Shown one piece after another: positions 1 to 64,000 of a DNA stretch of 64,000 nt. The position numbers were made by a program, and so were the translations under genes. A model generated the notes under the pieces. It had not been told where the DNA came from. It saw nothing but the letters and a program-made list of their open reading frames with translations, and ran no database searches. Source of the stretch: Lysobacterales bacterium (GTDB lineage Bacteria > Pseudomonadota > Gammaproteobacteria > Xanthomonadales > SZUA-38); the NCBI GenBank assembly GCA_028285525.1, contig JANQOZ010000125.1, positions 34,773-98,772 of the forward strand. The letters are read 5' to 3'. How positions within the stretch are numbered: the stretch's first letter is position 1; each line of letters starts with the position of its first letter.

Positions 1-927
1 ACGCCCAGCCCGAACCAGGAGCAGCTGCTGAACGTGGAGCTCACGAGCTTTGCTGACGCGGCGGCTGAAGCGAACCCGGATACGCTGGTCACCAGCACCG
101 GCTACGAGCTCAAGCTGATCCGCCCAAGCGGCGTGTATCGCCTGGGCAGCCCGCGGCGGGAGCAGGGTCGGCGCTCCAACGAGTTTATCCGCCAGGTGCA
201 GCTGGAAAAGCCGTTTTATCTCGGCACGCGGGAAGTGACCAACCTGCAGTTCAAGGCGTTCAGCGCGAGCCACGACTCCGGCATTGCCAGCACCAACAGC
301 CTGAGCCTGAAGGATCAGCCGGTGGTGCGGATCAGCTGGGATCAGGCGGCACGCTTCTGCAACTGGCTCAGCGCCAAAGAAGGTCTACCCGCGGCCTACC
401 AGGAGCGTAACGGCGTCATGGTCCCGGTCACCCCGATGACCATCGGTTACCGGCTGCCCAGCGAGGCGGAGTGGGCCTATGCCGCCCGCTACGGCGGCGG
501 GTCTCAGTCGGCCCGGAAGTACCCGTGGGGTGAGCAGATGCCGCCGCCGGGCGCCGCCGGCAACTTTGCCGGCACGGAGTCCAGCGGTGAGGTAGAGCGA
601 GGGCTGTCGAACTATGCTGACGAATACCCCGTCAGTGCCCCGGTGGGGACCTACGGCAGCAGCGCGCTTGGGCTCTACGACCTGGGCGGCAACGTGCACG
701 AGTGGATTCACGACTATTACCTGATCAGCAGCAGCGGCCTCGGCAAAACGCCGCTCGACCCACTGGGCGCTGCCGAGGGCAGCAACCACGTGATCCGCGG
801 CTCGAGCTGGCGCAGCGGCAGCATCACGGAGCTGCGCCTGGCCTGGCGCGATCAGGGCTCCGGCGGCAAAGACGACATCGGCTTCCGGGTGGCGCGCTAC
901 ATCGACCAGGGCGGAGGAACGCCATGA
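1..927 (+). CDS. Formylglycine-generating enzyme (SUMF1/FGE-sulfatase fold) family protein, 5'-truncated by window edge
   Basis: Frame open from base 1; motifs YRLPSEAEWAYAAR, YPWG, GLYDLGGNVHEWIHDYY, VIRGSSWRSG, LRLAWRDQ..DDIGFRVARY typical of the FGE fold (PF03781-like). Confidence 0.88.
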   Translation, partial: TPSPNQEQLLNVELTSFADAAAEANPDTLVTSTGYELKLIRPSGVYRLGSPRREQGRRSNEFIRQVQLEKPFYLGTREVTNLQFKAFSASHDSGIASTNSLSLKDQPVVRISWDQAARFCNWLSAKEGLPAAYQERNGVMVPVTPMTIGYRLPSEAEWAYAARYGGGSQSARKYPWGEQMPPPGAAGNFAGTESSGEVERGLSNYADEYPVSAPVGTYGSSALGLYDLGGNVHEWIHDYYLISSSGLGKTPLDPLGAAEGSNHVIRGSSWRSGSITELRLAWRDQGSGGKDDIGFRVARYIDQGGGTP

Positions 928-1247
928 ACCAGAACACATTGAAGCTACTTCTCGCTTTGCTGCTCAGCCTTGGCCTTTTTGGGCCTGCGGCCGGTCAGGC
1001 TGACGATTCCGCCGACGGGTCGGAGACGGCTGAAGAGGCCACCGATCCGGCCGCCGAATTTGACCCGGCCATTTGCGATGAGCCGCCGGCGGAGGGGGAA
1101 ACCCTGCCGTCCGAATGCGCGGAGCTGGCGGGCGAAGGACCCCAAGATCAGGTCGACGCGGGGGAGATGCGCGCCACGATGCGCCGCTTTGTGCCCAGCG
1201 AACAAATCTCGGAAGACAGCTCAGTCGCGTTTCCCAACGACATCTGA
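924..1247 (+). CDS. Small secreted/lipidless hypothetical protein (107 aa) with N-terminal signal peptide
   Basis: ATG overlaps upstream stop (ATGA); MNQNTLKLLLALLLSLGLFGPAAGQA signal-like; acidic body; C-term FVPSEQISEDSSVAFPNDI. Confidence 0.75.
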   Translation: MNQNTLKLLLALLLSLGLFGPAAGQADDSADGSETAEEATDPAAEFDPAICDEPPAEGETLPSECAELAGEGPQDQVDAGEMRATMRRFVPSEQISEDSSVAFPNDI

Positions 1248-1308
1248 GCCGGCTTCGAGCCACGGTAAGTATTGATACCCAAGCGGTTTTTATAGGAATA
1301 AGATCAAC

Positions 1309-2136
1309 ATGGACGGTTCTGTCAGGACACCCACAACGATGAAAAAAGGTTTCCCGGTTGAGTTTGTGTTTCAGCTTTTTGCGCTGCTCGTCTCGGTGCT
1401 GATTGTGCACACCGTGTACGTCACGGTGGTACGGCCGGCAGCCGCAGAGGTGATGCAGGCGCAGGCGCAGGCGATTGCAGAAGACCCCAACTACGTGCCG
1501 GAGCGATCCGTCTACGTCCTGATCCGAGACTTCGAGCAGGAGGCCTGTTTTGTGCTGCTGTTCTGGGCGCTCGCGATCATGGCCTTTAAAGCCTATCGGG
1601 GTATGCGCGAGCGGCGGCTGCTGGAGCAGGTGCTCATGCCGGTCGGGGAGGGGATCAGTATCCTGCCCGAAGACACCCGCGAGTACTCTCGCCCGCTGCA
1701 GGCTTTGCCCGATCAGGAGCGCCGCTTTCTGCTGCCCAAGGTGCTGCTGACGGCGCTGCACCGCTTTCGCTCCACCCGCGACATCCAGAGCGTCGCCACC
1801 ACGGTGCGCGAGCTCTGTGAGCAGGAGGCCGAGCGCCTGGAGTCGGAGCTTTCCATGGTGCGCTACATCGCCTGGGCGATCCCCTCCATCGGGTTTATCG
1901 GCACCGTCCGAGGTATCGGTGAAGCGCTGGCGCAGGCTCATAAGGCGGTGGAGGGTGACATCACCGGCGTAACCGATTCGCTGGGTGTGGCCTTTAACTC
2001 AACGTTTATCGCGCTGGTCCTGAGCATCTTTCTGATGTTTCTCATGCACCAGCTCCAGCTGATGCAGGAGCGGCTGTCGCTCGACGCGCAGGACTACGCC
2101 GAAGAAAACCTCATCGGTAAGCTGCGTGAGTCCTAA
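1309..2136 (+). CDS. MotA/TolQ/ExbB proton channel family protein
   Basis: Multiple TM segments; IAWAIPSIGFIGTVRGIGEAL...VTDSLGVAFNSTFIALVLSIFLMFLMH resembles the TolQ/ExbB/MotA channel core. Confidence 0.85.
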   Translation: MDGSVRTPTTMKKGFPVEFVFQLFALLVSVLIVHTVYVTVVRPAAAEVMQAQAQAIAEDPNYVPERSVYVLIRDFEQEACFVLLFWALAIMAFKAYRGMRERRLLEQVLMPVGEGISILPEDTREYSRPLQALPDQERRFLLPKVLLTALHRFRSTRDIQSVATTVRELCEQEAERLESELSMVRYIAWAIPSIGFIGTVRGIGEALAQAHKAVEGDITGVTDSLGVAFNSTFIALVLSIFLMFLMHQLQLMQERLSLDAQDYAEENLIGKLRES

Positions 2137-2178
2137 GCCCGCCAACATGTTTGCCTTAAACCTGGAGGCGCGCTGCCC

Positions 2179-3561
2179 ATGATCGGCGTTGTTGAACTCA
2201 ACGACGCCGGCGTGCTGGTGGCGTCCGGCGGCAGCGAGCTGCTGGAGAGCCCGGGCTACCTGGCGTTCGAAGGCAAGAACATGCACGTCGGCGCCGCCGC
2301 CGCGCAGCGGGTGAAGCTCATACCAACGCAGACGCAGTACGCCTTCTGGGAGTACTTCGCGAGCGACACGCTGCCGACCGGCCAGCTGCCCCAGACGGGC
2401 CTGAAACACGCCGACCTGGCCTACCGTCATCTTGAGCGTCTGTGGAGCATCGTCGGCAAAGACCTTAAGCAGCTCGTGCTGTGCGTACCCGCCGACTGGG
2501 GCCGCGCGGAGCTGGGCCTGCTGCTCGGTATCTGCCAGACCCTCAAGATTCCTGTGCGTGCACTGGTGAACGTGGCGCTGGCCGCCAGCGCGGCGCCGCA
2601 GCCGGGCCGCACGCTGATGCACCTGGATCTCCACCTGCACCGGCTGGTGCTGAGCACGCTGGATCAAGGTCCCTGGCTGTCGCAGGCGGCGGTTGAGAGC
2701 ACCCGGGAGGTCGGCCTGCTGCGGCTGCTGGACGGCTGGGCGTTTGCCGCCGCCGGCGCGTTTGTCCAGGCCACCCGCTTTGACCCGCTGCATCAGGCGC
2801 AAACCGAGCAGCAGCTGTTCGATCGGCTGCCGGCCTGGCTGGCGGCGGCCAGCGGCAGTCGGCAGCTGTCGCTGAGCGTGGAGCACAACGGCAACACGGT
2901 TGAGGCTCGCGCGCCATCGCAGATTTTTCGCGACGCCGCTGAGCCGCTGTATCGCCGCATGGCGGAGTTTGTTGGATCGCACGTGGCCGGCGGTGACCCC
3001 GTATCGCTGGTGATCAGTCCGCGGCTTGCGGCCCTGCCGGGAGTCAGCGAGGAGCTGGCTGCGCTGCCGGACGTCGAGCTGATCCCGGGTGGGCGCCTCG
3101 ACTTTGCCGGCGTGCTGAACCGGCTTTACCTGCCGCGCGACGCCGGCCAGGGCGGCGCGGTCAACGTCACCCGGATCCCTTGGTTCAAGTCAGAAGAGCA
3201 GGCCAATCACCAGGCACCGGGCACAGCCCGCGCCTCGGCGCCCACTCACCTGCTACACGAGCACACCGCCTATCGGCTGGCCTCCGGGCAGCCGTTTGTG
3301 GTCGGTGCGGGCGTCCAGCAGAACGACGGGCTGAAGCTTGTGGGCGGCGGCGTGGGTGAGCGTCACTTCCGACTGCGTCAGGAGGGAGGCGGCTGGCTTC
3401 TCGAGGACCTGTCCGGCGGTGCAACCCGCATCAACGGCGAGGCGCTCGAGGGCCGCAGAGCGGTTGCCGCTGGCGACCGTATCCAGCTTGGAAACCCGGC
3501 GCAGGAGCTGATCCTGATCGCCGAGGCCGCAGCCGTGAGGTCTCCCAGTGCCGCGTCGTAA
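2179..3561 (+). CDS. Protein with degenerate actin/Hsp70-like N-terminal region and C-terminal FHA-like domain
   Basis: N-term IGVVELNDAG..., QLVLCVPADW...LKIPVRALVNVALAA, RTLMHLDLHLHRLVLS resemble Hsp70/actin phosphate/linker motifs; C-term FVVGAGVQQNDGLKLVGGGVGERHFRLRQEGGGWLLEDLSGGATRINGEAL..GDRIQLG is FHA-like. Confidence 0.7.
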   Translation: MIGVVELNDAGVLVASGGSELLESPGYLAFEGKNMHVGAAAAQRVKLIPTQTQYAFWEYFASDTLPTGQLPQTGLKHADLAYRHLERLWSIVGKDLKQLVLCVPADWGRAELGLLLGICQTLKIPVRALVNVALAASAAPQPGRTLMHLDLHLHRLVLSTLDQGPWLSQAAVESTREVGLLRLLDGWAFAAAGAFVQATRFDPLHQAQTEQQLFDRLPAWLAAASGSRQLSLSVEHNGNTVEARAPSQIFRDAAEPLYRRMAEFVGSHVAGGDPVSLVISPRLAALPGVSEELAALPDVELIPGGRLDFAGVLNRLYLPRDAGQGGAVNVTRIPWFKSEEQANHQAPGTARASAPTHLLHEHTAYRLASGQPFVVGAGVQQNDGLKLVGGGVGERHFRLRQEGGGWLLEDLSGGATRINGEALEGRRAVAAGDRIQLGNPAQELILIAEAAAVRSPSAAS

Positions 3562-4639
3562 GCGCGAATTCAACGCGTTCAACCTGTCGTTCCTGGACAT
3601 CATGTCCTGCGGGTTCGGCGCGGTGATCCTGTTTTTTGTGATCATCAACCACGCCCAGGACGAGCGGAACGACGACCTGACGGCGGACCTCTCCGGCGAG
3701 GTCAACCTGGTGGAGACTGAGCTTAAGCTCGAGAAGCTCAATCTGGCCAAGCTGCAGAACGCGCTGACCGAAGTCGAGGAGGAGATCGTGACGGCCCAGG
3801 GGGCGTCCGATCGCCTGCTCTCTGAGGTGGACGACACGGAGAAGGAGCTGTCGGAGCAGGACGCGGAGACCGCCGCCAAGCGCGAGCACATGAATCAGCT
3901 CATCACCGATCTGAAGGCGCTGGAAAAAGAGCGTGAGCGGCTGCAGCAGCTCGAAACCGAAGGCGGCGAGAGCGTGCGGACCTACGTCGGTGAGGGCGAC
4001 CGCCAGTACCTGACCGGCCTGCGCGTTGGCGGGCGGCGCATCGCCATATTTGTCGATGCCTCGGCCTCAATGCTGGACGAGACGATTGTGAACGTAATCC
4101 GGCGGCGCAACCTGCCGGACGAGCAAAAGCTGCGGGCGGACAAGTGGCAGCGCGTCGTGCGCACCGTGGACTGGATCACAACCCAGGTGCCTGAAAATGC
4201 CCAGTTTCAGGTCTACACCTTCAACACCAAGGCCACCCCGGCGCTGGAAGGCACCGACGGCCAGTGGCTGGACGTGGAGAAAGGTCGCCGCCTGGACGAG
4301 GCGGTGGACAAGGTTCGCAACATCATTCCGACCGGCGGCACGCGCCTCCATTCGGTGACGGAAACCATCAACAGAATGAACCCGCTGCCGGACAACGTGT
4401 TTCTGCTGGTGGACGGTCTGCCGACCCAGGGCTTGAACCCGGCGACCAAGCGGGGGACCGTGACGTCGCGTGAACGCGAGCGGTTTTTCTACGACGCCAC
4501 CGCCGACCTGCCCATCGGGGTGCCGGTGAACACGATCCTGTTTCCCATGGAGGGTGACCCGAAGGCCGCGAGCGGCTTCTGGCGCCTGGCAATACTCAGC
4601 GGCGGTTCGTTTATCACGCCGGCGAAGGACTGGCCGTGA
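3548..4639 (+). CDS. VWA domain-containing protein with N-terminal TolR/ExbD-like TM helix and coiled coil (VWA-1)
   Basis: N-term FNLSFLDIMSCGFGAVILFFVI TM; long E/K-rich coiled coil; MIDAS IFVDASASM. Confidence 0.85.
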   Translation: MPRRKREFNAFNLSFLDIMSCGFGAVILFFVIINHAQDERNDDLTADLSGEVNLVETELKLEKLNLAKLQNALTEVEEEIVTAQGASDRLLSEVDDTEKELSEQDAETAAKREHMNQLITDLKALEKERERLQQLETEGGESVRTYVGEGDRQYLTGLRVGGRRIAIFVDASASMLDETIVNVIRRRNLPDEQKLRADKWQRVVRTVDWITTQVPENAQFQVYTFNTKATPALEGTDGQWLDVEKGRRLDEAVDKVRNIIPTGGTRLHSVTETINRMNPLPDNVFLLVDGLPTQGLNPATKRGTVTSRERERFFYDATADLPIGVPVNTILFPMEGDPKAASGFWRLAILSGGSFITPAKDWP

Positions 4640-5634
4640 GCCGGCGTAAGCGCCCAGTTGAGCAGGTCAGCCTGTCGTTTCTCGACTGCATCTGCTGTGG
4701 CTTCGGCGCCATCATTCTGCTGCTGGTGATCGTAAAGACCGCTGAGCCGATGATCATCGAGGAAACCCGGGAGGACCTGAGCGGCCTGCTGGCCGACCTG
4801 CAGGAGCAGCTTGTGGAGATCCGCGGCGAGACCACGGTGCTCAACCGCGACCTACAGACCAAAGAAGAGCAGCTGTCGGAGGTGGAAGACAGCATCGCCC
4901 GGCTGCGCATGCTGCTGTCGACGCTGAAATCCGAGTTTGATTCATCATCCGACCAGAGTGACGCCATCACGGCCATCGAAAACCAGCTCAGCCGCGCCCG
5001 CCAGCAGCTCAACGACATGCAGCGCCGGCTGAACTATTCCCGGGCGCTTGAGGACACCACCGTGGGCGGCATCCCGGTGGACAGCGAATACGTGATCTTC
5101 GTGATCGATACCTCCGGCAGTATGCGCAACTTCGGCTGGGACCTGCTGCTGGACAAGATCATCGAAACGCTCGACGTGTACCCGGAAGTGAAGGGCATCC
5201 AGGTGTTGAACGACATGGGTGAATACATGTTCTCCCGCTACGCCGAGCGCTGGATCCCCGACTCGCCCGGACGCCGCAAGGCCATCATCGACCGGATGAA
5301 GACCTGGAGCGCGTTTTCCAACTCCAGCCCCGTCGAAGGCATCACCAAAGCCATTGCCCGCTTCTACAAGCCGGGCCAGAAGATCAGCATCTACGTCTTT
5401 GGCGACGACTTCTCGGGCCGCTCCATCGCCCGCGTGATCGAAACCATCGACAAGATCAACCGCGAGGACGCGGAGGGCAACCGTCTGGTGCGCATCCACA
5501 CGGTCGGCTTCCCGGTCTGGTTTACCGCGCCCCGCTCGCAGCAGGCCTCGGTTGAGCGCTTCGCCACGCTGATGCGGCTGCTGGCGGAAAAAAATGGCGG
5601 AACCTTTGTCGGATTGAATTCTCACCGACCGTAG
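4636..5634 (+). CDS. VWA domain-containing protein with N-terminal TolR/ExbD-like TM helix and coiled coil (VWA-2)
   Basis: N-term VSLSFLDCICCGFGAIILLLVI TM; coiled coil; MIDAS VIFVIDTSGSM; start overlaps stop of VWA-1 (GTGA). Confidence 0.87.
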   Translation: MSRRKRPVEQVSLSFLDCICCGFGAIILLLVIVKTAEPMIIEETREDLSGLLADLQEQLVEIRGETTVLNRDLQTKEEQLSEVEDSIARLRMLLSTLKSEFDSSSDQSDAITAIENQLSRARQQLNDMQRRLNYSRALEDTTVGGIPVDSEYVIFVIDTSGSMRNFGWDLLLDKIIETLDVYPEVKGIQVLNDMGEYMFSRYAERWIPDSPGRRKAIIDRMKTWSAFSNSSPVEGITKAIARFYKPGQKISIYVFGDDFSGRSIARVIETIDKINREDAEGNRLVRIHTVGFPVWFTAPRSQQASVERFATLMRLLAEKNGGTFVGLNSHRP

Positions 5635-5688
5635 TCCACGATACCGCCCTTTCTCACCGCGTTTTTATTCCAAACGGAGACTCACATC

Positions 5689-5967
5689 ATGAGCCGAGCA
5701 TCTGCGCGCCACATTCTGGTGGCCACCGAAGCTGACTGTCTGAACCTGAAAAGTGAAATCGAAGGCGGCGCTGACTTTGCCGATATCGCCCGCCAACACT
5801 CTAGCTGCCCGTCGGGCCAGCAGGGCGGCAATCTGGGCGAGTTCGGCCCCGGCCAGATGGTGCCGGAGTTTGACCAGGTGGTGTTCAGCGCGCCGGTTGG
5901 CGAGCTGCAGGGTCCGGTGAAGACCCAGTTTGGCTACCACCTGCTGGAAGTGACCGAGCGCTCTTAA
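5689..5967 (+). CDS. ppiC: Peptidylprolyl isomerase, parvulin type
   Basis: ARHILVATEADC...SCPSGQQGGNLGEFGPGQMVPEFDQVVFS..VKTQFGYHLLEV. Confidence 0.92.
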   Translation: MSRASARHILVATEADCLNLKSEIEGGADFADIARQHSSCPSGQQGGNLGEFGPGQMVPEFDQVVFSAPVGELQGPVKTQFGYHLLEVTERS

Positions 5968-6010
5968 GGCTTCGGGTTTGAGGGCGGGCTTACTCGCCCG
6001 CCCAACTCGT

Positions 6011-6640
6011 CTAAAGCGAGGCTGACGGCCTCGCCCCGATTTCGCTGTACCAGCGCTTCAGGTTCGCCTGGTCATCACCGGGCGTCATCTTGATTCGGCC
6101 GGCGAACTCCACCAAGCAGAATCCGGTGATGTCAGCGTAGGTAAAGTTATCGCCGGCAAGGTACGGCGTTTCCCCCAGCCGCTCGTTTAACGTCGCCATG
6201 AACGCCTCTGCCCGCAGGCGGCCGCGTTCCACCAGCTCGGGGATCTGCGCAAACGGCTGCGGCCCGGTGACGGACCGGTCAGCAAAAAACTTCGAGAAGT
6301 TGCGAAACGATTCAGCAACGGCGCTGTAACCTTCCAGCGTGCACCGATCGTTCCAGTTGGTCACCAGCGCCTTTTCTTTGGCGGTGGTGCCCAGCATAGG
6401 CGGCTCAGGGCAGATCTCCTCGAGATAAACCGCAATGGCGTTGTTTTCGGTCAGCGCCGTACCGTCGTCCAGCTCCAGTACGGGAATGGTGCAGGCCGGG
6501 TTGATGGCCCGAAACGCCGGTTCAAACTGCGCTTTTTTTCCCAGGTCGACCTCAACGGTCTCAATCTCGAGCCCCTTTTCGGCGATCAGCATACGGGCCC
6601 GGCGCGGGCTGGGGGCGTGGGCAAAGTCGTAAAACTTCAT
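6011..6640 (-). CDS. Glutathione S-transferase family protein
   Basis: MKFYDFAHAPSPRRARMLIAEKGLEIETVEVDL...CTIPVLELDDGTALTENNAIAVYLEE; C-term all-helical GST domain. Confidence 0.9.
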   Translation of the reverse strand: MKFYDFAHAPSPRRARMLIAEKGLEIETVEVDLGKKAQFEPAFRAINPACTIPVLELDDGTALTENNAIAVYLEEICPEPPMLGTTAKEKALVTNWNDRCTLEGYSAVAESFRNFSKFFADRSVTGPQPFAQIPELVERGRLRAEAFMATLNERLGETPYLAGDNFTYADITGFCLVEFAGRIKMTPGDDQANLKRWYSEIGARPSASL

Positions 6641-6713
6641 AGGGCAAAATCCTGTAAGTGTTGCTGGTTCGGTGAGTCGCGGGTCGGCCGCAATGATCCG
6701 GTGAATCGCCTCG

Positions 6714-7598
6714 CTACTGCTTCGGACTATAGTAGCGCGTGAGATAGGTGCAGAGGCCGTCCAGGCCGGGAAACAGCACCCGTTCGTTGATGTTGGACTG
6801 ATCGAGCTTGTCGCGCACCTCCCACTTCATCGCCGCGGGTATCACAATCTTGCGGCACACCGTCTCGGCGGGCGAAAACCACTGATCCATGGAAATGGTC
6901 GGGTCGGACATCACGGAAAACAGCCCCGACTGGTTGACGATCCGGGCATCCAGCGAGGGTGGTTCGATCCATACGACAAACGGATTGGCGCGCTGGGTGT
7001 CGAAGGCATCCAGCGTGTTGACCTCCTCGTGGAGCATGCGGGTGGTAAACACCCGGGCGCTCTCGCTGCGCAGGCGGCTCATGAGCTGTGATGACAGGTG
7101 CTGGTTGGTCGCCACAAAGTTCACGCACCAGATGGCGCCGTCCAGCTCAAATTTGTCGGTGTGGTCGGTGCAGAAATTCAGCGCCACGTAGGGTGAATAG
7201 GTCCAGTCCAGCAGCCGGGTGGGCAGGCCGTGGTGCTGCGCCAGCGCCAGCCAGTTCCAGATATAGGCTTCCTCGTTCATTTCCAGGTGCGCGTATTTCT
7301 GGAAGCTGCGCAGGATGTGGGGCTCGAGGCGCGCGTAGTCGCCGCCCAGGCGCATCAGGGTGGTCTCCAGCCCGTAGCTCGCATCCGAGATGCCGCGATA
7401 GGCAAAATTGGAGCGGTAGCGACCGATCTGCGGGTGGGGCGGCTCGTCGAACAGCACCTGGTTGAGATGCGCCCAGTTTTCTACCCGGATTTCTTCGATC
7501 GCCACGGAGCGTCCCTGCTGAGGAATTGGACGGTCGATTATAACGCCCGCGGCCCGCTGGTTGGCGGATCGCGCAGGCTCCGGGTAGAGTGCCGCCAT
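6714..7598 (-). CDS. FRG domain-containing protein (actual start may be internal, near VAIEEIRVENW)
   Basis: FAYRGISDASYGLETTLMR...WLALAQHHGLPTRLLDWTYSPYVALNFCTD is the FRG-domain signature. Confidence 0.85.
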   Translation of the reverse strand: MAALYPEPARSANQRAAGVIIDRPIPQQGRSVAIEEIRVENWAHLNQVLFDEPPHPQIGRYRSNFAYRGISDASYGLETTLMRLGGDYARLEPHILRSFQKYAHLEMNEEAYIWNWLALAQHHGLPTRLLDWTYSPYVALNFCTDHTDKFELDGAIWCVNFVATNQHLSSQLMSRLRSESARVFTTRMLHEEVNTLDAFDTQRANPFVVWIEPPSLDARIVNQSGLFSVMSDPTISMDQWFSPAETVCRKIVIPAAMKWEVRDKLDQSNINERVLFPGLDGLCTYLTRYYSPKQ

Positions 7599-7624
7599 CA
7601 GCCTCGACCGAGACTCTCATCAGC

Positions 7625-8344
7625 ATGAATACCACCACCGATTCGACCGCGTTTGTGATCGAACCACCGCCGCAGGCCTGGGTCCCGGTGGGACACGGAA
7701 ATGGGCGTTTCCCCGTGCGCCGCATCTACTGTGTCGGTCGAAACTACGCCGAGCATGCCCGCGAAATGGGCGGTGACGATCGCGATCCACCGTTCTTTTT
7801 TCAAAAGCCCGCTGACGCGATCCTGCACAGCGGTGGGGTGCTTCCGTATCCGCCCTTGACCGAGGAGCTGCATCACGAGGTGGAGCTGGTGCTGTCGCTC
7901 AAGGCCGGGGGCGGCGGCCTGTCTGCGGATGCCGCTGCGAATGCTGTGTTTGGACTGGCCGTCGGGATCGACTTCACCCGGCGCGATCTGCAGGCGGTGG
8001 CCAAGAAGGCCGGCAAACCCTGGGAGATCGGCAAAGCGTTTGACCACTCGGCGGCTATCGCGCCCCTGACGCCGCTGGGCGGCGAGCCGCTGCCCACCAG
8101 CGGCGAGATCTCGCTGTCGGTCAACGGGGAGGTCCGCCAGCAGGGCGACCTTCGCGACATGGTCTGGGGTTGCGTTGAGGTGATCCAGACGCTGTCGAAG
8201 CACTATCGCTTGGCGCCCGGCGACCTGATCTACACCGGCACTCCGGCGGGGGTTGGCCCGGTGGTCCGCGGCGATCGGGTCAGCGCAAACATTGCGGAGC
8301 TGTCGGAACTGTCCGTCACCATCGGCGAGCCGCTTTCGGACTGA
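7625..8344 (+). CDS. Fumarylacetoacetate hydrolase family protein
   Basis: RIYCVGRNYAEHAREMG...PFFFQKPADAI...LHHEVELVLSLK..GVDFTRRDLQ...GDLIYTGTPAGVGPV. Confidence 0.93.
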   Translation: MNTTTDSTAFVIEPPPQAWVPVGHGNGRFPVRRIYCVGRNYAEHAREMGGDDRDPPFFFQKPADAILHSGGVLPYPPLTEELHHEVELVLSLKAGGGGLSADAAANAVFGLAVGIDFTRRDLQAVAKKAGKPWEIGKAFDHSAAIAPLTPLGGEPLPTSGEISLSVNGEVRQQGDLRDMVWGCVEVIQTLSKHYRLAPGDLIYTGTPAGVGPVVRGDRVSANIAELSELSVTIGEPLSD

Positions 8345-8377
8345 GGCCGCCGGAAGTCTAAGGCTCCGCGCGGCCCA

Positions 8378-8821
8378 CTAAACCTGAAGCTTTTCTACCG
8401 CCGCCAGCATCGGGGCCGGGATGGCGGTGGGTCGGTGGCTGTCACGGTCGACGTACACGTGGACAAACTTGGCCAGCGCGGCGGTCTCGGGCGCACCCTC
8501 GGCAAACAGCCCCACCTGGTAAATGATGCTTGAGCGGCCGATCCGCTCAACCGCCAGCCCGCCGTCGATGTTCTGCGGATATACCAGCGGCGCAAAATAG
8601 TTGCACCGCGTTTCGACCACCAGACCGACTACTTCGCTGCGCTCGATGTCCAGAGCCCCCTCTTCGACGAGGTAGCCGTTCACGACGGTGTCGACAAGGT
8701 GGTAATACACCGCGTTGTTCACGTGTCGATAGATATCGTTGTCGCTCCAGCGGGTCTGAAGGGACTGGAAATGGACAAAAGCGCTGCGGGGTAACGGCGC
8801 TACGCGGGATTCGTTGGTCAT
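8378..8821 (-). CDS. Acyl-CoA thioesterase (4HBT/YbgC-like hotdog fold)
   Basis: LQTRWSDNDIYRHVNNAVYYHLVDTVVN... hotdog-fold thioesterase motif. Confidence 0.88.
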   Translation of the reverse strand: MTNESRVAPLPRSAFVHFQSLQTRWSDNDIYRHVNNAVYYHLVDTVVNGYLVEEGALDIERSEVVGLVVETRCNYFAPLVYPQNIDGGLAVERIGRSSIIYQVGLFAEGAPETAALAKFVHVYVDRDSHRPTAIPAPMLAAVEKLQV

Positions 8822-8941
8822 GGTGGGGTGCCTGAAAAAAGGGGCGCATTATGGCGCACCGTTGTTGCCGCATAAAGCGAGCCCCGTTGGCGGGATTGGG
8901 TACAATCCTGGCTCGAGGAGAAGCAAACAAGGGAGCCAGGG

Positions 8942-10006
8942 GTGGTCAATCGACAATGGCTGTGCGCCAGCTACGTTCCGCCGGACGAATTTCCCACGCA
9001 AAAACACTTCGAGCTGGTGGAAGCACCGATGCCGTCCCCGCAGGAGGGTGAGGTGCTGCTGCGGACGCTGCTGCTCGGTACCAGCCCCGCGCAGCGGATG
9101 TACGTCACCAAAGAAAGCGAATTCCATATCAAGGTGGCGCCCGGTGAGGTCATGAGCGGTCGCGGGGTCGCCGAGGTCATCGAGAGCTGCCACCCGCAGT
9201 ACCAGGTGGGCGACATCATGGAAGGCACGCTGGGCTGGCAGGAGTACGTGGCGATGTCACCCGACCCGCAGGTCAAAGATGGTTCGCACGTCACGCCCGT
9301 TAAAAGGGTGGAAAATCCGGTACGGCCCCTGACCACCGTGCTTGGGCTGTTTGGCCAGCGGGCCTTCAGCGCTTACGTGGGCATGGTCGAAATCGGTGAC
9401 ACCCAGCCCGGAGACCAGGTGCTGGTGTCCTCCGCGGCGGGCGGTGTGGGCGCCATCGCCTGCCAGCTCGCCCGGGCCCGCGGCGCCAGCCGGGTGGTCG
9501 GCATCGCCGGCGGCGAGGAGAAGTGCCGCTGGCTGGTCGATCAGGGGTTATGCGACGCGGCGATCGACTATCGGCAGGAGAAACTCGAAGCGCAGATCGG
9601 CGAGGCGCTGCCGGACGGCCTGAACGTGTATCTCGATAACGTGGGCGGCGACACGCTCGACGCAGCGCTTCAGCACCTGGCGGTGGGCGCCCGGGTCGCG
9701 ATCTGCGGTCACATTTCAACGGAATACCTGCGCCCCCGGCCGCCCGGGCCCACCCACTACTACAACCTGCTGTACCGCCGCTCACGGATGGAAGGGTTCT
9801 TCGTATTCGACTACCTGTCCCGCTGGGGGGAGTTCGAAGCGCAGCTTCGCCAGTGGTACGCCGACGGCCTGCTCAAGCTGACCGACCACGTGCTGGAGGG
9901 TATCGAACGAACGCCTGACGCGCTGACAAGCCTGTTTACCGGCGCCAACGTCGGCAACTGTGTGGTCCGGGTGGCGCCGGATCCGGAATCCGTACCGGCG
10001 CTGTAG
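8942..10006 (+). CDS. NADP-dependent oxidoreductase (MDR family, CurA/PTGR-like); GTG start
   Basis: GDQVLVSSAAGGVGAIACQLARARGASRVVGIAGGEEKCRWL...DVYLDNVGGDTLDAAL. Confidence 0.9.
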   Translation: MVNRQWLCASYVPPDEFPTQKHFELVEAPMPSPQEGEVLLRTLLLGTSPAQRMYVTKESEFHIKVAPGEVMSGRGVAEVIESCHPQYQVGDIMEGTLGWQEYVAMSPDPQVKDGSHVTPVKRVENPVRPLTTVLGLFGQRAFSAYVGMVEIGDTQPGDQVLVSSAAGGVGAIACQLARARGASRVVGIAGGEEKCRWLVDQGLCDAAIDYRQEKLEAQIGEALPDGLNVYLDNVGGDTLDAALQHLAVGARVAICGHISTEYLRPRPPGPTHYYNLLYRRSRMEGFFVFDYLSRWGEFEAQLRQWYADGLLKLTDHVLEGIERTPDALTSLFTGANVGNCVVRVAPDPESVPAL

Positions 10007-10037
10007 CGTGAGGTTCCACGTCCGGGACAATCGATAG

Positions 10038-10784
10038 GTGATGGCGGGTCGATGGGCCTGGCTGTTGCTGCTGACTCTGCTTGGGGCAGGTGGTGTTCAC
10101 GCCCAAGACGCCTTTGAGAACGACAGCTCGCCTGCGCTGGCCCGAGAAATTGCAAACCTGCAGCAGCGCACGTTTGAACTGACCGGCGACGACGACTGGA
10201 TGTACTTTCCCGGCAACGAAGACTCGATCATCATCGAGTACGAGTTCAGGGTGCTGTCGACCGCTGCGACGGTGCCGACTGATTTTCAGGCCGTCGTGGA
10301 GGTCTACCCCTCCAGCCGACTTGCCGACGATCAGGTGGCGCCTGAAATCACCATCGGTACCTGCCAGCCCGGCGGACCTCGAGAGCCGGTCGGCAATCTT
10401 TCGGTGGGGAGAAACCTGGTCTTGATCCGTGTTCGAAACTGCGTGCCAGTATCGGCATCTCGCGCATACGAAGTGACGTTCGCGGTGGATCAGATGTTTT
10501 CGTTTACCGGTGGAGTTCGTATCGAAGGGACCGTATCAGAGCCTGGCTCGGGAGGCGTCGGGGTGTTCCTGCTGACCGACACCAATAACGCCATCGTGGC
10601 CAATCCGACTGACGGGAGCTATCGGGTGTTTATCCCCGCTAACGTCGCCAACCGGATCAGCGTGGTGTCGACGGAATTCACCGCAGCGCCCGTGCTACTG
10701 GACCCATTTCCCGAATTCCAGATTGAAACCGTCAACATCACCGTGACGCGAACCGTCGAGATTTTCGCCGACGGCTTCGAGTAG
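10038..10784 (+). CDS. Secreted hypothetical protein ending in IFADGFE
   Basis: Signal peptide MAGRWAWLLLLTLLGAGGVHAQ; beta-rich body; C-terminal ...VEIFADGFE*. Confidence 0.75.
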   Translation: MMAGRWAWLLLLTLLGAGGVHAQDAFENDSSPALAREIANLQQRTFELTGDDDWMYFPGNEDSIIIEYEFRVLSTAATVPTDFQAVVEVYPSSRLADDQVAPEITIGTCQPGGPREPVGNLSVGRNLVLIRVRNCVPVSASRAYEVTFAVDQMFSFTGGVRIEGTVSEPGSGGVGVFLLTDTNNAIVANPTDGSYRVFIPANVANRISVVSTEFTAAPVLLDPFPEFQIETVNITVTRTVEIFADGFE

Positions 10785-10848
10785 GGACCACTGACTCCAG
10801 GGCCTTGTGGGCACGCGCTGAAAGTCAACGAACTAACGTGACAGGACA

Positions 10849-13101
10849 CTAAGCCTCCACGACCAGCGAGTCGACCTTCTGGAATCCGCGGGGTAGCTTG
10901 CGACCCCGCTTGGCCCGCTCGCCGGTGTAGTGTTCAAGGTCTTTCGGCTTGAGCCTCAGGTGCCGACCGCCGGAGTGAGCCAGCACGTCAGCGCCCTCCG
11001 GTGCGCACACCACCGCCACGACACGCTCATCACCGGCCTTTAGAAGTTTTGGCGGTATATTAATGATTTTATTGCCTTTACCGCGCGCCATTTCCGGTAG
11101 GTCAGCCAGGCTAAATGCCAGCAGGTAACCCCCGGAGGTGACCGCCACCACCCGGTCAGTCGCGGGTTCACTCACCATCGATGGAGTGAGCACGGCCGCG
11201 CCGGCGGGCACCGTCAGCGAGGCTTTGCCGGCCTTGGCGCGGGTGTAGAGGTTTTCCAGACTGGTGAAGAAGCCATAGCCGAAGCTCGAAGCGAGGAGCA
11301 CCTTGTCCTCGGGCCGGCCCGCGATCGCGGCGCAGAACTGGGCGCCGGCGGCGGGGCTGAAGCGTGAGGTCAGCGGTTCACCCTGGCTGCGGGCGGACGG
11401 CAGGGTGTGGGCCGCGAGCGAGTAGCTGCGGCCTTTGCTGTCCAGAAAGACCGCCTGCTGATTGCTACGGCCGCGCGCGCTGGCGAGGTACCCGTCGCCG
11501 GACTTGAAATTGAGCGTTGAGGCGTCGATCTCGTGGCCCTTGGCGGCCCGCGCCCAGCCGCCCTGGGACAGCACAACGGTCACCGGCTCGGTGGGCATCA
11601 GGTCGGTTTCGCTCATGGCCTCGGCAGGCTCCCGGGCGACGATCTGACAGCGTCGCTCGTCGCCATGGGTTTTGACGTCTGAGGCAATCTCGTCGGCGAT
11701 GAGCTTCTTCAGTTTGCGGGGTGAGTTCAGGATCCCCTCAAGCGTTTTGCGCTCGTCCTCCAGCTCCGCCTGCTCACCCTGAATCTTCATCTCTTCCAGC
11801 CTAGCCAGGTGGCGCAGCTTGAGATCGAGGATCGCTTCGGACTGCCGCTCTGACAGGTTGAAGGTCTTCATCAGCACCGGTCCGGGTTCGTCTTCCTCCC
11901 GGACGATCCGGATCACCTCGTCGATGTTCAGGTAGGCGACCAGCAAACCTTCGAGGATGTGCAGCCGGTCCAGCACCTTGTCCAGCCGCCACTGCAGCCT
12001 GCGACGCACGGTCTCAGTTCGGAAGGCCAGCCACTCGTTCAGGATTTGCGCCAGGTTCTTGACCTGCGGGCGGCCGTTCGTGCCGATCAGGTTCAGATTT
12101 ACCCTGACGTTGCGTTCCAGGTCGGTGGTCGCAAACAGGTGGCTCATGAGTCCATAGACGTCCACGCGGTTGGACCGCGGGATCAGCACCAGCCGGGTGG
12201 GGTTCTCGTGGTCACCCTCGTCCCGGAAGTCGTCCAGCATTGGGAGCTTCTTGGCGCGGATCTGCGCGGCGATCTGCTCCTGAATCTTGTTCGGCGAAAC
12301 CTGGTGGGGCAGGGCGGTGATCACAATGTTGCCATCCTCGCGTTTCCACACGGCGCGCAGCTTGATCGAGCCGTGGCCGGTCTCATACATCGCGCGGATG
12401 TCCTCCGGCGGCGTGATAATTTCCGCGCCGGTGGGAAAGTCGGGCCCTTTGATGTGTTCACACAGCTCGGCGACCGGCGTGCGGCTGTTGGCCAGCAGCC
12501 GGATGCAGGCGGAGGCCACCTCTTTCATGTTGTGCGGCGGTACGTCCGTCGCCATACCGACGGCAATGCCGGAGGCACCGTTGAGCAGCACGTTGGGCAG
12601 CCGGGCCGGCAGCAGGGTCGGTTCAGTCTGGGTGCCGTCGTAGTTGGGCTGCCAGTCCACCGTGCCCTGGCCCAGCTCGCTGAGCAGCACCTTGGCGTAG
12701 GCCGACAGGCGCGATTCGGTGTAGCGCATCGCGGCAAACGACTTGGGATCGTCCACCGAACCGAAGTTGCCCTGGCCGTCCACCAGCGGATAGCGGTAGG
12801 AAAACGGCTGAGCCATCAGGACCATGGCCTCGTAGCACGCGCTGTCTCCGTGCGGGTGGAACTTGCCGATCACGTCGCCCACGGTGCGGGCGGATTTTTT
12901 GTGCTTGGAGCTGGCGGACAGGCCGAGCTCCGACATGGCGTAGACGATGCGCCGCTGCACCGGCTTGAGGCCGTCAGCGATGCTCGGCAGCGCCCGGTCG
13001 AGCACCACGTACATTGAATAGTCGAGGTACGCCTTCTCGGCGTACTCCCGCAGCGACAGCTGTTCAAAGCCGCCGGGTGGCGCTTCAATCGTTTGCGTCA
13101 T
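10849..13101 (-). CDS. parC: DNA topoisomerase IV subunit A
   Basis: [32 protein letters not shown]...[61 protein letters not shown]. Confidence 0.97.
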
Positions 13102-13128
13102 GGTTCTTACCTTTAGCGGACCGCCGAA

Positions 13129-15009
13129 TCAGACTTCGGCGAGGTCACCTTTCTTTTCGAGCCACGCCTTGCGATCGCCGGCGCGCTTCTTGGCCAGCAG
13201 CATGTCCATCAGCGGCCGGGTCTTATCGCCGGGCGTGACGGTGAGCTGCACCAGCCGGCGGGTGTCCGGCTCGATCGCGCTCTCCTTAAGCTGCGCCGGG
13301 CTCATCTCCCCGAGGCCCTTGAAGCGGGTCACGGAGATTTTGACGTTGCGCTTCTCGCGCTGGAGCTTTTCCGTCAGGTGGTCTCGCTCGGCCTCGTCGA
13401 GCGCGTAGTACTTTTCTTTGCCGACATCGATGCGAAACAGCGGCGGCATGGCAACAAACACGTGGCCCTCCCGGACCAGCGGCTCGAAGTGGCGCAGAAA
13501 CAACGCGCAGAGCAGGGTGGCGATGTGCAGGCCGTCGCTATCGGCGTCCGCCAGCACGATGACCTTGCCGTAGCGCAGGCCGTCCAGGTCTTCGGTGCCC
13601 GGGTCGACGCCGATCGCGACCGACAGGTCATGCACTTCCTGGGAGCCCAGCACCGAGCCGGACTCCACCTCCCAGGTGTTCAGGATTTTGCCGCGCAGCG
13701 GCAGGATCGCCTGGAACTCGCGGTTGCGGGCCTGCTTGGCTGAGCCGCCGGCGGAGTCACCCTCCACCAGAAACAGTTCGGTGCGCGACGTTTCCTGCGA
13801 CGTGCAGTCCGCCAGCTTGCCCGGCAGCGCCGGGCCGGCGGTGATCTTCTTGCGCACCACCTTCTTGGCCGCCTTGAGGCGCTTCTGCGCGTTGGCGATC
13901 GCGAGCTGGGCAATCGCCTCGCCGTCGGCCACGTTGTTGTGCAGCCAGAGGCTGAAAGCGTCTTTGATGATGCCGGTGACCAGCCCCGCGGCCTCGCGCG
14001 TGGACAGCCGCTCTTTGGTCTGGCCCGAGAACTGCGGGTCCTCCAGCTTAATCGACAGGATGTAGCTGATGCGCTCCCAGGCGTCCTCCGGCGCCAGCTT
14101 GATGCCCCGGGGCAGGAGGTTGTGGATGTCGCAGAACTCGCGCAGCGCCTCGGTCAAACCGGTGCGCAGCCCGTTGACGTGGGTGCCTCCCTGCCCGGTA
14201 GGGATCAGGTTGACGTAGCTTTCCTGCACCAGCTCACCTTCCGGAACCCAGCACAGCGCCCACTCAACCGCCTCCGTCTCGGTGTCCTTGGCGCCGACAA
14301 TGGCCTGCTCGGGCAGCGTGGCGAAACCCTCGAGCTCGCCGCTCAGGTAGTCAAAGAGGCCGTCCTCGTAATACCACTCGTCTTTGTCGCCGGTTTTTTC
14401 GTCCTTCAGCCGGACGGTCAGTCCAGGGCAGAGCACCGCCTTGGCGCGCAGCACGTGGCGCAGCTTGGTGAGCGAGATACGTGCGCTATCGAAATAGCTG
14501 GCGTCCGGCCAGAAGCGCACGCGCGTGCCGGTATTGCGCTGGCCGACGGTGCCCACCTCTTTGAGGTCGCTGGTTTTTTCGCCGTTCGCAAAGGCGATGT
14601 GGTGTTCGGTGGCATCGCGCTTGATCCACACGTCCAGCTTCGACGACAGGGCGTTCACCACCGACACGCCGACGCCGTGCAGACCGCCTGAAAACTGGTA
14701 GTTTTTGTTCGAGAACTTGCCGCCGGCGTGGAGCTTGGTCAGGATCACCTCAACCCCCGGAATGCCTTCCTCCGGGTGCAGGTCCACCGGCATGCCGCGC
14801 CCGTCGTCCGACACCTCTACCGAACCGTCTTTGTAGACCGTTACGTCTACCAGCTTGGCGTGCCCGGCCACCGCCTCGTCGACGCTGTTGTCGATGACCT
14901 CCTGCGCCAGATGGTTGGGCCGAGTGGTGTCGGTGTACATGCCGGGGCGGCGCTGTACCGGCTCCAGTCCGGACAGGATCTCAATATCTTCAGCGGTGTA
15001 GCGACTCAT
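13129..15009 (-). CDS. parE: DNA topoisomerase IV subunit B
   Basis: RRPGMYTDTTRPNHLAQEVIDNSVDEA...SDDGRGMPVDLH...LFLVEGDSAGGSAKQARNREFQAILPLRGKILN. Confidence 0.97.
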   Translation of the reverse strand: MSRYTAEDIEILSGLEPVQRRPGMYTDTTRPNHLAQEVIDNSVDEAVAGHAKLVDVTVYKDGSVEVSDDGRGMPVDLHPEEGIPGVEVILTKLHAGGKFSNKNYQFSGGLHGVGVSVVNALSSKLDVWIKRDATEHHIAFANGEKTSDLKEVGTVGQRNTGTRVRFWPDASYFDSARISLTKLRHVLRAKAVLCPGLTVRLKDEKTGDKDEWYYEDGLFDYLSGELEGFATLPEQAIVGAKDTETEAVEWALCWVPEGELVQESYVNLIPTGQGGTHVNGLRTGLTEALREFCDIHNLLPRGIKLAPEDAWERISYILSIKLEDPQFSGQTKERLSTREAAGLVTGIIKDAFSLWLHNNVADGEAIAQLAIANAQKRLKAAKKVVRKKITAGPALPGKLADCTSQETSRTELFLVEGDSAGGSAKQARNREFQAILPLRGKILNTWEVESGSVLGSQEVHDLSVAIGVDPGTEDLDGLRYGKVIVLADADSDGLHIATLLCALFLRHFEPLVREGHVFVAMPPLFRIDVGKEKYYALDEAERDHLTEKLQREKRNVKISVTRFKGLGEMSPAQLKESAIEPDTRRLVQLTVTPGDKTRPLMDMLLAKKRAGDRKAWLEKKGDLAEV

Positions 15010-15093
15010 GGAAAAGCGGCCGAAAACGGCGTCAGGTGGTTAGTCGAACGATATTGGCGCTTTTCCAGGGGCAATGCAACAATCGTGCAAAAA

Positions 15094-15140
15094 ACACAAG
15101 ATGTAGCAAAAAACCCTGGAAAAAACGCTAGATCTGGGGG
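15094..15140. promoter_or_regulatory. Possible tandem NrdR-like boxes upstream of parE
   Basis: ACACAAGATGTAGCAA (15094) and ACGCTAGATCTGGGGG (15125), 31 bp apart; partial match to NrdR box ACACWATATATWGTGT. Confidence 0.3.
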
Positions 15141-15285
15141 TGGCGCAAGATGTCTTGAGACCCGCTGACGGGCCGCCGACGGGGTCGAGGCGGGAAACGG
15201 CCGCCCGGACGGCGCCGGAGCGTGCCCGCCATCCCGTCCCAGGCCAAACCTGCCCCGCATCACCCGCGTGATTGCGAAAGAGCCA

Positions 15286-15314
15286 TTGGGGCGCCGCCGG
15301 GAATCGGCTACAAT
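15286..15314 (+). promoter_or_regulatory. Candidate sigma70 promoter for pyrG
   Basis: TTGGGG-17 bp-TACAAT. Confidence 0.5.
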
Positions 15315-15390
15315 ACCCGCCCGTTATGTCTAACGGAATTCGTCTCTCTCATCCCCGCCTGTGGCGTCCCTGCGCGCATCGGGTCAATAA

Positions 15391-19203
<3,813 letters not shown>

Positions 19204-19290
19204 TCGGGCAGACGCGGCGGAGCCCAATGCGCCGTTGACCTTTGTCCCGGCACCGGTGACAATGCGCAAATCACGTGATTAAGTGGCGCT

Positions 19291-19578
19291 ATGCGACTGA
19301 TCAACCTCATGTTTATTGCGATTCTCCTGCTGCTCCAGCAGCAGCTGTGGTTCGCGCAGGGCGGGCTGCGGGACAGCTGGCGCCTGCAGCGGGCCGTGGA
19401 GGCGCAGCAGGCCGAGAACCAGCAGCTGTTGGATCGCAACCGTTCCCTGCGCGCGCAGGTCCAGGACCTGAAGTCCGGCTCGGAGGCGGTTGAGGAGCTG
19501 GCGCGAAGCGAGCTGGGGCTGCTCGGCCCCGACGAGTCGTTCTACCAGATCGTCGAGCTCAGCCGAGGTTCCCGCTGA
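19291..19578 (+). CDS. ftsB: Cell division protein FtsB
   Basis: Short TM + coiled coil following eno: LLLQQQLWFAQGGLRDSWRLQRAVEAQQAENQQLLDRNRSLRAQVQDLKSGSEAVEELARSELGLLGPDESFYQIVE. Confidence 0.93.
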   Translation: MRLINLMFIAILLLLQQQLWFAQGGLRDSWRLQRAVEAQQAENQQLLDRNRSLRAQVQDLKSGSEAVEELARSELGLLGPDESFYQIVELSRGSR

Positions 19579-20654
19579 CCGACACCAACGCCGCAAGGCC
19601 GGCCTCACCGCTGCCCGACTGGCCAACCGCCAACCCGCCCCCGACCGCCACCGGCACCCTCAAGGCCCAGCCCGAAGATTTTGTCGTCGACGAGTTGCTC
19701 GATGTCGAGCTGACGGGCGCGGGGGAGTTTCTCTGGCTAAGGGTCACCAAACGCGGAGTCAACACGGCGGACGTCGCCCGGGTGCTGGCTAAACAGGCCG
19801 GGCTCCCGGTCCGCGCCGTCAGCTATTCGGGCCTCAAGGATCGCCAGGCGGTTGCCACCCAGTGGTTCAGCCTGCACCTGCCGGGTATGCCCGATCCGGA
19901 CCTGCCGGACGCGCTGAGTCCTGGGGTCGAGATTCTTCAGCGCGTGCGCCATCAGAAAAAACTGCGCAGCGGCACGCACCGCGCCAACCGCTTCGAGATT
20001 TGCTTGAGGGACTGCCGCCTCGAGCTGGACGACATGGATCGACGCTGTGAGGAGGTGAAGCGCCATGGCGTGCCCAACTACTTCGGGGCGCAGCGCTTCG
20101 GCCGCAACGGCGACAACCTTCGGCAGGTGCATAACTGGTACGCGGAGCCCGCGGGCGGCCGACGCGGCGGCAGTCGGCGCCGCCGCGGGCGTCATCTGGA
20201 GGGTATTCTTCATTCCACCGCCCGGGCGTTTTTGTTTAACGAAGTGCTGGCCGAGCGTGTGGCGGACGGCACCTGGCGAAGCGGTCGGGACGGCGATATC
20301 TGGATGCTGGCGGGAACGCGGTCGGTGTTTGGGCCTGAGCCGCTGAGCGACGAGCTGAGCGAACGCTGCCGGCTGGGTGACGTTGCGCCGACCGGTCCGC
20401 TGTACGGCAAGGCGGGTGGCGAGCTTTGGCCGGCGTGGGAGCAGGCACTGCTGGGGCAGCATCCCGTACTCACCAGCGGCCTGGACGCAGCCGGCGCCCG
20501 GCCGGCGCGTCGGCGTCTGAGCCTGCGCCCCGCGGATTTTGCCTGGGAGAGCAGTGGCGATGAGCTGAAGCTGTCGTTTGAGCTGCCGCGGGGCGAGTTT
20601 GCCACCGCGGTGCTCCGAGAGCTGATCGACGTGGCGGGTCAGCCCGTCAGGTAA
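19575..20654 (+). CDS. truD: tRNA pseudouridine(13) synthase TruD (start uncertain; CTG at 19575 best fits homology)
   Basis: TGTLKAQPEDFVVDE..EFLWLRVTKRGVNTADVARVLAKQAGLPVRAVSYSGLKDRQAVATQWFSLHLPG; conserved N-term precedes the TTG used in the ORF track (19695). Confidence 0.9.
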   Translation: MTDTNAARPASPLPDWPTANPPPTATGTLKAQPEDFVVDELLDVELTGAGEFLWLRVTKRGVNTADVARVLAKQAGLPVRAVSYSGLKDRQAVATQWFSLHLPGMPDPDLPDALSPGVEILQRVRHQKKLRSGTHRANRFEICLRDCRLELDDMDRRCEEVKRHGVPNYFGAQRFGRNGDNLRQVHNWYAEPAGGRRGGSRRRRGRHLEGILHSTARAFLFNEVLAERVADGTWRSGRDGDIWMLAGTRSVFGPEPLSDELSERCRLGDVAPTGPLYGKAGGELWPAWEQALLGQHPVLTSGLDAAGARPARRRLSLRPADFAWESSGDELKLSFELPRGEFATAVLRELIDVAGQPVR

Positions 20655-21388
20655 ACGAGCCAAGCACGAAGATCGATCGTGCCGGTGGCCGCCAGCAGCG
20701 GCACCACGCACGTGGCCAGCGCGATCGTGAGGGCAAAGCCTGGCCAGCCGAGCCGGCCCGACAGCCCGGCCAGCAGCGCGATCCCGCCACCGCCTCCCAG
20801 CAGGAAATTCCCCGGTACGTTGAGCAACAGCCCCAGCAGCACGTAGTCCGCCGGGCCGCCGCGGCGCGCGAGCCAGCCGGCGGCCCGCTGCGTCAGCCGG
20901 TGGCGTGCGAGGGTCGCATCCCGCTGGTCGTCGAAGTGAAGCGCCTGTTCCCGCCAGCGGTGCAGGACGGGGAGCTGAAGGCAGTGACTGCGCAGATACA
21001 CGCCGGCGCCAAACGCCAGGTTCAGGCCGACCAGCGTTGCCAGGTAGGCCACCAGCGCGCCGAGCTTGCCGAACACCAGCATCATCAGAATTCCCAGCTC
21101 GATTCCCGGCATAAATGGCAGCGCCAGCAGCAGCGCGTAGCTCACGCCGCTCGTGATCAGCAGCGCCGGCGTCTGCCGGGCGTCGGTCAGCAGCTGAACC
21201 AGATCCATCTCCAGATCCCAGAGCAGCACGGCTGCGGCCGCGGCGAGCAGCAGGACCAGCACCAACGCAGTGATGCTTCGCCGGCGCGCGCGCAGCGCGG
21301 CGGCATCCGGGACCGTTTGCCGCGGCGGAGTGCTGGCGTGAGCCGGGCCGGTGTCCGGCGTGTTTGCTGGCTGAGCGGGTTCGTTCAT
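20639..21388 (-). CDS. Polytopic membrane protein, VTT/TMEM64 (DedA-superfamily)-like
   Basis: Several TM segments; ALPFMPGIELGILMMLVFGKLGALVAYLATLVGLNLAFGAG. Confidence 0.6.
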   Translation of the reverse strand: MNEPAQPANTPDTGPAHASTPPRQTVPDAAALRARRRSITALVLVLLLAAAAAVLLWDLEMDLVQLLTDARQTPALLITSGVSYALLLALPFMPGIELGILMMLVFGKLGALVAYLATLVGLNLAFGAGVYLRSHCLQLPVLHRWREQALHFDDQRDATLARHRLTQRAAGWLARRGGPADYVLLGLLLNVPGNFLLGGGGGIALLAGLSGRLGWPGFALTIALATCVVPLLAATGTIDLRAWLVYLTG

Positions 21389-21479
21389 CTGCTGGCCTGC
21401 GTGGAGAGCACTACCCTACAGATGCAAGGCTAGCTTGGCCCGTGCCAGGGGTTGCCGGCGCCACCAGCGTTGCGGCGGG

Positions 21480-22061
21480 TCAGCCGGCGCTCAGCAGCAC
21501 GTAAACCGCACCGGTCCCGCCGTCGTTGGGGCGGGCGGAGGTGAAGGCGAGCACGGCTTTGCGGCGTCGCAGCAGGCTGTTGGTCAAGCCCTTCAGCACC
21601 GGCCCACGCGACTTTGAGCGCAGGCCTTTGCCGTGGATGATCTTGACGCAGGTGATGCCGCGCTGCTGGCAGTAGTCGATGAAGTCCAACACGCTCACCC
21701 GCGCGGCTTCGATGTTCATCTGGTGCAGGTCGAGCTCGGCGCCAACGCTGTACTGGCCGCGGCGCAGCTTCTTCAGCAGCCTGGGTGAGAGCCCGTCGCG
21801 GACAAAATTGAGCTCCTCGCCAGACTCGACTTCGGCCCAGTCGATCTCCCCGCGCTTCAGCTCGTCCATCACCCGGCGTTCGTCGGCGCGGCTGTGCCGG
21901 TTGGACGGTGGGGGCGGCGGTTTGCGCCGCCGTTCGCGGGTGCTCTTGAGGGGCCTTACGTCGGCCATCTCCTGGCGAAACAGGTCGAGATCGTCCGCCT
22001 GCTCCGGGTGCGAATCGTCCTTGGGCGGCTTGGTCGAATCGCTGGGCGGGGGCGGGCTCAT
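21480..22061 (-). CDS. Smr/MutS-family endonuclease domain protein
   Basis: [58 protein letters not shown]...[19 protein letters not shown]. Confidence 0.93.
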
Positions 22062-22142
22062 GACGGGTGGAACGGTGACTCATTCAGGCGGCTGCGGGGC
22101 AATTCCAGTATATTACCCGCTTCTTTTTTGAGAAGCGCACGG

Positions 22143-22964
22143 ATGCATATTCTGATCAGCAATGACGATGGACTCGACGCGCCGGGCATCGAAATGCTTG
22201 AGCGCGAAATCAGCCGCGTCGCGCGGGTCACCGTCGTGGCGCCCGACCGCGATCACAGCGGCGCATCGAACTCGCTGACGCTGAGCCAGCCGATCCGGAT
22301 CCTGCACCACGCCGACCACCGGTACCGGGTTGCGGGTACGCCCACCGACTGTGTGCATCTCGCGCTGACCGGACTGCTGGACCCGGAACCGGACATGGTG
22401 GTTTCGGGGATCAACGCCGGCGCCAACCTGGGTGACGACGTCATCTACTCCGGCACCGTCGCCGCGGCCATGGAGGGACGCTACTGTGGCCTTCCGGCCG
22501 TGGCCGTGTCGCTCGCCTTTGAGGAACGGCCGCACCACTATGAGACGGCCGGCCTGGCCGCCGTGCAGATTGTCCAGCGTTTGGTGAGCGATCCGCTGCC
22601 GGCGGACACGATCCTCAACGTCAACGTGCCGGACATTCCCTGGGATCAGGTTGCCGGCTTTGAGGTGACCCGCCTCGGCCATCGACATCGCGCAGAGCCG
22701 TTCGTCAAGCAGCAGGACCCGCGCGGGCGACCGGTCTACTGGATCGGCGCCGCCGGGCCGGCGCTGGACGCAGGTCCCGGTACCGACTTCCACGCGATCA
22801 GCCGCGGCTGCGTGTCGGTCACCCCGATCCACGTGGATCTCACGCGCTACACGGCGCTCGAAACCGTGGGCAGCTGGGTCAGCGGGCTCGATCAGGCGCT
22901 GACCCGACCCGCCGAGGCTGCCGGCGCAGAGCCCGCGGCCGCCACCGACTCGCCGCACCGTTGA
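22143..22964 (+). CDS. surE: 5'/3'-nucleotidase SurE
   Basis: [20 protein letters not shown]...[22 protein letters not shown]...[26 protein letters not shown]. Confidence 0.97.
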
Positions 22965-23635
22965 ACAGCCCGGGTACCCAGTCCGTCGCCGGAATCGGCA
23001 TGACGTCGGCGCGCACGCGCCAGCGGCTGATCGAGCGACTGCGCCAGGGCGGGGTCAGCGACCAGCGCGTGCTGGACGCCGTGGCGGCCGTACCTCGCCA
23101 TCAGTTTGTCGACGAGGCCATGGCCAGCCGGGCTTACGAGGACACGGCGCTGCCGATCGGGCGCGGCCAAACCATTTCCCAGCCGCTGGTGGTGGCGACC
23201 ATGACGCAGGCGCTGCTGGCCGACGGTCCGCTGGAGACCGTGCTGGAGATCGGCACTGGCTCGGGCTACCAGGCGGCCGTGCTGGCGCAGCTCGTGCCGC
23301 AGGTCTTCACCGTCGAGCGGATCGACGAGCTGTCGCGCCAGGCCCGGCGGCGTTTTCGAAATCTGAAGATCCGCAACATCCGGGCCAAGCAGGCGGACGG
23401 CGGCGAGGGCTGGGCCCAGAATGCGCCGTATGACGGCGTGATGGTGACGGCCGCCGCGGATCACGTGCCGCAGGCGCTGTTCGATCAGGTGGCGCCCGGC
23501 GGCGTGCTGGTAGCGCCGGTGGGGCCGGTGGGCGGCGTTCAGCGACTGCTCAAATTTTCCCGCCGGGCCGCGGGTTTTCGTCAGCGGGATCTCGGGGCGG
23601 TGGTGTTTGTACCCTTGCTTAGCGGACTCGACTGA
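22961..23635 (+). CDS. pcm: Protein-L-isoaspartate O-methyltransferase
   Basis: [42 protein letters not shown]...[18 protein letters not shown]. Confidence 0.97.
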
Positions 23636-23637
23636 CT

Positions 23638-24216
23638 ATGGGTTTGTTTGCGCCGCTTTACGACACGACGTTGCGCTGGTCGCAGCACCGCCTGGCGCCC
23701 CGCTATCTGGCGGGCCTGAGCTTTGCAGAGTCCACCTTTTTCCCGGTGCCGCCAGACGTGATGCTGATCCCCATGGTGCTCGGCAAGCCTGCGCGTTGGC
23801 TACAGCTCGCGGGCCTGTGCACGGTCATGTCGGTCCTCGGCGGCCTGTTCGGCTACCTGATCGGGGTCTTTGCTTTCGAGCTGATCGAGCCGCTGCTGCA
23901 TCGCTTCGGCTACTGGGAGACCTTCGAGAAAGCGCAGGCCGGCTTTAAGGAGTACGGTTTCTGGGTGGTGCTGCTGGCGGGCTTTTCGCCCATACCGTAC
24001 AAGATCTTTACCATCGCCAGCGGCACGGTGGGCATGGCGCTGCTGCCCTTTGCGATCGGCTCGCTGATCGGCCGCGGCGGCCGGTTTTTCCTGGTGGCCG
24101 GGCTGATCCGGCTGGGCGGCGTCAAGGCGGCGGACAAGATCCGGCAGTATGTTGAGGTCTTGGGCTGGCTGCTGGTGGTGCTGGTCGTGGCGGCGGTACT
24201 GTGGCTGCGTCACTGA
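23638..24216 (+). CDS. yqaA: YqaA family (VTT domain) membrane protein
   Basis: ESTFFPVPPDVMLIPMVLGKP...LGGLFGYLIGVFAFELI...FSPIPYKIFTIASG; position between pcm and nlpD. Confidence 0.88.
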   Translation: MGLFAPLYDTTLRWSQHRLAPRYLAGLSFAESTFFPVPPDVMLIPMVLGKPARWLQLAGLCTVMSVLGGLFGYLIGVFAFELIEPLLHRFGYWETFEKAQAGFKEYGFWVVLLAGFSPIPYKIFTIASGTVGMALLPFAIGSLIGRGGRFFLVAGLIRLGGVKAADKIRQYVEVLGWLLVVLVVAAVLWLRH

Positions 24217-25106
24217 AGCGCGGGCGGCCAGGGTGGCTGACCCTCTTCGCGGTCTCACTTCTGGTATCGCTCCTGGCGGCCTGCAGCTACCGGGCTGCGC
24301 CGCCGGAGAAACGCCGCCCTGCACCCCGCTACGAGCCGGCAGCGCCGGGCTCGACCCGGATTCAGCGCCCGTCGTATTACACGGTGAAGCGCGGAGATAC
24401 CCTGTACGCCATCGCCTGGCGCTATGGCCTGGACTACCGGGATCTCGCGCGGTGGAACCGCGTTCAGGCGCCGTTTGTGATCCATCCGCAGCAGCCGCTG
24501 CGTCTTTATCCGCCGCGAGTTGTTGCGACGAGGGCCCAGACCTCGGCCCAGACATCATCTACTACGGCCGTTGCGCCGCCCCAGCGAAGGCCGCAGGCGT
24601 CTGCTTCCACTCAGCCGACCGCTCCGGCGCGGACAACTTCGAGCAGCACCCCGGCGGCCCGGCCGCCGGCCGAACCTCAGGCCGAACCGAGGGCCACGGC
24701 AGCGTCCAGGCCCAAGCCGGCTGCCGCCAGCGGGCCCGTTTCCTGGCGCTGGCCGCTGGAGGGCAAGGTGCTGGCCGAGTTTTCCAACGCGGCGCCCAAC
24801 CTGCAGGGCCTCGACATTGCGGCGGCTCCCGGCACCGTGGTCCGCGCGGCGGCGGCCGGCGAGGTGGTTTACAGCGGCAACGGACTCGTGGGGTACGGGG
24901 AGCTGATTATTATCAAGCACAGCGATCGCTACCTCAGCGCTTACGCACACAACCGCCAGCGTTTCGTGAAGGAGGGGCAGGGGGTTGGTGCCGGAGAAAA
25001 AATCGCTGAAGTCGGCGGAAACGGCAGCCAAAGATCGCGACTTCACTTCCAAATTCGAGAAAACGGAAAGCCGGTCGACCCCCGGAAACACCTCCCGCGC
25101 CGGTAA
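24201..25106 (+). CDS. nlpD: NlpD-like lipoprotein: LysM + M23 peptidase-like domain
   Basis: LLAACSYRAAP lipobox; YYTVKRGDTLYAIAWRYGLDYRDLARWN LysM; WRWPLEGKVLAEFS..GLDIAAAPGTVVRAAAAGEVVYSGNGL M23. Confidence 0.93.
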   Translation: MAASLKRGRPGWLTLFAVSLLVSLLAACSYRAAPPEKRRPAPRYEPAAPGSTRIQRPSYYTVKRGDTLYAIAWRYGLDYRDLARWNRVQAPFVIHPQQPLRLYPPRVVATRAQTSAQTSSTTAVAPPQRRPQASASTQPTAPARTTSSSTPAARPPAEPQAEPRATAASRPKPAAASGPVSWRWPLEGKVLAEFSNAAPNLQGLDIAAAPGTVVRAAAAGEVVYSGNGLVGYGELIIIKHSDRYLSAYAHNRQRFVKEGQGVGAGEKIAEVGGNGSQRSRLHFQIRENGKPVDPRKHLPRR

Positions 25107-25212
25107 ACATCAAGACCGGTGCACGGTTTTTTAACAAAGATTTGAGGTGTTTCGGCTAGCATGGCGTTTCAAGGATGGAACGACGCCTGGGATCAGGCAG
25201 GGATAAGGGAAT

Positions 25213-26112
25213 ATGCATGCACTGAAAGCGCAGGAGCGCTCGTCAGCGCCGGACGCTATGGTATCCGGTGTTGGTGCAGCCAGCGCAGACTCAACCACTG
25301 TTTACCTCTCCGCCATCGGCGCAGCACCGCTGCTGACCGCTGAGGAGGAAGTTCATTTCACCAGAGCCTGGCGCGAGGGCGACCCCGCTGGACGCCAGCG
25401 GATGATCGAATCCAACCTGCGTCTGGTGGTCAACATCGCGCGCCGCTACGCCAATCGCGGCCTTCCGCTGCTCGACCTTATAGAAGAGGGCAACCTCGGC
25501 TTGATTCGAGCCGTCGAGAAGTTTGATCCCGAGCGGGGATTCCGGTTCTCCACCTACGCCACCTGGTGGATTCGCCAGGCGGTGGAGCGAGCCATCATGA
25601 ACCAGGCCCGGACCGTTCGGCTGCCGATTCACGTGGTTCGGGACGTGTCGGCCTACCTTCGGGCAGCTCGGGAACTGGCGCAGCGGCTCGATCGCGCACC
25701 CACCCGGGAGGAGATTGCGGCGCAGCTCGACGTGACGCTCGAAGAGGTGGACCGGCTGGCCTGCCTAAATGAACGGTCCACCTCGATCGATGGCCCCATG
25801 GGGGCAGACGGCGATCGCCAGCTGCTCGACGCGCTGGCCGACGACAACAATCCCGATCCCTGCGAAATTGTGGCGGATGATCGTCTGGGCGGGCAGGTCG
25901 ACGAGTGGCTCGGGCGCCTGCCGGATCGGGAGCGCGAAGTGCTCGAACGACGCTTCGGTCTGCACGGCTACACCAGCCAGACTCTGTCGGACGTCGGCCG
26001 GGAGATGGGGGTGACCCGGGAACGAGTGCGGCAGATCCAGATTCAGGCGCTGCGACGCCTGCGCCAGATCTCCAGCGCTTGTGGGGTCGAGGAAACCCCT
26101 CTGTTCGATTAG
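25213..26112 (+). CDS. rpoS: RNA polymerase sigma factor RpoS
   Basis: [74 protein letters not shown]; synteny after nlpD. Confidence 0.96.
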
Positions 26113-26134
26113 GGCCTGTGGTCGCCGGCGACGA

Positions 26135-26509
26135 TCACGTCGCCGGAAAGATCAGCGCGAGCAGCACCGCGCGGCCCTCGTCCAGCAGGATGTTGAACGT
26201 GCGGCAGGCGGCGGCGTTGTGCATTGACTCCAGCCCGACGTGCGCGGCCATGATCGAGGCCGCGAAGGTCGCCGGTGGAAAGGTCAGCGTGGCGCCCGTG
26301 CCGACAATCACCAGCTCGGGCTGCCAGTCCAGCATCAGGCGGGCCTGATCCCGGTCGAGCTGAGCCGGGTCGGTGACCGACCAATCGTCATTGAGCTGCT
26401 GGCCAGAGACCAGCAGGCTCTTCGTGTAGTGCTGCTGCCCGATTGTCACCCCATCGTCGCTCTGGCTGCGGATGGCGTTGGCGGGTGCGTTGTGAAGCGT
26501 CAGATCCAT
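26135..26509 (-). CDS. Mth938-like (DUF498) domain protein
   Basis: DWQPELVIVGTGATLTFPPATFAASIMAAHVGLESMHNAAACRTFNILLDEGRAVLLAL. Confidence 0.85.
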   Translation of the reverse strand: MDLTLHNAPANAIRSQSDDGVTIGQQHYTKSLLVSGQQLNDDWSVTDPAQLDRDQARLMLDWQPELVIVGTGATLTFPPATFAASIMAAHVGLESMHNAAACRTFNILLDEGRAVLLALIFPAT

Positions 26510-26805
26510 CAGCGCGGCAGGGCCAGCTGGGGTTTTTCCGGGTGCGGCCGGTAGAGGCAGCAAACCTGGCCGATCTGCTGGACCACCGCGGCCCCGGTCG
26601 AGTCGCGCACGCTGTCGATCCAGCCGTTGCGCTGCTCGCGGTCGCCGCGCAGCTTCAGCTTGACCAGCTCATGAGTGTTCAGGGCCAACTCCAGCTCGGC
26701 CATCACGCCCTCCGTCAAACCGTTGTTGCCGACCGTGACAACCGGCTTGAGGCCGTGCGCCAGGCCGCGCAGAAAGCGGGTCTGGCTGCGGGTCAAATTG
26801 TTCAC
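26509..26805 (-). CDS. yhbY: YhbY-family (CRM domain) RNA-binding protein; GTG start
   Basis: LTRSQTRFLRGLAHGLKPVVTVGNNGLTEGVMAELELALNTHELVKLKL; divergent from rlmE as usual. Confidence 0.92.
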   Translation of the reverse strand: MNNLTRSQTRFLRGLAHGLKPVVTVGNNGLTEGVMAELELALNTHELVKLKLRGDREQRNGWIDSVRDSTGAAVVQQIGQVCCLYRPHPEKPQLALPR

Positions 26806-26863
26806 AATGTTCTCATCTGGTGTGGGATAGTGTTCACCCCAGTATCGCTTAAGTCGGTAACCG

Positions 26864-27481
26864 TTGGCGAGATCCAAAAGCAGTAAGAAGTGGCTGGCCG
26901 AGCATTTCGACGACCCCTACGTTCAGCGTGCTCAGCGCGAGGGCCTGCGATCGCGGGCCGCCTTCAAACTTCAGGAATTGCAGGAGCGCTACCAGCTCGT
27001 TAAGCCGGGCATGACGGTGGTCGACCTTGGCGCTGCCCCTGGCGGATGGCTGCAGCTGGTGATTCGCTGGCTAAGGGGAGACGGCGTCGCGGTGGGGCTG
27101 GACGTGCTGCCGATCGAACCGATGGAAGGGGCGCTGCTGATTCAGGGCGACTTTACCGAGGACGAGCCGCTGGCGGCCCTGACGGACGCGCTGGACGGCC
27201 AGCCGGTGGATCTTGTGTTATCCGACATGGCGCCCAATATCTCGGGTATGCGTGCGGTCGACCAGCCACGCGCCATGTATCTGGTTGAGCTGGCGCAGGA
27301 CTTCGCCCGCCAGCACCTTCGCAAGGGCGGCACGCTGCTCATGAAGGTGTTTCAGGGCGAAGGTTTTGATGAATTGGTGAGACAGCTGCGGGTGGATTTT
27401 TCCACCGTCAGCGTGGTCAAACCCAAGGCCTCCCGACCGCGCAGTCGCGAGGTGTACGTTCTGGCACGTGGCGCCCGCTAG
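26864..27481 (+). CDS. rlmE: 23S rRNA (uridine-2'-O)-methyltransferase; TTG start
   Basis: RSRAAFKLQELQERYQLVKPGMTVVDLGAAPGGWLQLV...VDLVLSDMAPNISGMRAVDQPR. Confidence 0.96.
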   Translation: MARSKSSKKWLAEHFDDPYVQRAQREGLRSRAAFKLQELQERYQLVKPGMTVVDLGAAPGGWLQLVIRWLRGDGVAVGLDVLPIEPMEGALLIQGDFTEDEPLAALTDALDGQPVDLVLSDMAPNISGMRAVDQPRAMYLVELAQDFARQHLRKGGTLLMKVFQGEGFDELVRQLRVDFSTVSVVKPKASRPRSREVYVLARGAR

Positions 27482-27588
27482 GAGGCGGTGCTATCGTGCC
27501 AGTCAAGAGAAGCTGACACTTGCCGATTTCGTAAGGCAAGGGTGGACGCAAAGCCAGCCGGCGGCGTGTCCTTTCAAGAGGTAGAGCA

Positions 27589-29523
<1,935 letters not shown>

Positions 29524-29532
29524 GAAACACAA

Positions 29533-29555
29533 GGGCCCGAACCTCGTTCGGGCCC
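29533..29555 (+). terminator. Terminator-like perfect hairpin after ftsH
   Basis: GGGCCCGAACcTCGTTCGGGCCC hairpin followed by GCTGCTTT (weak T-tract). Confidence 0.6.
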
Positions 29556-29571
29556 GCTGCTTTCCGCCGGC

Positions 29572-30510
29572 ATGGTTCGATCGGCCGGTGCCATTTTCGC
29601 AAGACTTCCTGTCATCGTGACTCAAGTTAAGGACACCATTTCGGTCGGCCCGCTGCAGCTGCCAAAGCCAGCGCTGATGGGCGTGCTGAACGTTACTCCC
29701 GATTCCTTCTCTGACGGCGGCCGCTTCGACACGCTGGATCGCGCGGTTGCTGCCGCCGAAAACATGGCGGCGCAGGGCGCAGATCTGATCGACGTCGGCG
29801 GCGAGTCCACCCGGCCGGGCGCTGAGCCGGTCGACACCGATGAGGAGCTCGAGCGGGTGGTGCCGGTGGTTGAAGCGCTAAGGGCGCGGCTGGCATTGCC
29901 GGTTTCCGTCGACACCTCCAATCCAACGGTGATGCGCGAGGCGCTGGCGGCGGGCGCCCAGCTCGTGAACGACGTGCGGGCTCTGTCGCGTCCCGGCGCA
30001 CTTGAGGCGGTGGCCGAGACCGACGCCGCCGTGTGCCTGATGCACATGCGCGGCACGCCGCTGACCATGCAGGCAAATCCGGACTATGCTGAGGTAGTGG
30101 ACGAGGTCGCAGCGTTTCTTGCTCAGGCGGTGCAGCGCTGCGAGGCGGCGGGCATTGATCGAAGCCGGATCATGGTCGATCCCGGGTTTGGCTTCGGCAA
30201 AACGCTGCAACACAATTTAACCCTGCTCGCGCGCCTGCCTGAGCTAGAGTCGTTGGGCTGTCCGGTGCTGGTGGGCCTGTCCCGCAAGTCGATGTTCGGG
30301 CAGTTGCTGGACCGGGCCGTTGATGAACGGCTCGCCGGGACCCTGGCCGCAGGGCAGCTGGCATTGGATGCCGGCGCCCACGTGCTGAGGGTTCATGACG
30401 TCGCCGAGCACCACGACATGCGGCAGGTCTGGCGCAGCGTGCGTCGGCTGCAAATTCAATCAACCAAAAAGGGTCGGCCAGGGATCGCCGACCAGGGGGA
30501 ACCAGGATGA
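29572..30510 (+). CDS. folP: Dihydropteroate synthase (start may be GTG ~29617)
   Basis: [50 protein letters not shown]. Confidence 0.97.
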
Positions 30511-31844
30511 GCCGAAAATATTTTGGTACCGACGGAATCCGGGGCCGGGTCGGCGACGAGGTCATCAACGCCCAGTTTGCACTCAGGCTCGGGCATGCCG
30601 TGGGCAGCGTGCTGCGGCGCCGTGGTGTGCCGCTCGTGGTGATCGGGAAAGATACCCGCATCTCCGGCTATATGTTCGAAGCGTCGCTTGAGGCGGGTCT
30701 CGCAGCGGCAGGCGCCGATATTCGCCTGCTCGGACCCATGCCCACGCCGGCGGTGGCGTTCATCACGCGCACGCTGCGCGCGGGCGCCGGCATCGTGATC
30801 AGCGCTTCGCACAACCCGCACTACGACAACGGCTTCAAGTTCTTCAGCGGCGCCGGCGAGAAGCTCCCGGATGAGGTGGAGGCGGAGATTGAGCTGGAGC
30901 TGGAAAAGCCCTTCAGTACGGTCGACTCCGGCAGCCTCGGGCGTGCTCAGCGCGTGGAAGACGCGGCCGGGCGCTACGTCGAGTTCTGTAAGCGCACGAT
31001 TCCGTACACCAGCTCGCTCGCCGGCATCAAGATGGTGCTGGACTGCGCCAACGGCGCGACCTACGACGTGGGTCCGGCCGTGTTCACCGAGCTGGGCGCG
31101 GAGGTGATTGCCATCGGCAACGAGCCCGACGGGCTCAACATCAACGAAAAGGCGGGTTCTCTGCACCCCGAGCTGCTGCAGCAGGCGGTGGTTGAACATC
31201 AGGCGGACCTCGGCATCGCTTTTGACGGAGACGGTGATCGCGTCCAGATGGTCGACGGCTCCGGGGAGCTGATCGACGGCGATCAGCTGCTCTACATCAT
31301 CGCCCGGCATCGCGAGGACGCGGGCCGTCTCGGGGGCGGTATCGTAGGAACGCTGATGACCAATTTTGGTCTGGAAACCTGCTTTCGCGAGCGGGGCATC
31401 AACTTTGTGCGGGCCGACGTCGGCGACCGCTTTGTGCACCAGCAGCTGCTCAAGCGCGGCTGGCTGGTGGGCGGCGAGGCCTCGGGCCACATTCTGTGCC
31501 TTGACAAAACCACTACCGGCGATGCCATCATCAGCGCGCTGGAGGTACTCGAGATCCTGTGCTCCAGCGGGCAAACCCTGGCTGAGGCAGCGCACGGCTT
31601 TGAAAAATTTCCGCAGATCATGATCAACGTTCCGGTGAAGGGCAAGGTCGCGATGGACAGCTCCGCCACGGTGCTTGACGCCGTCAGGGATGTGGAGGCG
31701 AGCCTCGGCAACGACGGTCGCGTGATCCTGCGGCCTTCTGGCACCGAGCCCGTGGTCCGGGTCACCGTCGAGGGTCGGCGCGGTGGCCAGGTCAACGAGC
31801 TTGCGCAGCAGCTGGCGCAGGTCGTACAGGAGGAATTCAGCTAG
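30507..31844 (+). CDS. glmM: Phosphoglucosamine mutase
   Basis: [14 protein letters not shown]...[20 protein letters not shown]...[13 protein letters not shown]. Confidence 0.98.
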
Positions 31845-32785
31845 TGCCGGAAACCCAGAAGGTCCCAACACTGGACCTTTCGACCTTCGAGGTTGACCCT
31901 CAAGGGTTTGTTAAGGCGCTGGGCGAGGCTTACCAGCGCTATGGCTTTTGCGGCATCCGCAATCACGGCATCAGCGATGCGGTGACATCCGCCGCCTACC
32001 GCGTGTTCCAGGAATTTTTTGCGCTGCCGACAGCGGTGAAGCAGGCCTACGCGGCCGGCGAGGGCGGGGCCCGTGGCTATACGGGCGTCGGCATCGAAAC
32101 CGCCAAAGACGCGCAGCATCCGGACCTCAAAGAATTCTGGCACGTGGGCCGGGAGCTGCCGCCCGATCATCCGCAGCGCGACCGCATGCCGCCCAACCAG
32201 TGGCCGACCGAGGTTGCGGAGTTCCGTCAGCACGCCTACGCGCTTTACGAGGCGCTCGACGATCTGGGACGTCGCGTGCTGCGGGCCATGGCGCTCTACC
32301 TGGGTCAGGACGAGCACTATTTCGACTCCCGGGTGAACGAGGGAAACAGCATCCTTCGACCGATTCACTACCCGCCGATCGAAGAAGAGACGCCGTCAGT
32401 GCGGGCCGGGCAGCACGAAGACATCAACCTCATTACGCTGCTGATCGGCTCGGAGCAGCCGGGTCTGGAGATCCTGAGCCGGAGCGGGGAGTGGGTGCCG
32501 GTGACGACGGTGCCGGGCGCGATCATGTGCAACATCGGCGACATGATGCAGCGGCTGACCAACCACGTGTTTCCGTCGACCACCCACCGAGTGGTTAACC
32601 CGCCGGGCGAGGAAGCGTTGAAGCCTCGCTACTCGATTCCCTTTTTCCTGCATCCGAACGCGGACTTCATGATCGAGACGCTGCCAGCGTGCATCAGCGA
32701 AGACCGGCCAAACCGCTACCCCGAGGCCCTGTCGTCCCACGACTATCTTGAGCAGCGGCTCGTCGAAATCGGGCTGAAAGGCTGA
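31844..32785 (+). CDS. 2OG-Fe(II) oxygenase, isopenicillin N synthase family
   Basis: YGFCGIRNHGI...; QHEDINLITLL (HxD), STTHRVVNP, RYSIPFF motifs. Confidence 0.93.
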   Translation: MPETQKVPTLDLSTFEVDPQGFVKALGEAYQRYGFCGIRNHGISDAVTSAAYRVFQEFFALPTAVKQAYAAGEGGARGYTGVGIETAKDAQHPDLKEFWHVGRELPPDHPQRDRMPPNQWPTEVAEFRQHAYALYEALDDLGRRVLRAMALYLGQDEHYFDSRVNEGNSILRPIHYPPIEEETPSVRAGQHEDINLITLLIGSEQPGLEILSRSGEWVPVTTVPGAIMCNIGDMMQRLTNHVFPSTTHRVVNPPGEEALKPRYSIPFFLHPNADFMIETLPACISEDRPNRYPEALSSHDYLEQRLVEIGLKG

Positions 32786-32787
32786 CG

Positions 32788-33567
32788 GTGGCGCCCGTCG
32801 CTCCAGCGTCGACTTTGCCGGGACGGATTGCGCTCGGTGTGCTGGTGCTGCTGGCGCTGGCGACGGGACCCAACACCGCAAACGGTGAGACCACGCCGGC
32901 CGGCGTCACGCTGCTGACCCAGCTGGCCGACCGGGGTGACGCTGACGCCCAGTATGGGCTCGGCACCTGGTACATGGAGAACCACGCGTCGCAGTCGGAG
33001 CTGGAGCAGGCCCGGGACTGGCTGCTGCAGGCCGCGCGTCAGCAGCATGTCCACGCCATGTTCCGCCTCGGCGTCATGCTCAACCGGTTCGACAGCCTGC
33101 GCGACGAAGGTCAGTCGATGAGCTGGGTCCGCGGCGCGGCCGAAGCCGGGCTGGCGGACGCTCAGGCCCTGTTCGGGATGTATCTGTTCCAGGGGCTGGA
33201 CGGCAGCACGCCCGACTGCGACGCCGCGGTCGGGTGGCTGGAGAAGGCCGACGCGGTGGGACACGAAACGGCTCAGAGCAACCTCGTCTGGGTGCTGGCG
33301 ACCTGCCCTGTGGAGAATCAGCGAGACGGGTCGAGGGCGCTGAGGCTGGCTTTTGATCAGGTGTACCGCCAGGGCATGAAAACCGCTAACCAGATGGACA
33401 ACCTCGCCGCCGCCTACGCAGCGGCCGGTGATTTTCTGAGTGCGGAGGTCGCGCAGCGCGAGGCGCTGGCCATAGAGCAGGACCCGGAAGTCCGGGCGAT
33501 CTTCCAGGAGCACCTCGACAGCTACCTGAAACGTGAGGCCTGGGTGGAACAGCCCACGCCCCGCTAA
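32788..33567 (+). CDS. SEL1-like/tetratricopeptide repeat exported protein; GTG start
   Basis: GDADAQYGLGTWYMENHASQSELEQARDWLLQAARQQHVHAMFRLGVML; N-term hydrophobic signal. Confidence 0.8.
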   Translation: MAPVAPASTLPGRIALGVLVLLALATGPNTANGETTPAGVTLLTQLADRGDADAQYGLGTWYMENHASQSELEQARDWLLQAARQQHVHAMFRLGVMLNRFDSLRDEGQSMSWVRGAAEAGLADAQALFGMYLFQGLDGSTPDCDAAVGWLEKADAVGHETAQSNLVWVLATCPVENQRDGSRALRLAFDQVYRQGMKTANQMDNLAAAYAAAGDFLSAEVAQREALAIEQDPEVRAIFQEHLDSYLKREAWVEQPTPR

Positions 33568-33690
33568 CTGCCCCCGAAATCCCCAGTTTCCGGCTGAACC
33601 AACCTTCAGCCTTCGCCTTCTCCGCCCTGAACCAGACCTCATTCACCGTGGCTCGACGGGCCACGGTTTGGGTCGCTGAACTACGACGAC

Positions 33691-33718
33691 TTGCGTACTT
33701 GGTCTGTCGCCCTACAAT
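33691..33718 (+). promoter_or_regulatory. Candidate sigma70 promoter for FG-GAP gene
   Basis: TTGCGT-16 bp-TACAAT, ~30 nt before ATG 33748. Confidence 0.5.
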
Positions 33719-33747
33719 AAAAGTGCTGTTTTTCATCGAGTGCCACG

Positions 33748-36270
33748 ATGTTGAAGAAGAATAAGATCCTGAGCCTCTCGGCTCTCTTGGGGGTATGGTT
33801 TTGCGCTGGGGTTTTGGCGCAATCGTCCGCGGTGAACCTGACCAAGGCTGTATCGGACAGCAACGGCGCGGCCGTTGACGGCGCTTCGGCGGGCGACCTG
33901 CTCGGCTGGGCCGTGAGCGGCGATGGCGACTACAACGGCGACGGCATCAACGATCTGGCGATCGCGGCGCAGGGCTTCGACGTCGCCGGCTCCAACGGCA
34001 CGGCCAACAACGCGGGCGCCGTCTATGTGGTGTTCGGCAGCAGTCAGGGCTTCAACAACATCGATCTGGCGGGTCTGACCGAGGCGGGTGGCGGCGACGG
34101 TAGTCAGGGATTTGTTTTGTACGGCTCGCAGACCAACGAGAGCATCGGCAATGCTCTGGCGAACGCTGGAGACGTCAATGGCGATGGTATCGATGATCTG
34201 CTGGTCGGCTCGACGACGCTGCCCAACGTCCTTAACGGCGGCGGCGCCTACCTTGTGTTTGGCAGAAGCGCCTCAGACCCCATGCCGGCTGAGTATTTCC
34301 TTGCGGACCTTCGCACGTCTGACAACGTCAATAGCGGTTTTGGGGTGGTGCTTGAGGGAAGCCAGGCTGGCGGTCGGGCTGGCGCGGCTCTCATCGGCAG
34401 CATTGACGTCAACGTCGACGGTTTGCCGGACATGGTGATTGGTTGCCTGTACTTTGGCGCTGGTCGGACACCCCGACCGGGGATCATCAACGTGCTCTAT
34501 GGTCGCTCCGCCGACCAACCGTGGCCGGCGGTGCTGAGGCTCATCGATTTGCGGGACAACCTCGGCATTGGTGATGAAGGCTTTCAAATTATCGGCGACG
34601 TGGCCGAAAGCGCGCTGGGCAGCCGCCTGGCCGCCACCGGCGATTTCACCGGGGATGGCTTTGACGATTTTGTGATGGGTTCACCCAGCGCCAGCGCTTC
34701 ACAAGGGATTGGCAATAGCGCTGGCTTTCTGATTCCGGGCAGAGTCTCGGGGCCGGGTGAAGGCTATGACACCGGGCTCAATTTGTCCCTCGGAGATGAG
34801 CGAGTGCTGGTCCACCGCCTGCTCGGCGATCTGGCCGAGGACCAGGCGGGTGAAGCGGTGGCCGGGGTTGGTGACGTCAACGGGGACGGCCGACCGGATC
34901 TGGCGGTGAGTGCGCCCCTGGCTGATCACAACGGCGAGGACAGCGGCAGCGTCTATGTATTCTTCGGCCGGTCGGCGAGCCGGCCGCTGCCGCAGAGCTA
35001 TTCGCTGGCCGGGCTGCTGCCGGAGAACGGCGGTGACGGCAGCGACGGGTTTGTACTGGTCGGGGCGTCGGGGCAGGAACTCGGTGACGCCATCGCCGGC
35101 GCCGGCGACTTTAACGGCGACGGCCTGGACGATTTCCTGGTCGGCGCCAAGGCGGACGGCCAGGGCGCCCAGGAGGCGGGCGCCGTCTACGTGGTGTACG
35201 GCCGCGCCGCCGGCTTTCCGGCCCGCGTGGAGATCGCGGGACTCAGCGCCAGCGGTCAGGGACAGAAGCTCCTGGGTGAAGCGGCGGACGACAGCGTCGG
35301 TGATCGGCTAGCCGTCGGGCGCGATCTCGACAGGGACGGCAATCCGGAGATCCTGGTTGGCGCACGTCAGGTGGACGTGGCGGGAGCCAACGACGGGCGC
35401 ATCTACGCCATCAACGGTGAGGGCGGCTCGCTGGCGGGCCTCGTCGGAGCGGACAGCCGCGCGTGGTACGACCCGCAGCGCGCCGGCGAAGGAATCATGG
35501 TGGAGGTCGGCACCCTGAACGGTGGTCCGACGCTGTTTGTGACCTGGTACACCCACGTCGCCGGAGAACAGCTGTGGCTCGCCGCCGGGCCGGTCAGCCT
35601 GGACCCGAACCAGTCGGAAATCACCATGGACCTGCTGAGCACGTCGGGCGGCAGCTTCGGCGTGGACTTCGACGCTGACGCGGTGTCGTTCGACGTCTGG
35701 GGCAGCGTGACGGTCAGCCGGGTTGCGTGCGATCAGCTGCTGTGGCGCTACGAAGGGCCGTCGGAGATCGGCGTTGGCCAGCGCCAGTTTCTGCCGCTGC
35801 TGAGCGATCTGCTGCAGCAGCCGGGCTGCACCGATAACTCGGATGCCAAAGGCGCAGCGGGGCCTGGCCTGGGCGCGGGCAGCGCCGGGGCCTGGTGGGA
35901 TCCGGCCCGCGCCGGGGAGGGGGTGGTGGTTGACCTGGAGACCCGGGGCGCCCAGCCCACGCTGTTTTTCAGCTGGTTCACCTACCACGACGGCGCGCAG
36001 CGCTGGCTGGTGGGCAGCGCACCGTTCGACCCGGTAAGCGGCACCGTCGAGACGCTGGCGCTGGTGGAGCCAGCCGGGGCCCAGTTTGGGTCAGCCTTCA
36101 ACCCGCAGGACGTGGTCAACAGGCCCTGGGGGCAGGCGACGTTGAGCTTCTCGGCCTGCGAGGGGCTGGCCGTACAGTACGAAGGCGCGTTCGAGGACGG
36201 ATCGAATCGGTCTGGAAACCTGTCCCTGGAGCGCTTCACGGGCCGACCTTTTGGCCTGAGCTGCCCCTGA
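33748..36270 (+). CDS. Secreted FG-GAP (integrin alpha-like) repeat protein with two C-terminal W-rich repeat domains
   Basis: Signal peptide; repeated GDGDYNGDGINDLAIAA / GDVNGDGIDDLLVGS / GDFNGDGLDDFLVGA; C-term AWYDPQRAGEGIMVEV... and AWWDPARAGEGVVVDL... Confidence 0.9.
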   Translation: MLKKNKILSLSALLGVWFCAGVLAQSSAVNLTKAVSDSNGAAVDGASAGDLLGWAVSGDGDYNGDGINDLAIAAQGFDVAGSNGTANNAGAVYVVFGSSQGFNNIDLAGLTEAGGGDGSQGFVLYGSQTNESIGNALANAGDVNGDGIDDLLVGSTTLPNVLNGGGAYLVFGRSASDPMPAEYFLADLRTSDNVNSGFGVVLEGSQAGGRAGAALIGSIDVNVDGLPDMVIGCLYFGAGRTPRPGIINVLYGRSADQPWPAVLRLIDLRDNLGIGDEGFQIIGDVAESALGSRLAATGDFTGDGFDDFVMGSPSASASQGIGNSAGFLIPGRVSGPGEGYDTGLNLSLGDERVLVHRLLGDLAEDQAGEAVAGVGDVNGDGRPDLAVSAPLADHNGEDSGSVYVFFGRSASRPLPQSYSLAGLLPENGGDGSDGFVLVGASGQELGDAIAGAGDFNGDGLDDFLVGAKADGQGAQEAGAVYVVYGRAAGFPARVEIAGLSASGQGQKLLGEAADDSVGDRLAVGRDLDRDGNPEILVGARQVDVAGANDGRIYAINGEGGSLAGLVGADSRAWYDPQRAGEGIMVEVGTLNGGPTLFVTWYTHVAGEQLWLAAGPVSLDPNQSEITMDLLSTSGGSFGVDFDADAVSFDVWGSVTVSRVACDQLLWRYEGPSEIGVGQRQFLPLLSDLLQQPGCTDNSDAKGAAGPGLGAGSAGAWWDPARAGEGVVVDLETRGAQPTLFFSWFTYHDGAQRWLVGSAPFDPVSGTVETLALVEPAGAQFGSAFNPQDVVNRPWGQATLSFSACEGLAVQYEGAFEDGSNRSGNLSLERFTGRPFGLSCP

Positions 36271-36371
36271 CCATCGGCTGCTAGGCGCCTTTTCAGGCGG
36301 CAGCCGCGGAGGCTTGCGCCTCCGCAACGCCACCGTTATCCTTGCGCGTCAATTTTCGGGGAGCAACGCCT

Positions 36372-37130
36372 ATGCGCCGCGTGATGGTCGCCGGCAACTG
36401 GAAAATGCACGGAAGCTTTGCGGGCAACCGCCAGCTGGTCGAGGAGATCAGCGCCGGCCTGTCGGCAGACGCGGCGGTCGACGTCGCGGTTTTTGTGCCT
36501 GCGCCTTACCTTGCCGCCACCGTCGAGCTCACCGCGAATTCCGCGATTGCGGTCGGCGCGCAGGACGTAAGCGTGCACGAGCAGGGCGCTTTCACGGGCG
36601 AGACCAGCGGCGCGATGATCACCGACTGCGGTGCCACCATGACGCTGGTCGGCCACTCGGAGCGGCGGACACTCCACGGCGAGAGCAGTGAAGCGGTTGC
36701 GCGCAAGGCTGAGGCGGCCCTGGGTTGTGGGCTGACGCCGGTCGTATGTATCGGCGAGACGCTGGAGCAGCGCGAGGCGGGTACCACCGAGGCGGTGGTG
36801 GCTGAGCAGATCGACGCTGTGATTGACCAGCTCGGGATCGCCGGTCTGGCCCGCTGTGTGCTGGCCTACGAGCCCGTCTGGGCGATCGGCACGGGCGTCA
36901 CCGCCAGTCCGCAGCAGGCACAGGACGTACATGCGTTTATCCGGTCCAAAATTGCCGCGGTGGATGCTACAATAGGCGGTCAACTTCGAATTCTTTACGG
37001 CGGCAGCGTGAAGGGCAGCAATGCCAGCGAGCTGTTTGCCATGGCGGACATCGATGGCGGCCTCATTGGCGGCGCATCGTTGTCGGCCGAAAATTTCCTG
37101 CCGATCTGCCGCGCCGGGGAACAAGCCTGA
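36372..37130 (+). CDS. tpiA: Triosephosphate isomerase
   Basis: MVAGNWKMHGSFAGNRQLV...GHSERR...AYEPVWAIGTG...ILYGGSVKGSNA. Confidence 0.97.
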   Translation: MRRVMVAGNWKMHGSFAGNRQLVEEISAGLSADAAVDVAVFVPAPYLAATVELTANSAIAVGAQDVSVHEQGAFTGETSGAMITDCGATMTLVGHSERRTLHGESSEAVARKAEAALGCGLTPVVCIGETLEQREAGTTEAVVAEQIDAVIDQLGIAGLARCVLAYEPVWAIGTGVTASPQQAQDVHAFIRSKIAAVDATIGGQLRILYGGSVKGSNASELFAMADIDGGLIGGASLSAENFLPICRAGEQA

Positions 37131-37171
37131 GGCGCGCAGGTCTGAGTGCAGGAATCTGAACGGATAGTTAC

Positions 37172-37645
37172 ATGGACGCCATATTCAGCATTATTCAGGT
37201 GTTAATCGCTATCGCGATGATCGCCATCATCCTGATCCAGCGGGGGCCTGGCGCCGCCGCGGGTTCGGGCTTCGGCGCCGGTGCCTCGGGCACGGTGTTT
37301 GGGGCTCGCGGTTCAGGGTCATTTCTCACCCGCACCACCGGCCTGCTGGCGATTGCGTTTTTTGCCGTCAGCATGACCATGGCGGTGCTCGCCAGCCGCG
37401 TGGCCAGCAATTCCGCGGGCCCGGATCTGGGCGTCATGGGTGAGATCGAGCAAAGCACGCCGGAGGTTCCTGCCCTCGACGTGCCGACGCTGGACGTGCC
37501 GGAGATCAGCACGCCGGCGCAGTCCGACGACGTGCCGGTAGTTCCGGCGCCGGAAGCCGCGGGCGACGAGGGCGCCAGCGGCGAGGCGGCTGAGGCCGCC
37601 CAGCCTGAGGGACAGGCAGCGGGGGAGGAAACCCCGGAGCCCTGA
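37172..37645 (+). CDS. secG: Preprotein translocase subunit SecG
   Basis: Follows tpiA; LIQRGPGAAAGSGFGAGASGTVFGARGSGSFLTRTTGLLAIAFF; acidic Pro-rich tail. Confidence 0.95.
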   Translation: MDAIFSIIQVLIAIAMIAIILIQRGPGAAAGSGFGAGASGTVFGARGSGSFLTRTTGLLAIAFFAVSMTMAVLASRVASNSAGPDLGVMGEIEQSTPEVPALDVPTLDVPEISTPAQSDDVPVVPAPEAAGDEGASGEAAEAAQPEGQAAGEETPEP

Positions 37646-37660
37646 GCCCGGAAGATCAAA

Positions 37661-37745
37661 GCCGAAGTGGTGGAATTGGTAGACACGCTGTCTTGAGGGG
37701 GCAGTGGCGCAAGCCGTGCCGGTTCGAGTCCGGCCTTCGGCACCA
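37661..37745 (+). tRNA. tRNA-Leu (anticodon GAG), CCA encoded
   Basis: GCCGAAGTGGTGGAATTGGTAGACACGCTGTCTTGAGGGGGCAGTGGCGCAAGCCGTGCCGGTTCGAGTCCGGCCTTCGGCACCA; long variable arm. Confidence 0.96.
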
Positions 37746-37791
37746 TTTGAAAAGTCGAACATTTAACGACGAAATTGCGAGCGTAAAGATG

Positions 37792-37819
37792 TTGGTTCGC
37801 AGGGTCGATACGGTAAAAT
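37792..37819 (+). promoter_or_regulatory. Candidate sigma70 promoter immediately before nuoA
   Basis: TTGGTT-16 bp-TAAAAT ending 6 nt before the nuoA ATG. Confidence 0.5.
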
Positions 37820-37825
37820 TAGCCC

Positions 37826-38182
37826 ATGCTTGCTAATTACCTGCCCATACTGCTGTTTCTGATCGTGGCCCTCGCATTTGGCGGTGTTCTGGTCCTTGCG
37901 GGCGGCATTATCGGCCCGAATCGTCCCTCTGCGGAAAAGCTCGCTCCCTACGAGTGCGGTTTCGAGGCCTTCGAAGACGCGCGGATGAAGTTCGACGTCC
38001 GCTATTACCTCGTCGCCATCCTGTTCATCATCTTTGATCTGGAGATCGCCTTCCTCTTTCCCTGGGCGGTGGTCCTCGATCGAATCGGATTATTCGGCCT
38101 GATTTCCATGACGCTGTTTCTGTTGATCCTGGTGATCGGCTTTGTCTACGAATGGAAAAAGGGCGCGCTGGACTGGGAATGA
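37826..38182 (+). CDS. nuoA: NADH-quinone oxidoreductase subunit A
   Basis: [43 protein letters not shown]. Confidence 0.97.
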
Positions 38183-38228
38183 TGGCTGACGCTGCCCCCC
38201 TGCTGCTGTCACACAGGATCGTTTGCTG

Positions 38229-38789
38229 ATGAAAATGTTGATGTCCTCGCGCAACGCCACCGACCCGGGCAACGAGTACGGGCTCGGTATCGTTGACGAC
38301 ATTCTGCGCCCCGAAGACGACAACCCGGTCATGGATCGCGGTTTTGCCGTGACCTCGGTCGACGCGCTGATGAACTGGGCGCGCACCGGCTCGATGTGGC
38401 CGGTCACCTTTGGCCTGGCCTGCTGCGCGGTGGAGATGATGCACGCCGGCGCCTCGCGCTACGACCTCGACCGCTTTGGCGTGATTTTCCGACCCAGCCC
38501 GCGCCAGTCGGATGTGATGATCGTTGCGGGCACGCTGGTGAACAAAATGGCCCCGGCGCTGCGCAAGGTTTATGACCAGATGGCCGACCCCAAGTGGGTG
38601 ATCTCCATGGGGTCGTGCGCCAACGGCGGGGGCTACTACCACTACTCTTATTCGGTGGTGCGCGGCTGCGACCGCATCGTCCCGGTCGACATCTACGTAC
38701 CCGGCTGTCCGCCGACGCCGGAGGCGCTGATGTACGGCATCCTGCAGCTCCAGTCCAAGGTGCGGAAAACCAGCACCATCGCCCGCTGA
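38229..38789 (+). CDS. nuoB: NADH-quinone oxidoreductase subunit B
   Basis: [47 protein letters not shown]...[12 protein letters not shown]. Confidence 0.97.
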
Positions 38790-38809
38790 AACCTACGGCC
38801 AGAGTCTAG

Positions 38810-39523
38810 ATGCTAGAAAAATCTGCAATGCTGCCCGATCGCCTGCGCGACACGCTCGGCGACCTGGCGTTGGACATTTTTGAGGCGCCGACCGGCGTCA
38901 CCGCTGAGGTGGCTGCCTCGAGCTGGGTCGAATGCTGCCGCCTGGCCCGCGACGAGCTGGGCTTTGAGCAGCTGGTCGACCTCTGCGGGGTCGACTACCT
39001 GAGCTACGGGGAAGACGAGTGGGACACCGACGACGCCACGTCGGAAACGTTCTCCCGCGGCATCGAAGGCGACGGCGGCCCGGGCCGCTTCGACTGGGCC
39101 GGTCGTCCGACCAACGTCAGCGGCCAGCGTTTTGCGGTGGTGGCTCACCTGCTGTCCATCAGCAACAACGAGCGGCTTCGGCTGCGATGCAAGGTGCCTG
39201 ATGACGAGGTCCCCGCGGTCGCTTCGCTGGTGGACACCTGGCCGTCCGCCAACTGGTTTGAGCGCGAGGCGTTCGACATGTTCGGCATCATCTTCGAGGG
39301 TCATCCGGATCTGCGGCGCCTGCTCACCGACTACGGCTTTATCGGACACCCGTTCCGCAAAGATTTTCCGCTCATCGGCAACGTTGAGGTGCGCTACGAC
39401 CCGGAAAAGGGTCGGGTGATCTATCAGCCGGTAAGCATCGAGCCGCGCGTGCTGGTGCCGAAGGTAATCCGCTCGGATTCGCGCTACGGCCAGCAGAGCG
39501 CCAAAGGGGGCTCCCGTGGCTGA
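38810..39523 (+). CDS. nuoC: NADH-quinone oxidoreductase subunit C
   Basis: [45 protein letters not shown]. Confidence 0.97.
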
Positions 39524-40769
39524 GATTCGCAACTACACGATGAACTTCGGCCCGCAGCACCCGTCAGCGCACGGCGTGCTCCGGCTGATCCTGGAGATGG
39601 ACGGCGAGGTGGTCCAGCGGGCCGACCCGCACATCGGGCTGCTGCACCGCGGCACCGAGAAGCTTGCCGAGAGCAAACCGTATAACCAGTCCATCGGCTA
39701 CATGGATCGGCTCGACTACGTCTCGATGATGTGCAACGAGCATGCATACGTGCGTGCTATCGAGAGCCTGCTGGGGGTTGAGGCGCCGCGGCGGGCGCAA
39801 TACATCCGCACGCTGTTCGATGAGGTGACCCGGATCCTCAATCATCTGATGTGGATCGGCACCCACGGCCTGGACCTCGGCGCGATGGCGTTGTTCCTCT
39901 ATGCCTTCCGCGAGCGTGAACAGCTGCTCGACTGCTACGAGGCCGTGTCCGGCGCCCGGATGCACGCCACGTACTACCGGCCCGGCGGCGTTTACCGCGA
40001 TCTGCCGGAGCAGATGCCGCAGTACACCGAAACGCCCTGGACCAAGGGCGACGATCTCAAGCGCGTCAACGAGTGGCGCGAGGGCAGCATGCTCGACTAC
40101 TTCGACGCCTTCTCGCAGGACTTCTACGACCGGGTCGACGAGTACGAAACGCTGCTGACCGACAATCGTATCTGGAAGCAGCGCACGGTGAACATCGCTG
40201 AGGTCAGCGCTGAGCGGGCCATCGAGCTCGGCTTCTCCGGTCCGATGCTGCGGGGCTCGGGCGTTGCCTGGGATCTGCGCAAGAAGCAGCCTTACGCCGC
40301 GTACGACGAGGTGGAGTTCGATATCCCCGTCGGCACCAACGGCGACTGCTACGACCGGTATCTGGTGCGGATGGAGGAGATGCGGCAGTCCAACCGGATC
40401 ATTCAGCAGTGTGTTAAGTGGCTGCGCGAAAATCCCGGTCCCGTGATGATAGACAATCAGAAGATCATTGCGCCCACCCGGGAAGAGATGAAAGACGACA
40501 TGGAGTCGCTGATTCATCACTTTAAGCTGTTCACCGAAGGCTACTGCGTGCCCGAGGGGGAGAGCTACGCGGCGGTAGAAGCGCCCAAGGGTGAATTCGC
40601 GGCCTACATCATTTCCGACGGGTCGAACAAACCTTTCCGTCTGCACCTGCGGGCGCCGGGGTTTGTGCACCTGGCGGCGATGGACGAGATGGTGCGCGGC
40701 CACATGTTGTCCGACGTGGTGGCCGTCATCGGGACCCAGGATATTGTTTTCGGAGAAATCGACCGATGA
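39516..40769 (+). CDS. nuoD: NADH-quinone oxidoreductase subunit D
   Basis: [27 protein letters not shown]...[15 protein letters not shown]. Confidence 0.98.
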
Positions 40770-41248
40770 CGACGCTGACTGCAGATACTCAGAGCAAAAT
40801 CGATCACTGGGTCGCAAAATTCCCGCCTGACCGGAAGCGTTCGGCGGTGATCCAGGCGCTGACGGCGGCGCAGGACCAGAACGGCGGCTGGCTCAGCAAA
40901 GAGCTGATCACGGACGTGGCGGCCTATCTGGATATTCCTGCCGCGTGGGCCTACGAAGTGGCGTCTTTCTACTCGCTGTTTCACCTGGAGCCCTGCGGAC
41001 GCAACAAGGTGGCGCTGTGCACCAACATCTCCTGCTGGCTGCGGGGCGCTAACGATCTCGCCAGCTACATGGAGAAAAAGCTGGGCATCGAGATGGGTGA
41101 GACAACCGAAGACGGGCGGATCACGCTGGTGCAGGAAGAGGAGTGCCTGGCGGGCTGCGTCGGTGCACCCATGATGATCGTGAACGGTCATTATCACGAG
41201 AATCTCGACGAAAAGAAGGTCGACGAAATACTGGACGGTCTGTCCTGA
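40766..41248 (+). CDS. nuoE: NADH-quinone oxidoreductase subunit E
   Basis: thioredoxin-like 2Fe-2[29 protein letters not shown]...[13 protein letters not shown]. Confidence 0.97.
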
Positions 41249-41275
41249 TGGCGGGCCGCACTGCTGGAGCTATAC

Positions 41276-42577
41276 ATGTCTGAATCGGGTCTGGTTTCAC
41301 TGACAACGGTCGACCGGGAAGAGCCCTGGTCGCTGGAAACCTATCGTTCGCTGGGCGGCTACGAGGCGCTGGAAAAAATTCTGGCTGACAAGACACCCCA
41401 GGAAGAGATCATCGAAACCATCAAGGCGTCCGCGCTGCGCGGTCGCGGCGGCGCCGGCTTTCCCACGGGTCTGAAGTGGTCGTTTATGCCCCGCAACGCG
41501 CCCGGCCAGAAATACGTGCTCTGCAACTCGGACGAGTCCGAGCCGGGCACCTGCCACGACCGCGATATTCTCCGCTTCAATCCGCACTCGGTGGTGGAGG
41601 GCATGATCATCGGCGGCTACGCCATGGGCTGCACCGTTGGCTACAACTACCTGCGAGGTGAGTTCCACCACGAGCCATTTGAGCGTTTTGACGCTGCCGT
41701 GGCGGAGGCTTACGAGGCGGGCTATCTCGGCAAGAACATCAAGGGCAGCGGCATCGATTTTGATCTTTACGCCGCGCTCGGCGCCGGCGCCTACATCTGC
41801 GGTGAAGAAACCGCGCTGATGGAGTCGCTCGAGGGCAAGAAAGGCCAGCCGCGCTTCAAGCCGCCGTTCCCCGCGAACTTCGGTCTATACGGCAAGCCGA
41901 GCACCATCAACAACACCGAAACCTTTGCGTCCGTGCCCGCCATCATGCGCAACGGCGCCGACTGGTTTCTCAACATCGGTATTCCCAACAACGGCGGGCC
42001 CAAGTGCTTTTCGGTGTCCGGTCACGTCAATCGACCCGGCAACTACGAGATTCCGCTCGGCACGCCCTTTAAGGACATGCTGGAAACGGCGGGCGGCATG
42101 CTGAACGGCAGCGAGCTGAAGGCGGTGATTCCGGGCGGTTCGTCGATGCCGGTGCTGCCGGCGGAGACCATGATGGAGATCACCATGGACTTTGACAGCC
42201 TGCAGAAAGCGGGGTCCGGCCTGGGTTCCGGCGCGGTCATCGTGATGAACGATGCCACCTGCATGGTCAAAGCCTGTCAGCGCATCTCGCGGTTCTACTA
42301 CAAAGAGTCCTGCGGCCAGTGCACCCCGTGCCGCGAAGGCACCGGCTGGATGTACCGGGTGTTAAGCCGCATCGTCGACGGCAAAGGCCGCAGCGAGGAT
42401 GTCGAGCTGCTGAAGTCCGCCGCCGGCCAGATTGAGGGCCACACGATCTGCGCGTTTGGCGAAGCCGCCGCCTGGCCCGTGCAGGGCTTCCTGCGCCACT
42501 TCTGGCATGAGTTTGAGTACTACGTGGAGCACGGCCGCTCGATGGTCGACGGCGGCGCTACCGGAGTGGCGGCATGA
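41276..42577 (+). CDS. nuoF: NADH-quinone oxidoreductase subunit F
   Basis: [19 protein letters not shown]...[16 protein letters not shown]...[15 protein letters not shown]. Confidence 0.98.
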
Positions 42578-44940
42578 GCGAGACCCCTGTAACCACTGAC
42601 ACCGTCACGATCGAGATCGACGGCGTCGAAATGGAGGCGCCGAAGGGCTCGATGATCATCGAGGCCGCCGACAAGGCCGGGATCACCATTCCGCGCTTCT
42701 GCTACCACGAGAAGCTGTCGATTGCGGCGAACTGCCGCATGTGCCTGGTGGACGTGGAGAAGGCGCCCAAGCCGCTGCCTGCCTGCGCCACGCCGGTGAT
42801 GGACGGGATGAAGGTGTACACCCAGTCCAAGCGCGCGCAGTCGGCCCAGCAGAACGTGATGGAGTTTCTGCTGATCAACCATCCACTCGACTGCCCGATC
42901 TGTGATCAGGGCGGTGAGTGTGAACTGCAGGATGTGTCGATGGGCTTCGGGCGCTCGGCGTCGCGCTTTACCGAGCGCAAGCGGGTCGTCAAAGACGAGA
43001 ACCTCGGTTCGCTGATCAGCACCGAGATGACGCGCTGCATCCACTGCACGCGCTGCGTTCGTTTCCTGGACGAAATCTCGGGGACGAACGAGCTGGGCGG
43101 CATCGGCCGCGGCGACCGCACGTTCATAAGCACCTTTATCGAACGTTCCATCGACTCGGAGCTGTCGGGCAACATCATCGACCTGTGTCCGGTCGGCGCC
43201 CTGACCAACAAACCGTTTCGCTTCACCGCCCGCTCCTGGGAGCTGCGCGCGAAGCCGGCCATCGCAAACTTCGACTGTGTCGGCTCAAACCTGCACTACC
43301 ACACGCGGCGCGGAAAAATTCTGCGCAGCGTGCCGCGCGACAACGAGGCGGTTAACGAAAGCTGGCTGTCCGACCGCGACCGCTGGGGCTTTCACGGCCT
43401 GGAGGGAGACGACCGCGTCACGGCGCCGCTGCTCCGCCGGGATGGCGAGTGGCACGAAGTAAGCTGGCGCGAGGCGCTCGACTTTGCCGCTGACAAGCTC
43501 AAGGCCTCTGGCAACAGCGGTTTTCTGCTGTCGCCCAACGCCAGCAACGAAGAGCTGTATCTGGCGCAGAAGCTGGCCCGTGGTCTTGGCAGCCACAACG
43601 TCGATCACCGGCTGCGCGAGCGCGATCTGTCCGACCAGGCGTCGCTCGGCACGGCGCCCGGACTTGGCCAAAGCCTGGCAGAGCTGGCCACCAACGACGC
43701 GGTGTTTCTCGTAGGCGCCAACGTGCGGCACGAGCAGCCGCTCATCGGGCATCGGGTTCGCCAGGCATGGCGGTCCGGCGCGAAGATTTACAGCCTCTCA
43801 TCGCGCGACTATGCGAACCACTTTGAGCTGAGCGAGACGCTGCTGGTGCCGCCGGCAGAGCTGGTCGCAACGCTGGCCGGAGTGGCCGCGGCGCTGAACG
43901 TCAAAGCAGACGGTGCGCTGGCAGAACTGGTGGGTGGAGCACAGACAAGCGATTCCGCCAAGCGTGTTGCTGAGGGCCTGAGGGCTGCGGAAAGCGCCAC
44001 CGTCCTGCTGGGACACGTGGCGTTGACCAGCGATCGGGCGGCCACGCTGCGCGCGCTGTGCCACGCGATCTGCGAGGCCGCCGGCGCAACATACGCTGAG
44101 CCGCCCCTGGGCGCCAACGGTATCGGGGCCTGGCAGCTTGGCGCTGTGCCGCACCGCCTCGCCGGCGGTGCTGACGCACCCGCGGGCGGCATGAACGCCC
44201 GCGAGATGCTGGCGTCGGAACTCGACCTGGCGCTGGTGTACGACCTGGAGCCGATGCTGGATACGGCTGAAGGCACGCAGGCCACCGAGCGGCTCACCCG
44301 AATTCCGACGGTGATTCACATCGGCCCGTTCCTGACGCCTGAAGTTCAGCAGTACGCGGACGTGATCCTGCCGCTGGCACCGCTGCCGGAGTGTGAGGGC
44401 AGCCTGACCAATCTCGCCGGGCTCGTGCAGGGCAGCGCGGCGGCGCAGAAGCCGCCGGGCGAAGCGCGCCCTGGCTGGAAAATCCTGAAGGCGCTGGCGG
44501 ATACCGCTGAGGTTGCCGGCTTTGACTACGTCGACTTTGTCACCGTCCACGAGGCGGTCCTGGGTGAGCTGAAAAACCTCGAAGCCCGGGACTACCAGCA
44601 GCCGGTTGAGCTGGGGTCAGCGTCGGCGGGTGAGGGGCTCAGCGTCCTGCTGGAAACGCCGATCTACGCCGGCAGCAGCGTGGTGCGCCGAAGTCAGCCG
44701 CTGCAGGAGACGGCTCACGGTGAACACGGTTACATAAGCGTGCACTCGGAAACGATGGCCGCAGCTGGACTGGCAGTAGGGGAGATCGCCGTCAACGCTG
44801 GCGAGGACCCCATCCACGTGCTGCTCAGAGCGGACGACGCGCTGGCGCCCGGCACCGTGAGGGTGACCGCCGGCACCGCCGCAGCAAGCGGGCTGGTTGC
44901 AGAGACCTTCCTTAAACTGGTGGCTGAAGCTGATGAATGA
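42574..44940 (+). CDS. nuoG: NADH-quinone oxidoreductase subunit G
   Basis: [37 protein letters not shown]...[14 protein letters not shown]...[12 protein letters not shown]. Confidence 0.97.
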
Positions 44941-45934
44941 TTCGCTGATCTATCTGGCCTGGACGGTGACCAAGATTCTGGCCATCGTCATTCCGGTCAC
45001 GATCTCGGTGGCGATGTTCGTCTACGCCGAGCGCAAGGTGATCGGCTTCATGCACTCGCGCATGGGGCCGAACCGCGTGGGTCCGCTCGGTCTGTTCCAG
45101 ACCTTTGCCGACGTGTTCAAGCTGATCATGAAGGAGGTGATCCTGCCCACGTCAGCAAACCGCTTTCTGTTTATCCTGGCGCCGCTGATCACGCTGGCGC
45201 CGGCGCTTGCCGCCTGGGCCGTAATCCCGTTCAGCGCCAAGATGGTGCTGACCAACATCAACGCCGGCCTGCTTTACGTGCTGGCGATGACGTCCCTCGG
45301 GGTATACGGCATCATCATCGCCGGCTGGGCGTCCAACTCAAAGTACGCCTTTCTCGGCGCCATGCGGTCTGCGGCTCAAATTGTGTCCTACGAGATTGCG
45401 ATGGGCTTTGCGCTGGTTGGGGTCCTGATCGCCGCCGGCAGTCTCAACCTCGTGGAGATTGTTGAGGCCCAGCAGGGCGGGGTCTGGAACTGGTTCTTCC
45501 TGCCGCTGCTGCCGCTGTTTGTCATCTACTTCATTTCCGGCGTGGCCGAGACCAACCGCGCGCCGTTTGACGTGGCGGAGGGTGAGTCGGAGATTGTCGC
45601 CGGATTCCATGTCGAGTACTCCGGCGCGCCGTTTGCGGTGTTCTTCCTGGCCGAATACGCGAACATGATTCTGATCGCGGCGCTGTCGACCACGCTGTTT
45701 GCGGGCGGCTGGCTGTCGCCGTTTCCGGCGCTGATCCCGGACCACTCGCTGTGGTTTTTCCTGAAGACCTTTTTCTTCTGTTTCCTCTATCTGTGGTTTC
45801 GTTCGACCTTTCCCCGCTATCGCTATGACCAGATCATGCGGCTGGGCTGGAAGGTCTTCATTCCGATCACCATCGTGTGGATCCTCGTGGTCGCGCTGAT
45901 GGTGGTTCAACAGTGGCTGTGGTGGGCACCATGA
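44933..45934 (+). CDS. nuoH: NADH-quinone oxidoreductase subunit H
   Basis: [33 protein letters not shown]...[27 protein letters not shown]. Confidence 0.97.
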
Positions 45935-46419
45935 ACAGCGTTGCTAACTATTTTCGGTCTCTGGCGCTGCTCGAACTGTTGAAGGGCATGGCCCTGACGC
46001 TGCGCTACATGTTTGCGCCCAAGGTGACCATTCGCTACCCGGAAGAAAAGACGCCGAAGTCCAACCGCTTTCGCGGGCTGCACGCGCTGCGGCGCTATCC
46101 CAACGGCGAGGAGCGCTGCATCGCCTGCAAGCTGTGTGAGGCGGTCTGCCCGGCGCTGGCGATCACGATCGACTCAGAGCAGCGCGACGACGGGTCGCGG
46201 CGTACGACCCGCTACGACATCGACCTGTTCAAGTGCATCTACTGCGGTTTCTGCGAGGAGTCGTGTCCGGTGGACTCGATCGTCGAAACCCATATCCATG
46301 AATTTCATTTCGAAAACCGCGGGGAGAACGTGGTGAGCAAACAACAACTATTAGCCATCGGGGACCGCTTTGAGCAAGACCTGGCCGCGGCCCGCCGCCA
46401 GGACGCAGCGTACCGGTAA
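45931..46419 (+). CDS. nuoI: NADH-quinone oxidoreductase subunit I
   Basis: Two 4Fe-4S motifs [13 protein letters not shown] and [16 protein letters not shown]. Confidence 0.97.
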
Positions 46420-47030
46420 TGCTCGAACAAATTGTTTTCTTTACGCTGGCGGCAGCCCTGGTTGCATCGGCGCTGGCGGTGATCAGCGCGCGCAATCCGG
46501 TGTACGCCGCGCTGTTTCTGGTGCTGTGCTTCTTCACCAGCGCGGCGATCTGGCTCCTCCTCGAGGTGGAGTTCCTGGCCATTGTGCTGATCTTAGTCTA
46601 CGTCGGCGCGGTGATGGTGCTCTTTCTGTTTGTGGTGATGATGCTGGATGTGAACGTCGCGCCCCTTAAGGAAGGTTTCGCCCGCTATCTGCCGGTGGGG
46701 CTGCTGGTGGCAGCCGCCATGCTGGCTGAGATGCTGCTGGTGCTCGGCGCGCAGCGCTTCGGGCTGGAGCGTTTTCCGGCGCCCGTACCCAATCCGCCCG
46801 ACTACAACAACACGCGCGAGCTGGGTGAGGTGCTGTACACCCAGTACGTGTACCCGTTTGAGATCGCGGCGGTCATCCTGCTGGTGGCGATTGTTGCGGC
46901 GATTGCGCTGACCCTGCGACGCCGGCCGCAGGTGAAGCACCAGACGCCCGCCAAGCAGGTTCAGGTCAAGCGCGAGGATCGGCTGAAAATTGTCTCCATG
47001 CCGGCGGAGAAGCGGGAGGTGGAGTCATGA
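46419..47030 (+). CDS. nuoJ: NADH-quinone oxidoreductase subunit J
   Basis: [53 protein letters not shown]. Confidence 0.97.
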
Positions 47031-47332
47031 TTGGCCTGAATCACTTTCTGGTGCTGGGCGCGGTGATGTTCTGCATCTCCGTGGCGGGGATTTTCCTCAA
47101 CCGGAAAAACGTGCTCATTCTGCTGATGGCCATCGAGCTGATGCTGCTGGCCGTCAATATGAACTTTGTTGCGTTCTCCCGGTTCCTGGGCAATACGGAC
47201 GGCCAGGTTTTTGTGTTCTTTATCCTCACCGTCGCGGCGGCGGAGGCGGCCATCGGGCTGGCGATCCTGGTGGTGCTGTTCCGCAACCGCGAGACCATCA
47301 ACGTGGAAGAACTGGATTCCCTGAAGGGCTGA
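47027..47332 (+). CDS. nuoK: NADH-quinone oxidoreductase subunit K
   Basis: [32 protein letters not shown]...[24 protein letters not shown]. Confidence 0.97.
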
Positions 47333-47334
47333 CG

Positions 47335-49296
47335 ATGCAGAATCAATATCTTGCGATTGCCCTTGCGCCGCTCTTCGGCGCCATCGTGGCCGGGCTTTTC
47401 GGACGCCAGATCGGCCGCGCGGGCGCGCACTGGCTGACGATTGCCGCGGTGACTGTGTCCACGGTTCTGTCCCTGGACGTGATGCGCCGGTTCCTCTTCG
47501 AGGGGCTGGAGGTGCACAACGAGACGGTATACACCTGGCTGATCAGCGGCGGGGTGCGCTTCGAGGTCGGGTTCCTGGTGGACAAGCTGACCGCGCTGAT
47601 GATGTGCGTGGTGACGTTCGTGTCGCTGATGGTGCACATCTACACCATCGGCTACATGAAAGATGATCCGGGTTACCAGCGGTTCTTCGCCTACATCTCG
47701 CTGTTTACGTTCGCCATGCTCATGCTGGTTATGGCCAACAACTTCATGCAGCTCTTTTTCGGCTGGGAAGCGGTCGGCGTGGTGTCGTACCTGCTGATCG
47801 GTTTCTGGTACAAGAAGCCCACGGCGATTTTTGCCAACATGAAAGCGTTTCTGGTGAACCGGGTCGGCGACTTCGGCTTCCTGCTCGGCATCGCCGCGGT
47901 GCTCATGACCTTCAACAGCCTGGACTACGCCGAGGTGTTCGCCGCCGCGCCGGCGCTCAGCGGCGAGACCATCGAGCTGATCGACGGTAAACCCTGGAAC
48001 CTGATGACCGTCACCTGCATCCTGCTGTTTATCGGCGCGATGGGTAAGTCGGCGCAGGCGCCGCTCCACGTGTGGCTGCCCGACTCGATGGAAGGCCCGA
48101 CGCCGATCTCCGCGCTGATCCACGCCGCGACCATGGTGACGGCCGGGATCTTCATGGTGGCGCGCATGTCGCCACTGTTCGAGCTGACCGAAACCGCGCT
48201 GAGCGTGGTGCTGGTGATCGGCGCCCTGACCGCGTTTTTTATGGGGCTGATCGGCCTGGTGCAGAACGACATCAAGCGGGTGGTGGCCTACTCAACGCTG
48301 TCACAGCTCGGCTACATGACGGCGGCGCTCGGCGCGTCAGCCTACTCGGCCGCCGTGTTCCACCTGATGACCCATGCGTTCTTTAAGGCGCTGCTGTTCC
48401 TCGGCGCCGGCTCCGTGATCATCGCGCTGCATCACAAGCAGGACATGCAGGAGATGGGCGGGCTGCGCAAGTACATGCCGATCACCTACATCACCGGCGT
48501 GGTCGGCACGCTGGCGCTGATCGGGTTCCCGGGCTTCTCGGGCTTTTACTCGAAGGACGCCATCATCTCGGCGGTTGGACATATCGATCGCGCGGGCACC
48601 GGCCTTGCCGAGGTGCTGCTGATCGCCGGCGTTTTTGTCACCGCGCTCTACAGCTTCCGACTGCTGTATCTGACCTTCCACGGTACGCCGCGGATGGATG
48701 AGGAAACGCGGTCACACGTGCACGAGTCGCCCTGGGTGGTGACCCTGCCGCTGGTGCTGCTGGCGATCCCCTCCATCGGCATTGCCTGGTTCACCACCGA
48801 GCCGCTGCTGTTTGGCGATTTCTGGGGTGACGCCATCTACGTTGCGCCGGGCAACGATCCGCTGTCCCACCTGCGGGAGATCTGGCACGGCCCGGCCGCC
48901 TTTGCGCTGCATGGCTTTGTGACGCTTCCCGTCTGGCTTGCGCTGGGCGGCACCGCGCTGGCGACCTACGTGTATCTCTTTAACCCGGCGCTGGCCGCCA
49001 CGGCTTCGAAGGCCCTGGCACCGCTCCGTGTTGTGCTGGAGAAAAAATACGGCTTCGACGAGCTGTATCAGTTTCTGTTCGCCGGCGGCAGTCGCGGCAT
49101 GGGTAAGCTGTTCTGGCGCGGCGGTGATCAGACGGTGATCGACGGCCTGCTGGTGAACGGCAGCGCTCGAACGGTCGGCTGGCTGTCGGGGATCGTTCGC
49201 AAGATCCAGACGGGTCGGCTTTATGGCTACGCGTTTGCGATGATTATCGGGCTGATCGGCCTGCTGGGCCTGATGGTCTATCGGGGGCAGGCATGA
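47335..49296 (+). CDS. nuoL: NADH-quinone oxidoreductase subunit L
   Basis: GWEAVGVVSYLLIGFWYKKPTA...AQAPLHVWLPDSMEGPTPISALIHAATMVTAGIFM. Confidence 0.97.
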   Translation: MQNQYLAIALAPLFGAIVAGLFGRQIGRAGAHWLTIAAVTVSTVLSLDVMRRFLFEGLEVHNETVYTWLISGGVRFEVGFLVDKLTALMMCVVTFVSLMVHIYTIGYMKDDPGYQRFFAYISLFTFAMLMLVMANNFMQLFFGWEAVGVVSYLLIGFWYKKPTAIFANMKAFLVNRVGDFGFLLGIAAVLMTFNSLDYAEVFAAAPALSGETIELIDGKPWNLMTVTCILLFIGAMGKSAQAPLHVWLPDSMEGPTPISALIHAATMVTAGIFMVARMSPLFELTETALSVVLVIGALTAFFMGLIGLVQNDIKRVVAYSTLSQLGYMTAALGASAYSAAVFHLMTHAFFKALLFLGAGSVIIALHHKQDMQEMGGLRKYMPITYITGVVGTLALIGFPGFSGFYSKDAIISAVGHIDRAGTGLAEVLLIAGVFVTALYSFRLLYLTFHGTPRMDEETRSHVHESPWVVTLPLVLLAIPSIGIAWFTTEPLLFGDFWGDAIYVAPGNDPLSHLREIWHGPAAFALHGFVTLPVWLALGGTALATYVYLFNPALAATASKALAPLRVVLEKKYGFDELYQFLFAGGSRGMGKLFWRGGDQTVIDGLLVNGSARTVGWLSGIVRKIQTGRLYGYAFAMIIGLIGLLGLMVYRGQA

Positions 49297-50819
49297 ACAT
49301 CGAATGGCCGGTGCTGAGTGTCCTGATCTGGCTGCCGATTGCCGGCGGCGTGGCGGTGCTGCTCGTAGGTGAGCGTCGGGCTGAGCTGGCCCGCTGGGTG
49401 GGGCTTGCCGCGGCGCTAGCAACCTTCCTCGCGAGCCTCCCGCTGTTTGGTGCCTTTGACCGCGGCACGGCCGAGATGCAGTTCCAGGAGCTGGCACCCT
49501 GGATTCCTACGTTTGATCTGAACTACCACCTGGGCGTGGACGGTCTGTCGCTACCGCTGATCCTGCTGACGACCTTCATCTCGGTGCTGGTCATCATGGG
49601 CGCCTGGGGTGCAATCCAGCAGCGCGTGGCGCAATACCTGGCGGCTTTCCTGATCCTCGAAGGCCTGATGGTGGGCGTGTTCTGCGCCCTGGATGCGTTT
49701 CTGTTCTACGTCTTTTTTGAGGCCATGCTGATTCCGATGTTTCTCATCATCGGCGTCTGGGGTGGCCCGAACCGGGTTTACGCAACCATCAAGTTCTTCC
49801 TGTACACCTTCCTGGGGTCGGTGTTCATGCTGGTGGCGCTGATTTACCTGTACCTGAAAGCCGACTCGGCGGCGATCCTCGATCTGCATGCGCTGCCGCT
49901 CAGCCTGACGGAACAGATCTGGATCTTCGTGGCGTTCCTCCTGGCCTTCGCGGTAAAGATCCCGATGTTCCCGGTGCACACCTGGCTGCCCGATGCGCAC
50001 GTTGAGGCGCCCACGGGCGGTTCGGTAGTGCTGGCGGCGATCATGCTGAAGATCGGCGGCTATGGCTTCGTGCGCTTCTCGCTGCCGATCACGCCGGACG
50101 CCAGCCTGAGCCTGGACTGGCTGCTGATCACGCTGTCGCTGATCGCCGTGGTCTATGTTGGCCTGGTCGCTCTGGTCCAGCAGGACATGAAGAAGCTGAT
50201 CGCCTATTCGTCGATCTCCCACATGGGTTTTGTCACGCTCGGGATTTTCATCGCGTTTGCGATCCTGGCGCGAGGGGAGGGCACCAGCGGCGCGGTCCTG
50301 GGTGTTGAGGGCGCCATGGTGCAGATGCTATCGCACGGATTTGTGTCCGCGGCGCTGTTTTTCTGTGTCGGCGTCATGTACGACCGCATTCACTCGCGCG
50401 AGATCGCCGACTACGGTGGCGTGGTGAACACCATGCCCTGGTTTGCCACCTTCATGGTGCTGTTTGCCATGGCGAACTGCGGTCTGCCGGGCACCTCGGG
50501 GTTTGTCGGGGAGTTTATGGTCATCCTGGCCAGCTTCCAGGCCAACTTCTGGTACGCCGTGCTGGCGGCCCTGACGCTGATCCTGGGCGCCGCGTATTCG
50601 CTTTGGCTGGTCAAGCGCGTGATCTTCGGCGAGATCGGCAACAAGAAGGTCGAGCGGCTTGAAGATCTCAACTTCCGCGAGGGCGTGACGCTGGGTGCGT
50701 TGGCCGTGGCCGTGCTGGGTTTCGGCATCTGGCCGGAGCCGCTCGTGGAGCTGATGCACGTATCGGTGGACAACCTGTTGAGCCACGTCGCCCAGTCGAA
50801 GATTCAGGTGCAGCTGTGA
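49293..50819 (+). CDS. nuoM: NADH-quinone oxidoreductase subunit M
   Basis: FPVHTWLPDAHVEAPTGGSVVLAAIMLKIGGYGFVRFSLPI. Confidence 0.97.
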   Translation: MNIEWPVLSVLIWLPIAGGVAVLLVGERRAELARWVGLAAALATFLASLPLFGAFDRGTAEMQFQELAPWIPTFDLNYHLGVDGLSLPLILLTTFISVLVIMGAWGAIQQRVAQYLAAFLILEGLMVGVFCALDAFLFYVFFEAMLIPMFLIIGVWGGPNRVYATIKFFLYTFLGSVFMLVALIYLYLKADSAAILDLHALPLSLTEQIWIFVAFLLAFAVKIPMFPVHTWLPDAHVEAPTGGSVVLAAIMLKIGGYGFVRFSLPITPDASLSLDWLLITLSLIAVVYVGLVALVQQDMKKLIAYSSISHMGFVTLGIFIAFAILARGEGTSGAVLGVEGAMVQMLSHGFVSAALFFCVGVMYDRIHSREIADYGGVVNTMPWFATFMVLFAMANCGLPGTSGFVGEFMVILASFQANFWYAVLAALTLILGAAYSLWLVKRVIFGEIGNKKVERLEDLNFREGVTLGALAVAVLGFGIWPEPLVELMHVSVDNLLSHVAQSKIQVQL

Positions 50820-50846
50820 CTGCACGAAACACATTGAGGAAGACCG

Positions 50847-52292
50847 GTGTTTGAAGCCAGTGAACTGATCCCTCTCCTGCCGGAGATGATCGTGCTGACG
50901 ATGGCCTGCGTGATCCTGATCGTGGATCTCTATATCAGCGATCAGCGCCGCGGCATTATCCAGATCCTGTCGCTGGCGACGCTGATCTTTGCGGCGCTCG
51001 CCACGCTTCGCGTGCACGACGGCGAGAGCATCATCGAGACACAGCGCCTGCTCAGCGGGACGTTTGTGCGCGACCAGATGGGCGACGTGCTCAAGCTGTT
51101 TGTCTATCTGGTGATGGGCATGGTGTTCGTCTACGCCAAGACGTACCTTCGCGATCGAAACCTGTACAAGGGCGAGTTTTTTGTCCTGTGTCTGTTCGGC
51201 ACGCTGGGGATGATGGTGATGATCTCCGCGGGCAGCATGCTGAGCCTTTACCTCGGGCTTGAGCTGCTCGCGCTGTCCACCTACGCGCTGGTGGCGATGG
51301 ACCGCAACAATCCCATGGCCAGCGAATCGGCTATGAAATATTTTGTGCTCGGCGCGCTCGCGTCGGGGATGCTGCTGTACGGCATGTCCATGATTTACGG
51401 CGCCACCGGCAGCCTGGACCTGCTGGCGATTCAGGCGTCGGTGGCTGACGCCGCTGACAGCGTCGTGCTGGCGTTCGGGCTCACCTTTATTGTGGTCGGG
51501 CTGGCGTTCAAGTTCGGCGCGGTGCCTTTTCACATGTGGGTGCCGGACGTCTACCAGGGCTCCCCGACGGCGGTGACGCTGTTTATCAGCTCAGCCCCGA
51601 AGCTGGCGGCGTTCGCGCTGGCCATTCGCCTCCTGAGCGACGGCCTGATCGGCCAGCTGCAGAACTGGCAGCTCATGCTGGTGCTGCTGTCGGTGGCGTC
51701 GCTGGCTATCGGCAACGTGGTGGCGATCGCGCAGACCAACATCAAGCGCATGCTCGCCTACTCGACCGTGTCACACGTCGGTTTCATTTTCCTGGGTATT
51801 CTCGCCGGCACCGAGGCCGGGTTTGAGGCCGCGATGTTCTATGCCATCGTGTATTCGATGATGTCGGTCGGGGCGTTTGCGGTGGTGATCGTGGTATCCC
51901 GGGCCGGCTTTGAAGCCGAGAACCTCGAGGACTACAAAGGGCTGGCCCAGCGCAGCCCGTGGCTGGCGCTGATGATGATGATGATCCTGGCCTCGCTGGC
52001 CGGCTTCCCGCCCTTTGTCGGGTTCTTCGCCAAGCTGCAGGTGGTCAAGGCCGCCGTTGAGGCGGACCTGGTCTGGCTGGCGGTCGTTTCGGTGGTGTTT
52101 GCCGTGATCGGCGCGTTCTACTACCTGCGGGTGATCAAGCTCATGTACATGGATGAGCCGGATACGCCGGAGCCGGTGACCACCGGCAGCGACGTGGGGG
52201 CGGTGCTGAGCGCCAACGGCCTCGTCCAGCTGGCGCTGGGCATTTTCCCGGGCCCCCTGATTGCCCTTTGCGCAGCGGCTTTTCAGGGCTAG
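50847..52292 (+). CDS. nuoN: NADH-quinone oxidoreductase subunit N
   Basis: FGAVPFHMWVPDVYQGSPTAVTLFISSAPKLAAFALAIR. Confidence 0.97.
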   Translation: MFEASELIPLLPEMIVLTMACVILIVDLYISDQRRGIIQILSLATLIFAALATLRVHDGESIIETQRLLSGTFVRDQMGDVLKLFVYLVMGMVFVYAKTYLRDRNLYKGEFFVLCLFGTLGMMVMISAGSMLSLYLGLELLALSTYALVAMDRNNPMASESAMKYFVLGALASGMLLYGMSMIYGATGSLDLLAIQASVADAADSVVLAFGLTFIVVGLAFKFGAVPFHMWVPDVYQGSPTAVTLFISSAPKLAAFALAIRLLSDGLIGQLQNWQLMLVLLSVASLAIGNVVAIAQTNIKRMLAYSTVSHVGFIFLGILAGTEAGFEAAMFYAIVYSMMSVGAFAVVIVVSRAGFEAENLEDYKGLAQRSPWLALMMMMILASLAGFPPFVGFFAKLQVVKAAVEADLVWLAVVSVVFAVIGAFYYLRVIKLMYMDEPDTPEPVTTGSDVGAVLSANGLVQLALGIFPGPLIALCAAAFQG

Positions 52293-52324
52293 CCAAGCTA
52301 CTAAGCGATTTTCACTCGCCGGTC

Positions 52325-52354
52325 TTGCAAGGCGAAAAGAAGTCCATATATAAT
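52325..52354 (+). promoter_or_regulatory. Sigma70 promoter of tRNA-fMet
   Basis: TTGCAA-18 bp-TATAAT followed by GC-rich discriminator, 12 nt before the tRNA. Confidence 0.75.
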
Positions 52355-52366
52355 TCGCGTCCCAGC

Positions 52367-52443
52367 TGCGGGGTGGAGCAGTCTGGCAGCTCGTCGGGCT
52401 CATAACCCGAAGGTCGCAGGTTCGAATCCTGCCCCCGCTACCA
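52367..52443 (+). tRNA. Initiator tRNA-Met (CAT), CCA encoded
   Basis: TGCGGGGTGGAGCAGTCTGGCAGCTCGTCGGGCTCATAACCCGAAGGTCGCAGGTTCGAATCCTGCCCCCGCTACCA; three GC pairs in anticodon stem and 1:72 mismatch. Confidence 0.96.
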
Positions 52444-52450
52444 AATCCCG

Positions 52451-52480
52451 AAAAGCCCGGTTCTGCCGGGCTTTTCTTTT
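52451..52480 (+). terminator. Intrinsic terminator after tRNA-fMet
   Basis: AAAAGCCCGGTTCTGCCGGGCTTTTCTTTT. Confidence 0.9.
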
Positions 52481-52590
52481 GGGCGATCGTTAAGTTCCTG
52501 GCTGTTAGTGCACCGAGATTGGCTTTGGGCGGCGCCCCGGGTGCGTTAGCATCGCCGTCGTGTCTTTTTGACGACCTGGATCGCAACCGC

Positions 52591-53001
52591 ATGACCCCGG
52601 CTGAAATCATCACGCTCTCCCTGGAAATCGGCAACCGGATTGACGTCCAGTGGGGCCTGTTTGTCACGGTCCACATGGCGCTTCTCGGTGCGCTGGCGTA
52701 CGTGGACAAGCGGCTGCACCCTGCGGAAAAACTCTTCGCGATTGTGGTTTACCTTGGTTTTGCGGCGATCAACTACGGACAGATGAGCACGCAGCTGCAG
52801 CTGCTTAACGCGGCGTATGCAGACGTAGCCCGGCTGGCGGGCGAGGCCGGCGCCAGCGAACTGGTGCAGCGGATCGCGACCGAACACCAGGGCGTTCGAC
52901 GCTACGCTGGACTGGTCCTGAAGGTGAGCCACATTGCGATGCTGCTGCTGGTGATCCTGTCGCTCGTATTTCATCCGATCACGGCGAAGCGCAAAAAGTA
53001 G
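52591..53001 (+). CDS. Small hypothetical membrane protein, ~3 TM helices
   Basis: VQWGLFVTVHMALLGALAYVDKRL, KLFAIVVYLGFAAINYG, SHIAMLLLVILSLVF hydrophobic segments. Confidence 0.7.
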   Translation: MTPAEIITLSLEIGNRIDVQWGLFVTVHMALLGALAYVDKRLHPAEKLFAIVVYLGFAAINYGQMSTQLQLLNAAYADVARLAGEAGASELVQRIATEHQGVRRYAGLVLKVSHIAMLLLVILSLVFHPITAKRKK

Positions 53002-53030
53002 CGCCGCTCTTCAGGCCTCCCCGACAGCGC

Positions 53031-53059
53031 TTGCCGCTAAAGGGCGCAAAAGGTAAAAT
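53031..53059 (+). promoter_or_regulatory. Candidate sigma70 promoter for rimP-nusA-infB leader transcript
   Basis: TTGCCG-17 bp-TAAAAT. Confidence 0.6.
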
Positions 53060-53172
53060 CCCGCTTCGCCAAGCGCGGGCTCCCTCCGGACTCGGACAGT
53101 AACGCTGCTGGCAAGCGGAACTTCAGGCGGTACTGGCAACGGTCAGCACGTCTTAGAGAACGGGTTTATGGA

Positions 53173-53198
53173 GGCCTCCCTTGCGAGGCCTTTTTATT
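53173..53198 (+). terminator. Leader intrinsic terminator 1 upstream of rimP
   Basis: GGCCTC-CCTTGC-GAGGCC-TTTTTATT. Confidence 0.75.
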
Positions 53199-53217
53199 TC
53201 CCCAAGGATTGTGAGGG

Positions 53218-53241
53218 ATGGGCCGCTGGCCCATTTTTTTT
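53218..53241 (+). terminator. Leader intrinsic terminator 2 directly abutting rimP start
   Basis: ATGGGCC-GCT-GGCCCAT followed by T8. Confidence 0.8.
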
Positions 53242-53245
53242 GGCT

Positions 53246-53701
53246 TTGTCGATCAAGACGGACATCGAAGAACTGCTGGCGCCCCTGGTGGAAGACCTGG
53301 GCTATGAGTGGGTAGGTCTCGAATATCACCCACACCCCAGTAACGGCGTGCTTCGGGTTTACATCGATCAGCCGGAAACGGGGATCGGGCTTGAGGACTG
53401 TGCGCTGGTGAGCCGCGAAATCAGCGGCCTGCTGGACGTGAATGACCCGATTAAGGGTCACTACAACCTGGAAGTGAGTTCGCCAGGCATGGACCGCCCG
53501 CTGTTTAGTGCCGACCAGTTTGCCCGGTTTTCGGGTGAGCAGGTCAAGGTCTCACTGCACGCGCCAGTCGCAGGCCGCCGGAAGCTTCGGGGCACGATTG
53601 GCGCCGTTGAGGGTCAAACGATCAGGCTTCAGGTTGACGACGAGACCGTAGAAATTGATCACGCGGACGTGGCTAAGGCGCGTCTCGTACCGGAGTTCTG
53701 A
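53246..53701 (+). CDS. rimP: Ribosome maturation factor RimP (TTG start proposed)
   Basis: IEELLAPLVEDLGYEWVGLEY...LRVYIDQPETGIGLEDCALVSREISGLLDVNDPIKGHYNLEVSSPGMDRPLF. Confidence 0.92.
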   Translation: MSIKTDIEELLAPLVEDLGYEWVGLEYHPHPSNGVLRVYIDQPETGIGLEDCALVSREISGLLDVNDPIKGHYNLEVSSPGMDRPLFSADQFARFSGEQVKVSLHAPVAGRRKLRGTIGAVEGQTIRLQVDDETVEIDHADVAKARLVPEF

Positions 53702-53745
53702 CGCGGAGCGCCAGAGCCGGACTACAGATTGTTGAGGGTGAAACG

Positions 53746-55239
53746 ATGAGCAAAGAAATCCTGATGGTGGTTGACGCTGTCGCCAACGAGAAGGGCGTTG
53801 AGAAAGACGTCATTTTTGGCGCCATCGAGGCCGCGCTGGCCTCGGCCGCCAAGAAAAAGCGGATGGACGACATCGAGTGTCGCGTCTCCATCGACCAGCA
53901 CACCGGTGAGTATGAAACTTTCCGGCGCTGGGAGGTGCTGGACGACGAGGAGCTGTTCGAGTCGGAAGACCGCCACATCATGCTCGAAGACGCCCGTAAG
54001 GATCATCCGGATATCGAGGTGGGTGAGTTCATCGAAGAGCCGATGGAGAACCCCGAGTTCGGCCGGATCGCGGCGCAGGCTGCCAAGCAGGTGATCGTGC
54101 AGCGCGTCCGCGAGGCGGAACGCGCGCAGGTGGTCGAGGCTTTTGCCGACAAGGCGGACACCCTGGTGAACGGCATCGTCAAACGCGTAGAGCGCGGCAA
54201 CATCTATCTGGACCTCGGCAGCAACGCTGAGGCATTCGTGCCGCGCGAGCGCACCGTGCCCCGCGAGTCGGTGCGGCCGGGTGATCGCCTGCGTGGCTAT
54301 CTCTACGAGGTGCGTTCCGAGCTGCGCGGCCCGCAGCTGTTTGTGACCCGGACTTCGCCCCAGTTCCTGATCGAGCTGTTCAAGCTCGAGGTGCCGGAGA
54401 TCGGCCAGGGCCTGATCGACGTCATCGCTGCGGCCCGGGATCCGGGCATGCGGGCCAAGATTGCCGTGCGCTCGAACGACCCGCGCACCGATCCCATCGG
54501 CGCCTGCGTCGGCATGCGGGGCTCGCGGGTCCAGGCCGTGTCCAACGAGCTGTCGGGCGAGCGTATCGACATCATCCTGTACGACGACAACCCGGCGCAG
54601 TTTGTGGTCAACGCCATGGCGCCGGCTGAGGTTGTCTCGATCATGGTCGACGAAGAGAGCCAGTCCATGGATATCGCGGTGGCCGAAGACAAGCTGTCCC
54701 AGGCGATCGGCCGGGGCGGGCAAAACGTACGGCTGGCCAGCGAGCTGACCGGCTGGCAGCTGAACGTGATGACCGAAGAAGCGGCCGAGGAGAAGTCGGA
54801 CGCCGAGGCTGGCGCGGCGCGTGCGCTGTTTGTCGAGAAGCTCGACGTCGACGAGGAGATCGCGAACATCCTGGTGCAGGAAGGCTTCAGCAGCGTCGAA
54901 GAAGTGGCGTACGTGCCCGCGAGCGAGCTGCTCGAGATTCAGGAATTTGATGAGGGTGTGGTCGAGGAGCTGCGGTCGCGTGCCCGTGACGCGCTGCTGA
55001 CCCAGCTGATTGCGGTCGAGGAGAAGCTTGACGACGTCAAGCCAGCCGACGACCTGCTGGCGCTGGACGGCGTTTCCGAGCGGTTGGCGTTCCAGCTGGC
55101 GGCCCGCGGCATCGTCACCCAGGAAGACCTGGCCGAGTGCGCGGTTGACGAAATACTGGAAATTGACGGTCTCGACGAAGAGTCGGCGGCCGCGGTGATC
55201 ATGGCGGCGCGTGCGCCCTGGTTCGCCGAGGAAGAGTAA
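53746..55239 (+). CDS. nusA: Transcription termination/antitermination factor NusA
   Basis: S1/KH domains: [55 protein letters not shown]. Confidence 0.98.
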
Positions 55240-55250
55240 GCGGAGTAACT

Positions 55251-57812
55251 ATGTCTGATGTGACAGTAAGGCAGCTTGCCGAAGTGGTAGGCATCCCGAT
55301 CGACCGAATGATGGAACAGCTGAGCGAAGCCAGCCTGTCTATCAGCGATCCGGATTCGACCATTTCCAACGCTGACAAAATGCAGCTTCTCACCCATCTG
55401 CGCAAAAGCCACGGTAAGGCGGAGCGAGACTTCACCGCGCCCGACAAGGTGACGCTGAAGCGTCGCTCGGTCAGTGAGCTGAAGGTGCCGGCCGGTGCGG
55501 GACGTGCCAAGACGGTGAACGTCGAAGTTCGCAAAAAGCGGACGTACGTCAAGCGCAGCGTTATCGACGAGAAGGAAGCGGCCGACCCGATGCGCGAGGA
55601 GGCCCAGCGCAAGCTTGAGGAGGTTCAGGCTGAGCGCGCCGCCGCCAAGGAGCAAGAGACGGCGGCCGAGAAAGAGCGCGAGCGCGTTCGCAGCGAGCAG
55701 GAGGCCGAAAAGGCCCGCCTGGCCGAAGAGGCGCGCCTGAAGGAAGAGGCGCAGGAAGCCGAAAAGGCCGCCGAAGAGGCGCGCCTGGCGGCGGAAGCGG
55801 CCGCCCGCAAGAGCGAGGAGGAAGCACGCCAAAAGGCCCAGCAGGAACGGGCCCGCAAAGAAGCGGCGGAGCGGGAGTCCGAGCGCAAGAAGTCCAAGCG
55901 CAAAGAAAAGAAGGGCGACACGCGCTACGGTCGTTCCGAGCTGCACGTGGCCGCCGACAAGAGCGGCATGCGGCGGAGCAGCCGGCGCGGCGGCCGGCGC
56001 AAGACCACCGAGACGTCCGACCAGCATGGCTTTTCGCGGCCAACCGCTCCGGTCAAGCGTGAGGTGGATATCCCGGAGACCATCTCGGTGGGTGATCTGG
56101 CCCAGCGGATGGCGGTTAAGGCCACCGAAGTCATCAAAGAGATGATGAAGATGGGCATGATGGCGACCATCAACCAGACCCTGGATCAGGACACAGCGAT
56201 CCTGGTGGTCGAGGAGATGGGACACACCGCGCGCGCCGCCGAAGAGAAGGACATCGAGACGCAGCTGCGCGAAGAGTACGACGAGGCGTCGGAAGATTCC
56301 GAGGTTCGCCCACCGGTTGTGACCGTCATGGGTCACGTCGATCACGGCAAAACCTCGCTGCTGGACCATATCCGGCAGACGCGGGTGGCGGCCGGCGAGG
56401 CCGGGGGTATTACCCAGCATATCGGCGCCTACCACGTGACCACCGACAAGGGCGTCGTGAGTTTCCTGGATACCCCGGGCCACGCGGCGTTCACCGCCAT
56501 GCGGGCCCGAGGCGCCCAGTCCACCGACATCGTGATTCTGGTGGTTGCCGCTGACGACGGCGTCAAGCCGCAGACGATTGAGGCGATCCAGCACGCACGA
56601 GCGGCTGAGGTGCCGATCATCGTGGCGATCAACAAGATCGACAAGCCGGAAGCCGACCCCGAGCGGGCTCGCCAGGAGCTGTCCAACCATGAGGTGATCT
56701 CCGAGGAGTGGGGCGGTGAAGACCAGTTTGTGCACGTTTCGGCCATCACCGGCCAGGGCGTGGACGAGCTGCTGGAGGCGATCCTGCTGCAGGCTGAGCT
56801 TCTGGAACTGAAGGCCGATCCAACCCGGCGTGCTGCCGGCGTGGTGGTCGAATCCTCGCTGGACAAAGGCCGTGGCCCGGTGGCGACGGTGCTCGTTCAG
56901 AACGGAACGCTGCGCCAGGGCGACATGCTGCTGGCCGGCCAGGAGTTCGGTCGCGTCCGCGCGATGTTCAACGAGGCGGGCGACACCATCGAAGAGGCTG
57001 GACCGTCGATTCCCGCGCAGATCCTGGGTATGTCCGGAACGCCGATGGCCGGCGACGAGGTGCTCGTGGTCGACAACGAGCGGAAGGCGAAGGAAGCCTC
57101 CTCCCAGCGGCAGGCGCGGCTTCGCGATGCGCGGCTGGCGCAGCAGCAGGCGGCCAAGCTCGAAAGCGTGTTCTCCTCCATGGGTGAGGGTGAGGTCAAG
57201 CAGGTGAACCTGCTGATCAAGGCTGACGTGCAGGGCAGCGCGGAAGCGCTCCGCGACTCGCTGACCAAGCTGTCGAACGACGAGGTGACGGTCAACGTCA
57301 TCAGCAGCGGCGTCGGCGGCATCACCGAGTCTGACGCCGTGCTCGCTCAGGCGTCCAACGCCATTGTCATCGGCTTCAACGTTCGGGCTGACGCAACCGC
57401 GCGGCGCATCATCCGCGAGGCGGAGATCGATCTGCACTACTACAGCGTGATCTACGACGCGCTGGACGAGGTGAAGAAAGCGATCACCGGCGTGCTGGGC
57501 ACCGAGACCAAGGAGCAGATCGTCGGCCTGGCTGAGGTCAGGGACGTGTTCCGTTCGTCCAAGCTCGGGGCGATCGCCGGCTGCATTGTGCTGGAAGGCG
57601 TGGTGCGACGGGCCAACCCGATTCGCGTCCTGCGCGACAACGTGGTGATCTACGAAGGCGAGCTGGAGTCGCTGCGGCGCTTCAAAGACGACGTTCAGGA
57701 AGTGCAGTCCGGCACCGAATGCGGCATCGGCGTGAAGCAGTACAACGACGTGAAGCCGGGTGACCAGATCGAGTGCTTTGAGCGGGTGGAAGTTGCTCGC
57801 ACCCTCGACTGA
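55251..57812 (+). CDS. infB: Translation initiation factor IF-2
   Basis: [58 protein letters not shown]. Confidence 0.98.
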
Positions 57813-57836
57813 TCCGGGCTTCGCGCTGGTCGGCTG

Positions 57837-58265
57837 ATGGATCGCGACTTCGGACGCCACGATCGCGTCGCCGCGCTGCTGCGGCGCGAGCTTGCGCAGC
57901 TGATTCAGCGGCAGGTCAAAGATCCTCGCGTCGGCGAGGTGACCGTCACCGACGTTGAGGTCACCGGCGATCTGTCGCTGGCGAAAGTGTATGTGGCGAG
58001 CGCTGATGAAACGACCCTGCCCGAATCGGTGGCGGGCCTGAAGCGCGCCGGGGGATATCTTCGGCGCGAGCTCGGTCAGCGGCTCACGCTGCGCATGGTG
58101 CCTGAGCTTCGATTCCTGGCGGACGATTCCGCGCAGCGGGGCGACCATATCGAGTCGCTGCTGAAATCGGTGTTGCCGGCTGACGTGCCGGAGGACGACA
58201 CACCAGACGCCGACGGAGAGGGGACCGGCGATGAGCCCGGTTCCGAGACTGACTCCCAGGCGTAA
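57837..58265 (+). CDS. rbfA: Ribosome-binding factor A
   Basis: RVAALLRRELAQLIQRQVKDPRVGEVTVTDVEVTGDLSLAKVYV. Confidence 0.96.
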   Translation: MDRDFGRHDRVAALLRRELAQLIQRQVKDPRVGEVTVTDVEVTGDLSLAKVYVASADETTLPESVAGLKRAGGYLRRELGQRLTLRMVPELRFLADDSAQRGDHIESLLKSVLPADVPEDDTPDADGEGTGDEPGSETDSQA

Positions 58266-58377
58266 GCCTCGCTCGAAGGTCGCCGGGATCCGGCGTTAAC
58301 TTATCGCCACCAACCACCGCGTGCCTGAGGCAGCTCACCACGGACCAAGGCGCGCACTCAAGTGATCGGGAGACCTC

Positions 58378-59361
58378 ATGGGACGCCGTCAGCGCGGTCA
58401 AATTGTCGACGGGATTCTGCTGCTCGATAAGCCCGCGGGGATCAGCTCCAACCGCGCGCTGCAACGGGCTCGCGGCATCCTGAACGCGCGCAAGGCGGGC
58501 CACACCGGGAGCCTCGATCCGTTTGCGACCGGCATGCTGCCGCTGTGTTTCGGGCAGGCCACGCGCTTCAGTCAATACCTGCTCGACGCCAGCAAGTGCT
58601 ATCGCGCCGTGGCGCAGCTCGGGCAGGCCACCGAAACCGGTGACCCCGAGGGAGAGGTGGTGGAGCGTCAGCCTGTCGGCGACTTCAGCGACGCTGAAAT
58701 GGCGGCTGCGGTGACGGGCCTGACCGGGGTGATCGATCAGCGCCCGCCCATGTACAGCGCGCTCAAGCACGAGGGCAAGCGGCTCTACGAGCTGGCCCGG
58801 GCCGGTATCGAGGTCCCGCGGCCGACCCGGCAGGTCACGATTCACCGGCTGATCGCGAACCGGCTGAATTCGGACCAGCTGGAGCTGGAGGTCCATTGCT
58901 CCAAAGGCACGTACATTCGGACCCTGGTTGAGGATCTGGCCGAAGCCCTGGGGACCGTAGCCTATTGCGCTGAGCTGCGCCGACTGTGGGTCGGGCCGTT
59001 TGCCGAGTTGCCCATAGTCACCTTGGAGGCGCTCGAGGCCCAGCCGCACACGGAACAGCTCCTGCCCGTGGACTTTCCGCTGCGCTGGATGCCGCGGGTA
59101 TCCCTGTCGCTTGAGGAGGCGACGGCGGTGCGTCACGGGCAGCCGCTGACGGGTAGCCGAACCATCGAGCCGGGCGACGGGGGCGCGGCCCTGGACGGCG
59201 GCGAAGCGGAGCGGCTGATCAGGCTATACGCCGGCGAGGCGTTCCTGGGCCTCGCCCGGCAAACGCCGGCCGGCCTTGCGCCGGCCAAGATCCTGGCGGC
59301 GCCGGAAGGAGCGGATTCGGAGCCCGGCGCGGCGGCGCCGGCTGGGGACCGTCGCCCGTGA
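58378..59361 (+). CDS. truB: tRNA pseudouridine(55) synthase
   Basis: GILLLDKPAGISSNRALQRARGILNARKAGHTGSLDPFATGMLPLCFGQATRFSQYLLDASK. Confidence 0.97.
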   Translation: MGRRQRGQIVDGILLLDKPAGISSNRALQRARGILNARKAGHTGSLDPFATGMLPLCFGQATRFSQYLLDASKCYRAVAQLGQATETGDPEGEVVERQPVGDFSDAEMAAAVTGLTGVIDQRPPMYSALKHEGKRLYELARAGIEVPRPTRQVTIHRLIANRLNSDQLELEVHCSKGTYIRTLVEDLAEALGTVAYCAELRRLWVGPFAELPIVTLEALEAQPHTEQLLPVDFPLRWMPRVSLSLEEATAVRHGQPLTGSRTIEPGDGGAALDGGEAERLIRLYAGEAFLGLARQTPAGLAPAKILAAPEGADSEPGAAAPAGDRRP

Positions 59362-59420
59362 GCCCCCGTACGAGCCCTTTTTGCCCGTTTGAGCGCGTGA
59401 AATTCAGGGTTTCGGCAGGC

Positions 59421-59449
59421 TTGTGAAGCGTTTGGGGCGACGGTACAAT
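59421..59449 (+). promoter_or_regulatory. Candidate sigma70 promoter for rpsO
   Basis: TTGTGA-17 bp-TACAAT. Confidence 0.65.
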
Positions 59450-59483
59450 ACGCGGTCCGAAAATCAGGCAACACCTAATATTC

Positions 59484-59527
59484 GCGAGGCGTTGGCGAGC
59501 CAACAGGGGTTCGGGTGACGACCTCGC
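59484..59527 (+). promoter_or_regulatory. Structured 5' leader of rpsO (possible S15 autoregulatory element)
   Basis: GCGAGG...CCTCGC long-range pairing enclosing GTTGGC/GCCAAC hairpin. Confidence 0.35.
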
Positions 59528-59550
59528 ATGTTTTTGTGGAGAAAAGAATC

Positions 59551-59820
59551 GTGTCGCTGTCTGCTGAAAAAGTAAGTGAAGTTGTTAAGGAATACCAGCT
59601 GTCTCCAGGGGACACCGGGTCGCCGGAGGTGCAGGTAGCGCTGCTGTCCGCACGGATCAACGATCTTTCCGGCCACTTTGCCACCCATAAGAAGGATCAC
59701 CACTCACGCCGTGGTCTGCTGAAAATGGTCAACCAGCGGCGCCGCCTGCTGGCCTACGTCAAAGGTAAGGACGTGGATCGCTACAAGTCGCTTATCAAGC
59801 GCCTTGGCCTGCGCCGCTAA
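59551..59820 (+). CDS. rpsO: 30S ribosomal protein S15; GTG start
   Basis: [70 protein letters not shown]. Confidence 0.98.
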
Positions 59821-59833
59821 CCTGCTCGACTTT

Positions 59834-59856
59834 CGAACCCGGATTTTCCGGGTTCG
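59834..59856 (+). terminator. rpsO-pnp intergenic hairpin/terminator
   Basis: CGAACCCGGATTTTCCGGGTTCG followed by TCTTTAT. Confidence 0.75.
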
Positions 59857-59912
59857 TCTTTATATGCCTCCGGCACAACGGTGTGCCGACCTAGAAAATC
59901 AAGGATAAATTT

Positions 59913-62012
59913 GTGGCGAAGATCACTAAAACCTTCAATTACGGCGGCCGAAACGTCACGCTCGAAGCCGGCCAAGTTGCCCGCCAGGCTTCAGGCGCGG
60001 TGATGGTCAGCGTCGACGAAACCGTGGTGCTGGTCACCGCCGTGGGTCGCAAGGGCGACGCCGGCGACCGCGGGTTTTTCCCGCTCACCGTCAACTACCA
60101 GGAGCGTACCTACGCTGCCGGTAAGATCCCGGGCGGCTTCTTCAAGCGCGAAGGCCGGCCCACCGAAAAAGAGACGCTCGTTTCGCGTCTCATCGACCGA
60201 CCGATTCGCCCGCTGTTTCCCAAGGGCTTCATGAATGAGACCCAGGTCATTGCAACCGTGATGTCGCTGAATCCCGAAGTGGACTCAGACATCCCGGCAC
60301 TGATCGGTGCCTCGGCAGCACTGGCGCTGTCCGGCCTGCCGTTTGCCGGCCCGATCGCGGCTGCGCGCGTCGGCTACATCAACGATGGCTACGTCCTGAA
60401 TCCTGACCGCAGCGCGATGGCCGAGTCCAAGCTCGACCTGGTGGTCGCCGGCACGAAGAACGCCGTGCTCATGGTGGAGTCGGAGGCTGAGCTGCTGTCC
60501 GAAGAAATCATGCTGGGCGCCGTGACGTTTGGTCACGAGCAGATGCAGGCGGCGATCGACGCGATTAACGAGATGGTTGCGGAAGCGAACGTCGAAGCGT
60601 GGGACTGGCAGGCGCCGACCCGCGACGAGAGCATCGACGCAAAAGTTGCCGAGCTGGCTGCTGCCGACCTGACTTCGGCCTATCAGATCGCTGACAAGAT
60701 GGAGCGCTACGGCCAGGTTGACGCAATCCGCGACCGGGTGATGGAAACGCTGTGTCCTGAGGAAGGCGCTGAGCTCGACGCCAAAGAGGTCGGAGCCGCC
60801 TTTTCGGCGCTGGAGAAGTCCACCGTTCGCGAGCGGGTGCTCGCCGGCGAGCCGCGTATCGACGGTCGCGCGAAGGATACGGTTCGCCCCATCGACGTGG
60901 AGGTGGGCATCCTGCCCCGCGTGCACGGGTCAGCGCTGTTTCAGCGTGGCGAAACCCAGGCGATTGTCACCACAACGCTCGGCACCGGCCGCGACGCGCA
61001 GATCATCGACGCGATCGAAGGTGAGTACAAAGAGCCCTTCATGCTCCACTACAACTTCCCGCCGTACTGCGTCGGTGAAGCGGGCTTCATGGGTGGGCCC
61101 AAGCGCCGCGAAATCGGCCACGGCAAGCTGGCCAAGCGCGGAGTAGCCGCAGTGATGCCCGGCGAAGAGGCGTTCCCTTACGTTATCCGCGTCGTGTCTG
61201 AAATCACCGAGTCGAACGGCTCGAGCTCGATGGCGAGCGTGTGCGGCAGCTCCCTGGCGATGATGGATGCCGGTGTACCGCTGAAGGCGCCCGTAGCCGG
61301 TATTGCCATGGGCCTGGTCAAGGACGGCGATCGTTACGCCGTGCTCAGCGACATCCTGGGTGACGAAGACCACCTGGGCGACATGGACTTCAAAGTGGCG
61401 GGTACCGAAGACGGCATCACCGCGCTGCAGATGGACATCAAGATCGAAGGCATCACCGCCGAGATCATGCAGACCGCGCTGACCCAGGCCAAGCAGGGTC
61501 GCCTGTTTATCCTGGGCGAGATGGCCAAGGTCATCTCTGAGCCGCGCACCGAAATGTCTGAGTTCGCGCCGCGCCTGATCCACTTCAAGGTGCATCCGGA
61601 CAAGATCCGCGACGTGATCGGCAAGGGTGGCGTGACCATCCGCGCCATCACCGAAGAGACCGGCACCACCATCGATATTGCCGACGACGGTACGATCACC
61701 ATCGCCTCCGTCAACAAGGAAGCCGCCGACGAAGCGCGCAGCCGCATCGAGCAGATCACGGCTGACATCGAGCCGGGTCAGGTGTTCGACGGCAAGGTCG
61801 CCCGGATCATGGACTTCGGCGCATTTGTGACGATCGCTCCCGGCAAAGACGGCCTGGTGCACGTGTCGCAGATCTCGCACGAGCGCGTCGAGAAGGTCAG
61901 CGACAAGCTGTCTGAGGGCGACACCGTGAAGGTGAAGGTGCTGGAAGTGGACAAGCAGGGACGTATCCGCCTGTCCATGAAAGCGCTGCTGGAGGAGTCA
62001 GCGGAAGGCTGA
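59913..62012 (+). CDS. pnp: Polyribonucleotide nucleotidyltransferase; GTG start
   Basis: RNase PH domains, [33 protein letters not shown]-term KH and S1 domains. Confidence 0.98.
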
Positions 62013-62042
62013 CGCTCCCGCAATAGCTTCGGGGTTAGATTC

Positions 62043-62125
62043 GGGGTCAGGTTCAAGGGACAGAGTAGTTACTCTGTCCCTTGAACCTGACCCCAGCACT
62101 TCCTCTGTCCCTTGAACCTGACCCC
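62043..62125. repeat. Inverted + direct repeat cluster (GGGGTCAGGTTCAAGGGACAGAG), REP/BIME-like
   Basis: Perfect palindrome 62043-62094 (25-nt arms, 2-nt centre) plus a third copy CTCTGTCCCTTGAACCTGACCCC at 62103-62125. Confidence 0.9.
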
Positions 62126-62138
62126 AGCCCTTAGCCCT

Positions 62139-63158
62139 TTAGGACACGTCGCCGACCTTCAGCAGCTGCTTGCCCTGGTTGGCGCCGGTAAAGATGCGCT
62201 GAAACGTCTCAGGCGCGTTCTCCAGCCCTTCCTGCAGGTCGATCTGGTATTTCAGGTCACCCGACTGAACCCAGCCAGCAAGCTCCCGCAGCGCCTCGCC
62301 ATAGCGTTTGGCGTAGTCAAGAATGATAAAACCCTGCATGCGGCCGCGCTGAACGATGAGGTTGGCGTAGTTCTTGAGCCCGTCCGCGCCGGTGGCGCTG
62401 TTGTAGCCGGAGATAGCGCCGCAGAGCACAACGCGCCCGCCGAGGGCCAGGCCGGCGAGGGCGGCGTCCAGCGTCGGTCCGCCGACGTTGTCGAAATACA
62501 GGTCGATGCCTTTGGGGAAATGCTGGCGGAGCGCTTTGCTCAGCTTCTCCGACTTGTAGTCGATGACGCCGTCCAGGCCGGCGACCTCCGTCAGCCAGCG
62601 GCACTTTTCCTCGCCACCGGTGATGCCAACGACGCGAGCTCCCTTGATGCGCGCAATCTGGGCCGCGACGGACCCGGTGGCGCCGGCGGCGCCAGAGACC
62701 AGCACCGCGTCCCCCGACTTCACCTCTCCCACGTCCAGCATGCCGAAGTAGCCGGTCAAACCGGTCATACCGAGGACGCTCATCGTGAGCTGCGGGTCGA
62801 TGCCCGGATGCAGCTTGCTTGGAGGAATGGGTCCACCGCCGTTGCTGATGGCATAGTCCTGCCAGCCAAAACCGCCGTTGACCAGCTCACCCACCGCAAA
62901 GTCCGGATGGTTCGATTTGACGACCTGGGCCACGGAAAAACAGCGCATTACCTCACCGATCTGAATCGCCGGCAGATAGCTGTCCTGCGCGTTCATCCAG
63001 ACCCGCATGGTGGGGTCGAACGACAGGTAGAGGTTGCGCACCAGAAACTCCCCTTCACCCGGCTCCGGGATCGGCGATTCCTGCCAGCTGAAGTTTTCCC
63101 GGGACACCATGTCCTTAGGGCGCGAAGTCATGATCCACTGGCGATTAACGTCGGTCAT
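62139..63158 (-). CDS. NADP-dependent oxidoreductase (MDR family, CurA/PTGR-like)
   Basis: GDAVLVSGAAGATGSVAAQIARIKGARVVGITGGEEKCRWL...DLYFDNVGGPTLDAAL. Confidence 0.93.
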   Translation of the reverse strand: MTDVNRQWIMTSRPKDMVSRENFSWQESPIPEPGEGEFLVRNLYLSFDPTMRVWMNAQDSYLPAIQIGEVMRCFSVAQVVKSNHPDFAVGELVNGGFGWQDYAISNGGGPIPPSKLHPGIDPQLTMSVLGMTGLTGYFGMLDVGEVKSGDAVLVSGAAGATGSVAAQIARIKGARVVGITGGEEKCRWLTEVAGLDGVIDYKSEKLSKALRQHFPKGIDLYFDNVGGPTLDAALAGLALGGRVVLCGAISGYNSATGADGLKNYANLIVQRGRMQGFIILDYAKRYGEALRELAGWVQSGDLKYQIDLQEGLENAPETFQRIFTGANQGKQLLKVGDVS

Positions 63159-63191
63159 CCGGTTGCCTGCTTAAGTCCAAAACAGCCCGCA

Positions 63192-64000
63192 TCATAAACG
63201 GTTCGCCGGGATTTCCGTTACCGCGGGAATGCGGTTTACCGTCCAGCGTGTCGGCGCCCAGCGCCAGAACGCCTCGGGCGAGGTCAGCGCCCCCGCCGGA
63301 GGCTTTTCCTGGCCAAGAAACGACCAGGCCCGCGCCAGTGCCGGCATAGGCTGCTGTGGGTCGATCGGCCTCGCGCCGGTTTGTTTGCTGAGCTTGTTGC
63401 CCTGTTCGTTGAGGGCCACCGGGAGATGCAGGTAGCCGGGCTCCGGCAGCCCGAGCAGGCGCTGAAGAAACAGCTGGCGCGGCGTTGAGCCGATCAGGTC
63501 GCTGCCGCGCACCACCTCGGTGATCCCCTGAAAATGATCGTCCATGACCACAGCCAGCTGGTAGGCAGGCTGGCCGTCAGCCCGCCACAGGATAAAAGCG
63601 CCCACGTCCGTTTCGAGCTGCTGGCCGTAGGCACCCTGCACTCGATCCTGAAAAGCGTAGTGACCACTCACCCGAACCCGCCAGCTGCGCCGCTCGCGGC
63701 CGGGGGGCAGACCGCCGCTGCAGGTTTGCGGATACAGGTGACCGTGCCCGAGGTGACGACGGCTGCAGCCGCAGGGAAAGACGTGGCCGCTCGCCTTGAG
63801 CTGCTCCAGCGCCTGACGGTAAGCATCGGTTCTCGTGCTCTGAAAGAGCGTCGGCTCATCGGGCGACATGCCGAAGCGCCTCAGGTCCGCTTCGATCGCT
63901 TCGGCGGCGCCGGGTCGCTCGCGGGGCGGATCGATGTCCTCCATGCGCAGCAGCCAGCGACCCCGCTGCTGCCGCGCCTCGGCATAGCTGGCCAGGGCGG
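63192..64000 (-). CDS. gluQ: Glutamyl-Q tRNA(Asp) synthetase, truncated at window edge
   Basis: GRWLLRMEDIDPPRE...CGCSRRHL...GAFILWRADGQPAYQLAVVMDDHFQGITEVVRGSDLIGSTPRQLFLQRLLGLPEPGYLHLPVALNEQGNKLSKQTGA. Confidence 0.94.
   Translation of the reverse strand, partial: ALASYAEARQQRGRWLLRMEDIDPPRERPGAAEAIEADLRRFGMSPDEPTLFQSTRTDAYRQALEQLKASGHVFPCGCSRRHLGHGHLYPQTCSGGLPPGRERRSWRVRVSGHYAFQDRVQGAYGQQLETDVGAFILWRADGQPAYQLAVVMDDHFQGITEVVRGSDLIGSTPRQLFLQRLLGLPEPGYLHLPVALNEQGNKLSKQTGARPIDPQQPMPALARAWSFLGQEKPPAGALTSPEAFWRWAPTRWTVNRIPAVTEIPANRL

Follow-up and report, generated by a model that had tools for sequence, protein, structure and literature searches.

Two adjacent genes of a Lysobacterales bacterium encode VWA proteins, VWA-1 and VWA-2, that are likely to be the axle (B-type subunits) of an ion-driven motor of the bacterial inner membrane, one of the MotAB/TolQR/ExbBD kind, with the protein encoded at positions 1309-2136 as its ring. 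All positions refer to the window, i.e., the whole 64,000-nucleotide stretch of DNA that was analysed. The term B-subunit is used here as a functional claim, which relies on the membrane Asp of each VWA protein, on two threonines of the A-subunit, on the tight pairing of the two genes and on a published model. Membership of the ExbD/TolR family is not claimed, because sequence homology is undetectable.

Genes and predicted proteins of the locus

The features of the locus are the following:

1..927, + strand: 3' part of a TM-PEGA(x4)-FGE protein (whole gene L012:11577-13700, starting upstream of the window); Pfam PEGA 1.6e-51, FGE-sulfatase 2.4e-41
924..1247, + strand: small predicted secreted protein, poorly conserved (found in 6/39 loci)
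1309..2136, + strand: A-subunit of the MotA/TolQ/ExbB family (275 aa); Pfam MotA_ExbB (PF01618) 2.8e-15
1903..1905, + strand: Thr199 codon of the A-subunit (GFIGTV); Thr in 32/32 relatives and 22/22 TolQ/ExbB
2002..2004, + strand: Thr232 codon of the A-subunit (AFNST); Thr in 32/32 relatives and 22/22 TolQ/ExbB
2179..3561, + strand: ASKHA-like cytoplasmic protein (ASKHA by eye only) with a weak FHA-like C-terminus (weak Yop-YscD_cpl/FHA matches)
3548..4639, + strand: VWA-1, B-like subunit 1 (363 aa), with TM, coiled coil and VWA domain; GTG start
3578..3649, + strand: VWA-1 TM helix, residues 11-34, from the sequence; its sole charge is an Asp
3596..3598, + strand: VWA-1 Asp17 codon (TM), from the sequence; invariant in 49/49
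4055..4069, + strand: VWA-1 MIDAS DxSxS (DASAS), from the conservation alignment
4636..5634, + strand: VWA-2, B-like subunit 2 (332 aa), with TM, coiled coil and VWA domain; GTG start
4672..4740, + strand: VWA-2 TM helix, residues 13-35, from the sequence and AlphaFold2
4684..4686, + strand: VWA-2 Asp17 codon (TM), from the sequence; invariant in 48/48
5107..5121, + strand: VWA-2 MIDAS DxSxS (DTSGS), from the conservation alignment

The coordinates of the VWA genes and the TM strings given in a preliminary description of this DNA agree exactly with the frames and the sequence. In the frames of the window, the stop of VWA-1 and the start of VWA-2 overlap by 4 bases. The two proteins are built alike. 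A basic N-terminal tail precedes one hydrophobic helix containing a lone Asp, and a long coiled coil then leads to a VWA domain. According to the positive-inside rule, the basic N-terminus implies an N-in orientation, which would place both VWA domains in the periplasm. Their proposed paralogy stands far above chance: VWA-2 is a match to the VWA-1 query in its own genome (E 2.2e-9) and hhalign aligns their N-terminal profiles with a probability of 99.8% (E 5e-28). AlphaFold2, run on 30-row alignments, predicts for VWA-1 a single helix (12-138) followed by a VWA fold, with pLDDT mostly >90, and for VWA-2 a similar helix-rod-VWA arrangement with a break at 36-47. The best Foldseek matches of both models are VWA domains (E 3.4e-7 for VWA-1, 3.3e-8 for VWA-2); Pfam VWA models match both proteins below the cut-off only.

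Conservation of the membrane Asp and of the metal site

The homologue set consists of 97 full-length proteins (49 VWA-1 and 48 VWA-2) drawn from searches of the class (369 genomes), of the phylum (399 genomes) and of a set centred on an Acidobacteriota member (297 genomes), together with three loci of a collection scan. At the class level, matches scoring under about 40 bits reflect cross-matching of coiled coils or belong to the SALDLFASAMGAF family. The TM Asp is kept in 97/97 of these proteins and is the only charge of the helix in 96/97. Loss of this Asp, named beforehand as an observation that would speak against a motor, was thus seen in none of the homologues, and the other such observation, homologous loci with only soluble VWA versions, was not made at any of them. 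The CGFGA motif, described as conserved, is indeed present in most homologues, but it is not invariant: 8 VWA-1 proteins carry Ser at the Cys position, and SSAFAA is found in the VWA-2 of one family of the same phylum. As CGFGA varies in this way, the Asp is the constant of the helix.

The metal site is intact in both proteins, as previously read. In VWA-1, the DxSxS motif has its Asp in 45/46 and its two Ser in 46/46 and 46/46, accompanied by the Thr in 42/46 and the third-loop Asp in 46/46. In VWA-2, DxSxS is complete, the third-loop Asp is found in 46/46 and the second loop carries Ser instead of Thr.

The A-subunit

The A-subunit was aligned with 22 TolQ/ExbB proteins of the same genomes. 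The columns invariant in both groups are Pro192, Gly195, Gly198, Thr199, Val200 and Thr232, and the channel Glu of TolQ/ExbB corresponds to Val227 in the window protein, a difference that speaks against the motor reading. Judged by eye from its hydrophobicity, the protein seems to have the four TM helices of MotA, not three. A gene of this family was detected at the locus in the genomes tested; at three related loci (L052, L058 and L057), it either follows VWA-2 or went undetected. The window genome encodes five ExbD-family proteins, all elsewhere, and no ExbD/TolR-family gene was found on the contig of the window. Zorya was considered and rejected, the ZorA matches being weak A-subunit cross-matches (7.5e-5), with no other Zorya protein matched.

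Pairing of VWA-1 and VWA-2

At all loci where both genes are complete (46/46), VWA-1 and VWA-2 occur together on the same strand, VWA-1 first, which supports the reading of a single A-subunit served by two different B-like subunits that invariably accompany each other. In the tree, they form two reciprocally monophyletic clades (support 100/100), which indicates that one old duplication predates their spread. The two proteins have diverged in parallel (mirror-tree r 0.95, shuffled maximum 0.17). Their rods, measured from Asp to MIDAS, are also matched in length (r 0.92 on 46 pairs, 0.88 on 24 distinct length pairs), although much of this signal stems from a single clade with two short rods. 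Since shared ancestry inflates both correlations, they are by themselves no proof of contact. Likewise, the 4-bp overlap is consistent with a 1:1 assembly without proving it. Taken as a whole, the pairing, the two clades and the rod lengths suggest that VWA-1 and VWA-2 probably form a heterodimer. The two proteins behave like B-subunits of the 5:2-type motor proposed earlier, but the obligate nature of the heterodimer goes beyond what these data establish.

Relationship to known motors

To our knowledge, the 5:2 motors solved so far contain two identical B-subunits. In the preliminary description, two different B-subunits for one A-subunit were set apart from classical homodimers; precedents exist in AglR-AglQ-AglS (PMC9389320) and in the TPH-vWA pairs (PMC12204202). 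The latter are TM-tethered vWA proteins, mostly heterologous pairs with a proton-binding Asp, encoded beside tolQ homologues without tolR/exbD (Williams-Jones et al. 2025, PMC12204202); in an AlphaFold3 model, such a pair lies inside a TolQ-like pentamer whose Thr ring the Asp (PMC12204202). The window pair resembles them in its vWA C-terminus, TolR-like Asp helix, TolQ-like A-subunit, absence of TolR/ExbD and occurrence in Proteobacteria, a likeness judged from the features described for these proteins, whose published members include those of Idiomarina. The vWA genes were found paired at 46/46 complete loci; the Asp helix, a TolQ-like neighbour and a cluster devoid of TolR/ExbD were found as well. 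As the window pair has each of these features, the central idea of the preliminary description was already published (PMC12204202), the only relevant report found in the literature on vWA with ExbB/TolQ. The conservation counts, the two clades, the conserved operon and the Acidobacteriota members are new here; the text of PMC12204202 makes no mention of partners of the PEGA-FGE, TPR, lipoprotein or ASKHA-like types.

Like ExbBD and TolQR, the locus combines an A-subunit of the same family carrying the Thr pair with single-TM B-subunits whose Asp is near the helix start. However, ExbBD and TolQR are homodimeric, with a small periplasmic domain and PF02472, a family for which VWA-1 and VWA-2 gave no Pfam match. 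The TolR/ExbD-like TM signature attributed to the pair therefore stands for the position and context of the Asp in an N-terminal helix, not for sequence homology, which is undetectable by hhalign of the TM regions against ExbD/TolR (probability 2.9%).

In the gliding motor AglR-AglQ-AglS of Myxococcus, a single A-subunit is likewise combined with two distinct B-subunits, both of which carry a TM Asp (PMC9389320). AglQ and AglS have TolR-like periplasmic domains, whereas the window pair has a coiled coil and a VWA domain. In the GldKLMN system of type IX secretion and gliding, a motor with a long periplasmic B-subunit is found beside an FGE-fold protein. The proposed window motor also adjoins an FGE-fold protein and its B-subunits are predicted to be long and periplasmic, but GldK is a lipoprotein whereas the PEGA-FGE protein is TM-anchored. 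Sequence membership of the GldKLMN family was rejected: the GldK model reached 101 bits, below its cut-off of 350, and the GldL and GldM models matched no window protein. For AglR-AglQ-AglS, we know of no FGE/PEGA operon.

FHA-ExbB-PP2C-kinase cassettes (L065:8125-12750, L071:5560-12212, L072:4078-13949 and L128:1090-3207) appear to form a sister group of motors, one linked to the phosphorylation of proteins. Their genes encode an FHA protein, an ExbB-like A-subunit (L065, L072), a PP2C phosphatase, a trypsin-like protease and a Ser/Thr kinase. Their B protein has the SALDLFASAMGAF helix with the TM Asp kept, then a coiled coil, and ends in either a VWA domain or a different periplasmic one; each cassette has one B protein, against two at the window locus.

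Alternative assemblies

VWA-1 and VWA-2 could instead build two homodimeric motors on one A-subunit, A5(VWA-1)2 and A5(VWA-2)2, which would serve separate clients. Homodimers can work, as indicated by the FHA-ExbB-PP2C cassettes that have one VWA-tipped B per A-subunit, and for AglR, which is encoded with AglQ and AglS, the choice between homo- and heterodimers was undecided in 2022 (PMC9389320). However, neither VWA gene stands alone in any of the 46 pairs, the rod lengths are matched and the genes overlap in the window, all of which make this arrangement unlikely.

A place outside the ring is far less probable still. In another published family of vWA transducers, an SHLS/His motif mediates attachment to the side of the motor (PMC12204202), and VWA-1 and VWA-2 might by analogy be TonB/TolA-like force transducers attached there rather than a central dimer; yet their TMs lack the SHLS motif, no TolR/ExbD near the motor would occupy the ring, and the TM Asp is invariant. 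It would be equally surprising if the Asp were structural and the two proteins were membrane-anchored VWA scaffolds without ion transport: the undetectable ExbD homology is in keeping with such a role, but this Asp is the sole TM charge and is invariant, and the A-subunit encoded nearby keeps both threonines.

The conserved operon

Neighbour profiles reveal a shared order: a Ser/Pro-rich lipoprotein, a second lipoprotein, a membrane-anchored TPR protein, the TM-PEGA-FGE protein, the A-subunit, often the ASKHA-like protein, VWA-1 and VWA-2. This order is found in Gammaproteobacteria and in one family of another Pseudomonadota class, and many loci add another pair of lipoproteins and an M48 protease after VWA-2. 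At the second locus of the Acidobacteriota group (L179), at least the genes for PEGA-FGE, the A-subunit, the ASKHA-like protein and both VWA proteins are present. Strong matches occurred in only 2/297 genomes of the Acidobacteriota-centred survey, which may reflect transfer or rarity in that group; a search of plasmids gave no match.

In the members read, no Cys occurs in the RGxSW region of the FGE domain. The PEGA-FGE protein was therefore ruled out as a formylglycine-generating enzyme, the catalytic cysteine pair being absent from this region, and its FGE domain is probably structural or binding. A short motif, ITPxxFxP, is shared in its cytoplasmic tail (L012:11577-13700). The ASKHA-like gene is present in 25/39 loci and absent from several that keep the motor; its product (2179-3561) matches no Pfam model above the cut-off.

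Other observations concern the surroundings. The cytoplasmic N-terminal part of the TM-TPR protein (L012:9304-11526) is kinase-like by eye, with no Pfam kinase match, and is missing in other genomes, e.g., L002 and L003. A periplasmic TPR protein with a weak match to the TonB C-terminal domain (L012:3597-5195, E 0.009) is encoded near the operon in 8/39 loci. In one family, a tolQ-tolR pair (L053:18532-19403) lies about 4 kb beyond the M48 protease gene of the operon.

A model of the proposed motor and its significance

The following model can be drawn by analogy. One TM helix from VWA-1 and one from VWA-2 would sit within a ring of five A-subunits, giving a 5:1:1 assembly. Ions would pass from the periplasm to the cytoplasm by binding Asp17 of each helix, facing Thr199 and Thr232 of the ring, and their passage would set the helix pair and the ring in rotation relative to one another. 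With a length of about 100 residues (about 150 angstroms if fully helical), the rods would bring this motion into the periplasm, where the two metal-site VWA tips would grip different partners, most likely proteins of the conserved operon; the likeliest are the membrane-anchored TPR and PEGA-FGE proteins and the outer-membrane lipoproteins.

More tentatively, the locus may encode a trans-envelope machine with an obligate heterodimeric, proton-driven axle, VWA tips on different partners, a GldK-like, non-catalytic PEGA-FGE protein and outer-membrane lipoproteins, i.e., a counterpart of GldKLMN in Proteobacteria and not a Tol/Ton variant. If true, several classes and phyla would share this dedicated machine. 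With a VWA couple that is strictly paired and diverged, each Asp can be mutated singly to test its role, which is also relevant to the question of AglQ and AglS, while the conserved operon narrows the candidate partners of a putative PMF-driven envelope machine to a defined set.
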